A stretch of 44,787 bases of DNA. Origin: Clostridia bacterium. Lineage in GTDB: Bacteria > Bacillota > Clostridia > Christensenellales > Aristaeellaceae. A program made the translations under genes and the position numbers. The DNA lies in NCBI GenBank assembly GCA_017936375.1, contig JAGBFR010000074.1, forward strand, positions 1-44,787, written 5' to 3'. Position 1 is the stretch's first letter; each line of letters starts with the position of its first letter. Shown piece by piece: positions 1 through 44,787 of the stretch. Under the pieces are notes generated by a model, which saw only the letters and a list, made by a program, of their open reading frames with translations, was not told the origin of the DNA and did no database searches.

Positions 1-77
1 ACGTCCTCAGCAAACGCCATGCCGGTCAGAGACAGGGCCATAACCAGCGCCAGAAGCAGGGTGATGAGTTTCTTCAT
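1..77 (-). CDS. Exported protein, N-terminal fragment (probable solute-binding protein)
   Basis: Only the first 25 or so codons are in the window. They encode a classic signal peptide: Met-Lys-Lys, a leucine/alanine-rich hydrophobic core and an Ala-x-Ala-like cleavage site (GMAFAED). A strong ribosome binding site (AAGGAGGA, 86-93) sits about eight bases upstream of the ATG at 75-77. The leader is very like those of the tctC and family-3 binding proteins elsewhere in the window, so an extracytoplasmic solute-binding protein is the likeliest identity. The mature domain is off the left edge, so this remains a guess. Confidence 0.6.
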   Translation of the reverse strand, partial: MKKLITLLLALVMALSLTGMAFAED

Positions 78-150
78 GAACAGTATCCTCCTTGCAATTG
101 ATAGGACAATCTCATCGGTTTTTTCCTCCCGAGAGATTTTTTCTGTTATC

Positions 151-179
151 AGTTTACCTGATATATGAGAGTTTGTAAA
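151..179 (-). promoter_or_regulatory. Sigma-A type promoter for the exported protein at the left edge
   Basis: On the minus strand TTTACA (174-179) and TAAACT (151-156) are separated by exactly 17 bases. They lie about 75 bases upstream of the signal-peptide ORF in an AT-rich stretch. Confidence 0.55.
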
Positions 180-415
180 TAATTTTTCTCCAATTTGAAC
201 AAATTTTATACAATTTAACAAGCAACCAGACCATCCCGTCCATGTTTTCAGCCGAATTATTTGTGCTATATTTCGAGCATTCATTTTCCGGTATCCTTCT
301 CTGCACGGACGGAGTGCATAGAGCGCACCGGCCAGAGGGCCAGTGTGTCTTGATTTATTATCCATCTAAATAAACCACAATCCCGTCTTACCTCTCACCG
401 CAGCTCGCATCTTCA

Positions 416-511
416 TCAGTACCTTCCAATCCACTTCACCGCTTCCACAATCCTCTCCACATTCTTCAGCGGCACGCTGTTGGGGATGGAATAACCCGGC
501 GAAAAGAATGC
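416..511 (-). pseudogene. Remnant of a uroporphyrinogen-decarboxylase-family C-terminus
   Basis: Reading the minus strand from the stop at 416-418 gives about 31 codons (AFFSPGYSIPNSVPLKNVER, then IVEAVKWIGRY). This resembles the conserved end of URO-D/methyltransferase-A family proteins, where a G-Y/H-S/N-I-P motif is followed by an amphipathic helix and a terminal G-x-Y. An in-frame stop (512-514) closes the frame upstream. The next stretch in a shifted frame (VRRVMD-like, near 550) also fits the family, so at least one frameshift and one stop have accumulated. No start codon or ribosome binding site survives. The match is from memory of the family and is short. Confidence 0.45.
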
Positions 512-514
512 TCA

Positions 515-741
515 ATGTCGAAACCAAACCAGAAAATGCCCCGGATCCATCACCCCTCCGCACGCCGCAGCTTACATCTTCCATATTATTATAATCCATT
601 TTTCCGCGCAATTCAAGTTGATACCAAACACAGAAGCCTTTCCATGCTCAGCTGCACAAAGCACAAGCCATCCGCAAACGATACCTCCTGCTTCTCCGCC
701 CGCCGGGAACATCCCGTCTGGTATTTTTCCAAAAACTGCTG
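515..741. other. Non-coding stretch upstream of the PAP2 gene
   Basis: I see no convincing gene here. The part nearest the remnant (about 515-610) may be further decayed coding sequence of the same lost gene. The rest shows no protein-like frame, and I found no strong secondary structure apart from the candidate promoter at its right end. The 180-415 stretch left of the remnant is likewise AT-rich and featureless to me. Confidence 0.4.
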
Positions 742-747
742 TATAAT
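742..747 (+). promoter_or_regulatory. Candidate -10 box for the PAP2 phosphatase gene
   Basis: A perfect TATAAT lies about 50 bases before the ATG. No good -35 hexamer is found 16-18 bases upstream, so the element is weak or activator-dependent. Confidence 0.35.
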
Positions 748-797
748 CAATCTCAGCATTCCGCCGCAGTCACAGCGAGCAGCAATCGGAGGTTACC

Positions 798-1715
798 ATG
801 TCCTTTCTCTATTTTCTTGAAGGGCTCCGCACCCCCTTCCTCGATACCCTTTTCTCCCTCATCACGCACCTTGGCGAAGAGACGCTGCTGATCGTCATCG
901 GCATCCTCATCTACTGGTGCATCAGCAAGCGCGAAGGCCTGTATCTGCTGGCCGTCGGCCTGACGGGCACGGTCATCAATCAGTTCCTCAAGCTCTTTGT
1001 CCGTATCCCGCGCCCGTGGGTGCTCGACGAGAACTTCACCATCGTGGAAAGCGCACGCGCGGAAGCGACAGGCTACTCCTTCCCCAGCGGGCATACGCAG
1101 AGCGCCGTCGGCGTCTTCGGCTGCATCGCCAGATGGAATTCCCCGCTCGTCCTGCGCATTGTCTGCGTGGCGCTTGCGGCGCTGACCGCCTTCTCCCGCA
1201 TGTATCTGGGCGTGCATACCCCGCTGGACGTCGGCGTGTCGGTGCTCATCGCCGCCGCGCTGGTCTTCCTCTTCTATCCGCTCGTGCATAAGGTCACGCA
1301 GCGCGATGAGACAATGCGCGCGCTCTTTGTCGTGATGATCGCGCTCTCGGCTGCCTATCTGCTCTTTGCCGAGACCTTCCCCTTCCCTGCGGATATCGAT
1401 GCGGACAGCTATCTGCACGGCGTCAAGAACGCCTACAAGATGCTCGGCTGCATCTCCGGCCTCTTCCTCGCCTTTGAGCTGGAGCGCCGCTATATCCATT
1501 TTGAGGAAAAGGCCGCGCTGCCCGTGCAGGCGCTCAAGCTTGCGCTCGGCCTCGTGCTGGTCTTCGCCATCAAGGAAGGAACGAAGCCGGTGCTGCGCGC
1601 GCTGTTCGCCGGCCATCACATCGCCGAAGCCGTGCGCTATTTCTTCATCACGGTCTTCGCCGGCTGCGTATGGCCACTCTCCTTCCGCCGCCTGAATGCG
1701 ATCGTCGGCAAGTAA
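798..1715 (+). CDS. PAP2-superfamily membrane phosphatase
   Basis: A 305-residue integral membrane protein with the three signature motifs of the PAP2 (phosphatidic acid phosphatase type 2) family: a Lys followed seven residues later by Arg-Pro (KLFVRIPRP), PSGH, and SRMYLGVHTPLD with the catalytic His-x3-Asp arrangement. Hydrophobic helices surround the motifs and several more follow, which is longer than the minimal family core. Such enzymes remove phosphate from phosphatidic acid, undecaprenyl diphosphate or related lipids on the outer membrane face. The lipid substrate cannot be told from sequence. GGAGG at 786-790 fixes the ATG. The gene is convergent with the AraC-type regulator and shares a terminator with it. 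Confidence 0.88.
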   Translation: MSFLYFLEGLRTPFLDTLFSLITHLGEETLLIVIGILIYWCISKREGLYLLAVGLTGTVINQFLKLFVRIPRPWVLDENFTIVESARAEATGYSFPSGHTQSAVGVFGCIARWNSPLVLRIVCVALAALTAFSRMYLGVHTPLDVGVSVLIAAALVFLFYPLVHKVTQRDETMRALFVVMIALSAAYLLFAETFPFPADIDADSYLHGVKNAYKMLGCISGLFLAFELERRYIHFEEKAALPVQALKLALGLVLVFAIKEGTKPVLRALFAGHHIAEAVRYFFITVFAGCVWPLSFRRLNAIVGK

Positions 1716-1728
1716 AAACCAAACGCGC

Positions 1729-1762
1729 AAAAGGATGACTCCCAACCCGGAGCCATCCTTTT
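1729..1762. terminator. Bidirectional rho-independent terminator
   Basis: A 9-bp stem, AAAAGGATG paired with CATCCTTTT, is extended by CTCC/GGAG after one mismatch. It has A and T runs on both sides and lies between two convergent genes. Confidence 0.8.
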
Positions 1763-1797
1763 GTATATAAGTCCGCTTCTCCTGTCTCTGCTGTCTT

Positions 1798-3183
1798 TCA
1801 TTTTGCAATCGGGTAGCAGAGCTTGACCGTCCCGCACGGAGACGACCAGTTATCCAGCGTCCACTCTTCCAGCCACTGGTGATTGCCTGCCGTCGCTTTG
1901 CTCTCCTTGCGCCATCGTTCCATGCGCATCCAGCCCTCTGCGATATGCTCCTGCTCCGCATATGCCGTCATGTACCGGCCGCCGGGGAATGCTTCCATCT
2001 CCGGCAGCGCTTCCTCAAAGGAATCCGGCAGCGCAATCATCACCGCGCAGAAAAACGGCGGCGTCCGGCTGAAGCCCTTGTCATACCGGAATACCCGGCA
2101 GGCCTTCGGATCCAGTCCGTGCGCTTTGGCGAAGGCCAGCGCCCGCGCCCAGCTCTGCTTCGCATTTCCTAAGGCGTCCGCCCCCTCCGTCCTGAAAACC
2201 ACCGCCCGGCAGGCAGGGATTTCTTCCTCCTTCCCGATCACGGCTGGCAGCTTGGGCGCATCCTGAATGGAGATGTACAGATCGACGCCGCCGATATGAT
2301 CGTCAAACGCATTGAACCCAAAATGCTCCTCCAGATACTGGCCGCCGCCCCAGATATACCGGCTCTCGTGCAGCCATGTGCTGAAGCGCTTCCATGCGTT
2401 GATGATCTCTCCGCCGATCTCCCCCTGCGCATCGCGCCGCACGGAGGTCACGGCGTATTTTCCGCCCGAAAGAACCCGTCGTTTCACGCCGTCATATGTC
2501 CCTCGCTCAAAGCCCTCCGGCACATCCTCCAGCATCTCATACAGCGCATCCGGAATCGTCACGCAGACCTCATATCCATATGTCTCATCCGATCCGGGCT
2601 CGGACGGGTCGGGATTGTTGTAGCCAAAGACGCGGTATCCCTGTCCCCGGAAGAAGACGTCGTGCTCATTCGCCCATTGCCTGAGCACATCAAACGCATG
2701 GCTCTCCGGATCCTCTCCGTAGTAGGTAAAGCACGCCGCCTTCATCGGCTCAAGACTCCGGATGACCTTGATATCCGGGTATTTCTGCGCCAGTTCCCGC
2801 TCCTCTTCAAATTGTGCGTCCATCAGATTCACCCTTTCAAACTTTGTCCCTTTCAATTCAGGAGAAGGGAACCTCACCTTTGAGGGAACCACGCCGAAGC
2901 GGCGCTTGAATGCGCGGGAAAAGCTGTCCGCAGAGGTATAGCCGTATTTCATCGCCGCGCCGATCACCGTCTGCCCTCCGCGGGACAGCTCCTCGCTGGC
3001 CTTCGTCAGGCGCCTCATGCGGATGTATTCGCCGACGCCGTATCCCACAATGGACAGAAACATCCTGTGGTAGCCGGATACGCTCATATATGCCTCGCGC
3101 GCACACCGCTCGATGGTGATGTCCTCCGTCAGGTTTTCCTCGATAAAGTCGATGGATCGCTGGATCCTCTCGTAGTAGTTCAT
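1798..3183 (-). CDS. AraC-family regulator with tandem GyrI-like effector domains
   Basis: About 461 residues. Residues 1-105 form a double helix-turn-helix of AraC/XylS type (typical motifs: AYMSVSGYHRMF and GYTSADSFSRAFKRRFG). The rest looks like two successive GyrI-like/effector-binding modules, roughly residues 125-290 and 295-440, each with the alternating hydrophobic pattern and a GGKYAV- or GGRYMT-like strand. Such proteins sense small amphipathic molecules or drugs and activate transcription. I chose the ATG at 3181-3183 because GGGAG stands eight bases before it. A GTG three codons upstream (3190-3192) has no well placed site. No adjacent target operon is obvious, since the phosphatase gene is convergent. 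Confidence 0.85.
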   Translation of the reverse strand: MNYYERIQRSIDFIEENLTEDITIERCAREAYMSVSGYHRMFLSIVGYGVGEYIRMRRLTKASEELSRGGQTVIGAAMKYGYTSADSFSRAFKRRFGVVPSKVRFPSPELKGTKFERVNLMDAQFEEERELAQKYPDIKVIRSLEPMKAACFTYYGEDPESHAFDVLRQWANEHDVFFRGQGYRVFGYNNPDPSEPGSDETYGYEVCVTIPDALYEMLEDVPEGFERGTYDGVKRRVLSGGKYAVTSVRRDAQGEIGGEIINAWKRFSTWLHESRYIWGGGQYLEEHFGFNAFDDHIGGVDLYISIQDAPKLPAVIGKEEEIPACRAVVFRTEGADALGNAKQSWARALAFAKAHGLDPKACRVFRYDKGFSRTPPFFCAVMIALPDSFEEALPEMEAFPGGRYMTAYAEQEHIAEGWMRMERWRKESKATAGNHQWLEEWTLDNWSSPCGTVKLCYPIAK

Positions 3184-3218
3184 CTTCTCCACTCCCGTCT
3201 GCCTGCAGGTCTGCCCGT

Positions 3219-3224
3219 ATTATA
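3219..3224 (-). promoter_or_regulatory. Candidate -10 box for the AraC-type regulator
   Basis: TATAAT on the minus strand, 35 bases before the start codon. No recognisable -35 hexamer is present, which could mean activator dependence. Confidence 0.35.
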
Positions 3225-3370
3225 CAGCTTCCTGCGCGGACCCGCCCGACTTTTTCTCTAAAGCTGAGCAAACGGTCATTCTCCTGCTCATGGCAAGAAC
3301 GATGAGTTTATACCGATCCCGAGAGCATCACTCCCTCTGCCGCAGCGCTGTCTTCTTCATATTTAATAAG

Positions 3371-3402
3371 AAAAAAGGAACTCCCGCTTTATCGAAAGTC
3401 CC
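3371..3402 (-). terminator. Possible imperfect terminator after degV
   Basis: On the minus strand GGGACTTTCGATAAAG is followed by a GGGAGTTCC segment and TTTTTT. The short CTTT/AAAG and GGGA/TTCC pairings are separated by an asymmetric loop, so the hairpin is weak, but the U-tract and position 14 bases after the degV stop fit. Confidence 0.35.
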
Positions 3403-3415
3403 TCATTTCGCTCAC

Positions 3416-4270
3416 TTATGCCGTGAAGCCCGCGATGCCGAACGCGCCGGGGCCGCTGTGCGCGGCGATGACGCAGCCGGTCTTCACCCAGCAGATCTCC
3501 TTAAAGCCCTTGCTGCGGAGGATCTGCTCGACGTCGCGCATGACCTGCGCGTCCAGCCCTTCGCCATAGATCGGGTAGATCACGCTGCGGTCAAGCTGCT
3601 GCTCGTCGGGGAATTTTTCCGCCAGCTGGCGCACGACACGGTCCATCGCGCCGCGATACTTTTTCGTGGACATCAGCTTGCCGTCGAGGATCTCAATGAG
3701 CGGATGCAGGCTGAGAATCCTCGCGCCCAGATACGCCGCATTGGACACGCGGCCGCCGGCGCGCAGATAATCCAGATCGCCGGGGAAAAAGCCCATCTTC
3801 ACGGACTCAATGGCGCGCTTCGCCTCAGCGACCGCCTCTTCCATGGTCGTCTCCGGATGCTCGCGCAGCAGCTTCGCTACGCGCAGCACGATCGCTCCCT
3901 GCCCCGCCGTCACGCTCTTGGTGTCGATGGCAGTGATGTTCTTCCTGTCCTGCGCGGCGATCAGCGCGCTCTGCATGGAGCAAGTCGTGCATGCAGAATA
4001 CGCCAGATAGAGAATCTGCGCATCCGGCTCCTCGCGCTGCAGGCGGTCAAAGACCGTCTCAAAGTCGGACGGCGTGCAGCCGCTTGTCTTGGGCAGTTCC
4101 TGCGTCGTCTTATAGTGCGCAAACATCTCGCCAACCGGGAATGCGCCGTCGTCGCGCGTCTGCCCGCCGTAGGTCACGTGCATCGGCACGACCGTGACGC
4201 CATATTCCTTCGCAATCTCCGGCGCAAGATCCGCGCCGGACTCCGTTACCAGAAGAATCCTGCTCATCAT
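3416..4270 (-). CDS. DegV family fatty-acid-binding protein
   Basis: A 284-residue cytosolic protein matching DegV over its whole length. The N-terminus (ILLVTESGADLAPEIAKEYG) carries the typical Ser/Asp pattern, followed by PKTSGCTPSDF, the GQGAIVLRVAKLL helix and the Arg-rich GRVSNAAYLGARIL segment that contributes to lipid binding. DegV proteins bind a single long-chain fatty acid. FakB-type members present it to the kinase FakA for phosphorylation and use in phospholipid synthesis. No fakA lies nearby. AAAGGA five to eight bases upstream supports either of two adjacent ATGs (4268-4270 or 4265-4267). Confidence 0.88.
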   Translation of the reverse strand: MMSRILLVTESGADLAPEIAKEYGVTVVPMHVTYGGQTRDDGAFPVGEMFAHYKTTQELPKTSGCTPSDFETVFDRLQREEPDAQILYLAYSACTTCSMQSALIAAQDRKNITAIDTKSVTAGQGAIVLRVAKLLREHPETTMEEAVAEAKRAIESVKMGFFPGDLDYLRAGGRVSNAAYLGARILSLHPLIEILDGKLMSTKKYRGAMDRVVRQLAEKFPDEQQLDRSVIYPIYGEGLDAQVMRDVEQILRSKGFKEICWVKTGCVIAAHSGPGAFGIAGFTA

Positions 4271-4368
4271 TCATGTCCTTTCATCCGCAGCGCGGTCTGT
4301 CATCATACCCGCTTATTATGCCCGGAAATTGTTGCTGAATGATGAATGTTTCTTTTCTGTCCTGTGAA

Positions 4369-5733
4369 TCACTGGGGCAGATCATCACTTTTTTCTTCAT
4401 TCTCCAGCTCAGCACTCTTCTTCAGGCTGATCTCCGGCATGCGCTCAAGCATCATGCCGATCACCGCCTCTGCGGAGATGCCGCTGCGCTTGTCCGGCTT
4501 CTTTTCTGCCCGCTTTTCGTCCTTTTCAGCGGGCTGCCAGCGCTTCATGCGCACATAGAATTCCGACCCTTCGCCCGGCTCGCTGCGCACGCCGATACTG
4601 CCGCCGGAGATCTCCACGACACGCCTGGCCAGCGCGAGGCCAAGACCGTTACCCTCGCGGGAATGCGAAGTCTCGCCCTGATAGAACTTATCAAAGATAT
4701 GCGCCATGGTCTCCTCGTCCATGCCGCAGCCCGTGTCCGCGACGGTCACCACGACGTCCTCACCGTCCTTCTCCTGCCGCAGGATGACGCGTCCGCCGCG
4801 CTCTGTAAACTTGAGCGCATTGGAAATCAGGTTGTTGAATACCAGCGCCATCATGTTTTCATCCGCCGCGACCATGATGCGCTCCTCCAGCTGGGCGTCA
4901 AATTCCACGCCCTTCTTCTCCCACTGATCCTCGAAATTGAGGGCGCATTCAAAGAGCTGGCGCGTAAGGTCGTAGGGCTCCGCACCGGGAATGATCTCCT
5001 GATGCTCGAGCTTGTTCAGGCGCAGGATATTGCTCACCAGCGTGCTCAGATTCTCGCTCGCCGTCGCGATGGTGTTGGCGTATTCCCTTCGCTCCTCCTC
5101 GCTGACGTCCCTGCGCTCCAGCGCGGCGGCGTAGCTGCGGATGACGGCCAGCGGCGTCTTGATCTCATGGGATACATTGGCAATGAACTCGTCTTTCATC
5201 GATTCCGTGCTCGCCAATTCGCGCACCATGCGGTTAAAATCCTCAAACATGATGTCCATGTAGTCAAACTTGTTTTCCGGATGCAGAGGCGTCAGGCGGA
5301 CGGAAAAATCGCCGCCGGCAACCTTGCGCATCGCACGGCTGAGTTTCCTCATCGGCTTGTCGAATTTCATGCAGGAAACCTGATGAATCACCACCGCCGC
5401 CACCAGCGCCATGATCACCCAGTAGACGCCGACGCCCATGCTCATGACAATGTGGATGACCTCAAGCTTGAGAAACAGCTCGATGAGCAGCACATTGGTC
5501 GCCGTGAGAACAAAGACCACCGCAAGAATCAGCGCAAACATCCGCCAGGAAAAGAGACGGCGCTTCACCCGCGGATCCTCCAGGCGGCTGGCAATGACCG
5601 CGTCATACTCCTTCTTGAGCGATTCGCCGATGTTTTCCAGATTATTCATCACCTGGCTGCTCATGGCGGAGGCATTCTGCAGAACATCGGTCGGTTTCTC
5701 CTTCTTCTGCTGGTTTTCCTTATCCTTTCTCAT
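4369..5733 (-). CDS. Membrane sensor histidine kinase of a two-component system
   Basis: 454 residues. A charged cytosolic N-terminus of about 60 residues precedes two closely spaced transmembrane helices (about 65-90 and 95-120) with almost no extracytoplasmic loop, then a HAMP-like linker. The HisKA domain follows, with the phospho-accepting His189 in NVSHEIKTPL, then a HATPase_c domain with the N box, DTGCGMDEE and GNGLGLAL. The very short sensory loop suggests sensing within the membrane or through a partner. Its ATG overlaps the regulator stop by four bases (ATGA), so the two are translationally coupled. The lysine/glutamate-rich C-terminal tail is longer than usual. Confidence 0.9.
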   Translation of the reverse strand: MRKDKENQQKKEKPTDVLQNASAMSSQVMNNLENIGESLKKEYDAVIASRLEDPRVKRRLFSWRMFALILAVVFVLTATNVLLIELFLKLEVIHIVMSMGVGVYWVIMALVAAVVIHQVSCMKFDKPMRKLSRAMRKVAGGDFSVRLTPLHPENKFDYMDIMFEDFNRMVRELASTESMKDEFIANVSHEIKTPLAVIRSYAAALERRDVSEEERREYANTIATASENLSTLVSNILRLNKLEHQEIIPGAEPYDLTRQLFECALNFEDQWEKKGVEFDAQLEERIMVAADENMMALVFNNLISNALKFTERGGRVILRQEKDGEDVVVTVADTGCGMDEETMAHIFDKFYQGETSHSREGNGLGLALARRVVEISGGSIGVRSEPGEGSEFYVRMKRWQPAEKDEKRAEKKPDKRSGISAEAVIGMMLERMPEISLKKSAELENEEKSDDLPQ

Positions 5734-6404
5734 ACGGAGAGCACCGCCTTATAGCCAAGACCATGGACAGTGACGATCTTAAAGTCCTCGCAGTCCGAGA
5801 ATTTATCTCGGATTCTAGTGATGTACACATCCACGGCGCGCAGGCTGGCGCTGCTCTCCCCACTCCAGAATTCATCCATCAGCTGCGCGCGGGAGAATGT
5901 CCGCTTGGGATAGGACAGCAGCTTGTAGAGAATGTTGAATTCGCGAACAGTCAGGCTGATCTCCTCTCCATCCACATACGCGCACATCTCTTCCGCGTCA
6001 AGGACCGTCCTGCCGACCGTCAGTCTCTTTTCCGCCTCAATGCGCGCACGGCGCAGAAGCGCTTCGATGCGAAGAATCAGCTCATCCACATCGATCGGCT
6101 TGACCATGTAGTCGTCAATGCCCGCACGGAAGCCGCGGCGCTTGGAGGCAAAATCATCTCTCGCCGTCATCAGCAGGATCGGGATCGTCTTGTTAATCCG
6201 GCGGATATTGTCCACCATCTCGATTCCATCCATGCCGGGCATCATAATATCGGAAACGATCATATCAATACCGCCAGAATACAGGCAATCAAACGCCTCC
6301 TGCGCATTCACGCATCCCTGCGCCTCATAGCCCGCCGCCTGAATCCCACTGCAGACAATCTGATTGAGGCGCTCGTCATCCTCTACGACAAGCACGCGCA
6401 CCAT
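5730..6404 (-). CDS. OmpR/PhoB-type response regulator
   Basis: 224 residues. The receiver domain has the acidic pair Asp9-Asp10, the phosphorylation site Asp52 in SDIMMPGMDG and the conserved Lys in MVKPIDVDEL. A winged-helix DNA-binding domain follows from about residue 125 (EEISLTVREFNIL, YITRIRDK). The partner kinase gene follows immediately. GGGAGG stands seven bases before the ATG at 6402-6404 but only one base from the ATG at 6408-6410, so I prefer the inner start. The regulon cannot be read from the window. Confidence 0.9.
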   Translation of the reverse strand: MVRVLVVEDDERLNQIVCSGIQAAGYEAQGCVNAQEAFDCLYSGGIDMIVSDIMMPGMDGIEMVDNIRRINKTIPILLMTARDDFASKRRGFRAGIDDYMVKPIDVDELILRIEALLRRARIEAEKRLTVGRTVLDAEEMCAYVDGEEISLTVREFNILYKLLSYPKRTFSRAQLMDEFWSGESSASLRAVDVYITRIRDKFSDCEDFKIVTVHGLGYKAVLSV

Positions 6405-6447
6405 ATTCATACCTCCCGCTTGAGTCTTCTGATCTCATGATTATTCT

Positions 6448-6476
6448 ATCATACCATATTACGCTTTGGATGTTAA
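6448..6476 (-). promoter_or_regulatory. Promoter of the two-component operon
   Basis: Minus-strand TTAACA (6471-6476) and TATGAT (6448-6453) are spaced by 17 bases, about 45 bases before the response regulator start. Confidence 0.6.
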
Positions 6477-6498
6477 TCATTTGTTTCAATCCGCACGC

Positions 6499-6527
6499 TT
6501 GACAGAGGATTTCTCCGGGATTACAAT
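6499..6527 (+). promoter_or_regulatory. Promoter of the TraX-like gene
   Basis: TTGACA (6499-6504), a 17-base spacer and TACAAT (6522-6527), 45 bases before the start codon. It is divergent from the two-component promoter. Confidence 0.7.
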
Positions 6528-6572
6528 TCTCTTATCCTTTTTATCATCTGATTTGTGATCAGGAGGTTCATC

Positions 6573-7373
6573 ATGCCCGCTTTCCTCCGCGCCCTGCCGC
6601 AGAATGCCTCTTCCTTCGTCCGCTCCTGTCTGCAGCCGTCCTGTATCCGGACCAGCCGGAATACCGGTCTCATCCGCGTGATCGCCTGCCTGTGCATGCT
6701 CAGCGATCATGTGGGCAAGATGTTCTTCCCGCAGCTTCCCGTCATGCGGATGATTGGGCGGCTCGCCTTTCCCCTCTTTGCCTATGGCATCGCCGTCGGC
6801 GCCGTCCTGACACGCAGCCCCATGAAATATCTGACCCGCATTGTGCTTCTCGCGCTCGTCTCCCAGCCGCTCTATGCACTTGGCCTGGCGCATGAAAACG
6901 CCGCCATGTACAGCGTCCCCTTCCTGAGCAATCCGCCGCTGAGCGTCTGGACCTTCTACATAAACAGCTGGCGAAAGCCCAGCATTCTCCTCTCCCTCGC
7001 GCTCGGTCTGGCCATTCTGCTCTGCCTGCGTGAGCGCCGCTGGGCGCTGGCCGCCGGGCTCTATGTGCTCTGCGAGGTCATCAGCCCGTCACTGGATTAC
7101 GGCGTGCGCGGTATCCGGCTGATGCTGCTGTTTTATCTGCTCTGCGAGCATCCGCTGCTTTCTCTGTCTGCCTATACTGCGTTCGTTCTTGCGTGGGCGA
7201 GGGGCGCGGGCTATTCCGTATTCGGCATGTCCTTCGGGATTCAGATCTTCGCCCTTCCGGCGGCGCTGCTGATCCATACGCCGCTGAAAAAGAATCTGAA
7301 GCTGCCCCGCTGGTTCATCTACGGCTTCTATCCCGGCCATCTGGCTGTGCTGGCCATCCTCTCTCATCTGTAA
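6573..7373 (+). CDS. TraX family integral membrane protein
   Basis: 266 residues with about seven to eight hydrophobic helices. The family signature is visible near residues 30-70: LIRVIACLCMLSDHVGKMFF followed by GRLAFPLFAYGIAVGA, a pattern shared by TraX proteins. The F-plasmid member acetylates pilin. Chromosomal Firmicute homologues are common, their substrate is unknown, and nothing here suggests a pilus. AGGAGG at 6561-6566 fixes the ATG at 6573. An in-frame GTG at 6555 precedes this site and is rejected. The following membrane protein gene is in the same orientation after about 100 bases. Confidence 0.8.
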   Translation: MPAFLRALPQNASSFVRSCLQPSCIRTSRNTGLIRVIACLCMLSDHVGKMFFPQLPVMRMIGRLAFPLFAYGIAVGAVLTRSPMKYLTRIVLLALVSQPLYALGLAHENAAMYSVPFLSNPPLSVWTFYINSWRKPSILLSLALGLAILLCLRERRWALAAGLYVLCEVISPSLDYGVRGIRLMLLFYLLCEHPLLSLSAYTAFVLAWARGAGYSVFGMSFGIQIFALPAALLIHTPLKKNLKLPRWFIYGFYPGHLAVLAILSHL

Positions 7374-7475
7374 TCCCACGCCGGATTTTCTTCCAATTGT
7401 CCTGTCTGCATAACCTCCTCCTCCTGCGCACATGCTGTATCCGTCAGCCCATGCAGCGCAAGGAGGCGGTTTCTT

Positions 7476-8216
7476 TTGCTGGTCGTCATCCCGGGCACTC
7501 CGTCTGGCCGCGCAGGCACGCTGCTGAGCGCGCTGATCGTCGTCTCCTGCGCCATCGGCCTGACGATGCACGCTGATTTCTACGCCGGACGCAGACGGCG
7601 CGATTTCTTCTATTATTATACGAACGTGAGCAATCTGCTCGTCCTCGTCTATTTTGCGCTGATTGCGCCCCGGCTCTATGCCTCGCCGGCGCTGCATCCT
7701 CTGATCCCTCATGCAGAATTTGCCGTTGCCGCCATGATCATGCTGACCTTCTGCGTCTTTCATACGCTTCTGCTTCCCGGTCTGCTCGCCATGGCACGCG
7801 CTATGACAGCCGGATCCAACAGCAGGACACCGCTTCAAATGGGCAGGTTGATCGCCGCTGTGCTGCGCGACAGGGAATCTGCCATCCTCCTTCTGGATAA
7901 TCTGCTTGTGCACTGCGTCGTCCCCCTGCTGACGCTGCTTTACTGGCTCCTCTGTTCGCCGGACAAGCACTGCCTCACCCTTGCCGATGCAGCGGCGTGG
8001 CATCTGATCCCCGGGCTCTACCTGCTCGCAGTCCTCCGGCGTGCGCGGCGCGGCGTCCCGCTCTCCGGCACGGAAAGCGCATACCCCTATCCGTTTCTGG
8101 ATATTTCTGCGGTTGGTTTCCGCCGCGCAGCCCTGTGCTGCAGCAGAGTTTTTCTCTTTTCCCTCTTTTTGTCCTCGGCGGCAGTGCTGTCAGCGCGTTC
8201 CCTTTTCCTCTATTAA
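7476..8216 (+). CDS. Pr6Pr-like integral membrane protein
   Basis: 246 residues, six predicted helices. The sequence shows FFYYYTNVSNLLVLVYF after the first helix, LLVHCVVPLLTLLYWLL in the middle and YPYPFLDISAVGF near the end, a combination I recognise from the Pr6Pr family. Its function is not established. The start is a TTG at 7476-7478, nine bases after AAGGAGG (7460-7466), and no ATG in frame has a better site. It probably forms a unit with the TraX-like gene upstream. Confidence 0.7.
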   Translation: MLVVIPGTPSGRAGTLLSALIVVSCAIGLTMHADFYAGRRRRDFFYYYTNVSNLLVLVYFALIAPRLYASPALHPLIPHAEFAVAAMIMLTFCVFHTLLLPGLLAMARAMTAGSNSRTPLQMGRLIAAVLRDRESAILLLDNLLVHCVVPLLTLLYWLLCSPDKHCLTLADAAAWHLIPGLYLLAVLRRARRGVPLSGTESAYPYPFLDISAVGFRRAALCCSRVFLFSLFLSSAAVLSARSLFLY

Positions 8217-8268
8217 CCCCCATCATCGTGCAGTCAGACGTTTCATCATAAATTTCCGAAAAATACCA

Positions 8269-8297
8269 TTGACAAATCAACCCGAGTTGGATATAAT
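8269..8297 (+). promoter_or_regulatory. Consensus promoter for the tRNA pair
   Basis: TTGACA (8269-8274), a 17-base spacer and TATAAT (8292-8297): a perfect sigma-A match, 42 bases before the first tRNA. Confidence 0.85.
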
Positions 8298-8338
8298 AAT
8301 CTTCGTCAAAAAGCTCCGGCATTTCCGGCGCGTTATAT

Positions 8339-8412
8339 TGGGGAATTGTGTAACGGCAGCACCTACGACTCTGACTCGTATTGTCTAGGTTCGAATCCTA
8401 GTTCCCCAGCCA
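8339..8412 (+). tRNA. tRNA-Gln (anticodon CUG)
   Basis: The cloverleaf can be drawn directly: acceptor TGGGGAA with TTCCCCA, D-arm GTG/CAC, anticodon stem TACGA/TCGTA with loop CTCTGAC (anticodon CTG), T-arm with GTTCGAATC, discriminator G and encoded CCA (8410-8412). It reads CAG codons, which are frequent in this GC-rich genome. Confidence 0.95.
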
Positions 8413-8417
8413 ATTAG

Positions 8418-8499
8418 GTCAGCCGTAAGGCTGACGAGCGGATATGATCAGTTTACTGATCAGACGCGAAGCCTGCGACGTGTGAAGCACGGGGCAGGC
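8418..8499 (+). other. Three consecutive hairpins between the two tRNA genes
   Basis: The 93-base spacer holds three hairpins in a row: GTCAGCC-GTAA-GGCTGAC (8418-8435), TGATCAG-TTTA-CTGATCA (8445-8462), and a two-part stem GCCTGC/GCAGGC enclosing CGTG/CACG (8471-8499). None is followed by a T run, so they should be transcribed with both tRNAs. They may guide processing of the precursor or form a small structured RNA. Confidence 0.55.
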
Positions 8500-8505
8500 C
8501 GACAC

Positions 8506-8580
8506 GCCTCCATGGTCAAGCGGTTAAGACGTCGCCCTCTCAAGGCGAAATCAGGGGTTCGATTCCCCTTGGAGGTGCCA
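8506..8580 (+). tRNA. tRNA-Glu (anticodon CUC)
   Basis: Acceptor GCCTCCA pairs with TGGAGGT (first pair G-U). The anticodon stem TCGCC/GGCGA holds the loop CTCTCAA (anticodon CTC). The T-arm is AGGGG-TTCGATT-CCCCT, with discriminator G and encoded CCA (8578-8580). It reads GAG codons. It is co-transcribed with the upstream tRNA-Gln and followed at once by a terminator. Confidence 0.95.
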
Positions 8581-8609
8581 AGACCACAGCAATGCTGTGG
8601 TCTTATTTT
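8580..8609 (+). terminator. Rho-independent terminator of the tRNA unit
   Basis: An 11-bp perfect stem AAGACCACAGC / GCTGTGGTCTT starts at the last base of the second tRNA and is followed by ATTTTG. Confidence 0.85.
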
Positions 8610-8808
8610 GTCCTCATTTTTACCCATTTCCTCGCCGGAACAGCCTCAGAATCCATATAAATTTCTCGTTTAGTTTTCTTTTTTGCCCATCAAGAATCTA
8701 TTACACCCCGTTTACACACAATACATATTTTATACTATCAGCAATCAATCGGCTCCGGTGCATGACCTATGTCCGGAACCGATTTACATCTTTAAGGAGG
8801 AACCTGTT

Positions 8809-9123
8809 ATGAAGAAGCTTCTCGCTCTCGTCGTCGCGCTCGTGCTGGTTATGAGCCTGGCGACCGTCGCGTCCGCGGCCGAGTACCCGACCAAGGGCAT
8901 CTCCGTCATCTGCCCCTGGGGCGCTGGCGGCGGCACTGACGCCTGCCTGCGCGCTTTCTGCCTCGCTCTTGAAAAGCAGCTGGGCGTGACCCTGACCGTT
9001 GACAACCTGACCGGCGCGGGCGGCGTGATCGGCCACGAAGCCATCGCCGACGCTGATCCGGACGGCTACTCCTTCGGCATGGTGACCTTCGAGCTCTCCG
9101 CCTACAATGCTCATGTGCGGTAA
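8809..9123 (+). pseudogene. tctC: Truncated tctC (first tct operon copy)
   Basis: A signal peptide and the first lobe start of a TctC/Bug-type periplasmic solute-binding protein, 104 codons, almost identical to residues 1-99 of the intact tctC at 12498 (for example WGAGGGTDACLRAFC and NLTGAGGVIGHEAIADAD in both). Identity stops abruptly after 9105. The next six codons (NAHVR, stop) come from inserted DNA. A normal TctC has about 320 residues, so this product cannot form a ligand site. The ribosome binding site AAGGAGGAA (8793-8801) and ATG are intact, so a short secreted peptide could still be made. Fewer than ten of the shared residues differ. Confidence 0.9.
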
Positions 9124-9198
9124 AGTAACACACAAGAATTTGATTGACGGCAGCCCCTATTCCGAAAAACGAAAGTTAAAAATATTTCACTTTCCCTA

Positions 9199-9227
9199 TT
9201 GACATACGCAAGCAGGAGTGATATATT
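9199..9227 (+). promoter_or_regulatory. Promoter of the inserted cargo operon
   Basis: TTGACA (9199-9204), a 17-base spacer and TATATT (9222-9227), inside the insert, 45 bases before the first cargo gene. The cargo therefore brought its own promoter. Confidence 0.8.
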
Positions 9228-9234
9228 TATAACA

Positions 9235-9246
9235 TCGCAAGTGCGA
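9235..9246 (+). promoter_or_regulatory. Palindromic operator candidate just after the -10 box
   Basis: TCGCA-AG-TGCGA is a perfect 5-bp inverted repeat placed at about the transcription start, flanked by ATATATTTAT and AATATATAAC which are also roughly symmetric. The natural candidate to bind it is the XRE regulator encoded two genes downstream. Confidence 0.45.
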
Positions 9247-9272
9247 AATATATAACACAGAGGGAAAGAAAA

Positions 9273-9689
9273 ATGAATAAAAAAGTATCTTTAAGAGAAA
9301 TTGTTGGAACAAAAATAATCTACGCAATCATTCTTGTATCTTACTACTGGATGTGGGCAAGAACAGATTGGAAAGACTGGTATCCAACTTTACAGCATGT
9401 ACTTGCCTGTTTTCTTGCTGTTTTTTTTGCATTTCAGCAAATGAGAATTAAGAAATACAAAAAGGAAGGTGTTGATGAAATGGCGGAGCGAAACTTGAAA
9501 CGGTGTGACTCATTTTGTTTGAAGATTTTTGTTGCTGTTATGGTTGTAGTTGCTTGGGGCTGTGCTATTCTTGGTCATGTTAATGCTATCAATATGGGAA
9601 TGATTGGATGGATTATTGTTTTGTCTATTTTGATTTTATCTATAATTCGGACATTGATGTTTGTGATTATAGATAGCAAGGGGGTATGA
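9273..9689 (+). CDS. Small four-helix membrane protein of unknown function
   Basis: 138 residues with four hydrophobic helices (about 13-30, 37-52, 81-102, 107-132) and a charged segment between helices two and three (KKYKKEGVDEMAERNLKRCD). Size and layout resemble the small membrane proteins often encoded just before an XRE regulator in Firmicutes (DUF2178-like), but I do not recognise a definite family. The ATG follows AGGGAAAG and is the first gene behind the cargo promoter. The XRE gene starts one base after its stop. AT-rich codon use sets it apart from the host genes. A role as signal sensor or anti-regulator for the XRE protein is only a guess from context. Confidence 0.65.
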   Translation: MNKKVSLREIVGTKIIYAIILVSYYWMWARTDWKDWYPTLQHVLACFLAVFFAFQQMRIKKYKKEGVDEMAERNLKRCDSFCLKIFVAVMVVVAWGCAILGHVNAINMGMIGWIIVLSILILSIIRTLMFVIIDSKGV

Positions 9690-9690
9690 T

Positions 9691-9900
9691 ATGGCTCTTA
9701 TTACAAAAATTAAAGAATATCGTGAGCAGGCAGGATATAAACAAAGCGAACTTGCAGAGCTTGTTGGTGCGAGACGAGAAACAATCGTTCACCTTGAAAA
9801 TGGCAGATATAATCCGTCCCTTAAATTGGCTATGGATATTGCAAAAGTATTCCATGTGACTGTTGAGGACTTGTTTGAATTTGTTGATGAAGAAAAATGA
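9691..9900 (+). CDS. XRE-family transcriptional regulator
   Basis: 69 residues, essentially a single Cro/C1-type helix-turn-helix: IKEYREQAGYKQSELAELVG, then ARRETIVHLENGRYNPSL and a closing helix VFHVTVEDLFEF. This is the compact regulator form common on plasmids and integrative elements, where it usually represses its own operon. AAGGGGG precedes the ATG. The gene lies between the membrane protein and the esterase-like gene with almost no gaps, so the three form one operon. The likely binding site is the palindrome at 9235-9246. Confidence 0.9.
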   Translation: MALITKIKEYREQAGYKQSELAELVGARRETIVHLENGRYNPSLKLAMDIAKVFHVTVEDLFEFVDEEK

Positions 9901-9910
9901 GGTATCTATT

Positions 9911-11164
9911 ATGAAGCTGAAAAGAATATTTAATTTGTGTCTTTCGACAGCAATTTGTTTTACCCTTTTTACTGGGTGTGGGAATACAAAGTCATCTATA
10001 TCAGCAGATCTATCTTATACACAATCTGACATAGGGACAATTTCTGTATCTTCTGATGTGCAGATTGTAGGGCTGGGAGAAGCAAGTCATGGTGTGGCGC
10101 AGTATCATCAAATGAAATTAGATGTATTCAAAGCTTTGGTAGAGAATAATGGTTGCCACACTTTCATCATAGAGGGAGATTTTGGCGGAGCGCTCAAAGT
10201 AGACCAGTATATCAATGGCGGTAATGGAACTGCTGAAGAAGTCGTTGCAGAAATAGGATTTGCCATTTATCGTACACAGGAAATGGCTGATTTGGTAGAC
10301 TGGATGCGTTCCTACAATGAAACTGTTTCGGAAAAAGAAGCATTGCATTTTTATGGTATGGATGTACAGCGGTTTGATAATAACAAGGAATATCTGTTTT
10401 CTGTTATCGACCAAACTCATCCGGAATTAAGCGCAGAATATTCAGAAGTGTTTGCACAACTTACAGACGAGAACAGAAATTCCTTAGATGAAGCGGCGTT
10501 GAATAGCGCAAAGGAGAGCGTTTCAGAATTTATTGAAAAATTGGACGCTGTTGAAACCGATATTGTAGACAGTTTAGGTCAGCCGGCTTTTGATTTTGCA
10601 AAAGAATGTGCAAAAACTATTTATGCCTGTTGTGAGGTACAGCTAAGTGATAACTACAACGCTACCCGTGACCAGTATATGTATGAAAAGGTAGAGTGGT
10701 TTTTACAGCATGGCGATAATACCGTTCTATTTATCAATGGTCATAATGGTCACATCGGTAAAAGCTCTGTTGCAGGATATACCTGTTTGGGAGAATTACT
10801 TTCAGACAATCTTGGTAACGGATACTATTCGATAGGAACAGACGCACAGGAAACGCAGTTTAACTCTCAAAAGGGCAATGGAGAATTTGAGGTTTTGGAA
10901 GTCAGTAACTCAAATGATTTGAATAATCAGTCCTCCAATGCAGATAATGGTCAGTATTTTATTGATTTTGCAAGTGCAACTTCTGATGAAGTGTGGGAGC
11001 AGATTTTGAGCAGCGAACAGTCAATTACCACACTTAATGTTAGTTTGTCCGGTATGCAGAAAATGTTAAAGTCAGCATATACAGTAACGATTACTCCGCA
11101 AGACATCTTTGACAGTATGATTGTTTTTCAGTCTGTTACGCCGTCAACGATACTTAGCGAGTAA
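9911..11164 (+). CDS. Erythromycin-esterase-like secreted lipoprotein
   Basis: 417 residues. A lipoprotein signal ends at Cys23 (LFTGC; Phe at -3 is less usual). The rest matches the erythromycin esterase superfamily: GLGEASHG near residue 55 with the conserved Glu and His, FIIEGDFGG, FYGMDVQ, and INGHNGHIGK around residue 277 containing the second conserved His motif. Family members hydrolyse the macrolide lactone ring or related esters, though many are uncharacterised, so a resistance function is not proven. GAGGT seven bases upstream sets the start. An upstream in-frame ATG (9863) lies inside the XRE gene and is rejected. Being exported and lipid-anchored is unusual, since classical Ere enzymes are cytosolic. 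Confidence 0.82.
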   Translation: MKLKRIFNLCLSTAICFTLFTGCGNTKSSISADLSYTQSDIGTISVSSDVQIVGLGEASHGVAQYHQMKLDVFKALVENNGCHTFIIEGDFGGALKVDQYINGGNGTAEEVVAEIGFAIYRTQEMADLVDWMRSYNETVSEKEALHFYGMDVQRFDNNKEYLFSVIDQTHPELSAEYSEVFAQLTDENRNSLDEAALNSAKESVSEFIEKLDAVETDIVDSLGQPAFDFAKECAKTIYACCEVQLSDNYNATRDQYMYEKVEWFLQHGDNTVLFINGHNGHIGKSSVAGYTCLGELLSDNLGNGYYSIGTDAQETQFNSQKGNGEFEVLEVSNSNDLNNQSSNADNGQYFIDFASATSDEVWEQILSSEQSITTLNVSLSGMQKMLKSAYTVTITPQDIFDSMIVFQSVTPSTILSE

Positions 11165-11187
11165 AGATAGCAAACCCAGCCGAGCCA

Positions 11188-11224
11188 GTCAACGGCAAGT
11201 GAATGTGCTGCGCCCACCGTTGAC
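11188..11224 (+). repeat. Inverted repeat downstream of the esterase-like gene
   Basis: GTCAACGG (11188-11195) and CCGTTGAC (11217-11224) form a perfect 8-bp stem with a 21-base loop. There is no T run. A related TTGAC-GCAGCCCC motif occurs near the left end of the insert (about 9143-9157), as TTGACAGCCCC does here, which may mark parts of the donor element. Confidence 0.5.
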
Positions 11225-11257
11225 AGCCCCGTCTGTCCTTGCTGGTGGGTAATCAAG

Positions 11258-11284
11258 GGGCGACAGCAAAAAGTGCTGCCGCCC
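11258..11284 (+). terminator. Hairpin, probable terminator of the cargo operon
   Basis: GGGCGACAGCA pairs with TGCTGCCGCCC (one mismatch) around AAAAG and is followed by TTTCCC, a short U-tract. It separates the esterase-like gene from the next, truncated ORF. Confidence 0.55.
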
Positions 11285-11315
11285 TTTCCCATAATCGAAG
11301 AAAGGGGGAGTTTCC

Positions 11316-11424
11316 ATGACCGAACAGGAAGCCTATCAAGAACATATTCGTTATACCCATGATACCTATTGCCGGATTGTTATTCGCCATGCGTCCTTTG
11401 ACGCTGCCCGTATGCTGGCGGCGA
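11316..11424 (+). pseudogene. Truncated ORF typical of integrative conjugative elements (sigma-factor-like N-terminus)
   Basis: A good ribosome binding site (AAAGGGGGAG) precedes an ATG and about 36 codons (EEQ-type start MTEQEAYQEHIRYTHDTYCR, then IVIRHASFDAARMLAA). The pattern 'E-A-Y-x-x-H-I-x-Y-x-H-D' followed by 'V-I-R-H/Y-A' is one I associate with sigma-70-like regulatory ORFs of Firmicute conjugative elements. Homology cannot be proven over so short a stretch. The frame runs straight into tctA sequence at 11417-11424 but in the wrong phase, and ends at 11555 as nonsense. This is the clearest trace of the donor element. Confidence 0.6.
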
Positions 11425-12130
11425 TATCGCCGTGTTCGTCTCCTACGGCTTCAACAAGAGCTTCAGCAAGTACCCGGAGAAGTGGGGCACCGGCATCCCG
11501 CAGGGCGTCGCCTCTACCGAGTCCGCGAACAACGGCTGCTCCGGCGGCGCGATGATCCCGCTGCTGTCCCTGGGCGTTCCGGGCGACGCCGTTACCGCCA
11601 TCATCCTCGGCGCGTTCATCATGAAGGGCATCCAGCCCGGTCCGACCATGTACCGCGACCAGCTGGACACCGTCTACTGCGTCTTTGCCGCGCTGATGCT
11701 CGCGAACGTCGCGATGCTGATCGTCGGCTGCGCTGGCGTCCGCTTCTTTGCCAAGATCGTTTCTGTGGAGAAGAAGATCCTCTACCCGATCATCCTCGTC
11801 ATCTCCCTGCTCGGCGCGTTCTCCATCAACAAGAACGTGTTTGACGTGGGCGTGTGCGTGATCTTCGGTATCGTCGGCTGGCTGATGAACAAGTATGAGT
11901 TCCCGCTCAGCCCGATCCTGCTCGCCCTGATCCTCGGACCGATGTGCGAACAGAACTTCGTCCGCTTCATGGACCTTAACGGCGGCAACTTCTTCGCCAT
12001 CACTGGTCACCCGATCGCCATCGGCTTCTTCCTCGTGGCGGTGGGCACCGTGCTCTTCTCTGTCTACAACCAGAAGAAGATCAACAAGCGCGAGGCTGCT
12101 GCCAAGAAGGCTGCCAAAGCGAATCAGTAA
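11417..12130 (+). pseudogene. tctA: C-terminal fragment of tctA (first tct operon copy)
   Basis: The last 230 or so codons of a TctA permease, nearly identical to the end of the intact tctA at 14115 (GIPQGVASTESANNGCSGGA is shared). About a dozen substitutions are spread along it, for example SVEKK versus SIEKK and NFFAITGHP versus NFGAIVGHP, so the operon duplication is older than the truncation. A full TctA has about 500 residues and 11-12 helices. This piece lacks the first half. A GTG at 11432 could start a 232-residue product, but no ribosome binding site precedes it. Confidence 0.9.
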
Positions 12131-12148
12131 TTCGCTTTCATACACTTT

Positions 12149-12177
12149 CCCGTCCGGTATTCCGGACGGGTTTTTTT
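12149..12177 (+). terminator. Terminator of the first tct operon
   Basis: Perfect 9-bp stem CCCGTCCGG-TATT-CCGGACGGG followed by seven T residues, 18 bases after the tctA fragment stop. Confidence 0.92.
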
Positions 12178-12387
12178 CTTTCTATGCCAATGCTTCTCCG
12201 CCATGTTTTCTTCATGCGTATCTTCCGTTTCTTAACGCAGATGTTCAGCTTTCTTTATTCCCTACGTTCTGTTATTTGATGCAGAGTGCTGTCTTTACTT
12301 TTGTAGTATTCACGCTTTTCTTTATATTGCATCATCTTCCGTTATGTTTACATATTGTTTCTTCATGGATTTGAATGTAAAAATTTA
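12178..12387. other. AT-rich intergenic region between the tct copies
   Basis: About 210 bases of T-rich sequence with no protein-like frame and no clear hairpin. It leads into the promoter of the intact tct operon. Confidence 0.5.
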
Positions 12388-12416
12388 TTGACATCCATTT
12401 GTGCATATGTTATACT
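12388..12416 (+). promoter_or_regulatory. Promoter of the intact tct operon
   Basis: TTGACA (12388-12393), a 17-base spacer and TATACT (12411-12416), 81 bases before tctC. The leader contains no obvious riboswitch. Confidence 0.8.
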
Positions 12417-12497
12417 TTTCATAATCCGCTGTGGGTTTATTTTGCCTGTTTTGCAAAATATCAGCCATGGCGCATATTATGTTAGGAGGAACCTACT

Positions 12498-13463
12498 ATG
12501 AAGAAGCTTCTCGCTCTGGCGGTTGCGCTCGTGCTCGTGATGAGCCTGGCGACCGTCGCGTCCGCGGCCGAGTATCCGACCAAGGGCATCTCCGTTATCT
12601 GTCCCTGGGGCGCCGGCGGCGGCACCGATGCCTGCCTGCGCGCTTTCTGCCTCGCTCTTGAAAAGCAGCTGGGCGTTACCCTGACCGTCGATAACCTCAC
12701 CGGCGCCGGCGGCGTTATCGGCCATGAGGCCATTGCCGACGCTGATGCCGATGGCTACACCTTCGGCATGGTGACCTTCGAGCTCTCCGCCTACCTGGCT
12801 CAGGAGATGTCCGATTACACCTACGAGAACTATGATCCGCTCTGCCGCGTCAACATCGACGCCGCTGCCATCACCGTCAACACCGAGTGGGCCAATGCCA
12901 ACGGCATCACCGACGTCGCCACCTTCGTCGAGTACGCGAAGGCTCATCCGGGCGAGGTCATGATGGGCGGCTCCTCCTCCGGTTCCGTCTGGCACATCGC
13001 CGGCGGCTACCTGATGAACGCGACCGGCATCGACATCAAGATGATCACCTACGCCAACGGCGCCGCTGACGCTGTTAAGGCCGCTGCCCAGGGCGAAATC
13101 CAGGGCGTGACCGTCTCCCTCGCCGAGGCCAAGTCCTTCATCGGCAACGGCCTGACCGTTCTGGGCGTCATGGACACTGCCCGCAACACCGCGTTCCCGG
13201 ATGCCCCGACCTGCCAGGAGCAGGGCTTCGACATCGTTTACGCCACTCAGCGCGGCCTCGCTCTGCCGCTGGGCGTTGACGAGGAGATCGTCGCCAAGCT
13301 CGAGGCTGCCTGCGCCGCCGCGATCGAGGATCCGGACTTCGTCACCTTCATGAACAACAACGGCCAGACCATCGCCTACCAGACCGCCGAGGAGTACACC
13401 GCTTACCTCGCTCAGTCTGCTATCGATGTTCCGGAAGCCATGAAGGCCGTCGATCTGCTGTAA
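12498..13463 (+). CDS. tctC: Tripartite tricarboxylate transporter solute-binding protein TctC
   Basis: 321 residues, the normal size of TctC/Bug proteins. A signal peptide of about 23 residues is followed by YPTKGISVICPWGAGGGTDA, the typical first strand and ligand loop, NLTGAGGVIG, the HPGEVMMGGSSSGSVWHIAG segment in the hinge region, and a C-terminal helix with EEYTAYL. It captures a carboxylate (citrate, tartrate or another dicarboxylate) outside the cell and hands it to TctAB. The actual ligand cannot be predicted. GGAGGA stands before the ATG. Sequence cleavage would leave no lipidation Cys, so its retention at the membrane in a Gram-positive-type cell is unexplained. It is followed by a terminator, then tctB and tctA. 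Confidence 0.93.
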   Translation: MKKLLALAVALVLVMSLATVASAAEYPTKGISVICPWGAGGGTDACLRAFCLALEKQLGVTLTVDNLTGAGGVIGHEAIADADADGYTFGMVTFELSAYLAQEMSDYTYENYDPLCRVNIDAAAITVNTEWANANGITDVATFVEYAKAHPGEVMMGGSSSGSVWHIAGGYLMNATGIDIKMITYANGAADAVKAAAQGEIQGVTVSLAEAKSFIGNGLTVLGVMDTARNTAFPDAPTCQEQGFDIVYATQRGLALPLGVDEEIVAKLEAACAAAIEDPDFVTFMNNNGQTIAYQTAEEYTAYLAQSAIDVPEAMKAVDLL

Positions 13464-13493
13464 TTCAGCCGATTCTTCTGTAAGCATCCATCT

Positions 13494-13530
13494 GGCGGGC
13501 AGGCTTATGCCTGCCCGCCTTTCTTTTTTC
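13494..13530 (+). terminator. Strong terminator between tctC and tctB
   Basis: A perfect 11-bp stem GGCGGGCAGGC-TTAT-GCCTGCCCGCC is followed by TTTCTTTTTTC. It lies 30 bases after the tctC stop with no new promoter evident before tctB, so partial read-through would make much more binding protein than membrane subunits. Confidence 0.88.
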
Positions 13531-13570
13531 TTCTCTGATTCTTTACGATTTACGCAAGGATGTGATTCAC

Positions 13571-14098
13571 TTGAAAAAGACTCAGACCAAAGCGTTCTCC
13601 AATCTGGTCGCTTCTCTGATTCTGCTTGCCTTTGAGGCGTGGGCTTATTTCCAGACCCTCGGCTTCAAGATCGTCAAGAAGGCTGCCGTTCAGCCGGCTA
13701 CCTTCCCGCAGATCATGTGCATCGGCATGATGATCTTCACCGTCATCCTGCTGATTCAGTCCATTCTCAAGCTGAAGAAGGCCGATCCTGACGATCCGAT
13801 GATGGAAGCCTCCGCCTCCATCAACATCATCAAGAACAAGGGCGTTCAGGCCGCCGCGTTTGTCATCGTGCTGTGCATCGCCTACGCTGCGCTCTTCGAG
13901 GTCCTGGGCTATGTGCTCGTCTCTACCCTCATCGCCGCCGTCATCATGTGGCTCATCGGCAAGCGCGACGTCAAGCAGATCGTGCTCGTCTCCATCCTCG
14001 TTCCGCTGCTCATGTGGTTTGTGTTCTACAAGCTGCTGACCGTCAATATCCCGATGGGCGTTCTGACTCCGCTCAAGAACCTCGTCGACATGATCTAA
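13571..14098 (+). CDS. tctB: Tripartite tricarboxylate transporter small membrane subunit TctB
   Basis: About 175 residues with four hydrophobic helices: residues 8-30, 45-65 and two near 95-150, with the family pattern of a Pro-rich loop after helix one (VQPATFPQIMCIG) and LGYVLVSTL in helix three. TctB is the poorly conserved partner of the TctA permease. The start is uncertain. AAGGA at 13556-13560 is ten bases from the TTG at 13571 but only one base from a GTG at 13562, so I prefer the TTG. The tctA gene follows after 16 bases with its own GAAAGGAGG. Confidence 0.88.
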   Translation: MKKTQTKAFSNLVASLILLAFEAWAYFQTLGFKIVKKAAVQPATFPQIMCIGMMIFTVILLIQSILKLKKADPDDPMMEASASINIIKNKGVQAAAFVIVLCIAYAALFEVLGYVLVSTLIAAVIMWLIGKRDVKQIVLVSILVPLLMWFVFYKLLTVNIPMGVLTPLKNLVDMI

Positions 14099-14114
14099 GA
14101 AAGGAGGCGCTTGT

Positions 14115-15650
14115 ATGAATTGGGGTTTGCTCTTTGAAAGCTACGGAGCGGTATTTTTTGATGTGCAGGTGCTTCTGATGACCCTGCTCGGCGCTGCCGG
14201 CGGCGTCCTTCTCGGCGCTATCCCGGGCATGACTGCCACCATGGGCGTCGCGCTGCTCATCCCCTTCTCCTTCGGTATGGACCTGATTCCGTCCATCGGC
14301 CTGCTGCTGGGCATCTACTGCGGCGGCATGTACGGCGGCTCCATCTCCGCTATCCTCATCCACGCCCCGGGCACCCCGGCTGCCGCCGCCACGCTGCTGG
14401 ACGGCTACCCGATGTGCCAGAAGGGCCAGGCTGGCCGCGCCCTGTCCATCGCCATGTTCTCCTCCTTCTGCGGCGGCATCATCGGCGCGCTGGTCATGAC
14501 CTTCCTCTCCCCGCTGATCGCGGACGTCGCCATGGAGTTCACCTCCGCTGAGATGCTGATGCTGGCTGTCTTCGGCCTGTCCGTCATCGTCGCCATCTCC
14601 GGCCAGTCCATCGCCAAGGGTCTCATCTCCGCCTTCTTCGGCATGCTGCTGTGCACCATCGGCATGGACCCGACCTACTCCGCCAAGCGCTACACCTTCG
14701 GCGTCAAGCCCCTGTATTCCGGCCTCGCGTTCATCCCGGTTCTGATCGGTCTGTTCGCCGTTGCCGAGATCATCGCCGGCGTCGAGCGCACCATCAACGG
14801 CGAGGAGAAGCAGGAGTCCTCCAATGAGAAGATCAATGAAGTTCTCCCGGATCTGAAGACCATCCTGCAGATCTGGCCGCAGATCATCTCCGGCGGTCTG
14901 ATCGGTACCTTCATCGGCGCCATCCCGGGCGCCGGCGGCGACATCGCCGTCTTCGTCTCCTACGGCTTCAACAAGTCCTTCAGCAAATACCCCGAGAAGT
15001 GGGGCACCGGTATCCCGCAGGGCGTCGCCTCCACCGAGTCTGCCAATAACGGCTGCTCCGGCGGCGCGATGATCCCGCTTCTCTCCCTGGGCGTTCCGGG
15101 CGACGCGGTTACCGCCATCATCCTCGGCGCCTTCATCATGAAGGGCATCCAGCCCGGCCCGACGATGTACCGCGACCAGCTGGACACCGTCTACTGCGTC
15201 TTCGCCGCCCTGATGCTGGCTAACCTTGCCATGCTCATCGTCGGCTGCGCTGGCGTCCGCTTCTTCGCCAAGATCGTCTCCATCGAGAAGAAGATCCTCT
15301 ACCCGATCATCCTCGTCATTTCCCTCCTCGGCGCGTTCTCCATCAACAAGAACGTCTTCGATGTGGGCGTCTGCGTCGTGTTCGGCATCATCGGCTGGCT
15401 GATGAACAAGTTCGAGTTCCCGCTCAGCCCGGTTCTCCTCGCGCTCATCCTTGGACCGATGTGCGAGCAGAACTTCGTCCGCTTCATGGACCTCAACGGC
15501 GGCAACTTCGGCGCCATCGTTGGTCACCCGATCGCTATTGGCTTCCTCGTCGTCGCTGTCGGTACCGTCCTGTTCTCTATCTACAACCAGGGCAAGATCA
15601 ACAAGCGCGAGGCCGCTGCCAAGAAGGCTGCCAAGGCGAACGAGCAGTAA
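14115..15650 (+). CDS. tctA: Tripartite tricarboxylate transporter large permease TctA
   Basis: 511 residues, full length for TctA, with about 11-12 hydrophobic helices. The N-terminal family motifs are LGAIPGMTATMGVALLIPFS and GIYCGGMYGGSISAIL followed by HAPGTPAAAATLLDGYP. The inverted second half repeats the motif as FIGAIPGAGGDIAVF and STESANNGCSGGAMIPLLSL. It moves the carboxylate across the membrane, driven by an ion gradient, together with TctB and TctC. The C-terminal tail is lysine/alanine-rich. The second half is duplicated at 11417-12130, so the two stretches could recombine. Confidence 0.95.
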   Translation: MNWGLLFESYGAVFFDVQVLLMTLLGAAGGVLLGAIPGMTATMGVALLIPFSFGMDLIPSIGLLLGIYCGGMYGGSISAILIHAPGTPAAAATLLDGYPMCQKGQAGRALSIAMFSSFCGGIIGALVMTFLSPLIADVAMEFTSAEMLMLAVFGLSVIVAISGQSIAKGLISAFFGMLLCTIGMDPTYSAKRYTFGVKPLYSGLAFIPVLIGLFAVAEIIAGVERTINGEEKQESSNEKINEVLPDLKTILQIWPQIISGGLIGTFIGAIPGAGGDIAVFVSYGFNKSFSKYPEKWGTGIPQGVASTESANNGCSGGAMIPLLSLGVPGDAVTAIILGAFIMKGIQPGPTMYRDQLDTVYCVFAALMLANLAMLIVGCAGVRFFAKIVSIEKKILYPIILVISLLGAFSINKNVFDVGVCVVFGIIGWLMNKFEFPLSPVLLALILGPMCEQNFVRFMDLNGGNFGAIVGHPIAIGFLVVAVGTVLFSIYNQGKINKREAAAKKAAKANEQ

Positions 15651-15665
15651 ATCCATTTTTCCAGT

Positions 15666-15691
15666 AAAAGCCGCTCAAAAGAGCGGCTTTT
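15666..15691 (+). terminator. Terminator of the intact tct operon
   Basis: AAAAGCCGCTC-AAAA-GAGCGGCTTTT, an 11-bp perfect stem 16 bases after the tctA stop. Confidence 0.85.
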
Positions 15692-15714
15692 GTTGATAAA
15701 ATCCATTTTTATCC

Positions 15715-15745
15715 TTGACCTGCACGCAGCGTATGGGCGTATACT
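15715..15745 (+). promoter_or_regulatory. MerR-type promoter with 19-base spacer
   Basis: TTGACC (15715-15720) and TATACT (15740-15745) are 19 bases apart. This over-long spacing is the hallmark of promoters that MerR-family activators remodel, and the next gene encodes such a regulator, so autoregulation is likely. Confidence 0.65.
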
Positions 15746-15777
15746 CAGGGCATAAGAATTCCAAAGGAGGAATGAGC

Positions 15778-16659
15778 ATGCGCATTCACGAAGCCGCAGA
15801 GGCAGTCGGCTGCACGCAGCGCGCCATCAAGCTCTATGAAGAGAAGGGGCTCCTGCCGCCGATTTCCCGCAGCGAGAACGGATACCGCGACTACAGTGAG
15901 GAGGATATCCGCATTCTCCACGAGATTCAGGCCTACCGCAAGCTGGGCATCTCCCTGTCCGATATCAGCAGGCTGCTCTCCGGCGACTGCCCTGAACTGC
16001 TGGAAAGCATCTTGACCGATAAGCACCAGAGCGCGGCGGCACAGCTGCGCGAGATCGAGGCGCTGGAAGCCTACATCGCCCATCGTGACGCCGCGCAGCT
16101 GGATAAGGCGCTCGACTACGACAGCATCGCCTCCGCCCTGCGCGCTCAGCTGCCCGGCCCCCTCGGTAAATACCTGGCCGCTCACTTCGAGCCCTATCTG
16201 CCGGACAGAATCACCACCGAGGAACAGCAGGACGCCTATGAGCGGATTCTCGCCTTCTGGGACAATCCCAGCCTCAAACTGCCGCTTCTCTATCGGATCA
16301 GCATGCTCTTCTCACAACGCATCCCCAGCGCGAGCGCAGCGCAGGCTGACGCTGCCATCCAATCCATGCTCAATCCCAGCGAGGAACAGTACGCCCGCAT
16401 CAAGGAGCAGACGCTGCGCACGGTCCGCATGCGCGAAAACCCGCTGATCCGGTATAATCCGGCTGAAGTGCTCAAGCGGCGCATGATGCGCAGCCTGCGG
16501 GACTGCGGGTATTATGATCTCTTCATCCCGCAGATGAAGCGCCTCTCTCCCTCATATAAAGCATATCAGGACGCACTGCAGGCCATGAACGACCGCCTGT
16601 GCCGCGACCTTGGGCTCTATTACGACGCCGGCTTTCATCTCCGCATAAAGCAGAAATGA
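15778..16659 (+). CDS. MerR-family transcriptional regulator
   Basis: 293 residues. Residues 1-70 form the winged helix-turn-helix of the family: MRIHEAAEAVGCTQRAIKLY, EEKGLLPPISRSENGYRDYS, then IRILHEIQAYRKLGISLSDI. A coiled-coil dimer helix follows near residues 75-105. The C-terminal 180 residues are helical, with no metal-binding cysteines, and resemble no effector domain I know, so the signal is unknown. AAAGGAGG is seven bases before the ATG at 15778 but one base from the ATG at 15772, hence my choice. Its promoter has the 19-base spacer expected for self-activation. A convergent binding-protein gene follows. Confidence 0.88.
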   Translation: MRIHEAAEAVGCTQRAIKLYEEKGLLPPISRSENGYRDYSEEDIRILHEIQAYRKLGISLSDISRLLSGDCPELLESILTDKHQSAAAQLREIEALEAYIAHRDAAQLDKALDYDSIASALRAQLPGPLGKYLAAHFEPYLPDRITTEEQQDAYERILAFWDNPSLKLPLLYRISMLFSQRIPSASAAQADAAIQSMLNPSEEQYARIKEQTLRTVRMRENPLIRYNPAEVLKRRMMRSLRDCGYYDLFIPQMKRLSPSYKAYQDALQAMNDRLCRDLGLYYDAGFHLRIKQK

Positions 16660-16667
16660 ATAAAGAA

Positions 16668-16697
16668 AAGGCCTAAGAGCATATGCCCTCAGGCCTT
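16668..16697 (-). terminator. Terminator of the amino-acid binding protein gene
   Basis: Read on the minus strand, AAGGCCT and AGGCCTT flank an inner GCATATGC palindrome, followed by TTTCTTTA. It may also slow transcription of the MerR gene from the other side. Confidence 0.7.
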
Positions 16698-16711
16698 CTG
16701 GTAACCATGAA

Positions 16712-17479
16712 TTACTTCGCGAGCAGGACCTGGTCAACCCACTGCTGATACAGACCCTCGGCATTGATCTGATCGATCAGCTCCTGGATCTTCGCAGCAA
16801 GCGCGGCGTCGCCCTTCACGCTGGCGATGTAGTTGCCGCCCTCAAAGTCGAAGGCGAACTCGGCGACCTCGAGGTCGTCGTTCTCAGCCAGAACGCTGTC
16901 ATACACGGTCTTCGGGACAGCCAGCGCATCCACGCGGCCGGTCTTGACCATGTTCACGCCGTCCGGAATCTTGGTGATCAGCTCGAGGGTCGCGCCGGTG
17001 AGCTGCTCCTCGACCATGATCTGCTGGTTGGTGCCGTTCTGCGCGGCGACGACCTTGCCGTCAAACGCCTCGGCAGAATTGTACGCAGCGCCCTCGCCCT
17101 TCTTGACGAGCAGGCCCTGAGCGCCCTCGTTCCAGTAAACGCCGGTGAGCTCCATCGCGTTGAGGCGCTCCTCGTCGTAGGTCAGGCCCGCGACCATCAG
17201 GTCGACGTCGCCGCGGCCGACAGCGGCCAGGCAGGCGTCAAAGGCGAGCGGCTGGATCTCCAGCTCAACGCCGAGCTGCTCGGCGATCCACTGCATCATC
17301 AGCACGTCGGTGCCGACGATCTCGCCGGCGTCGTCGATGTACTCATACGGCGGCCAGTCCGGGCTGGTGGCGATCACGATCTTGCCGGCAGCCTGAATGT
17401 CTTCGAGGCGATCCGCAAGCGCGAGGGAGCAGGTCATGAGCATCATAACCGCAAGAACAAGCGCAAAGAACTTCTTCAT
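16712..17479 (-). CDS. Polar amino-acid ABC transporter substrate-binding protein (family 3)
   Basis: 255 residues: a signal peptide ending near SLALAD, then the two-lobe family-3 fold. Typical strands and motifs are GKIVIATSPDWPPYEYID, MQWIAEQLGVELEIQPLAFD, GRGDVDLMVAGLTYDEER (ligand-contact region) and AEGLYQQWVDQVL at the C-terminus. It binds a polar or charged amino acid outside the cell. No lipobox Cys is seen. The permease and ATPase that should complete it lie at 20098-21514 on the other strand. The intervening aminotransferase and dehydrogenase suggest the imported amino acid is then transaminated. AGGAGGAA precedes the ATG. Confidence 0.92.
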   Translation of the reverse strand: MKKFFALVLAVMMLMTCSLALADRLEDIQAAGKIVIATSPDWPPYEYIDDAGEIVGTDVLMMQWIAEQLGVELEIQPLAFDACLAAVGRGDVDLMVAGLTYDEERLNAMELTGVYWNEGAQGLLVKKGEGAAYNSAEAFDGKVVAAQNGTNQQIMVEEQLTGATLELITKIPDGVNMVKTGRVDALAVPKTVYDSVLAENDDLEVAEFAFDFEGGNYIASVKGDAALAAKIQELIDQINAEGLYQQWVDQVLLAK

Positions 17480-17541
17480 AAGTCAGTTCCTCCTTCAATT
17501 TTCATTGCACGGCCGCAGGGACCTTGAGCAAAGATAGGGAT

Positions 17542-17570
17542 ATTCTACGACGGGCAAATGCATATGTCAA
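17542..17570 (-). promoter_or_regulatory. Promoter of the amino-acid binding protein gene
   Basis: Minus-strand TTGACA (17565-17570), a 17-base spacer and TAGAAT (17542-17547), about 60 bases before the start codon. Confidence 0.8.
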
Positions 17571-17654
17571 GTGAATATTCTGCATAAAACCCGGCCACTT
17601 TTGATTTTTCTTGAATTTTCTTTCATTTTTCAGAAAAAACGCACCCATTAGTCA

Positions 17655-17683
17655 TTGTGAAAAGATCAAGATTGTGATAGAAT
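17655..17683 (+). promoter_or_regulatory. Promoter of the aminotransferase operon
   Basis: TTGTGA (17655-17660), 17 bases, TAGAAT (17678-17683), 47 bases before the ATG. It is divergent from the binding-protein promoter. The same TAGAATATCCC string occurs at both -10 regions, which hints at a shared regulator. Confidence 0.6.
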
Positions 17684-17730
17684 ATCCCCATTGTGCATAA
17701 CCATCATGAGCATGAAAGGCGTGAATAAAT

Positions 17731-18912
17731 ATGCCCGAGCTGAGCCGCCGTGTTCAGACGTTCACCGACTCCGTCATCCGCCGGATGACCCGCATCAGCG
17801 ATGAAGTCGGCGCAATCAACCTCTCTCAGGGATTCCCTGATTTTCCCCCGCCCCAGGAGATCACCGACCGCCTTGCGCAGGTCGCCCTTGAGGGCCCGCA
17901 TCAGTATTCCGTGACCTTCGGCGCAGAGAATTTCCGCGAGGCGCTTGCCCGCAAGCAAGGCAGGGCCTATGGCCGCACGATCGATCCCGACACCGAGATC
18001 CTCGTCACCTGCGGCGGCACGGAAGCGATGATGAGCGCCATGATGACCGTCTGCAATCCGGGCGACAAGGTCGTCGTCTTTTCCCCGTTCTATGAGAATT
18101 ACGGTGCGGACGCCATCCTCTCCGGCGCGGATCCCATCTTTGTTCCCCTCGTGCCGCCGACGTTTGATTTCGACCGCGAGGTGCTCGAGGCGGCCTTCCG
18201 CCAGCATCCCAAGGCGATCATCGTCTGCAACCCGTCCAATCCCTGCGGCAAGGTCTTCACCAAGGAAGAGCTCCTCTTCATCGGCGGTCTGTGCAATCAG
18301 TATGACGCATACATGATCACCGACGAGGTCTATGAGCATATCGTCTTTGCGCCGTATGAGCATGTCTATGCCGGCGCGCTGCCGGAGATTGCAGACCGCG
18401 TGATCTGCTGCTCCTCTCTCTCCAAGACGTATTCCATCACAGGCTGGCGCCTTGGCTACCTGATCGGACCGGCGGACGTCATCGAGGCCGCCAAGAAGGT
18501 CCATGACTTCCTGACTGTCGGCGCTGCATCCCCGCTGCAGGAGGCTGCCGTCGTCGGCCTTGAGTTCCCGCAGAGCTACTACGACGGCCTGACGGAGCTC
18601 TATACCAAAAAGCGCCGGATCTTCCTCGACGGCCTTGACCGCATCGGCCTCAAGCACACCGTGCCGCAGGGCTCCTATTTCGTCATGGTGGATATCAGCG
18701 ACTTCCAGAAGCCCGGTATGATGTTTAACGGCAAGAGCGATATGGAATTCTGCGAATGGATGATCCGCACGGTCGGCGTCGCCGCCGTCCCGGGCTCCAG
18801 CTTCTTCCGCGAGCCGGTCAATCACCTCATCCGCCTGCACTTTGCCCGCAGCGAGGAGACCCTCCATGAGGCCCTCGACCGCCTGGCAAAGATCCCGCAG
18901 CTGCTGGGCTGA
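17731..18912 (+). CDS. Class I/II PLP-dependent aminotransferase
   Basis: 393 residues, standard fold-type I length. The internal aldimine Lys232 sits in SSLSKTYSITGWRLGY. Cofactor contacts appear as CGGTEA, the ITDEVYEHI Asp, and CNPSNPCGK with the Asn that hydrogen-bonds the pyridoxal ring. The substrate carboxylate Arg lies near LIRLHFARS. The opening INLSQGFPDFPPP is typical of the aspartate/kynurenine/methionine-type subgroup. The amino donor cannot be assigned. It lies between the binding protein and permease genes of one ABC importer, so it may catabolise the imported amino acid. The ribosome binding site is weak (AAAGG about 12 bases upstream). Confidence 0.9.
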   Translation: MPELSRRVQTFTDSVIRRMTRISDEVGAINLSQGFPDFPPPQEITDRLAQVALEGPHQYSVTFGAENFREALARKQGRAYGRTIDPDTEILVTCGGTEAMMSAMMTVCNPGDKVVVFSPFYENYGADAILSGADPIFVPLVPPTFDFDREVLEAAFRQHPKAIIVCNPSNPCGKVFTKEELLFIGGLCNQYDAYMITDEVYEHIVFAPYEHVYAGALPEIADRVICCSSLSKTYSITGWRLGYLIGPADVIEAAKKVHDFLTVGAASPLQEAAVVGLEFPQSYYDGLTELYTKKRRIFLDGLDRIGLKHTVPQGSYFVMVDISDFQKPGMMFNGKSDMEFCEWMIRTVGVAAVPGSSFFREPVNHLIRLHFARSEETLHEALDRLAKIPQLLG

Positions 18913-18960
18913 TTCTTTCCCCCTCCCCAACCGACCCCCGTATTGAGAAACCATTTAAAC

Positions 18961-20055
18961 ATGTATATCACCGATGTAGTCACCCTGCCGCGCTTTGTTA
19001 TCGGCCGCGGCATCTATGCCCGCTTCCCCTCCCTCTGCGCCCAGTACGGCCGGTCGTTTGCCGTCGTCGGCGGCGTGACGGCCATGGAAAAGGGCATGCC
19101 CGCCCTGCTCGAGTCTGTCTCCGCCGTGCCGGATGGGCCGCAGCTCCTCGTCGCGATGCCCTTCGGCGGCGCCTGCACATTCTCCGCCATCAACAGCCTG
19201 AGCACTGCGCTGCGCCCGATGCAGCCGGACTTCCTTGTGGGCATGGGCGGCGGCAAGGCCATCGACACCGCCAAGGGCGTGGCGGATGCGCTGGGCATTC
19301 CGCTGGTCAGCCTGCCCACGCTCGTCTCCAACTGCGCGCCGATCACGGCGCTGTCCGTCGTCTATCGCGAGGACGGTCCGTTTGACCAGTTCCGCTTCTA
19401 CGATGCGCCGCCCGCGCTGACGATGGTCGATCTGGACATCGCAGCCAATGCGCCCGTCCGGTATTTCCGCGCGGGCATGGGCGACACCATCGCCAAGCAT
19501 CTGGAATCCACCTTTTCCGCGCGCGGCGACGTGCTCGGCGAGGCGATGGACCACATGTCCGCCATCGGCGTGGCGCTCTCCTCCACCTGCTATGACCCGA
19601 TCCTCCAGCATGGCCGTCAGGCGCTTGAGGAGGTCACCGCGCATACCGCCGGTCCCGCTATGGAGATCTGCGCCCGCAGCATCATCATTTCCGCCGGCCT
19701 CGTCTCCCTGATGGCCAATGACGACTATAACTGCGCGCTGGCGCATGCCGTCTGCTATGGTCTCTCGCTCTTCAGCCATGTCGAAGAAAGCTGCCTGCAC
19801 GGCGATCTGGTCGCCTACGGCGCGCTGGTCCAGCTCATGCTCGACGGTCAGGCAGAGCGCGCAGGGGAGCTGAGGGATTTCCTCGTCTCCATCGGCACGC
19901 CCGTCACCCTTGAGGCCATCGGCCTGCCGCTTGACCTCAAGGCGCTGGACGCCGCGCTTGAGGAGGCCGTCACCGGCCCGGACATGGCGCACATCCCCTA
20001 TCCGATCACAAAAGACATGGTCTTCGAGGCCATGCAGCGCGTCGAGGCCCTCTGA
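18961..20055 (+). CDS. Iron-containing alcohol/glycerol dehydrogenase-family protein
   Basis: About 364 residues resembling the glycerol-dehydrogenase/glycerol-1-phosphate-dehydrogenase branch of the iron-containing ADH superfamily. The NAD-binding loop is GMGGGKAIDTAKGVAD, the metal-site Asp lies in RAGMGDTIAKHLE, and two metal-binding histidines appear in LAHAVCYG and ESCLHGDLVAYG. The family oxidises polyols or hydroxy acids with NAD(P). The substrate here is unknown. Following an aminotransferase, a 2-hydroxy acid or amino alcohol would be plausible. I start at the ATG 18961. A TTG at 18943 adds six residues, but neither has a good ribosome binding site, so translation may depend on the upstream gene. 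Confidence 0.85.
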   Translation: MYITDVVTLPRFVIGRGIYARFPSLCAQYGRSFAVVGGVTAMEKGMPALLESVSAVPDGPQLLVAMPFGGACTFSAINSLSTALRPMQPDFLVGMGGGKAIDTAKGVADALGIPLVSLPTLVSNCAPITALSVVYREDGPFDQFRFYDAPPALTMVDLDIAANAPVRYFRAGMGDTIAKHLESTFSARGDVLGEAMDHMSAIGVALSSTCYDPILQHGRQALEEVTAHTAGPAMEICARSIIISAGLVSLMANDDYNCALAHAVCYGLSLFSHVEESCLHGDLVAYGALVQLMLDGQAERAGELRDFLVSIGTPVTLEAIGLPLDLKALDAALEEAVTGPDMAHIPYPITKDMVFEAMQRVEAL

Positions 20056-20097
20056 CCCCGTCGCTGAATCCCGTCTCTTTTTAAGGAGGAATCACCT

Positions 20098-20763
20098 TTG
20101 GTCGCTAATCTCACAAGGCTGCTCACCAAGTACGGCATGAACTTTGTCAACGGCCTGTTCACCACGCTGGAGCTGGCGCTCATCTCTGTGGCCATCGGCT
20201 GCATCATCGGCGCGATCGTCGCCATCATGCGTCTGTCCAAGAGCAAGATTCTCAACGGCATCGCCGCGGTCTATACCGAGGTCATCCGCGATACGCCGCT
20301 GCTCCTCCAGCTCTATTTCTTCTATTTCCTGCTCCCGGATATTCTCCCGGCGCTGCGTCTGTCCAAGTTCACCTGCATCGCCGTCGCGCTGATCTTTAAC
20401 TCCGGCGCATACATGTCCGAGGTCTTCCGTTCCGGCATTCAGTCCGTCGACCGCGGCCAGACGGAGGCCGCCCGCTCTTTGGGCCTCTCCTCCAGCCAGA
20501 CGATGATCCGCATCGTCCTGCCTCAGGCGCTGCGCAACGTGCTGCCCGCGATGTGCAACGAATTCGTCGCCATCACGAAGGAGACCTCCCTCGCCTCCAC
20601 GTTCTATGTCGGCGATCTGATGACCCAGTATCAGACCATCTCCGGCAAGACCTACATGGTCATCGAGCCGCTCATCATCATCGGCGTCATCTATTTCGTG
20701 GTGACCTTCACGATGAGCAAGCTGATCGCCGTACTGGAAAGGAAGCTGAAGACCGATGAGTAA
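20098..20763 (+). CDS. Polar amino-acid ABC transporter permease
   Basis: 221 residues with five hydrophobic helices. The family's ATPase-contact EAA loop is visible as [24 protein letters not shown] region (residues 120-145). Other typical parts are [16 protein letters not shown] at the N-terminus and [17 protein letters not shown]. It forms the channel of a HisM/GlnP-type importer with the ATPase encoded next. The start is TTG at 20098, nine bases after AAGGAGG. The stop overlaps the ATPase ATG by eight bases. The binding protein is probably the one at 16712. Confidence 0.93.
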
Positions 20764-21514
20764 TACGTTTGATTATACCGCTGCCCCGGCGCTGATCCGC
20801 GTGGAGGATCTGCACAAGAGCTTCGGCTCTCTAAAGGTGCTCTCCGGCATCACAGAGACCATCCACAAGGGCGAGGTCGTCTCCCTGATCGGCCCGTCCG
20901 GTTCCGGCAAGTCGACCTTCCTGCGCTGCCTGAATCTGCTTGAGGTGCCGACCTCTGGCCATATCTGGTTCAATGGCGAGGACATTGCCGACAAGTCCGT
21001 CAACATCGACAAGCACCGCCAGAAGATGGGCATGGTCTTCCAGCATTTCAACATCTTCCCGCACATGTCCGTCATTGAGAACATCACCCTCGCCCCGGTC
21101 ATGCTCGGCAAGATGAGCAAGGACGAGGCCATCGCCAAGGCTGAGGCGCTCCTTGAGCGCGTCGGCCTGTCCGACAAGCGCGACAACAAGCCCTCCCGCC
21201 TCTCCGGCGGCCAGAAGCAGCGCCTTGCGATCATCCGTGCGCTGGCAATGGAGCCGGAAGTCATGCTCTTTGACGAGCCCACCTCCGCGCTGGACCCGGA
21301 GATGGTCGGCGAGGTTCTGGAGGTTATCAAGGATCTGGCCCGCAACAAGATGACCTGCGTCATCGTCACGCATGAGATGGGCTTCGCCCGCGAGGTCTGC
21401 AACCGCGTCCTCTTCATGGATGGCGGCACCATCTGCGAGCAGGGCGAGCCGCACAAGCTCTTTGACCACCCGGAGCATCCGCGCACGAAGGACTTCCTGA
21501 GCAAGGTTCTGTGA
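20756..21514 (+). CDS. Polar amino-acid ABC transporter ATP-binding protein
   Basis: 252 residues. Walker A GPSGSGKS at residues 46-53, Q-loop in [11 protein letters not shown], signature [12 protein letters not shown], Walker [14 protein letters not shown], and the switch histidine in VTHEMGFA. The pattern [20 protein letters not shown] and the overall length are those of GlnQ/HisP-type ATPases that drive amino-acid uptake. It overlaps the permease gene by eight bases, and the pseudouridine synthase gene follows after 13 bases, so all lie on one transcript. Confidence 0.95.
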
Positions 21515-21527
21515 TACCGAGGTTTCT

Positions 21528-22433
21528 ATGCTGATCACCCACATCGTCTCCCCGCAGGAGGACGGCATGACGCTGCACGCACTGATGCGCGGGCCCATGG
21601 CGCTCTCCGGCAGGCAGACCCGTATTGTGAAGCAGGAGGGCGCCGTCACCGTTGACGCGGCGCCCTTTTTTTCCAATCAGCCTGTGCGCACAGGCATGGT
21701 CGTGCGCATTGAGCTTCCCGACTACGAGGAGGAGACCTCTCCTGCCCGGGATCTGAACGCCGTGCGCGTTCTCTATGAGGATGACGCGCTGCTTGCCGTC
21801 TTCAAGCCCGCGCCGCTCCAGTGCCATCCCTCTCCCTCCGCCCCGCGCGGCAGCGACACGCTGGAATCGCGCGTGCAGCGCTATCTGGGCAGGAGCGCGC
21901 ATCCCGTCCATCGCCTTGATGCGGAGACGACGGGCGTCGTCCTCTTTGCCAAGGTGCCCTTTGTTCAGGCGCATCTTCAGCAGCAGATGACGGATGGGCG
22001 CATCGCCAAGCGCTATCAGGCGTGGGCATACGGCGTGCCCTCTCCTGAATCGGGCGAAATCGACGCACCCATCGCCCGCATGACGCCGGACAGCTTTACC
22101 CGCGTGGTGCGCGAGGATGGGCAGCGCGCCGTCAGCCGATACAGCGTCGTCAGGACGGCGCCTCTTCCCGGCGGTCACTGCGCCTCGCTGCTGGATCTGT
22201 CCCCCGTCACCGGGCGGACGCATCAGCTGCGCGTGCATATGACACACATCGGCTGCCCGCTCCTTGGCGATACGCGGTACTTTACGCCCGCGTCTTCCTC
22301 TGTCTCGGCAGCGCTGGGGCTTGTCCATCATCAGCTCAGCGCCGTATCCATCCGGTTCATCCATCCCGTTTCGGGCAAGGAGATTGCAGTCGCCTGCGAC
22401 CCCGTCTTTTCCCCGCAGCTCTCCACGCTGTAA
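21528..22433 (+). CDS. RluA-family RNA pseudouridine synthase
   Basis: 301 residues. The catalytic Asp131 lies in the family signature PVHRLDAETTGVVLFAK. Later motifs are KRYQAWAYG and SPVTGRTHQLRVHMTHIGCP. The N-terminal 70 residues (LHALMRGPMALSGRQTRIVK) resemble the small S4-like RNA-binding region of RluD-type enzymes. The enzyme converts uridines in rRNA or tRNA to pseudouridine. The target position cannot be told. It is the last gene of the transporter transcript and has a weak GAGG site before its ATG. Confidence 0.9.
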   Translation: MLITHIVSPQEDGMTLHALMRGPMALSGRQTRIVKQEGAVTVDAAPFFSNQPVRTGMVVRIELPDYEEETSPARDLNAVRVLYEDDALLAVFKPAPLQCHPSPSAPRGSDTLESRVQRYLGRSAHPVHRLDAETTGVVLFAKVPFVQAHLQQQMTDGRIAKRYQAWAYGVPSPESGEIDAPIARMTPDSFTRVVREDGQRAVSRYSVVRTAPLPGGHCASLLDLSPVTGRTHQLRVHMTHIGCPLLGDTRYFTPASSSVSAALGLVHHQLSAVSIRFIHPVSGKEIAVACDPVFSPQLSTL

Positions 22434-22444
22434 TGCATCTTCCA

Positions 22445-22490
22445 GATCATCCCATCGATGCGCATTTTCCGCAGAGGGATGGTCTTTTTT
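22445..22490 (+). terminator. Terminator after the pseudouridine synthase gene
   Basis: GATCATCCC pairs with GGGATGGTC (9 bp, one wobble), with an inner TGCG/CGCA stem, followed by TTTTTT. Confidence 0.8.
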
Positions 22491-22658
22491 CTTTTATTCT
22501 CAAGGAATTATCGCTTCCATACGCTCGGTCGTCCTCACCTTCCAGAAGATGGAAATGGTGATGATGCAATAATCGTTTTTCCTCCCCCGTCAATTGTGCA
22601 GAAGCCGCTCAGGAGCGGCCGCCAGAGCAGCTTCTCAACGACAAAGGAGGAATTCCTG

Positions 22659-23561
22659 ATGCAGAATAACCACAAGAAAGCGGCTTGCGCCGCAATGCTG
22701 TACATGGCGATGGCCGTGCCCTTTGCCGCCGTCGCCGAAAATGAGACCCGCGTCGTCACCTGCGGCACACTGAATCTGCGCGCCGAGGCCAGCACCGAAT
22801 CCGACGTCCTCGGCAAGTATGGCTGGGGCACGCAGGTGCTCGTCAAGGGGATGAACGGCGACTGGGCCTACGTCGACGTCGCCGGTCAGAGCGGCTATAT
22901 GTACGCCAAGTACCTCGGCAGCGAGGGCGAGACCAATGCCACAGCGTATGTCAAAACCAATACCCGCGGGCTGAACCTGCGCACCGAGCCGAACGGCGAC
23001 ATCCTCGGTTCCTATCCGCGCGGCACGAAGGTGACCGTCCTCTCCACCGACGGCGCGTGGAGCAAGGTCAGCGTCGACGGCAGGACCGGCTACATGTCCT
23101 CCCGCTGGCTGAGCTCGGTCAAGCCGTCCTCCTCTCAGACGGGCACATCCATCACCGGCACCGCCGTGGTCAATAACCCGCGCGACACGCAGGTGCTCTT
23201 CCTGCGCAGCGAGCCGACCATCAAGAGCGAGGCGCTGGGCTACTACCGCAACGGCAAGCAGATCACCCTGCTTGAGAAGCTCGACGGCTGGTACAAGGTC
23301 TCCGTCGACGGCAGGACCGGCTACATGATGGCCAAGTACCTGAAGGTGACGGACGCCATCGCCTCCGGCACGGCGACCGTCTACAACCCGAACGGCAACA
23401 GCTACGTCAACTTCCGTAAGGGCGCGAACCTCTCCTCTGCCGTGCTGAGCACCGTGCCCGTCGGCACGAAGATCACCGTGCTGGAGAAGACCACCGACTG
23501 GACCAAGACCGAGATTGACGGCGTGACCGGCTACATCTCCACCTGGTTCCTTCGCTTCTGA
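22659..23561 (+). CDS. Secreted protein with four SH3b repeats
   Basis: 300 residues. An N-terminal signal peptide (MQNNHKKAACAAMLYMAMAV, cleavage near AVA-EN) precedes four bacterial SH3 domains of about 60-70 residues each (about 30-86, 93-148, 158-225 and 233-300). Each has the pattern NLR or LRSEP, then G-t-V-v-L, then W-x-K-v-vDG-x-tGYm-x-W/K-yL. SH3b modules bind peptidoglycan cross-links or proteins. No catalytic domain is attached, so it may be a wall-binding or scaffold protein. AAAGGAGG precedes the ATG at 22659. An upstream frame opening at 22458 is rejected since it has no such site. Confidence 0.9.
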   Translation: MQNNHKKAACAAMLYMAMAVPFAAVAENETRVVTCGTLNLRAEASTESDVLGKYGWGTQVLVKGMNGDWAYVDVAGQSGYMYAKYLGSEGETNATAYVKTNTRGLNLRTEPNGDILGSYPRGTKVTVLSTDGAWSKVSVDGRTGYMSSRWLSSVKPSSSQTGTSITGTAVVNNPRDTQVLFLRSEPTIKSEALGYYRNGKQITLLEKLDGWYKVSVDGRTGYMMAKYLKVTDAIASGTATVYNPNGNSYVNFRKGANLSSAVLSTVPVGTKITVLEKTTDWTKTEIDGVTGYISTWFLRF

Positions 23562-23623
23562 TTGCTCACCCATTGTCTATCCAACCGTGAATTTCCTGAT
23601 CTGAACCTCTTCCTGTATCATAC

Positions 23624-23657
23624 GGGCTGCATCGCCGGATGGCTTTGCAGCCCTCTT
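23624..23657 (+). terminator. Probable terminator after the SH3-repeat gene
   Basis: GGGCTGC and GCAGCCC form a 7-bp stem with a 16-base loop, followed by TCTTTC. Confidence 0.55.
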
Positions 23658-23716
23658 TCGCATATTGCGCGCCGTCTCGCGCACAATAGGACAAACAGGA
23701 ACCGGAGGAATGAATC

Positions 23717-24997
23717 ATGCGATCAACAGAAATCGTCAGCATACTCGGGCGGCAGGTGCTCGACTCGCGCGGAAACCCCACCGTTGAGGCGGAGGTAGCG
23801 CTCGCCTGCGGCGTCACCTGCACGGCCATATCCCCCAGCGGCGCATCGACGGGCAAGTTTGAGGCGCTGGAGCTGCGCGACGGAGACATGCAGGTCTATG
23901 GCGGCAGGGGTGTGACGCAGGCCTGCAGGAATGTGACCACATCCATATCCAAGGCGCTTCGCGGGATGGACGCAGCCGATACCGCAGCCATCGACAGCGC
24001 GCTCAAGTCGCTGGACGGGACGCCCAACCTCTCCGTCCTTGGCGCGAATGCGACGCTGGCCGTCTCCATCGCCTGCGCAAAGGCGGCAGCAAGCGCACAG
24101 GGAATCGCGCTCTATCGCTTTCTGGGCGGCTGCCAGGCGGTTACCCTTCCTCTGCCGATGATGAACATCATCAACGGAGGCGCGCATGCCGCCAACGCGC
24201 TGGATATTCAGGAGTTCATGATCGTTCCCGTCGGCGCGCAGCGCTTCAGCGATGCGCTGCGCATGTGCGCCGAGGTCTATCACGCGCTCGCCGCACTGCT
24301 CAAAAAGCGTACCCTCTCCTGCGGCGTAGGCGACGAGGGCGGCTTTGCGCCGGAGATCGCCGAGGAGACGCAGGCCATCGAGCTGATCCTTGAGGCGGTC
24401 ACGCGCGCAGGCTATGGCGCGGGCAGCGATTTCGTCCTCGCGCTGGATGCAGCGGCAAGCGAATGGAAGAGAAAAGACGTCTATATGCTCCCAAAGAGCC
24501 GCCGCTCCTATACCGCGCATGCGCTCACAGAGCACTGGCGCACGCTGATCTCCCAATACCCGATCCGCTCTATCGAGGATCCGCTCGGCGAGGAGGACTG
24601 GCCCGCATGGCAGGCGCTCACGGCAGCGCTGGGCGGCTCCTGCCAGCTGGTGGGCGACGATCTCTTTGTCACAAACGAAAGGCGCCTGCAGAAGGGCGTC
24701 TCCATGCGCTGCGGCAATGCGGTGCTGATCAAGCCCAATCAGATCGGCACCCTCACCGACACCCTCCGCACCGTCCATCTGGCCGCACGCAGCGGATACG
24801 CCTCCATCCTCTCACACCGCTCCGGCGAATCGGAGGATACGACCATCGCCGACCTCGCCGTCGCGCTGAATGTGGGGCAGATCAAGACGGGCGCCCCCTG
24901 CCGCACAGAGCGCACAGCCAAATACAACCGCCTGCTGCGCATCGAGGACGCCCTCGGCAGCAGCGCAGTCTTTTACGGGACGGCGATGCAGCGATGA
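23717..24997 (+). CDS. eno: Enolase
   Basis: 426 residues, the usual enolase length. Recognised blocks: the N-terminal ILGRQVLDSRGNPTVEAEV, flexible loop GASTGKFEALELRDGD, MMNIINGGAHAANALDIQEF, GVGDEGGFAPEI with a catalytic Glu, LALDAAASEW, SIEDPLGEEDW, VGDDLFVTN, the catalytic-Lys strand LIKPNQIGTLTDT, and SHRSGESEDTTIADLAVALN. It converts 2-phosphoglycerate to phosphoenolpyruvate in glycolysis. All active-site residues I can place are present. It is not in a glycolytic cluster. The stop overlaps the start of a TSUP permease gene (ATGA). CGGAGG precedes the ATG. Confidence 0.95.
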   Translation: MRSTEIVSILGRQVLDSRGNPTVEAEVALACGVTCTAISPSGASTGKFEALELRDGDMQVYGGRGVTQACRNVTTSISKALRGMDAADTAAIDSALKSLDGTPNLSVLGANATLAVSIACAKAAASAQGIALYRFLGGCQAVTLPLPMMNIINGGAHAANALDIQEFMIVPVGAQRFSDALRMCAEVYHALAALLKKRTLSCGVGDEGGFAPEIAEETQAIELILEAVTRAGYGAGSDFVLALDAAASEWKRKDVYMLPKSRRSYTAHALTEHWRTLISQYPIRSIEDPLGEEDWPAWQALTAALGGSCQLVGDDLFVTNERRLQKGVSMRCGNAVLIKPNQIGTLTDTLRTVHLAARSGYASILSHRSGESEDTTIADLAVALNVGQIKTGAPCRTERTAKYNRLLRIEDALGSSAVFYGTAMQR

Positions 24998-25758
24998 TCT
25001 ATCTGCTCCTCGGCGCAGTCTGCGCCTTCTTCGGTATGAGCACCGGGCTGGGCGCAACGACGCTCCTGCGCCCCGTCCTTGACGCCGTGTCGCCCCTTGC
25101 ACCGCAGTCAGCCGCGGCGGTCGCAGCGATGGCGACGCTCTGCGCGGCGCTCGTCGGCGCGTTCTTCGCCCTCTCCCAGCCGCTCGCCCTCCCTCAGGAG
25201 GAATTGCTCTTCATCGCTGCCGGTGCGGCACTTGGCGGGATATTGGGCGATCTGGGCGCATCCCGCTTCTTCACGATGGTCACGCCGGCGGCAGCGTCGC
25301 TCCTGCAGAATGCGCTGCTCTTCACCCTCATCGCGCTGCCGTCGATATACTTCGGCACGCTGGCCCACAGCCTCAGCCCGCTGATCCTCCCGAGGATTTA
25401 TACCTTCCCCGCGGCGCTGGCGGCAGGCCTCGCCGCCTCCTTCCTCTCCTTTGGCGCGGAGCCGCTGACGCTCATGCTCTGCTTCGTCCTGCTGGACATG
25501 GAAAACGACGAATCCCACCTCTGTGCGCTGACGGTTGCGCTCTTCTCCATGGCGGGCAAGCTGGTCACCCTGCTCATCCGCAGCCGGTTCATCCTGCCCA
25601 GCGCGGACGTCCTCATCTGGCTCCTGCCGGGGATGATCATCGGCGCGCTGCTCGCCGTCACCCTTGGCAGCAGGCATGCCAGCGCAAGGAGCGCAGACGC
25701 GCTGCTCAAGCTGAGTCTCTTCACCTCGCTGCTCAATATGGCCGCAGCATGGCTGTAA
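24994..25758 (+). CDS. TSUP (TauE/SafE) family membrane permease
   Basis: 254 residues with about seven to eight hydrophobic helices. The pattern fits the TSUP superfamily: FFGMSTGLGATTLLRPVL in helix one, a conserved Gly-rich GAALGGILGDLGASRF in the first repeat, and PGMIIGALLAVTLGSRHA in the second. TSUP proteins export or import sulfite, sulfonates, formate-like or other small anions. The substrate here is unknown. The ATG overlaps the enolase stop by four bases, so the two genes are translationally coupled, an odd pairing. The gene has no ribosome binding site of its own. Confidence 0.8.
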   Translation: MIYLLLGAVCAFFGMSTGLGATTLLRPVLDAVSPLAPQSAAAVAAMATLCAALVGAFFALSQPLALPQEELLFIAAGAALGGILGDLGASRFFTMVTPAAASLLQNALLFTLIALPSIYFGTLAHSLSPLILPRIYTFPAALAAGLAASFLSFGAEPLTLMLCFVLLDMENDESHLCALTVALFSMAGKLVTLLIRSRFILPSADVLIWLLPGMIIGALLAVTLGSRHASARSADALLKLSLFTSLLNMAAAWL

Positions 25759-25769
25759 GGCATAGAAAA

Positions 25770-25802
25770 ACCCCATGAAGGCTACTATGGCCCTCATGGG
25801 GT
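25770..25802. terminator. Bidirectional terminator between the TSUP and pflA genes
   Basis: ACCCCATGA pairs with TCATGGGGT, with GGC/GCC pairing inside. AAAAA on the left and TATATT on the right give U-rich tails in either direction. Confidence 0.85.
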
Positions 25803-25809
25803 ATATTGC

Positions 25810-26580
25810 TTATCCTCGCGCAGCTTCCTGCTTCATGCGCATTCTCTCCGCCTTCATGCTCTCCAGAATGACGCCTCTGGCCTCGGCTGCCCGCTGCTTG
25901 GGCAGCGCCTCCACGCCCGCCAGCGGGTAGGGAATGCCGAGCTTTTCATACTTGTTCACGCCCATCGTGTGATAGGGCAGCACATCAAGCGCCTTAACAT
26001 TGGGCAGATGCGCGATAAACCGCCCGAGACGCTGCTGCTCCTGCACGTCGTCCGTGATGCCGGGGACGATGACATGGCGGATCCAGACAGGGATATTCCT
26101 GCGCGCCAGATACTTTGCAAAGGCGAGGATTCCCTCGTTCCCATGCCCGGTGAGCTCCCTGTGCGCATCGGGATCGATGTGCTTGATATCCAGCATGACC
26201 AGATCGGTCATGCCCATCAGCCGATCGAGCTTTTTATTGTACGCGCTTTCCCCCTCGCGGTAGGTGATGCCGGAGGTGTCGATGCAGGTGTGAATCTGCC
26301 TCTCCCTGCACAGGCGGAAGAGCTCCAGCATAAAGTCGATCTGCAGCAGCGGCTCGCCGCCGGTGACCGTGATGCCTCCGTTCTTATAGAACGCCCGATT
26401 ACGCTCGAACTGGCTGATGATCTCCTCCGCCGTCATGGGATTGCCCTTGCCGGCTTCCCATGTGTCCGGGTTATGGCAGTACTTGCAGCGCATGGGACAG
26501 CCCTGCATAAAGACGACAAAGCGCAGACCCGGGCCGTCCACCGTGCCAAAGCTCTCGATTGAATGAATATTGCCGTGCAT
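25810..26580 (-). CDS. pflA: Pyruvate formate-lyase activating enzyme
   Basis: 256 residues, a radical SAM protein. The iron-sulfur motif CxxxCxxC is Cys28-Cys32-Cys35 in QGCPMRCKYCHNPDTW. GGITVTGGEPLLQ follows for SAM binding. The N-terminal HSIESFGTVDGPGLRFVVF is typical of PflA. It abstracts hydrogen from the glycine of pyruvate formate-lyase, here on the separate 80-residue protein encoded upstream. The ATG at 26578-26580 stands eight bases after AGGTG. A GTG three codons earlier is rejected. Expression is probably reduced relative to the lyase genes by the terminator at 26602-26629. Confidence 0.95.
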   Translation of the reverse strand: MHGNIHSIESFGTVDGPGLRFVVFMQGCPMRCKYCHNPDTWEAGKGNPMTAEEIISQFERNRAFYKNGGITVTGGEPLLQIDFMLELFRLCRERQIHTCIDTSGITYREGESAYNKKLDRLMGMTDLVMLDIKHIDPDAHRELTGHGNEGILAFAKYLARRNIPVWIRHVIVPGITDDVQEQQRLGRFIAHLPNVKALDVLPYHTMGVNKYEKLGIPYPLAGVEALPKQRAAEARGVILESMKAERMRMKQEAARG

Positions 26581-26601
26581 AACTGTCACACCTGCTTTCT
26601 C

Positions 26602-26629
26602 AAAAAACCCCTCCCCATTCGGGGAGGGG
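26602..26629 (-). terminator. Intercistronic terminator before pflA
   Basis: Minus-strand CCCCTCCCC-GAAT-GGGGAGGGG, a 9-bp GC stem, followed by six T residues. It sits between the glycyl-radical gene and pflA with no evident new promoter, so pflA would be read by partial read-through. Confidence 0.85.
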
Positions 26630-26639
26630 CAATGTGCTG

Positions 26640-26882
26640 TTACAGCGCCTCGTGGAAGGTACGGGAGATGACCTCGTCCTGCTGCTCCTTGGTGAGCTTG
26701 ATGAAGTTCACCGCGTAGCCGCTGACGCGGATGGTCAGCTGCGGATACTTCTCCGGATGCGCCTGCGCATCCAGCAGGGTTTCCCTGTTGAGGACGTTGA
26801 CGTTGAGGTGGTGGCCGCCCTTCTTGACATAGCCGTCAAGCATGGTCACCAGGTTATCAATCTGATTCTGCGTAGCAGTCAT
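26640..26882 (-). CDS. Separate glycyl-radical domain of pyruvate formate-lyase (GrcA-like)
   Basis: 80 residues matching only the C-terminal end of pyruvate formate-lyase: [40 protein letters not shown], then RVSGYAVNF where Gly55 is the radical site, and a final helix [12 protein letters not shown]. It resembles GrcA/YfiD, the 'spare part' that repairs oxygen-cleaved lyase in enterobacteria. Here, however, the neighbouring large subunit lacks this domain, so the small protein should be its obligatory partner. It has its own ribosome binding site (AAAGGAG, 26892-26898, nine bases before the ATG) and starts 46 bases after the stop of the large gene. An upstream TTG (26888) is a weaker start. 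Confidence 0.9.
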
Positions 26883-26928
26883 TGTCAATATCTCCTTTCA
26901 GCGTGATTACGCTCAGTCAGTCGCCGGA

Positions 26929-29031
26929 TTACTCGCGGTCCATGCCCTCAAAGAGGGTCGGGGTCGCGGCGCAGTTGTCGCCGCAGCAATCCAGATCGAT
27001 CTCCAGGTCGCCGGCGAAGATCGTGTCTTCCTTGCCCAGCGCGCCCGGGATGATGGTGAAGGTATTGGAAATGCCGTCCTGCGCATCCTTGAACGGGAGC
27101 TTGGCGACGGAGGCCATGGACGCGACAGCGCCATGGGTGTCACGGCGGTGCATCGGGTTGGCGCCCGGCGCGAAAGCCTCGCCGCGCTTACGGCCGTCCG
27201 GCGTGGAGCCGGTCGCCTTGCCGTAGACGACGTTGGAGGTGATGGTCAGGATGGAGGTCGTCGGGATGGAATCACGATAGGTGTGGTTCTTGCGGACGTG
27301 CTCCATGAAGCGATGGACGATGTCGGTCGCGATCTCGTCGACGCGGTCGTCGTCGTTGCCGTACTTCGGGAACTCGCCTTCGACCTGGTAGTCAACGGCC
27401 AGGCCGGTCTCGTCGCGGATAACCTTGACCTTCGCATACTTGATGGCGGACAGGGAGTCGGCCACGACGGACAGGCCCGCGATGCCGGTGGCGAACCAGC
27501 GGGTCACGTTCTTGTCGTGCAGGGCCATCTGCAGCTTCTCGTAGCAATACTTGTCATGCATGTAGTGGATGACGTTCAGGGTATTGACATACACCTCGGC
27601 CAGCCAGCGCATCATGGCGTCATACTTCTTCATGACCTCATCGTAATCGAGGTACTCAGAGGTGATCGGGGTGAACTCCGGGCCGACCTGCTTGTGGGAG
27701 ACCTCGTCCACGCCGCCGTTGATGGCGTAGAGCAGGCACTTGGCCAGGTTGGCGCGGGCGCCGAAGAACTGCATCTCCTTGCCCAGACGCATGGAAGACA
27801 CGCAGCAGGCGATGGCGTAGTCGTCGCCATGGGTGAAGCGCATCAGATCGTCATTCTCATACTGCACAGAGGAAGACTCGATGGAGGTCTTCGCGCAGAA
27901 GCGCTTGAAGTTCTCCGGCAGGTGCTCAGACCACAGAACGGTCAGGTTCGGCTCCGGCGCCGGGCCGAGGTTCTGCAGGGTGTGCAGGTAGCGGTAAGAC
28001 ATCTTGGTGACCATGTGACGGCCGTCGATGGCGACGCCGCCGATGGACTCGGTAACCCACTGCGGGTCGCCGGAGAAGAGCGCGTTGTATTCCGGTGTAC
28101 GGGCAAACTTGACCATGCGCAGCTTCATGATGAAGTGGTCGACCATCTCCTGAATCTCAGACTCAGTGAAGGTGCCGTTGGCCAGGTCGCGCTCGGCGTA
28201 GATGTCCAGGAAGGTGCTGGTGCGGCCCAGGGACATGGCGGCGCCGTTCTGCTCCTTGATCGCGCCGAGATAGCCAAAGTACAGCCACTGGATGGCTTCC
28301 TTGACGTTCTTGGCCGGCTTCATGATGTCAAAGCCATAGGAGGCCGCCATCTTCGCCAGATCCTGCAGGGCGCGGATCTGCTCGGAGAGCTCCTCGCGCT
28401 CGCGGATGACCTTGGAATACATCGCGGAGCGGGTGGTCTCCTTCTGCTCCATCTTGTCCTCGATCAGGCGCTCAATGCCGTAGAGGGCCACGCGGCGGTA
28501 GTCGCCAATGATGCGGCCGCGGCCATAGGCGTCCGGCAGACCGGTGATGATGTGGCTGGAGCGGCAGGCGCGCATCTCCGGGGTGTAGACGTCAAAGACG
28601 CCCGCGTTGTGGGTCTTGCGATGGACGGTGAAGAACTCGCTGATCTTGGGATCGACGGTGTAGCCGTTGTCCTTGCAGGCCTTCTCCGCCATGCGGATGC
28701 CGCCGTAGGGCATCAGCGCGCGCTTGAAGGGCTTGTCGGTCTGGAAGCCGACGATGGTCTCCTTGTCCTTATTGAGGTAGCCCGGGCCGTGAGAGGTGAT
28801 GGTGGAGATGATCTCCGTGTCCATATCCAGCACGCCGCCGTGCTCGCGCTCCTCCTTGGAGAGCTGAGAAACCTGCTCCCACAGGTCAAGGGTATTCTGA
28901 GTCGGTCCGGCGAGGAAGGCCTCGTCGCCGTTATAGGGGGTGTAGTTGTGACGGATGAAGCTTCTTACGTTGATTTCACGGGTCCAGGTACCGGCCTCAA
29001 AGCCTTCCCAAGCCTCATACTTGTAAGCCAT
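26929..29031 (-). CDS. pflB: Pyruvate formate-lyase catalytic subunit lacking the glycyl-radical domain
   Basis: 700 residues, against about 750-760 in complete enzymes. It matches PflB from the N-terminus ([40 protein letters not shown]) to the [20 protein letters not shown] region. The catalytic pair Cys409-Cys410 is in [20 protein letters not shown]. After [17 protein letters not shown] the chain ends in a short tail with Cys682, Cys683 and Cys687 instead of the glycyl-radical domain, which is encoded separately downstream. Together with that protein and PflA it would cleave pyruvate plus CoA to acetyl-CoA and formate anaerobically. AAGGAG stands seven bases before the ATG. Confidence 0.93.
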
Positions 29032-29087
29032 AATCCCACTCCTTATCTATAATTATCCGTATAAAACAGGTTGCATGGTGCAGGCCA

Positions 29088-29116
29088 AATATATCACATT
29101 CAGGACTGAAATTCAA
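29088..29116 (-). promoter_or_regulatory. Promoter of the pfl operon
   Basis: Minus-strand TTGAAT (29111-29116), 17 bases, TATATT (29088-29093), 57 bases before pflB. I see no convincing FNR or Rex box around it. Confidence 0.6.
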
Positions 29117-29363
29117 TACTTATCGTGTTTTCTGAATAACCAGAAAATCAGCTTTGTCCATGTCAATTCTGCTTATCCGCCCCTTCATTCTGTGCATCCC
29201 CTCTTAAATTCATACTGTCAAACACAGGCATCTGCACAATCCTCTTCACAGCATTGCCAGATATTCCCGACATTGCAAATAGAAGGATGATTTCAGCATT
29301 GCCAGTATCTGCACGATTTGTATCCCTTCCGTCTATGCCGCCGCTCTTCGCATGCCAAAAAGA
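29117..29363. other. Intergenic region upstream of the pfl promoter
   Basis: About 250 bases with no gene I can support. The string AGCATTGCCAG occurs twice (near 29250 and 29296), which may be chance or a protein-binding repeat. The right end carries the dusB terminator. Confidence 0.35.
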
Positions 29364-29392
29364 AAAGGGCAGGAGACGCACCCCTGCCCTTT
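29364..29392 (-). terminator. Terminator of the dusB operon
   Basis: Minus-strand AAAGGGCAGG and CCTGCCCTTT form a 10-bp stem around a 9-base loop, followed by TCTTTTT, 13 bases after the dusB stop. Confidence 0.88.
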
Positions 29393-29405
29393 CTGTTTTC
29401 CGATA

Positions 29406-30419
29406 TTATGCTCCGCCAAGCATGAACGCGGTCATCTCCCGCTCCAGCTCGTCAATGGTCATGATCGTATTCACCCGCGCGCGCAGGCGCACTGCGTCCC
29501 GCATGCCGCGCACATAGCAGACCACATGCCGCCTCATTTCCTTCACGGCAATCGTCTCTCCCTTGAGCGCGGCAAGCATGCGCGCATGGCGCATGACGAC
29601 GGCGAGCTTTTCCTCCGCAGGAATCTCCCGCATCGGCCTGCCCGCAAAGGCGTCGCGGATCTGCGCAAAGATCCACGGATTGCCCTGCGCCGCGCGCCCG
29701 ACAGCCACGCCCGCGCAGCCCGTCTCCTCCAGCATGCGCAGCGCGTCCTGCGCACTGGCGATATCGCCGTTGCCGACGACGGGAATGCTCACCCGCTCCC
29801 TAAGCCTGCGGATAGCGTCCCAATCCGCATGGCCCTCGTAGAACTGGCTGCGCGTCCTCGCGTGCAGCGTGATCATCGCCGCGCCGCTCTTTTCGACCAT
29901 GGGACCAAGCGTGAGATAGGCCTCGCTCCCCGGCTCAAAGCCCAGACGCATCTTGACCGTCACCGGCACATGCGACGCCGCCACGACCTCGCGAACGATA
30001 TCCGCCGCAAGCTCCGGCGTGCGCATCAGCGCACTGCCCTCTCCATTGCCCACGATTTTAGGCACCGGGCAGCCCATGTTGATATCCAGCAGCGCATAGC
30101 TTCCGTCCCGCGTCAGTTCCTCTGCCGCCTGCGCCATGATGTCCGGCTCATGGCCAAAGAGCTGCAGGGCGACCGCGCCTTTTTCCGTCGGATCGACGGC
30201 GAGCAGCTCCGCCGCGGCGCGGTTCTTCCTGCCGGAGATGGTATAGCCCTTCGCGCTGAGCATCTCGCTCACTGCCATCGGGCAGCCCATCTCGTGGCAG
30301 AGCACGCGGAAGGCCATGTCCGTCACGCCAGCCATCGGCGCAAGCATCGCCCCGCCAGCGAGAAAGCCAAGCGGGGCGTTTGTCTGATTCTGATTGTTCA
30401 TGGTCATCTGTCGGTTCAT
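29406..30419 (-). CDS. dusB: tRNA-dihydrouridine synthase DusB
   Basis: 337 residues. FMN-barrel motifs: LAPMAGVTDMAFRVLCHEMG, SEMLSAKGY, VALQLFGHEPD, LDINMGCPVPKIVGNGEGSA with the catalytic Cys, VTVKMRLGF, ITLHARTRSQFYEG and VVGNGDIASAQDA, with AVGRAAQGNPWIF for the FMN phosphate. It reduces uridines in the D-loop of tRNA with NAD(P)H. The start overlaps the stop of the preceding gene (ATGA), and GAGG lies just before it. Other ATGs follow within seven codons, so the exact start is uncertain. Last gene of the long operon. Confidence 0.93.
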   Translation of the reverse strand: MNRQMTMNNQNQTNAPLGFLAGGAMLAPMAGVTDMAFRVLCHEMGCPMAVSEMLSAKGYTISGRKNRAAAELLAVDPTEKGAVALQLFGHEPDIMAQAAEELTRDGSYALLDINMGCPVPKIVGNGEGSALMRTPELAADIVREVVAASHVPVTVKMRLGFEPGSEAYLTLGPMVEKSGAAMITLHARTRSQFYEGHADWDAIRRLRERVSIPVVGNGDIASAQDALRMLEETGCAGVAVGRAAQGNPWIFAQIRDAFAGRPMREIPAEEKLAVVMRHARMLAALKGETIAVKEMRRHVVCYVRGMRDAVRLRARVNTIMTIDELEREMTAFMLGGA

Positions 30420-30955
30420 TCCTCAATCTGTTCAATCAGCTGAAGGTTGGAGATCTTCCACCGGCCTGCGGAGCGCACCAGCGTCACGCGGTAGCGCGAG
30501 GTCGCCCACTTGGGCGGGCTGAGCCTCGCCTCGCCGCCGGCAGCCAGCGCCGCCTCCCTTCGGGAGGAACGGATCGTGCCGTCGATAGCAGGGATGCTCT
30601 CGATGATCTCCGCCCGGGCGACGTCCTCCCACGGCCATGACCAGACGGAGACCATGCGGATCCTGTGGTCATAGCCGCGCACCTCATAGTCCCTGTAGGG
30701 CGACGTATCGCTCAGGCCGACCTGAAGAACGGGATCCTGCGCGAGGAATTCATCCCGGAAATAATTGCTCAGCCCGGAGGCGTCGTTGTCCATGAGCACG
30801 ACGCCCGCGCGCGCATCCAGCCCGTCGCTGATGAGCACCCAGCAGTTGGCCGTGTTCATCGCCAGATAGAAGGCGATGATAAACAGCGCTGAAAGAATCG
30901 TCAGAATGAACATTCTGGACGCAATAAACGTCAGAAACCGCTTCAGGATCCGCAC
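30416..30955 (-). CDS. Membrane-anchored protein of unknown function
   Basis: 179 residues. One N-terminal transmembrane helix (about residues 14-34, after MRILKRFLTFIASR) leaves a 145-residue extracytoplasmic domain. That domain has a mixed alpha/beta pattern and ends in a strand-rich stretch (RYRVTLVRSAGRWKISNLQL) like the last strands of NTF2-like or SnoaL-like folds. I do not recognise a family. It lies between ftsY and dusB, 41 bases after ftsY and overlapping dusB by four bases, so it is co-expressed with the core operon. Confidence 0.7.
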   Translation of the reverse strand: MRILKRFLTFIASRMFILTILSALFIIAFYLAMNTANCWVLISDGLDARAGVVLMDNDASGLSNYFRDEFLAQDPVLQVGLSDTSPYRDYEVRGYDHRIRMVSVWSWPWEDVARAEIIESIPAIDGTIRSSRREAALAAGGEARLSPPKWATSRYRVTLVRSAGRWKISNLQLIEQIEE

Positions 30956-30996
30956 AGATCACGCCTCCCTCTCTACATGATTGCTCAGTGTCGGAA

Positions 30997-32052
30997 TCAG
31001 AAGATCGCGTCGACGAACGCCTCCGCGTCGAACGCCTGCAGATCCTCGATGCCCTCGCCCACGCCGATGTAGAGCACCGGCAGGCCCAGCTCCTCCATGA
31101 TCGCCACGGCAATGCCGCCCTTGGCGGTGCCGTCGAGCTTGGTGAGCACGATGCCGGAGACGTCCGCCACCTCGGAGAACTCGCGCGCCTGCTGCAGGCC
31201 GTTCTGGCCGGTGGTCGCGTCGATGACCAGCAGCGTGCGCACATCGGCATTCTCGTATTCGCGGGTGATGATGCGGGAGATCTTGCGGAGCTCCTCCATC
31301 AGGTTCTTCTTGTTGTGCAGGCGGCCGGCGGTGTCGACGATCAGCAGATCCGCCTCGGCGCCCTGCGCCTTCTTGATGCCGTCAAAGACGACAGCAGCCG
31401 GATCGGCGCCCTCCGCATGGCGGACCAGCGGCACCTGCGCGCGCTGCGCCCAGATCTCCAGCTGATCGGCAGCCGCCGCACGGAAGGTATCCGCCGCGGC
31501 GAGCACGACGCTGTGGCGCGCGTCCTTAAAGCGCAGCGCCAGCTTGCCGATGGTCGTGGTCTTGCCCACGCCGTTGACGCCCACGACGAGCATCACCATC
31601 GGCCACTGCAGGGGCTTGCGCTCCTTGTTCATCATGTCCTTGAGGATCTGCTTGAGGATATCGCGCGCCTTGCGGGCGTCGGTGATGTGCTGCTCGTCAA
31701 TCCTGCGGCGCAGTTCGGTGATCACCTTATCGCTCGTGCGCACGCCCATATCGCTCATGATCAGGATATCCACGAGATCCTCATAAAAATCGTCGTCGAT
31801 CTCCTCGGTCGCCTCGATGAGCTCATCCACGCGGCCGGAGACATTCGTGCGCGTCTTGGACAGACCCTGCCACAGGCGGGAGAAGAGGCCCTTCTTCTCC
31901 TCCTGGACGGGCTCCTCCCGAACAGTCTCCTCCTGAATAGGCGCCATCACGGGCTCCGACACGGGCGCAGCGGCAGCCGCGGCCTGCTCCTGCTCGCGGC
32001 GGGCGGCCTCCTCCTGCTCCCTCTTCTTCTTGCCAAAGTTAAACAATGCCAT
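30997..32052 (-). CDS. ftsY: Signal recognition particle receptor FtsY
   Basis: 351 residues. A charged, Glu/Gln-rich N-terminal region (about 1-60) that mediates membrane contact precedes the NG domain. G-motifs: GVNGVGKTTTIGKLA (G1), LAAADTFRAAAADQLEIWA (G2 and insertion), VDTAGRLHNKKNLMEEL (G3), LTKLDGTAKGG (G4) and YIGVGEGIEDLQAF near the end. It receives SRP-bound ribosomes at the membrane for co-translational insertion. AAAGGGG is eight bases from the ATG. The gene follows smc by 27 bases, a classic Firmicute arrangement. Confidence 0.97.
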   Translation of the reverse strand: MALFNFGKKKREQEEAARREQEQAAAAAAPVSEPVMAPIQEETVREEPVQEEKKGLFSRLWQGLSKTRTNVSGRVDELIEATEEIDDDFYEDLVDILIMSDMGVRTSDKVITELRRRIDEQHITDARKARDILKQILKDMMNKERKPLQWPMVMLVVGVNGVGKTTTIGKLALRFKDARHSVVLAAADTFRAAAADQLEIWAQRAQVPLVRHAEGADPAAVVFDGIKKAQGAEADLLIVDTAGRLHNKKNLMEELRKISRIITREYENADVRTLLVIDATTGQNGLQQAREFSEVADVSGIVLTKLDGTAKGGIAVAIMEELGLPVLYIGVGEGIEDLQAFDAEAFVDAIF

Positions 32053-32079
32053 AACAGGTTTCCCCTTTCATTGTGCGTA

Positions 32080-35000
32080 TTACGCCATAGCGTCCTCGCC
32101 GACGTCCTTGAGCTCGACGCTCAGCATCTTCGATACGCCCTTTTCCTCCATCGCCACGCCGTACAGGCCGTCGCAGCGCTCCATCGTGCCCTTTCTGTGG
32201 GTGACGACGACGAACTGCGTGTCCTTCGAGAAATCACGCAGGTAATCGGCAAAGGTCGAGATGTTGCCGTCGTCCAGCGCCGCCTCGATCTCGTCGAGGA
32301 AGCAGAAGGGCGTGGGCTTGAGACGCAGCATCGCAAAGAGAATCGCGATCGCCGTCAGCGCGCGCTCGCCGCCGGAGAGCAGGGAGAGCAGCTGCAGCTT
32401 CTTTCCCGGGGGCTGCGCCACGATCTCAATGCCGCAGCCCAGCACGTCGTTTTCATCCAGCAGGCGCAGCTCCGCATGACCGCCGCCGAAGAGCTTGACA
32501 AACGTCTCGCTCAGATAGCCCTGCAGCAGATGGAAGCTCTCCAGGAACTGGCGCTCCATCTGCCTCTGCAGCGTAGCGATGATGCCCTGCAGATCCTCCT
32601 GCGCCTTGAGCAGGTCGTTTTTCTGATTGGTCAGATCCTCATAGCGCTCGCGGCACGCGCGGTAATCCTCCACCGCGGTGACGTTGACCGGGCCCATCGC
32701 GCGGATCTCGCGGCGGATTTCCGCCGTGCGGCGGTCGCTCGCGCCAAGGTCAAACGGCTCCTTGAGGTAGTCCCTCGCGCCCGCATAGGTCAGCTCATAA
32801 TCGTCCCAGATGCGCTGGGTCATCTGCGCCAGATCATTCTGCGTGCGGCTGAGGACCATCTCGGCCTTGTGCCGCTTGTCCATATCCTCGGACAGGCGCT
32901 CGCGCAGGGTATCGATCTCCTGCGTCAGCGCGCGGATGCGCTCCTGACATTCATTCCGGCTCGCCTGTCTGGTGAGCAGGTCCGCCTTCGCCGTCTCCAG
33001 CTGCCCGGCGCATGCGGCCGCGCCGGCCTCGTCCCGGGCCAGCTTCAGCGTGCTTTCCTGATGGCGGAGGGTCAGGCCCTCGCGGGTCTCCCTCGCCTGC
33101 CCGATCTGCGCACCAAGCTCATTCTGCTCACGCCGCATGCGCACGTCGTCCTGCGTCATGGCGTTCAGATCGCGCTCGCGCGCGGCCAGCCGGACGCGCA
33201 TCTCCTGCGCCTCCTCGCGCAGGGCGTCCAGCGCCTCGCGGCAGTCATAGAGGACGTCGCTGAGCTCGCCGGTACGTCGGTTCATCTCGTCGCCCGTCTT
33301 CTCCTCGCCGGCCTGCGTGCTGCGCGCGCCGGCCAGCTGCGCGTCGATCTGCGCGAGATTCTCGGCAATCTGCTCCAGCAGCAGCGCGCAGCGCTCCTCC
33401 TTCTGGGCATGAACCGCTGCCTGCTGCTGCGTGGTGCGCACGCGCTCGCTGGCGATGGACACGTCAATCTGCACCTGATGCAGATCCTCAAAGGCCTGCG
33501 CCCTGCGCTGCTTGATCTCCTGACGGAAGGCCTCGCCGCGCTCCAGCCTGCGCCTGAAATCATCCATCTGCGCGCTGAGCTTCTTGATCTGCTCCTCGTG
33601 CTCCTTGATCTCGCGGTCGCGGGAGAGGAGACTGGTCATGCGCGAGGCCGAGCTGCCGCCCGTCATCGAACCGCCGGAGTGCATGACGTCGCCCTCCAGC
33701 GTCACAAGGCGGAAGGCCTGCCTGCCGCGGCGCATGATCTCAATGCCCGCGTCCAGATTCTCCGCCACGACCGTACGGCCCAGCAGATTCTCGATGATAT
33801 CGCGGTAGCACTCGTCAAACGTCAGCAGCTCCGACGCGACGCCCACGCAGCCCGGCATGGAGAGCACCTGCCGCTCCTGCTGGCTGAGGGTCTTGCCCCG
33901 GATGGTGGTCATCGGCAGGAAGGTCGCCCGGCCCAGCTTATTCTTTCTCAGGTAGGCGATCATGTCGCGCGCGACATATTCATTCTCGGTGACGATATTC
34001 TGCAGCGCGCCGCCGAGCACAGCCTCAATCGCCCGCTCATAGTCGCGCGGCACCTGCACCAGCGATGCCACGACGCCGCGCACGCCCGCATTCCCGCGCG
34101 CATGCAGCAGCACCTGCTTGACCGCCTGCTGATAGCCGGAATAATCGCGCTCCATCTCGCGAAGGACGTTGAGTCGGCTCTGCGCCGCCTGCTTCTGTCC
34201 GTTCGCTTCACCCAGCGCATTCTGGATCGCGGCGATCTTCCTCGCCGCCTCCTGAGACTCCGCCTCGATCGCGCGCTCGGCCTCCTGGCAGCGCAGCTCG
34301 TCCGCCTGCGCCTGTCGGAGCTCCTCATCCGCCTCCTCGAGCTGCTCGCGGAGCCTCTGCCCCTCTTCGCTCAGCTCCTCGCGCTGGGCGAGCGCCTCCT
34401 GATTGCGCTTTTCCAATTCAATGCGCATCGTGGACAGGCGGGCCTCGCTGGTCTTGACGCTCGTCAGGCGGTTCATCGACTCGATGACCGCACTCTTGTG
34501 CGCCTCCAGTTCCTCTTCGGCCTTTCTCGCCGCCTCCTGCGCCTCAAGGAGCTTCTCCTCCAGCGCGGCACTCTGGCGCTCAAGGCCGACGATCTCGCTC
34601 TTCGCCGCGAGGATCGCCTCGCTGTTGCGCTCAATCTCGCGGGTCAGCGCGTCATATCGCGCCTGCTTGACGTCCTCGTCCTGGCTGAGGGCGAGCACAT
34701 CCTTTTCCATATTGGCAATCTCTGCGCGCAGAACGGCCAATTCGCCCTCGCGCGCCTCTTTTTCCCGCGTGAGCTCGAGCACCTGCTCGTGCGCAGCGGA
34801 GACGTCCGCCTCCAGCTGGACGGAGAGCTCATTCGCCCGCTCGCGCGCCTGCGTCAGGTCCGCCGCGCGGCGCTCCTCGTGCTCGATCGCGTCGCGAAGA
34901 CCCTCGAGCATCTGCTCCGCATCCTCGATGCGCGCCTTATACCGGTCGGTACGCAGTACAAAGGCGGAACACTCCAGCGTGCGTAGCTCGTCGCGCAGGG

Positions 35001-35649
35001 CGAGATAGCGCCTTGCCGTCTCGCTCGCCTTGGCCAGCGGCTCAAGCTGGCTCTCCAGCTCGGCGATGATATCCTCCACGCGCGAGAGGTTGTCCCTCAT
35101 GTTAGAGAGGCGCTTTTCGCTCTCCTCCTTGCGCGCGCGGTATTTGACGATGCCCGCAGCCTCCTCAAAGACGCTGCGCCTGTCCTCGCTCTTCTGGGAG
35201 AGAATCTCATCGATTCTGCCCTGTCCGATGATCGAGTAGCCCTCCTTGCCCACGCCCGTGTCGCGGAAGAGCTCAATGATATCGCGCAGGCGGCAGGCGG
35301 ACTTATTGATGTAGTACTCGCCCTCGCCGCTCCTGTACACGCGACGCGTAATCATAACCTCGGCGAAGTCGATGGGCAGCGCATGATCCTCATTGTCAAA
35401 GACGAGGGACACCTCGCAGTAACCCAGACGCTTGCGCTTCTGCGTACCGTTGAAGATGACGTCCTCCATCCTGCCGCCGCGCAGCGCCTTGGCGCTCTGC
35501 TCGCCGAGCACCCAGCGAACCGCGTCGGAGAGGTTCGACTTGCCGCTGCCGTTCGGGCCGACAATGCCGGTGATGCCATTGTCAAACATCACGACCGTCC
35601 TGTCCGCAAACGACTTGAAGCCGTAGATTTCCAGTCTTTTCAGCCGCAC
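32080..35649 (-). CDS. smc: Chromosome segregation ATPase SMC
   Basis: 1189 residues, the normal length. The head starts with RLKRLEIYGFKSFADRTVVM and Walker A GPNGSGKS (residues 31-38). The Q-loop is near VIFNGTQKRK. Two long coiled coils rich in Glu, Arg and Ala (about 165-500 and 680-1010) flank a hinge (about 510-670, GVRGVVASLVQVPRDYERAI and the Gly-rich GGSMTGGSS). The C-terminal head has LSGGERALTAIAILFAML (signature) and FLDEIEAALDD (Walker B). It compacts and segregates the chromosome with ScpAB. The start is GTG at 35647-35649, eight bases after AAAGGAG. Very long open frames on the other strand are shadows. Confidence 0.97.
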   Translation of the reverse strand: MRLKRLEIYGFKSFADRTVVMFDNGITGIVGPNGSGKSNLSDAVRWVLGEQSAKALRGGRMEDVIFNGTQKRKRLGYCEVSLVFDNEDHALPIDFAEVMITRRVYRSGEGEYYINKSACRLRDIIELFRDTGVGKEGYSIIGQGRIDEILSQKSEDRRSVFEEAAGIVKYRARKEESEKRLSNMRDNLSRVEDIIAELESQLEPLAKASETARRYLALRDELRTLECSAFVLRTDRYKARIEDAEQMLEGLRDAIEHEERRAADLTQARERANELSVQLEADVSAAHEQVLELTREKEAREGELAVLRAEIANMEKDVLALSQDEDVKQARYDALTREIERNSEAILAAKSEIVGLERQSAALEEKLLEAQEAARKAEEELEAHKSAVIESMNRLTSVKTSEARLSTMRIELEKRNQEALAQREELSEEGQRLREQLEEADEELRQAQADELRCQEAERAIEAESQEAARKIAAIQNALGEANGQKQAAQSRLNVLREMERDYSGYQQAVKQVLLHARGNAGVRGVVASLVQVPRDYERAIEAVLGGALQNIVTENEYVARDMIAYLRKNKLGRATFLPMTTIRGKTLSQQERQVLSMPGCVGVASELLTFDECYRDIIENLLGRTVVAENLDAGIEIMRRGRQAFRLVTLEGDVMHSGGSMTGGSSASRMTSLLSRDREIKEHEEQIKKLSAQMDDFRRRLERGEAFRQEIKQRRAQAFEDLHQVQIDVSIASERVRTTQQQAAVHAQKEERCALLLEQIAENLAQIDAQLAGARSTQAGEEKTGDEMNRRTGELSDVLYDCREALDALREEAQEMRVRLAARERDLNAMTQDDVRMRREQNELGAQIGQARETREGLTLRHQESTLKLARDEAGAAACAGQLETAKADLLTRQASRNECQERIRALTQEIDTLRERLSEDMDKRHKAEMVLSRTQNDLAQMTQRIWDDYELTYAGARDYLKEPFDLGASDRRTAEIRREIRAMGPVNVTAVEDYRACRERYEDLTNQKNDLLKAQEDLQGIIATLQRQMERQFLESFHLLQGYLSETFVKLFGGGHAELRLLDENDVLGCGIEIVAQPPGKKLQLLSLLSGGERALTAIAILFAMLRLKPTPFCFLDEIEAALDDGNISTFADYLRDFSKDTQFVVVTHRKGTMERCDGLYGVAMEEKGVSKMLSVELKDVGEDAMA

Positions 35650-35723
35650 CTGAGCGACTCCTTTCTATGACGGGACGTCCCCTTCCCGTCATCCTTGCTT
35701 CATCCCGATTGATTCCGCCGGGG

Positions 35724-36401
35724 TCACGCCTCCGGCTTGAGGCTGGCCATCGCCATCTGCGCGGCAGCCTCCTCGGCGCGCTGCTTTCTTGCGCCCCGGC
35801 CGACGCCCAGCTGTGTGCCGTCTGCGCGCAATACCCTCGCGGTAAACACGCGCGCATGCGGCGGACCGTCCTCGCCGATAATCTCATAGGTGGGCGTCTC
35901 CTCGCCCAGCGCCTGCAGATATTCCTGAAGGGCGCTTTTGGCGTCCCTGTCTGCGCGCACGGAGGATTCATAATCGCCCATCACGCGGTCGATCAGCGCG
36001 GCGGCCTTGTCCATGCCGGCGTCCAGATAGACGGCGGCGATCACCGCCTCCATCGTGTCGGCAAGGATGGACGGATTCTCCCGCCCGCCGACGAGCTCCT
36101 CGCCCCGGTCGAGCTTGAGGAACGCGCCAAGGCCCAGCTGCCTCGCCGCGCGGGCCAGATTTGCCTCGCAGACGAGCGCCGCGCGCCTGCGGGTCAGCTG
36201 CCCCTCGCGCAGCTTGGGAAAGCGCTCGTAGAGCACGCGGCTGACGCAGATTTCCAGCACGGCGTCGCCCAGAAACTCCAGCCGCTGATTGTCCCTGCAC
36301 TTATGGGCGAGCGCATAGGAAGGATGCGTCATCGCCAGATCGAGCAGCGCGCCGTCGGCAAAGGTATGGCCGATCGCCTGCTCAAGGGTCGCATGATTCA
36401 T
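35724..36401 (-). CDS. rnc: Ribonuclease III
   Basis: 225 residues. The catalytic signature NQRLEFLGDAVLEI carries the metal-binding Glu and Asp. ADTMEAVIAAVYLDAG is the second acidic cluster. From residue 155 a double-stranded RNA-binding domain follows (AKSALQEYLQALGEETPTYE and ARKQRAEEAAAQMAM). It cuts structured rRNA precursors and other duplex RNA. I start at the ATG 36399-36401, seven bases after AAAGGATC. The open frame continues 30 codons upstream without family resemblance. smc starts 74 bases downstream. Confidence 0.96.
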   Translation of the reverse strand: MNHATLEQAIGHTFADGALLDLAMTHPSYALAHKCRDNQRLEFLGDAVLEICVSRVLYERFPKLREGQLTRRRAALVCEANLARAARQLGLGAFLKLDRGEELVGGRENPSILADTMEAVIAAVYLDAGMDKAAALIDRVMGDYESSVRADRDAKSALQEYLQALGEETPTYEIIGEDGPPHARVFTARVLRADGTQLGVGRGARKQRAEEAAAQMAMASLKPEA

Positions 36402-36447
36402 GTTGATCCTTTCCGGGCATGTGCCCGTACTCCTCGGCCTGCCGTGT

Positions 36448-36482
36448 ATTTCGCTTCGCACAGCGCATGCGCGAAGCGAAAT
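36448..36482 (-). other. Long perfect stem-loop between acpP and rnc
   Basis: ATTTCGCTTCGC (36448-36459) and GCGAAGCGAAAT (36471-36482) form a 12-bp perfect stem with an 11-base loop. There is no T run, so it is not a terminator. It will be present in the transcript just before rnc, and RNase III itself cuts such duplexes, so it could mediate autoregulation of rnc. Confidence 0.6.
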
Positions 36483-36562
36483 GCACGTCAAAAGCGGCCG
36501 CCCGGCGCGGGGCCGGACGGCCTGCCTCGGATACTGTTTTCGATGCTTCCGCCGGGGCGAAA

Positions 36563-36790
36563 TTACATCTTGTCCTCGATATACTTGACCATGTCCGCCA
36601 CGGTCTTGACCTTCTCGATCGCGTCGTCCTCAACCTCGATGCCAAACTCGGACTCCACGTCCATCACCAGCATCATGATCGAAGCGCTGTCCGCCTTGAG
36701 GTCCTCCTTCATGCGGGCGTCCGCCTTGATTTCAGAAGCGGGCATACCCAGCTGCTCGGCCAGCATGGCCACAACCTTATCCATCACCAT
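36563..36790 (-). CDS. acpP: Acyl carrier protein
   Basis: 75 residues, acidic and helical as usual. The phosphopantetheine attachment Ser35 lies in KADSASIMMLVMDVE, where the common D-S-L is D-S-A, a mild departure. Other family features: MKEDLKADS before it and FGIEVEDDAIEKVKTVADMV after. It carries growing acyl chains in fatty acid synthesis and donates them through PlsX. Its place between plsX and rnc is the conserved Firmicute position. AGGAGG is nine bases from the ATG. Confidence 0.93.
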   Translation of the reverse strand: MVMDKVVAMLAEQLGMPASEIKADARMKEDLKADSASIMMLVMDVESEFGIEVEDDAIEKVKTVADMVKYIEDKM

Positions 36791-36858
36791 ATGATATTTC
36801 CTCCTAATCTGTCATCGGTTTTATTTATCTCTGCGGGCTGCATGCCCGCCGTCCCGGC

Positions 36859-37893
36859 TTATTCCTCGGCGTCGCCGACGTCCAGCTTCGTCACAGCCTC
36901 GCGGATCAGTTCCACGACGTTGCCGTCGACCATGACCTTCGCCTGACGGATCGCGCAGAAGATCGCGCGCGCGTCGGAGTTGCCGTGCGCCTTGACGACC
37001 GCGCCCTCCACGCCGAGCATCGGCACGCCGCCGATCTCCGTGGAGTCCATCTGCTTCTTGAGGGACTTGAAGGTATCCTTCGCCAGCAGCGCGGCAATCT
37101 TGCCCTTCGTGCTGCCCAGCAGCCCCTCCTTGAGGAGCTTGAAGAGCATGGAGATGGTGCCCTCAGTATTCTTGATGAACACATTGCCGGCAAAGCCATC
37201 CGTCGCCAGCACGTCGCACACGCCGCCCAGCGCCTCGCGCGCCTCGATGTTGCCGCAGAATTCAAACGGCTGTTCCTTCTTCATCAGCGCATAGACCTGC
37301 TGGGAAAGCTCGTTGCCCTTGGCCTCCTCCACGCCGATGTTAAGCAGGCCGACCTGCGGCTTCTCCACCTTCATCACGCGGTTCATGTAGATGCTGCCCA
37401 TCATCGCAAACTGCACCACCCAGCTGGGCTTGCAGTCGACGTTCGCGCCGGCGTCCACCAGCAGCAGCGTCCTGCCGGGGACGGGGATCGGCGCCGTCAG
37501 CGCGGGGCGGGCAATGCCCTTGATGCGGCCGATCTTGAACATCGAGCCGGCCATCAGCGCGCCCGTGGAGCCGGCGGAGACAAACGCCTCCGCGCCCTTA
37601 TTGCGCACGATATCCATGCCCACGACGATCGTGGAATTCTTCTTCTTGCGCAGCGCCATGACGGGATGCTCCTCGGTGGAGATGACCTCCTGCGCATCCA
37701 CGACGCTCAGCCTGTCCTTCACATTTGCGTATGCCGCCTGATCCGCATACTCGCCGATGGTCTTCTCCACCAGCTGCTGCGGACCGACGAGGATGATCTC
37801 CATGTCGGCATACTCGCGCAGCGCGTCAATCGCGCCGTCCACATTGACCTTGGGCGCGAAATCGCCGCCCATGGCGTCTACGACAATTCTCAT
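36859..37893 (-). CDS. plsX: Phosphate acyltransferase PlsX
   Basis: 344 residues. Typical blocks: MRIVVDAMGGDFAPKVNVDG at the start, TEEHPVMALRKKKNSTIVVG, the FVSAGSTGALMAGSMFKIGR loop, LLVDAGANVDCKPSWVVQFA and GGVPMLGVEGAVVKAHGNSD. It transfers acyl groups from acyl carrier protein to phosphate, giving acyl phosphate for phospholipid synthesis. GGAGG five bases before the ATG at 37891-37893 settles the start, and the open frame upstream is unrelated. acpP follows, so donor and enzyme are made together. Confidence 0.96.
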   Translation of the reverse strand: MRIVVDAMGGDFAPKVNVDGAIDALREYADMEIILVGPQQLVEKTIGEYADQAAYANVKDRLSVVDAQEVISTEEHPVMALRKKKNSTIVVGMDIVRNKGAEAFVSAGSTGALMAGSMFKIGRIKGIARPALTAPIPVPGRTLLLVDAGANVDCKPSWVVQFAMMGSIYMNRVMKVEKPQVGLLNIGVEEAKGNELSQQVYALMKKEQPFEFCGNIEAREALGGVCDVLATDGFAGNVFIKNTEGTISMLFKLLKEGLLGSTKGKIAALLAKDTFKSLKKQMDSTEIGGVPMLGVEGAVVKAHGNSDARAIFCAIRQAKVMVDGNVVELIREAVTKLDVGDAEE

Positions 37894-37928
37894 GCTAACC
37901 TCCATATCTCTCAGGCCGTTCCATCGGG

Positions 37929-38651
37929 TCAGGCCTTTGAAAACGCATACATGCCGATTCCGGCGGCAATCGCCAGATTCAGCGAATCGATCTTCCCGCT
38001 GTGCGGAATCAGCGTGCTGACGCCCCACTGCGCAAACTCATCCGGCAGGCCGCTCGCCTCATTGCCAAAGACCAGCGCAAACGGGCCATTTACCCTCTTC
38101 ACCGCCTCATCAAGCGGCACGGCGCCCGTGAGCATGAACGGGAAGAGCTGCCTTTCCGGGAATTCCGCGCGGTAGGCCTCAATATCGTCAAAATGGCGGA
38201 TATTGAGCGAAAACGCCGCGCCCATCGACGCGCGCGTCACGCGAGGATCGTCCGAATCGACCGCCGGGCGGATGATCGCGATATTGCGCAGGCCGAAGCC
38301 CAGCGCCGTGCGCAGGATCGTGCCCAGATTGCCGCTGTCGCTCGGATGATGGAGCACGATGTGCGGTGAATCCTGATCGAAAACGCCCTCCGCCTTGCGA
38401 TAGACCATCGCAGCGAAGCAGTTCTCCTTCTTTGAGATGCGCTCCAGCGCGCGGTCGGCGATCTCCGTGCGGATGCCCGCGCGCTCCGCCGCCTCGCGCA
38501 GCTTTGCCGCGCCCTCGCTCTTTTCGCTCGCGCTGGAGAGGAGCAGGCGCATGCAGCGCTCCTTCGCATTATTCAGGCACTCGGTCGCCGGGAAGATCCC
38601 CGGCGCGTAGGAATAATCAAGCGATTTGCTGTATGCTTCCAGCTTCGCCAT
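37929..38651 (-). CDS. TrmH/SpoU-family RNA methyltransferase
   Basis: 240 residues. The C-terminal SPOUT domain shows the three motifs: HHPSDSGNLGTILRTALGFG, FALVFGNEASGLP, and KIDSLNLAIAAGIGMYAF, which form the knotted SAM site. The N-terminal 95 residues would bind RNA. It methylates ribose in rRNA or tRNA. The nucleotide is unknown. It is the first gene of the operon leading into plsX, 35 bases away. GGGAG lies ten bases before the ATG. Confidence 0.88.
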   Translation of the reverse strand: MAKLEAYSKSLDYSYAPGIFPATECLNNAKERCMRLLLSSASEKSEGAAKLREAAERAGIRTEIADRALERISKKENCFAAMVYRKAEGVFDQDSPHIVLHHPSDSGNLGTILRTALGFGLRNIAIIRPAVDSDDPRVTRASMGAAFSLNIRHFDDIEAYRAEFPERQLFPFMLTGAVPLDEAVKRVNGPFALVFGNEASGLPDEFAQWGVSTLIPHSGKIDSLNLAIAAGIGMYAFSKA

Positions 38652-38698
38652 CGGTTCTTCACTCCCGTCTTAGCCTTTACATATTCAACCATTTTGAT

Positions 38699-38727
38699 AT
38701 TATAGCAGATTGCCCTTCATTCTTCAA
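38699..38727 (-). promoter_or_regulatory. Promoter of the trmH-plsX-acpP-rnc-smc-ftsY-dusB operon
   Basis: Minus-strand TTGAAG (38722-38727), 17 bases, TATAAT (38699-38704), 47 bases before the methyltransferase gene. All eight genes to the terminator at 29364 are closely spaced in one direction. Confidence 0.75.
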
Positions 38728-38815
38728 GTGCCGGATGCACACGCAGCCTTTGACCCGTTCCCGTTTACATTCCGTTCAGAATGCCTTCAAAGCACTGACC
38801 TTAAGATTTCTTAAC

Positions 38816-38844
38816 TTGAAGTTTCGAAACTGCGGCGATATAAT
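38816..38844 (+). promoter_or_regulatory. Promoter of the dehydratase activase operon
   Basis: TTGAAG (38816-38821), 17 bases, TATAAT (38839-38844). It has the same -35 and -10 hexamers as the divergent operon promoter 90 bases away. Confidence 0.75.
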
Positions 38845-38850
38845 CCTACG

Positions 38851-39001
38851 CTAAGAAAGTATACTCTTTCTACCAATTGCATTTCAGATTTGTTTCATCT
38901 TTTGATCAATCTCACTTTCCGCCTCCACGGCCCGTCCGCTATCCTTTCAGCGCGACGAACGACCGCAGGCCATATCCGCAAGGATCAGAAAGGACGACAC
39001 C
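38851..39001 (+). promoter_or_regulatory. 150-base leader with possible ribosome-site switch
   Basis: The leader starts with a small hairpin AGAAAG/CTTTCT (about 38855-38872). Further on, TCCTTTC (38942-38948) can pair with GAAAGGA (38988-38994), which contains the ribosome binding site. The overlapping ATCCTT (38941-38946) can pair instead with AAGGAT (38980-38985). The two pairings exclude each other, as in a translational switch. No known riboswitch class is recognisable. Confidence 0.35.
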
Positions 39002-41977
39002 ATGACCGATACAGCACTCAGAATCGGACTGGACATCGGCTCGACCACCATCAAATGCGTCGTGCTCAGCCCGGAGGGAGAAATCCTCTTCTCCTGCTAT
39101 GACCGTCATTATTCCCTCATCTCTCAAAAGACGCGCGAGCTGCTCACCCACCTGGACAGCGAGGTCATCAAGGGGCAGCGCGCGCACCTGAGCATTTCCG
39201 GCTCCGCAGGCATGGGTCTCGCGCTCGGTGCGCGCATCCCCTTTGTGCAGGAGGTCTACGCCACCAAAGTGGCGGCCGACCGCCTCGCCCCGGGAACGGA
39301 CGCCGTCATCGAGCTGGGCGGCGAGGATGCAAAGATCCTCTTTCTCAAGGGCACGCTCGAGGTGCGCATGAACGGCTCCTGCGCCGGCGGCACCGGCGCA
39401 TTCATCGACCAGATGGCCACGCTGCTGAGCGTTACGCCCGCACAGATGAATGAGGAAGCCGCGCGCGCGGAGCGCACCTACACCATCGCCTCCCGCTGCG
39501 GCGTATTCGCCAAGACGGACGTGCAGCCCTTGCTCAATCAGGGCGCAGCCCGGGCCGACATCGCGCGCTCCATCTTCATGGCCGTGGTCAATCAGACCAT
39601 CGCCGGCCTCGCGCAGGGCAGGCCGATCGAGGGCCGTGTCCTCTATCTCGGCGGCCCGCTGACCTTCCTCAGCGAGCTGCGCGCCTGCTTTGACGAGACG
39701 CTTGGCCTCACCGGCCTCTGCCCGGAGAATTCGCTCTACTTCGTCGCCATCGGCGCGGCCATGCAGGCCGGAGAGCCCATGATGCTTGGCGACGCCATCG
39801 AGGCCATCGACGCTTTCCACAGCACGGAGAGCTACAACGCGCTGCCCCCTCTCTTTGAATCAGAGGCGGAGCTTACCGCCTTCCGCGAGCGCCACGCATT
39901 GGCCAAGGTCGCACGCCGCGCGCCGGAAACCTATACCGGCGACGTCTATCTGGGCGTCGACTCCGGCTCCACGACGATCAAATCCGCCGTCATTTCCAAA
40001 GACGGCGAGCTGCTGTTCACGCGCTATCAGTCCAATTCCGGCGATCCCGTGCCCCATGTTCGCGTCTTCCTCACGGATCTGCGCCGCGAGCACCCGGAGT
40101 GGACCATCCGCGCGGGCGCGGTCACCGGCTATGGCGAGGAGCTGATCCGCCGCGCATTCGGCGTGGATTACGGCCTCGTGGAGACGGTCGCGCATTTCAC
40201 CGCAGCGCGTGCCTTCATGCCGGACGTCGATTTCATCATCGACATCGGCGGGCAGGACATCAAGTGCTTCAAGATTCACAATGGCGTGATCGACAACATT
40301 TTCCTCAATGAGGCCTGCTCCTCCGGCTGCGGCTCCTTCCTGCAGACGTTTGCCAATGCGCTGGGCTACGACATCGCTGAATTTTCCAAACTCGGCCTCG
40401 CCGCGCGTAGGCCGGTCGACCTCGGCTCCCGCTGTACGGTGTTCATGAACTCCTCCGTCAAGCAGGCGCAGAAGGACGGCGCGGATGTGACCGACATCTC
40501 CGCCGGCCTGTCCATCTCCGTCGTCAAGAATGCGCTCTATAAGGTCATCCGCTGCTCCGGTCCGGAGGAGCTGGGCCGCCGCATCGTCGTGCAGGGCGGC
40601 ACATTCCTCAATGACGCCGTGCTGCGCGCGTTTGAAAACGAGCTGGGCGTGGACGTCGTCCGCCCCGATATCGCCGGGCTCATGGGCGCGTACGGCGCAG
40701 CGCTCCACGCCAGGGAGCAGCGCAGGCTGCAGCCCGGGGAGAGCACCGTCCTTGACGCGCAGGCGCTTGAAGCCTTCGCCTGCAAGGTCACGCAGACGCG
40801 CTGCGCAGGCTGCGAGAACCGCTGCCGGCTGAGCATCAGCGATTTCGGCGCAGGCCGCCGCTACATCAGCGGCAACCGCTGCGACAGGCCCGTCTCCGGC
40901 GGTCAGCAGCAGCACGCGCTCAACCTCTATGCCTACAAGCAGGAGAAGCTGCGCGCGCTGATGAATACCCGCCGCGAGCTTGCCCCGCGCAGGAAGATCG
41001 GCCTGCCGCTGGGGCTCAATCTCTACGAGCTGCTGCCCTTCTGGCATGCCTTCTTCAGCCAGCTGGGCTTTGAGGTGGTGACCTCGCCCTTCTCCTCGAG
41101 GAAACTCTACATCGCCGGTCAGGCGACGATCCCCTCGGATACCGTCTGCTTCCCGGCAAAGCTGATCCATGGTCATGTGGACTGGCTGATCGCGCAGGGC
41201 GTGAAGACCATCTTCTACCCCTGCATGAGCTACAACATCGACGAGCATCTGGGCGACAATCACTACAACTGCCCTGTCGTCGCTTATTACCCGGAGGTCA
41301 TCTCCGCCAATATGCCCGCCGCAAGGGCGATCGATTTCATCCATGACTATGTCGGCATCGACCGCCGCCGCTTCTTCCCCAAAAAGATGACCGCCATCCT
41401 GCAAAGGCACTTCCCCGACATCACCCTGCAGGAGGTGCGCGCCGCCAGCGACGCCGCCTACAAGGCCTATGACGCCTACCTCGCAGACGTCCGCGCCAAA
41501 GGCGAGGAGATGATCCGCGAGGCGCGCGCGCAGGGTCGGCGCATCATCGTGCTCGCAGGCCGCCCCTACCACGTTGACCCGGAGATCAACCACGGTATCG
41601 ACCGGCTGATCGCAGGCTTCGACGCGGCGGTCGTCACCGAGGACGCGCTGTCTCACCACATGAAGAAGGAGCCCGTCGGCGTCCTCAATCAGTGGACCTA
41701 TCACTCCCGCCTGTATGCCGCCGCGCGCCATATCGCCGCTCAGCCGGATATGAACCTCGTGCAGCTGGTGTCCTTCGGCTGCGGCGTGGACGCGATCACG
41801 ACGGACGAGGTCCGCGAGATCCTTGAAAGCAGCGGCAAGATCTACACCCAGATCAAGATTGACGAAATCACCAACCTCGGCGCTGTGCGCATCCGGCTGC
41901 GCTCGCTCTTCGCCGCCATCGATCAGCAGCGCGCCATGGACGCCCATACGGCCGATAACAGCGGAAAGGAGGTCTGA
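39002..41977 (+). CDS. 2-Hydroxyacyl-CoA dehydratase activase-type protein, double ASKHA domain
   Basis: 991 residues. Two BadF/BcrA-type ATPase domains follow each other. The first (about 7-265) has LDIGSTTIKCVVL, ELGGEDAKILFL and CAGGTGAFIDQMA. The second (about 315-570) has GVDSGSTTIKSAVI, DIGGQDIKCFKI and CSSGCGSFLQTFA. In each, the Cys in the CxxG-like loop is the expected [4Fe-4S] ligand. A Cys-rich linker (TRCAGCENRCRLS) and a C-terminal domain of the DUF2229 type follow, with WHAFFSQLGFEVVTSPFSS and GRPYHVDPEINHGID. Activases of this kind pump one electron into a dehydratase using ATP. The following gene encodes the likely acceptor. Confidence 0.88.
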   Translation: MTDTALRIGLDIGSTTIKCVVLSPEGEILFSCYDRHYSLISQKTRELLTHLDSEVIKGQRAHLSISGSAGMGLALGARIPFVQEVYATKVAADRLAPGTDAVIELGGEDAKILFLKGTLEVRMNGSCAGGTGAFIDQMATLLSVTPAQMNEEAARAERTYTIASRCGVFAKTDVQPLLNQGAARADIARSIFMAVVNQTIAGLAQGRPIEGRVLYLGGPLTFLSELRACFDETLGLTGLCPENSLYFVAIGAAMQAGEPMMLGDAIEAIDAFHSTESYNALPPLFESEAELTAFRERHALAKVARRAPETYTGDVYLGVDSGSTTIKSAVISKDGELLFTRYQSNSGDPVPHVRVFLTDLRREHPEWTIRAGAVTGYGEELIRRAFGVDYGLVETVAHFTAARAFMPDVDFIIDIGGQDIKCFKIHNGVIDNIFLNEACSSGCGSFLQTFANALGYDIAEFSKLGLAARRPVDLGSRCTVFMNSSVKQAQKDGADVTDISAGLSISVVKNALYKVIRCSGPEELGRRIVVQGGTFLNDAVLRAFENELGVDVVRPDIAGLMGAYGAALHAREQRRLQPGESTVLDAQALEAFACKVTQTRCAGCENRCRLSISDFGAGRRYISGNRCDRPVSGGQQQHALNLYAYKQEKLRALMNTRRELAPRRKIGLPLGLNLYELLPFWHAFFSQLGFEVVTSPFSSRKLYIAGQATIPSDTVCFPAKLIHGHVDWLIAQGVKTIFYPCMSYNIDEHLGDNHYNCPVVAYYPEVISANMPAARAIDFIHDYVGIDRRRFFPKKMTAILQRHFPDITLQEVRAASDAAYKAYDAYLADVRAKGEEMIREARAQGRRIIVLAGRPYHVDPEINHGIDRLIAGFDAAVVTEDALSHHMKKEPVGVLNQWTYHSRLYAAARHIAAQPDMNLVQLVSFGCGVDAITTDEVREILESSGKIYTQIKIDEITNLGAVRIRLRSLFAAIDQQRAMDAHTADNSGKEV

Positions 41978-41979
41978 GC

Positions 41980-43317
41980 ATGAGCGCCAACCACGTCGAA
42001 TTCACCAAAGAGATGCGCGAGGCGGGCTACACCATCCTCGTGCCCAATATGCTCGACTTCCACTTTTCCCTGCTGGAAAAGGTCCTGCATCTCAACGGCT
42101 ACAACGTCGTCGTCCTCAAGAACAGCGGCCCCGGCGTCATGAGCGAGGGCCTCAAGTACGTGCACAACGACACCTGCGTCCCCGCGCTGCTGGTCATCGG
42201 TCAGTTCATCGACGCCCTGCATTCCGGCAAGTATGATCTTGACAAGGTCGCCCTCGCCATCACGCAGACCGGCGGCGGCTGCCGCGCGAGCAACTACATC
42301 CACCTGCTGCGCAAGGCGCTCAAAAAGGCAGGCCTCGGGCATATCCCCGTCATCTCCGTGAACATGAGCGGCCTTGAATCCTCCTCCGGCTTCAAGCTCA
42401 CCCTCCCGCTGATCCGTCAGGTCATCTGCTCGCTGATCTACGGCGACTGCATCATGCACATCTCCAATCAGACCCGCCCCTATGAGCACAAGCGCGGCAC
42501 GACGGACGCACTGATCGCTTCGTGGAACGACGAACTGATCCGCCAGTTCAACGAGGGCAAGGGCCTCTCGCAGAAGGAAATCCGCGCGAATCTACAGAAA
42601 ATCACAGCCGACTTTGACGCCATCGAGCGCAGCCGTGAGAAGAAGACCCGCGTGGGCGTCGTCGGCGAAATCTATGTCAAGTACTCCCCGCTGGGCAACA
42701 ACGGGCTCGAGCAATTCCTTCGCACGCAGGACTGCGAGTATATGGTCCCGGGCGTGATGGGCTTCGTCCTCTTCAAGATCGACAACCGCATCGAGGATAT
42801 CCATCTCTACGGCGGCAATCCCTTCAAGCTCCTCGTCTGCTCCCTGCTCAAAAAATACGTGCAGAAGATGGAGCGCATCCTGATCGAGGCCATCGCGGAG
42901 CATCCCGCGTTTGTGCCGCCCTCCGCCTTTGAGCATACGAAGTCGCTGGTCAAGGACGTCATCGGCTACGGCAGCAAGATGGGCGAAGGCTGGCTGCTGA
43001 CCGCCGAAATGCTCGAGCTGGCGGAGAACGGATACGAGAACATCATCTGCACCCAGCCCTTTGGCTGCCTGCCCAATCACATCTGCGGCAAGGGCATGAT
43101 CCGCCGACTGATGCAGGTGCATCCGGGCATCAACATCGTCCCCATCGACTACGACCTCTCCGCCACAAAGGTCAATCAGGAGAACAGAATCCGCCTGATG
43201 CTCGCCGTCGCGCGCGATGCGCAGACCAAGCGGCAGCAGCAGGAGCTGCTCATCGCACAGGATGAGCGCGAGGCCGCCTGCAGCGGAAACTGCGAAGCCT
43301 GCAAAAAAGCCATGTAA
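41980..43317 (+). CDS. 2-Hydroxyacyl-CoA dehydratase-like subunit
   Basis: 445 residues of the HgdB/HgdC-type dehydratase family. Cysteines that would hold an iron-sulfur cluster are in YVHNDTCVPALLVIGQF, TQTGGGCRASNYIHLLRKAL and CTQPFGCLPNHICGKGM. A further Cys group CSGNCEAC ends the chain. The gene starts two bases after the activase stop, with GGAGG inside that gene's end, so both are made together. Often the two parts occur as one fused protein of about 1400 residues. Here they are separate. The substrate is unknown, and many such homologues are orphan enzymes not tied to glutamate fermentation. Confidence 0.85.
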   Translation: MSANHVEFTKEMREAGYTILVPNMLDFHFSLLEKVLHLNGYNVVVLKNSGPGVMSEGLKYVHNDTCVPALLVIGQFIDALHSGKYDLDKVALAITQTGGGCRASNYIHLLRKALKKAGLGHIPVISVNMSGLESSSGFKLTLPLIRQVICSLIYGDCIMHISNQTRPYEHKRGTTDALIASWNDELIRQFNEGKGLSQKEIRANLQKITADFDAIERSREKKTRVGVVGEIYVKYSPLGNNGLEQFLRTQDCEYMVPGVMGFVLFKIDNRIEDIHLYGGNPFKLLVCSLLKKYVQKMERILIEAIAEHPAFVPPSAFEHTKSLVKDVIGYGSKMGEGWLLTAEMLELAENGYENIICTQPFGCLPNHICGKGMIRRLMQVHPGINIVPIDYDLSATKVNQENRIRLMLAVARDAQTKRQQQELLIAQDEREAACSGNCEACKKAM

Positions 43318-43320
43318 AGC

Positions 43321-43361
43321 AAAGAGACTGTCAGGATCATTCATCCCGACAGTCTCTTTTT
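43321..43361 (+). terminator. Terminator of the activase-dehydratase operon
   Basis: AGAGACTGTC and GACAGTCTCT pair, with an inner GGAT/ATCC stem, followed by TTTTTC. It lies right after the stop and may serve the convergent gene as well, since AAAG precedes it. Confidence 0.9.
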
Positions 43362-43379
43362 CTGTATTTTTTTGGCGCC

Positions 43380-44573
43380 TTATCCGTGCGTGATGCAGTT
43401 CCCGGGGACGAAGCCGTACACCGCCTGCCCATCGATAATCACGCGCACCAGCTCCCATTCCACGCCGATGCGCTGCAGCGGCCATACCGGCGTGCCCGGC
43501 TCAAGCTCCGCCAGTACATTGCCGCTGCCCATCGGATCATCCGTCAGCGCGCACGGCAGGTAGACCTCCTGCGCGCCGTTCTCCTCATGCAAGGTGAGCG
43601 CTGCAGCGGTCATGCCCCTGTTCAGCGCAGAATCGTCAATCCAGCCGATGCGGTAGCGGTCGCCGTCGATGTGATACTGGATCAGCAGGAATCCCTTATA
43701 CGACCCGAAGACCTGAATCCAGCCGTTTGTGCTCACGGTGCCCTTGCCATTTCCGCTGCGGGGATACTTCTCGCCCGGGCCCATGTAGACCTTGTGATTG
43801 CGCCCTCCATCAAAGCGCATGACCTGACCGCGCAGCATCTCATGCCAATAGGGATGATCGTAGTACGGGAATCCCGGCGGGATATCGCCGCTTTCCTTCG
43901 CCGCCTCCAGCGTCATGGGCAGCTGCGCGAGATCGACATAGCGCATGTCGGAGATCAGACTCGCCTGCACGGTCCCCAGCATCCGCCCTTCCTCGGGCAG
44001 ATCATAGATGAGCGTATCATCCTCACAGACATAGCACGCCTGCCCATGCTGGCGGCTGGCATAGCTCTCCAGGTGGAACGCGCCGTCCCTGTAATGGAAG
44101 GAGACGGAACGCACCCATGTCTCGCCCGATTCATCGAGCAGCGCGACGGTAAAGCCAAGGTCATCCGGGCAGCGCCTCGGACCGTCGCCCTCCGCGTCGA
44201 TGGCGCTGACATGATTCTCGCTGTGGCGCTGCATCTGCGCGCGGTTGTCTCCCTGCGGGATGCAGTCTATGACGGTATAGCCGTAGAAGAACTCCTCCTC
44301 ATTCGCCTCCCGCTTGAAGCAGACCAGCCAGCGCTTATCGCTGTCCCGCAGGAGGGCAAGGGCGTAGTCCGTCCCTTCGGCGTCCATCTGCGCATCCATG
44401 CCCGCATCCTCAAGGATAATGAAGTCCTCGATCTCGTAGCCGCCGCCATACCGCCAGTCCATCGTGCTGCGGACCTCCTCCGGCACGGGATCATTCACAG
44501 CCGCCTGCGCGCAGGAGGCAAGCGTGCACATCATCAGCAGCGCTGCCAGCAGGCAAATCATGTTTTTCATCAT
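43380..44573 (-). CDS. Secreted protein with SH3-like C-terminal part, function unknown
   Basis: 397 residues. The signal peptide has a possible lipobox (CTLASC, Cys21), so it may be lipid-anchored. Alternatively it may be cleaved after AQA. The middle part (about 30-240) is unlike anything I recognise. From about 250 on, two stretches resemble SH3-like barrels: MGPGEKYPRSGNGKGTVSTN to IGWIDDSALNRG, and VLAELEPGTPVWPLQRIGVE to VYGFVPGNCI. These suggest cell-wall or surface binding. GAGGGGG stands five bases before a double ATG. It is monocistronic and convergent with the dehydratase gene. Confidence 0.7.
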   Translation of the reverse strand: MMKNMICLLAALLMMCTLASCAQAAVNDPVPEEVRSTMDWRYGGGYEIEDFIILEDAGMDAQMDAEGTDYALALLRDSDKRWLVCFKREANEEEFFYGYTVIDCIPQGDNRAQMQRHSENHVSAIDAEGDGPRRCPDDLGFTVALLDESGETWVRSVSFHYRDGAFHLESYASRQHGQACYVCEDDTLIYDLPEEGRMLGTVQASLISDMRYVDLAQLPMTLEAAKESGDIPPGFPYYDHPYWHEMLRGQVMRFDGGRNHKVYMGPGEKYPRSGNGKGTVSTNGWIQVFGSYKGFLLIQYHIDGDRYRIGWIDDSALNRGMTAAALTLHEENGAQEVYLPCALTDDPMGSGNVLAELEPGTPVWPLQRIGVEWELVRVIIDGQAVYGFVPGNCITHG

Positions 44574-44648
44574 TCATTCCCCCTCGATGGATTCTGTCTG
44601 TATGACGAGACAGCATGGCAGGAAGTTTCACATATTCTCTTCTTTTGT

Positions 44649-44668
44649 AAAAAAGCGGGCAAGCCCGC
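44649..44668 (-). terminator. Terminator-like hairpin on the minus strand
   Basis: GCGGGC-TT-GCCCGC followed by TTTTTT on the minus strand. No gene ending here is visible within the window on that strand, so it probably belongs to something beyond the right edge, or blocks read-through out of the adjacent element. Confidence 0.6.
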
Positions 44669-44683
44669 ATCAGCTCCCCCCTG

Positions 44684-44709
44684 CCCCCTCAATCATGAGG
44701 GGGTGTTTT
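44684..44709 (+). repeat. Perfect hairpin preceding the transposase-like start
   Basis: CCCCCTCA-ATCA-TGAGGGGG is an 8-bp perfect stem followed by TGTTTT. It could be a terminator or the subterminal hairpin of an insertion sequence whose gene starts 30 bases later. Confidence 0.5.
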
Positions 44710-44738
44710 CTTGCCAGCTTTTGCTGTACAATGTTGCT

Positions 44739-44787
44739 ATGAACATCTTGCAGCAAATCTTTTCAGACCACTACGAAGAAATCAAGT
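44739..44787 (+). CDS. Start of a probable transposase (IS91-like zinc-binding N-terminus)
   Basis: Sixteen codons are in the window: MNILQQIFSDHYEEIK. The 'L-x-x-I-F-x-D/E-H-Y/W' opening is one I associate with transposases that begin with a zinc-binding domain (IS91/IS801-like). The rest is off the right edge, so the call rests on very little. No strong ribosome binding site precedes the ATG. Codon use is more AT-rich than in neighbouring genes. Confidence 0.45.
   Translation, partial: MNILQQIFSDHYEEIK

Follow-up and report, generated by a model that had tools for sequence, protein, structure and literature searches.

In anaerobes, pyruvate formate-lyase (PFL) is a main route from pyruvate to acetyl-CoA. 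Oxygen destroys the glycyl radical of the enzyme and cleaves the protein backbone. The window, a stretch of 44,787 nucleotides from a Clostridia bacterium of the Aristaeellaceae (assembly GCA_017936375.1, contig JAGBFR010000074.1), carries a pflB gene that ends ahead of the radical loop, and a short second gene that encodes this loop. Is this a damaged gene, or an enzyme made of two chains? The initial annotation had described two separate genes, and their coordinates and lengths, the gap of 46 nt, the AAAGGAG motif, Cys409-Cys410 and Gly55 were all confirmed. The genome is a draft of 2.85 Mb in 75 contigs, 81% complete. The order of genes is pflB-large, 46 nt, grcA3 and then pflA, with the following features:

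29088..29116, minus strand: promoter-like site 5' of pflB-large, 9 of 12 consensus matches (weak evidence)
26929..29031, minus strand: pflB-large, 700 aa, PFL catalytic body without the glycyl-radical loop (TIGR01255 positions 1-665 of 744, 1103.5 bits)
27802..27807, minus strand: codons of Cys409-Cys410, from the alignment to E. coli C418-C419
26932..27024, minus strand: split-type acidic C-terminal tail, residues 670-700 of pflB-large
26892..26898, minus strand: AAAGGAG ribosome binding site of grcA3, nine bases 5' of the ATG
26640..26882, minus strand: grcA3, glycyl-radical subunit of 80 aa (NF038360, 167.3 bits, cut-off 158)
26718..26720, minus strand: codon of Gly55 (RVSGYAV), predicted radical site, from the alignment to the E. 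coli PFL C-terminus
26607..26630, minus strand: terminator-like stem-loop of 10 pairs with a T run in the interval between grcA3 and pflA (consensus scan; weak evidence)
25810..26589, minus strand: pflA, PFL activase (radical SAM), 259 aa (TIGR02493, 306 bits, cut-off 231.75)

The consensus scan of positions 25700-29300 yielded three promoter-like sites versus a mean of 1.3 in shuffled sequences, and four terminator-like sites on both strands versus a mean of 2.8; no promoter-like site was located between pflB-large and grcA3. The RNA fold at the junction of both genes was no better than that of shuffled sequences (z 0.30). Two further stop codons, TGA and TAA, are present in the frame of the small gene between the stop of the large gene and the ATG of the small one.

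Together the two proteins cover the PflB family model. The large protein scored above the TIGR01255 cut-off (1103.5 versus 994.2 bits) with a match that stops at position 665 of 744, and the small protein, a separate ORF that holds the radical glycine, matched positions 664-744. The Pfam Gly_radical domain was divided as well, with positions 1-52 of 106 in the large and 49-106 in the small protein. By score the latter belongs to the NCBIfam family NF038360 'GrcA3'; matches to GrcA/YfiD (TIGR04365, 97.2 bits, model positions 66-126 only) and GrcA2 (NF008341, 106.4 bits) remained under the cut-offs of 170 and 145 bits. The activase expected for a PflB adjoins the pair and lies above its own family cut-off. 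Cys409-Cys410 of the large protein align with C418-C419 of E. coli, and Gly55 of the small protein aligns inside RVSGYAV of the E. coli PFL C-terminus, which we take to be the Gly734 site in the numbering of PMC8683613 and PMC12338860. The barrel sequence, the Cys-Cys pair, the sequence of the radical loop and the PflA activase are common to the window and one-piece PflB (TIGR01255; E. coli 1h16), whereas the radical loop and the final helix of the window's enzyme are placed on a second chain.

The large gene ends at residue 700, as initially annotated, but this end does not coincide with the edge of the radical domain. Homology to one-piece enzymes ceases at about residue 669 (LGKED), and the last 31 residues, 670-700, do not open the radical domain but form an acidic tail of a type encountered here in split enzymes only; the one-piece enzymes compared lack such an ending. 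In the tailed large proteins of the 80 loci described below, 13-45 residues follow the LGK-x-D motif, with a net charge of -13 to -2 (mean -6.2). Of 66 tails from relatives, 60 had a G[DE][LI] motif within 16 residues of LGK (53 of the 58 distinct tails), whereas none of 70 one-piece records did (62 distinct). At least two cysteines occurred in 27 of the 66 tails (L079-L158), e.g., DCGCCEGTC in Gastranaerophilales.

Glycyl-radical domains were detected at four places in the genome: in both halves of the split enzyme and in two further enzymes, which both hold their own radical domain. One of these is PFL2-like (best NCBIfam match TIGR01774, 292 bits, cut-off 678.2), the other is the anaerobic ribonucleotide reductase NrdD. 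The check for a full-length pflB revealed no one-piece PFL in the genome, an absence that is not final since the genome is 81% complete. Within this scope no source of the PFL radical other than the small protein was found, as had been proposed, and in this the small protein differs from GrcA/YfiD. The census of the genus comprised 29 genomes, the window's included: eight with the split form (G000, G003, G008, G010, G016, G019, G026 and G027, the last being 99% complete), seven with a one-piece PFL-type gene, one with a distant enzyme alone and 13 without a match at a threshold of E 1e-25. No genome among the 29 had both the split and a one-piece PFL. Three of the seven one-piece genes (G007, G009, G013) form a divergent paralogue group with the motif ICCCVSA. 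With neither form in 13 of the 29 genomes, PFL is either dispensable in the genus or absent from the bins. G019 possesses two split pairs, G019:C2 and G019:C110 (L039, L038), the second of which is cut by a contig end.

Conservation of the split among relatives was borne out in seven other species of the genus and in the best 80 loci with a small gene from a scan of named genomes. The small gene stood alone in 78 of these 80 loci; the exceptions were a one-piece gene (L144) and a fusion with a long linker (L146). Upstream on the same strand, 71 of the 78 stand-alone small genes had a large gene, whole or as far as the contig extends, in one case with a broken frame (L118). No large gene was found in the loci L092, L098, L128, L142, L154, L155 and L158, with L142 and L155 situated at contig starts. 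The motif RVSGYAV was present in all 78 stand-alone small proteins and ACCVS in all 62 large proteins longer than 640 aa, and the cysteine pair was invariant across 37 aligned large proteins. Comparison of the window with seven relatives gave a dN of 0.07-0.13 in both genes at a pS of 0.70-0.94, near saturation. These figures support the initial annotation in that both halves keep their key residues and are not a product of simple decay; the large gene is, judged by the substitutions, under strong purifying selection. Distances between large proteins correlated with those between small proteins (r = 0.69 over 62 loci, none of 2000 permutations as high), which points to co-inheritance. A Shine-Dalgarno-like motif preceded the small gene in 74 of 77 cases checked. 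The gap between large and small gene measured 121-982 nt in 42 of 70 pairs. In 48 of the 80 loci, a pflA-like motif followed at most 1.2 kb downstream; in 29 it was missing despite sufficient room, and in three the room was too small. Of 148 genomes drawn from across the class, at least 76 had a PFL above the cut-off among the matches listed, and at least six genomes besides the window's had TIGR01255 matches ending at positions 663-669 of 744; a second, full PFL was not among the matches listed for these six.

Small free glycyl-radical proteins able to complete a PFL body are likewise represented by GrcA/YfiD (TIGR04365) and GrcA2 (NF008341). GrcA of E. coli has a disordered N-terminus of 60 residues and repairs a complete PFL (PMC8683613), whereas the protein of the window lacks this extension. 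To regard the arrangement as unusual was too strong a claim: GrcA3 is a named family in NCBIfam, and RefSeq annotates a pair of pflB and grcA3 in Collinsella aerofaciens in the same large-then-small order, with a large gene of 2052 nt and no pflA among the seven features shown on the record. This pair (L265) is located at NZ_OY725717.1 710254-712642, on a circular record of 0.9 Mb labelled plasmid 6. The name of the GrcA3 family denotes an autonomous cofactor and is silent on a partner PflB without its own radical domain. Two PDB chains entitled 'Formate acetyltransferase', 38lb_A and 38la_A, are likewise PFL bodies without the radical domain; one of them carries a tail (GKSGNVMFGECD...), the other stops at LGKED. 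The window's small protein matched 34 sequences, none of them a small chain of 38la or 38lb, and 38la could be an engineered truncation. The parts are thus already catalogued as an NCBIfam family, a RefSeq pair and two PDB large chains. In the open-access literature searched, no paper used the term 'GrcA3'. Among the matches listed, no title or abstract described a naturally split PFL, and in these texts we met no published account of the obligate split with its tail and spare copies.

A tree of the large protein was calculated from 124 rows without the tail and the radical domain, by a quick method with SH-aLRT support only. The rows were gathered largely by likeness to the small gene, hence split forms are over-sampled; ten rows that were too short or unparsed had been dropped (L065, L069, L076, L079, L097, L105, L118, L120, L136, L150), and other loci that duplicated or nearly duplicated a row were removed by hand. 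One supported clade (99) contained 50 tailed split proteins of the window's type, the fusion L146 and L144, a one-piece enzyme (present twice, as L219). The genomes in it include ones labelled Lachnospiraceae, Oscillospiraceae (Ruminococcus), Erysipelotrichaceae, Coriobacteriia (Collinsella, Atopobiaceae) and Gastranaerophilales, although a metagenome bin may in some cases have been labelled incorrectly. In a second clade (100), 13 tail-less splits were mixed with four one-piece enzymes. At least six changes between split and one-piece forms are needed on the tree if the fusion is scored as one-piece. The one-piece PFLs of the window's genus fall outside the split clade, which suggests horizontal transfer or replacement. 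L146 (1910-4234, Lachnospiraceae RGIG7104) is a natural fusion of a split-type large and a small protein, with 39 residues from LGK to NL in the radical part versus 6 in L144 (2003-4225), a one-piece PFL within the split clade that is probably a clean re-fusion. The presence of both inside this clade indicates that splitting is not always favoured. L020, L022, L023 and L220 constitute a divergent one-piece group with three active-site cysteines (ICCCVSA), possibly acting on another substrate.

Some genomes hold more small genes than large ones. Eight of 30 hand-picked genomes had one split large and two small genes, a ratio that is not a frequency because six of the eight had been picked for a small gene without a neighbouring large one. 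The two small copies within a genome were 87-94% identical (78/90 to 75/80). Contig ends hide part of the small-gene neighbourhood in G436 and G452; in the latter, only about 400 nt separate the second small gene from the contig end, and its upstream neighbour is hidden. L142, located where a contig begins and identical to the operon copy of G434, is probably the operon copy in G436 rather than an orphan. The orphan small genes L092 and L128 adjoin Crp/Fnr-type regulators, one of them also being near a ferritin gene, and no such regulator was among the two tested neighbours of each of the orphans L098, L154 and L158. Only one of 28 genomes with a split gene or a part of it had a one-piece PFL-type gene in addition, Claveliimonas bilis with a divergent SICCCVSA paralogue. 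In two Lachnospiraceae loci, a Clostridiales-1 RNA (RF01699) was located directly 3' of grcA3 and ahead of the pflA-like motif (L110, 4245-4408; L097, 628-787). The element occurred in 14 of 20 such genomes, above the cut-off in nine and with up to 13 matches in one; because of this dispersal we claim no particular connection to grcA3.

We conclude that the pair very probably encodes a working two-chain PFL. An obligate two-polypeptide enzyme with an exchangeable radical subunit is the explanation we hold to be probable, with assembly and exchange inferred. The large protein of 700 aa would form the barrel with the cysteine pair that attacks pyruvate, and the 80-aa protein would contribute what this body lacks, the glycyl-radical loop and the C-terminal helix. 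PflA, encoded nearby, would install the radical on Gly55; the loop of the small subunit would then sit in the barrel and abstract a hydrogen atom from the active-site cysteine, a place taken in E. coli by Gly734 or GrcA. Since the radical resides on a separate chain, oxygen would cleave this chain alone, into 54 and 26 residues. A fresh subunit of 80 aa, about 10% of the residues of the enzyme, could then take its place in the body. Work on E. coli provides a precedent. PFL cut at residue 695 together with YfiD, once activated, equals the wild-type activity (PMC8683613), and a PflB-G734A strain formed formate with GrcA and none without it (PMC12338860). The precedent and the second small genes are consistent with the replaceable radical subunit suggested in the initial annotation. 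When the body had been cut at 695, binding of YfiD was not measurable, and YfiD activated this body less well than oxygen-cleaved PFL; binding required residues 696-733 of the cleaved PFL, and the disordered N-terminus of YfiD was of importance (PMC8683613). Given that lack of measurable binding, a tight two-chain enzyme would need a compensation, which we assume to be the tail. Placed where the split body now ends, it may aid docking of the small subunit, and may have taken over recognition, as GrcA3 lacks the YfiD-type disordered N-terminus. The assignment as docking element is tentative, with a probability somewhat below one half; the 13 tail-less splits in the tree indicate that a tail is not generally required.

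That the exchange of the radical chain is the selective reason for the split is a narrower claim, towards which we incline slightly. A stable heteromer could have arisen without exchange, by a chance split that left both halves necessary and was kept and spread without any benefit of replacement. Co-inheritance and the single main clade would fit this course, as would the 46 nt between the window's genes without a promoter-like site and the return of the L144 lineage to one piece. It is nevertheless unlikely, for the spread across several phylum labels, the second, tail-less split clade, the long gaps in 42 of 70 pairs and the separate second small genes all exceed the expectation for a frozen accident. 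Quite improbable is an independent dosing, in which the separate radical chain regulates the number of active sites and has no part in repair. The same long gaps and the regulators of the Crp/Fnr type beside L092 and L128 speak for it; the close spacing of the window's pair, again without a promoter-like site between, and the three orphans without such a neighbour speak against it. There is very little probability that the large gene is a decaying remnant and that its small neighbour serves, in the manner of GrcA, to repair a different, complete glycyl radical enzyme: the family name 'autonomous glycyl radical cofactor' suggests such a role, but purifying selection on the large gene is strong and its active site is kept, the genome at 81% completeness yielded no complete PFL, the PFL2-like enzyme and NrdD carry their own radical domains and belong elsewhere, and a one-piece PFL accompanies the split in just one of 28 genomes. 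A sequencing or assembly error that split an ordinary pflB, imaginable for a draft of 75 contigs and 81% completeness, can be dismissed in view of the additional tail sequence, the ribosome binding site and the same split in seven other congeneric species and in isolates, some of which have complete records (e.g., Ruminococcus bicirculans 80/3 chromosome II and Claveliimonas bilis c-25), and a single-base error is ruled out by the two extra stops in the frame of the small gene together with the split in relatives.

Read-through of the stop codon was rejected as well, because the gap of 46 nt in the window is not a multiple of three and the other congeneric copies have their own ribosome binding sites. 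In these eight copies, the gap was 15 or 18 nt in seven and 63 nt in L034, all multiples of three with large and small gene in one frame.

For the two-polypeptide PFL with an exchangeable radical subunit, a wider reading can be offered, at a probability slightly under one half: gut anaerobes of several phyla may have a radical subunit that is disposable by design, docked by the tail and backed by spare copies elsewhere in some lineages, so that turnover of a subunit would be the strategy by which a central enzyme of strict anaerobes survives oxygen. A truncated-looking pflB in gut genomes can be the intact partner of a grcA3. The two-chain PFL presents a clean system for the study of radical transfer between chains, docking and stoichiometry, and a radical on a cheap separate chain offers a direct test of the survival of gut anaerobes under brief oxygen exposure. 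Many gut bacteria have kept this split, which may let the cells swap the oxygen-destroyed part alone.
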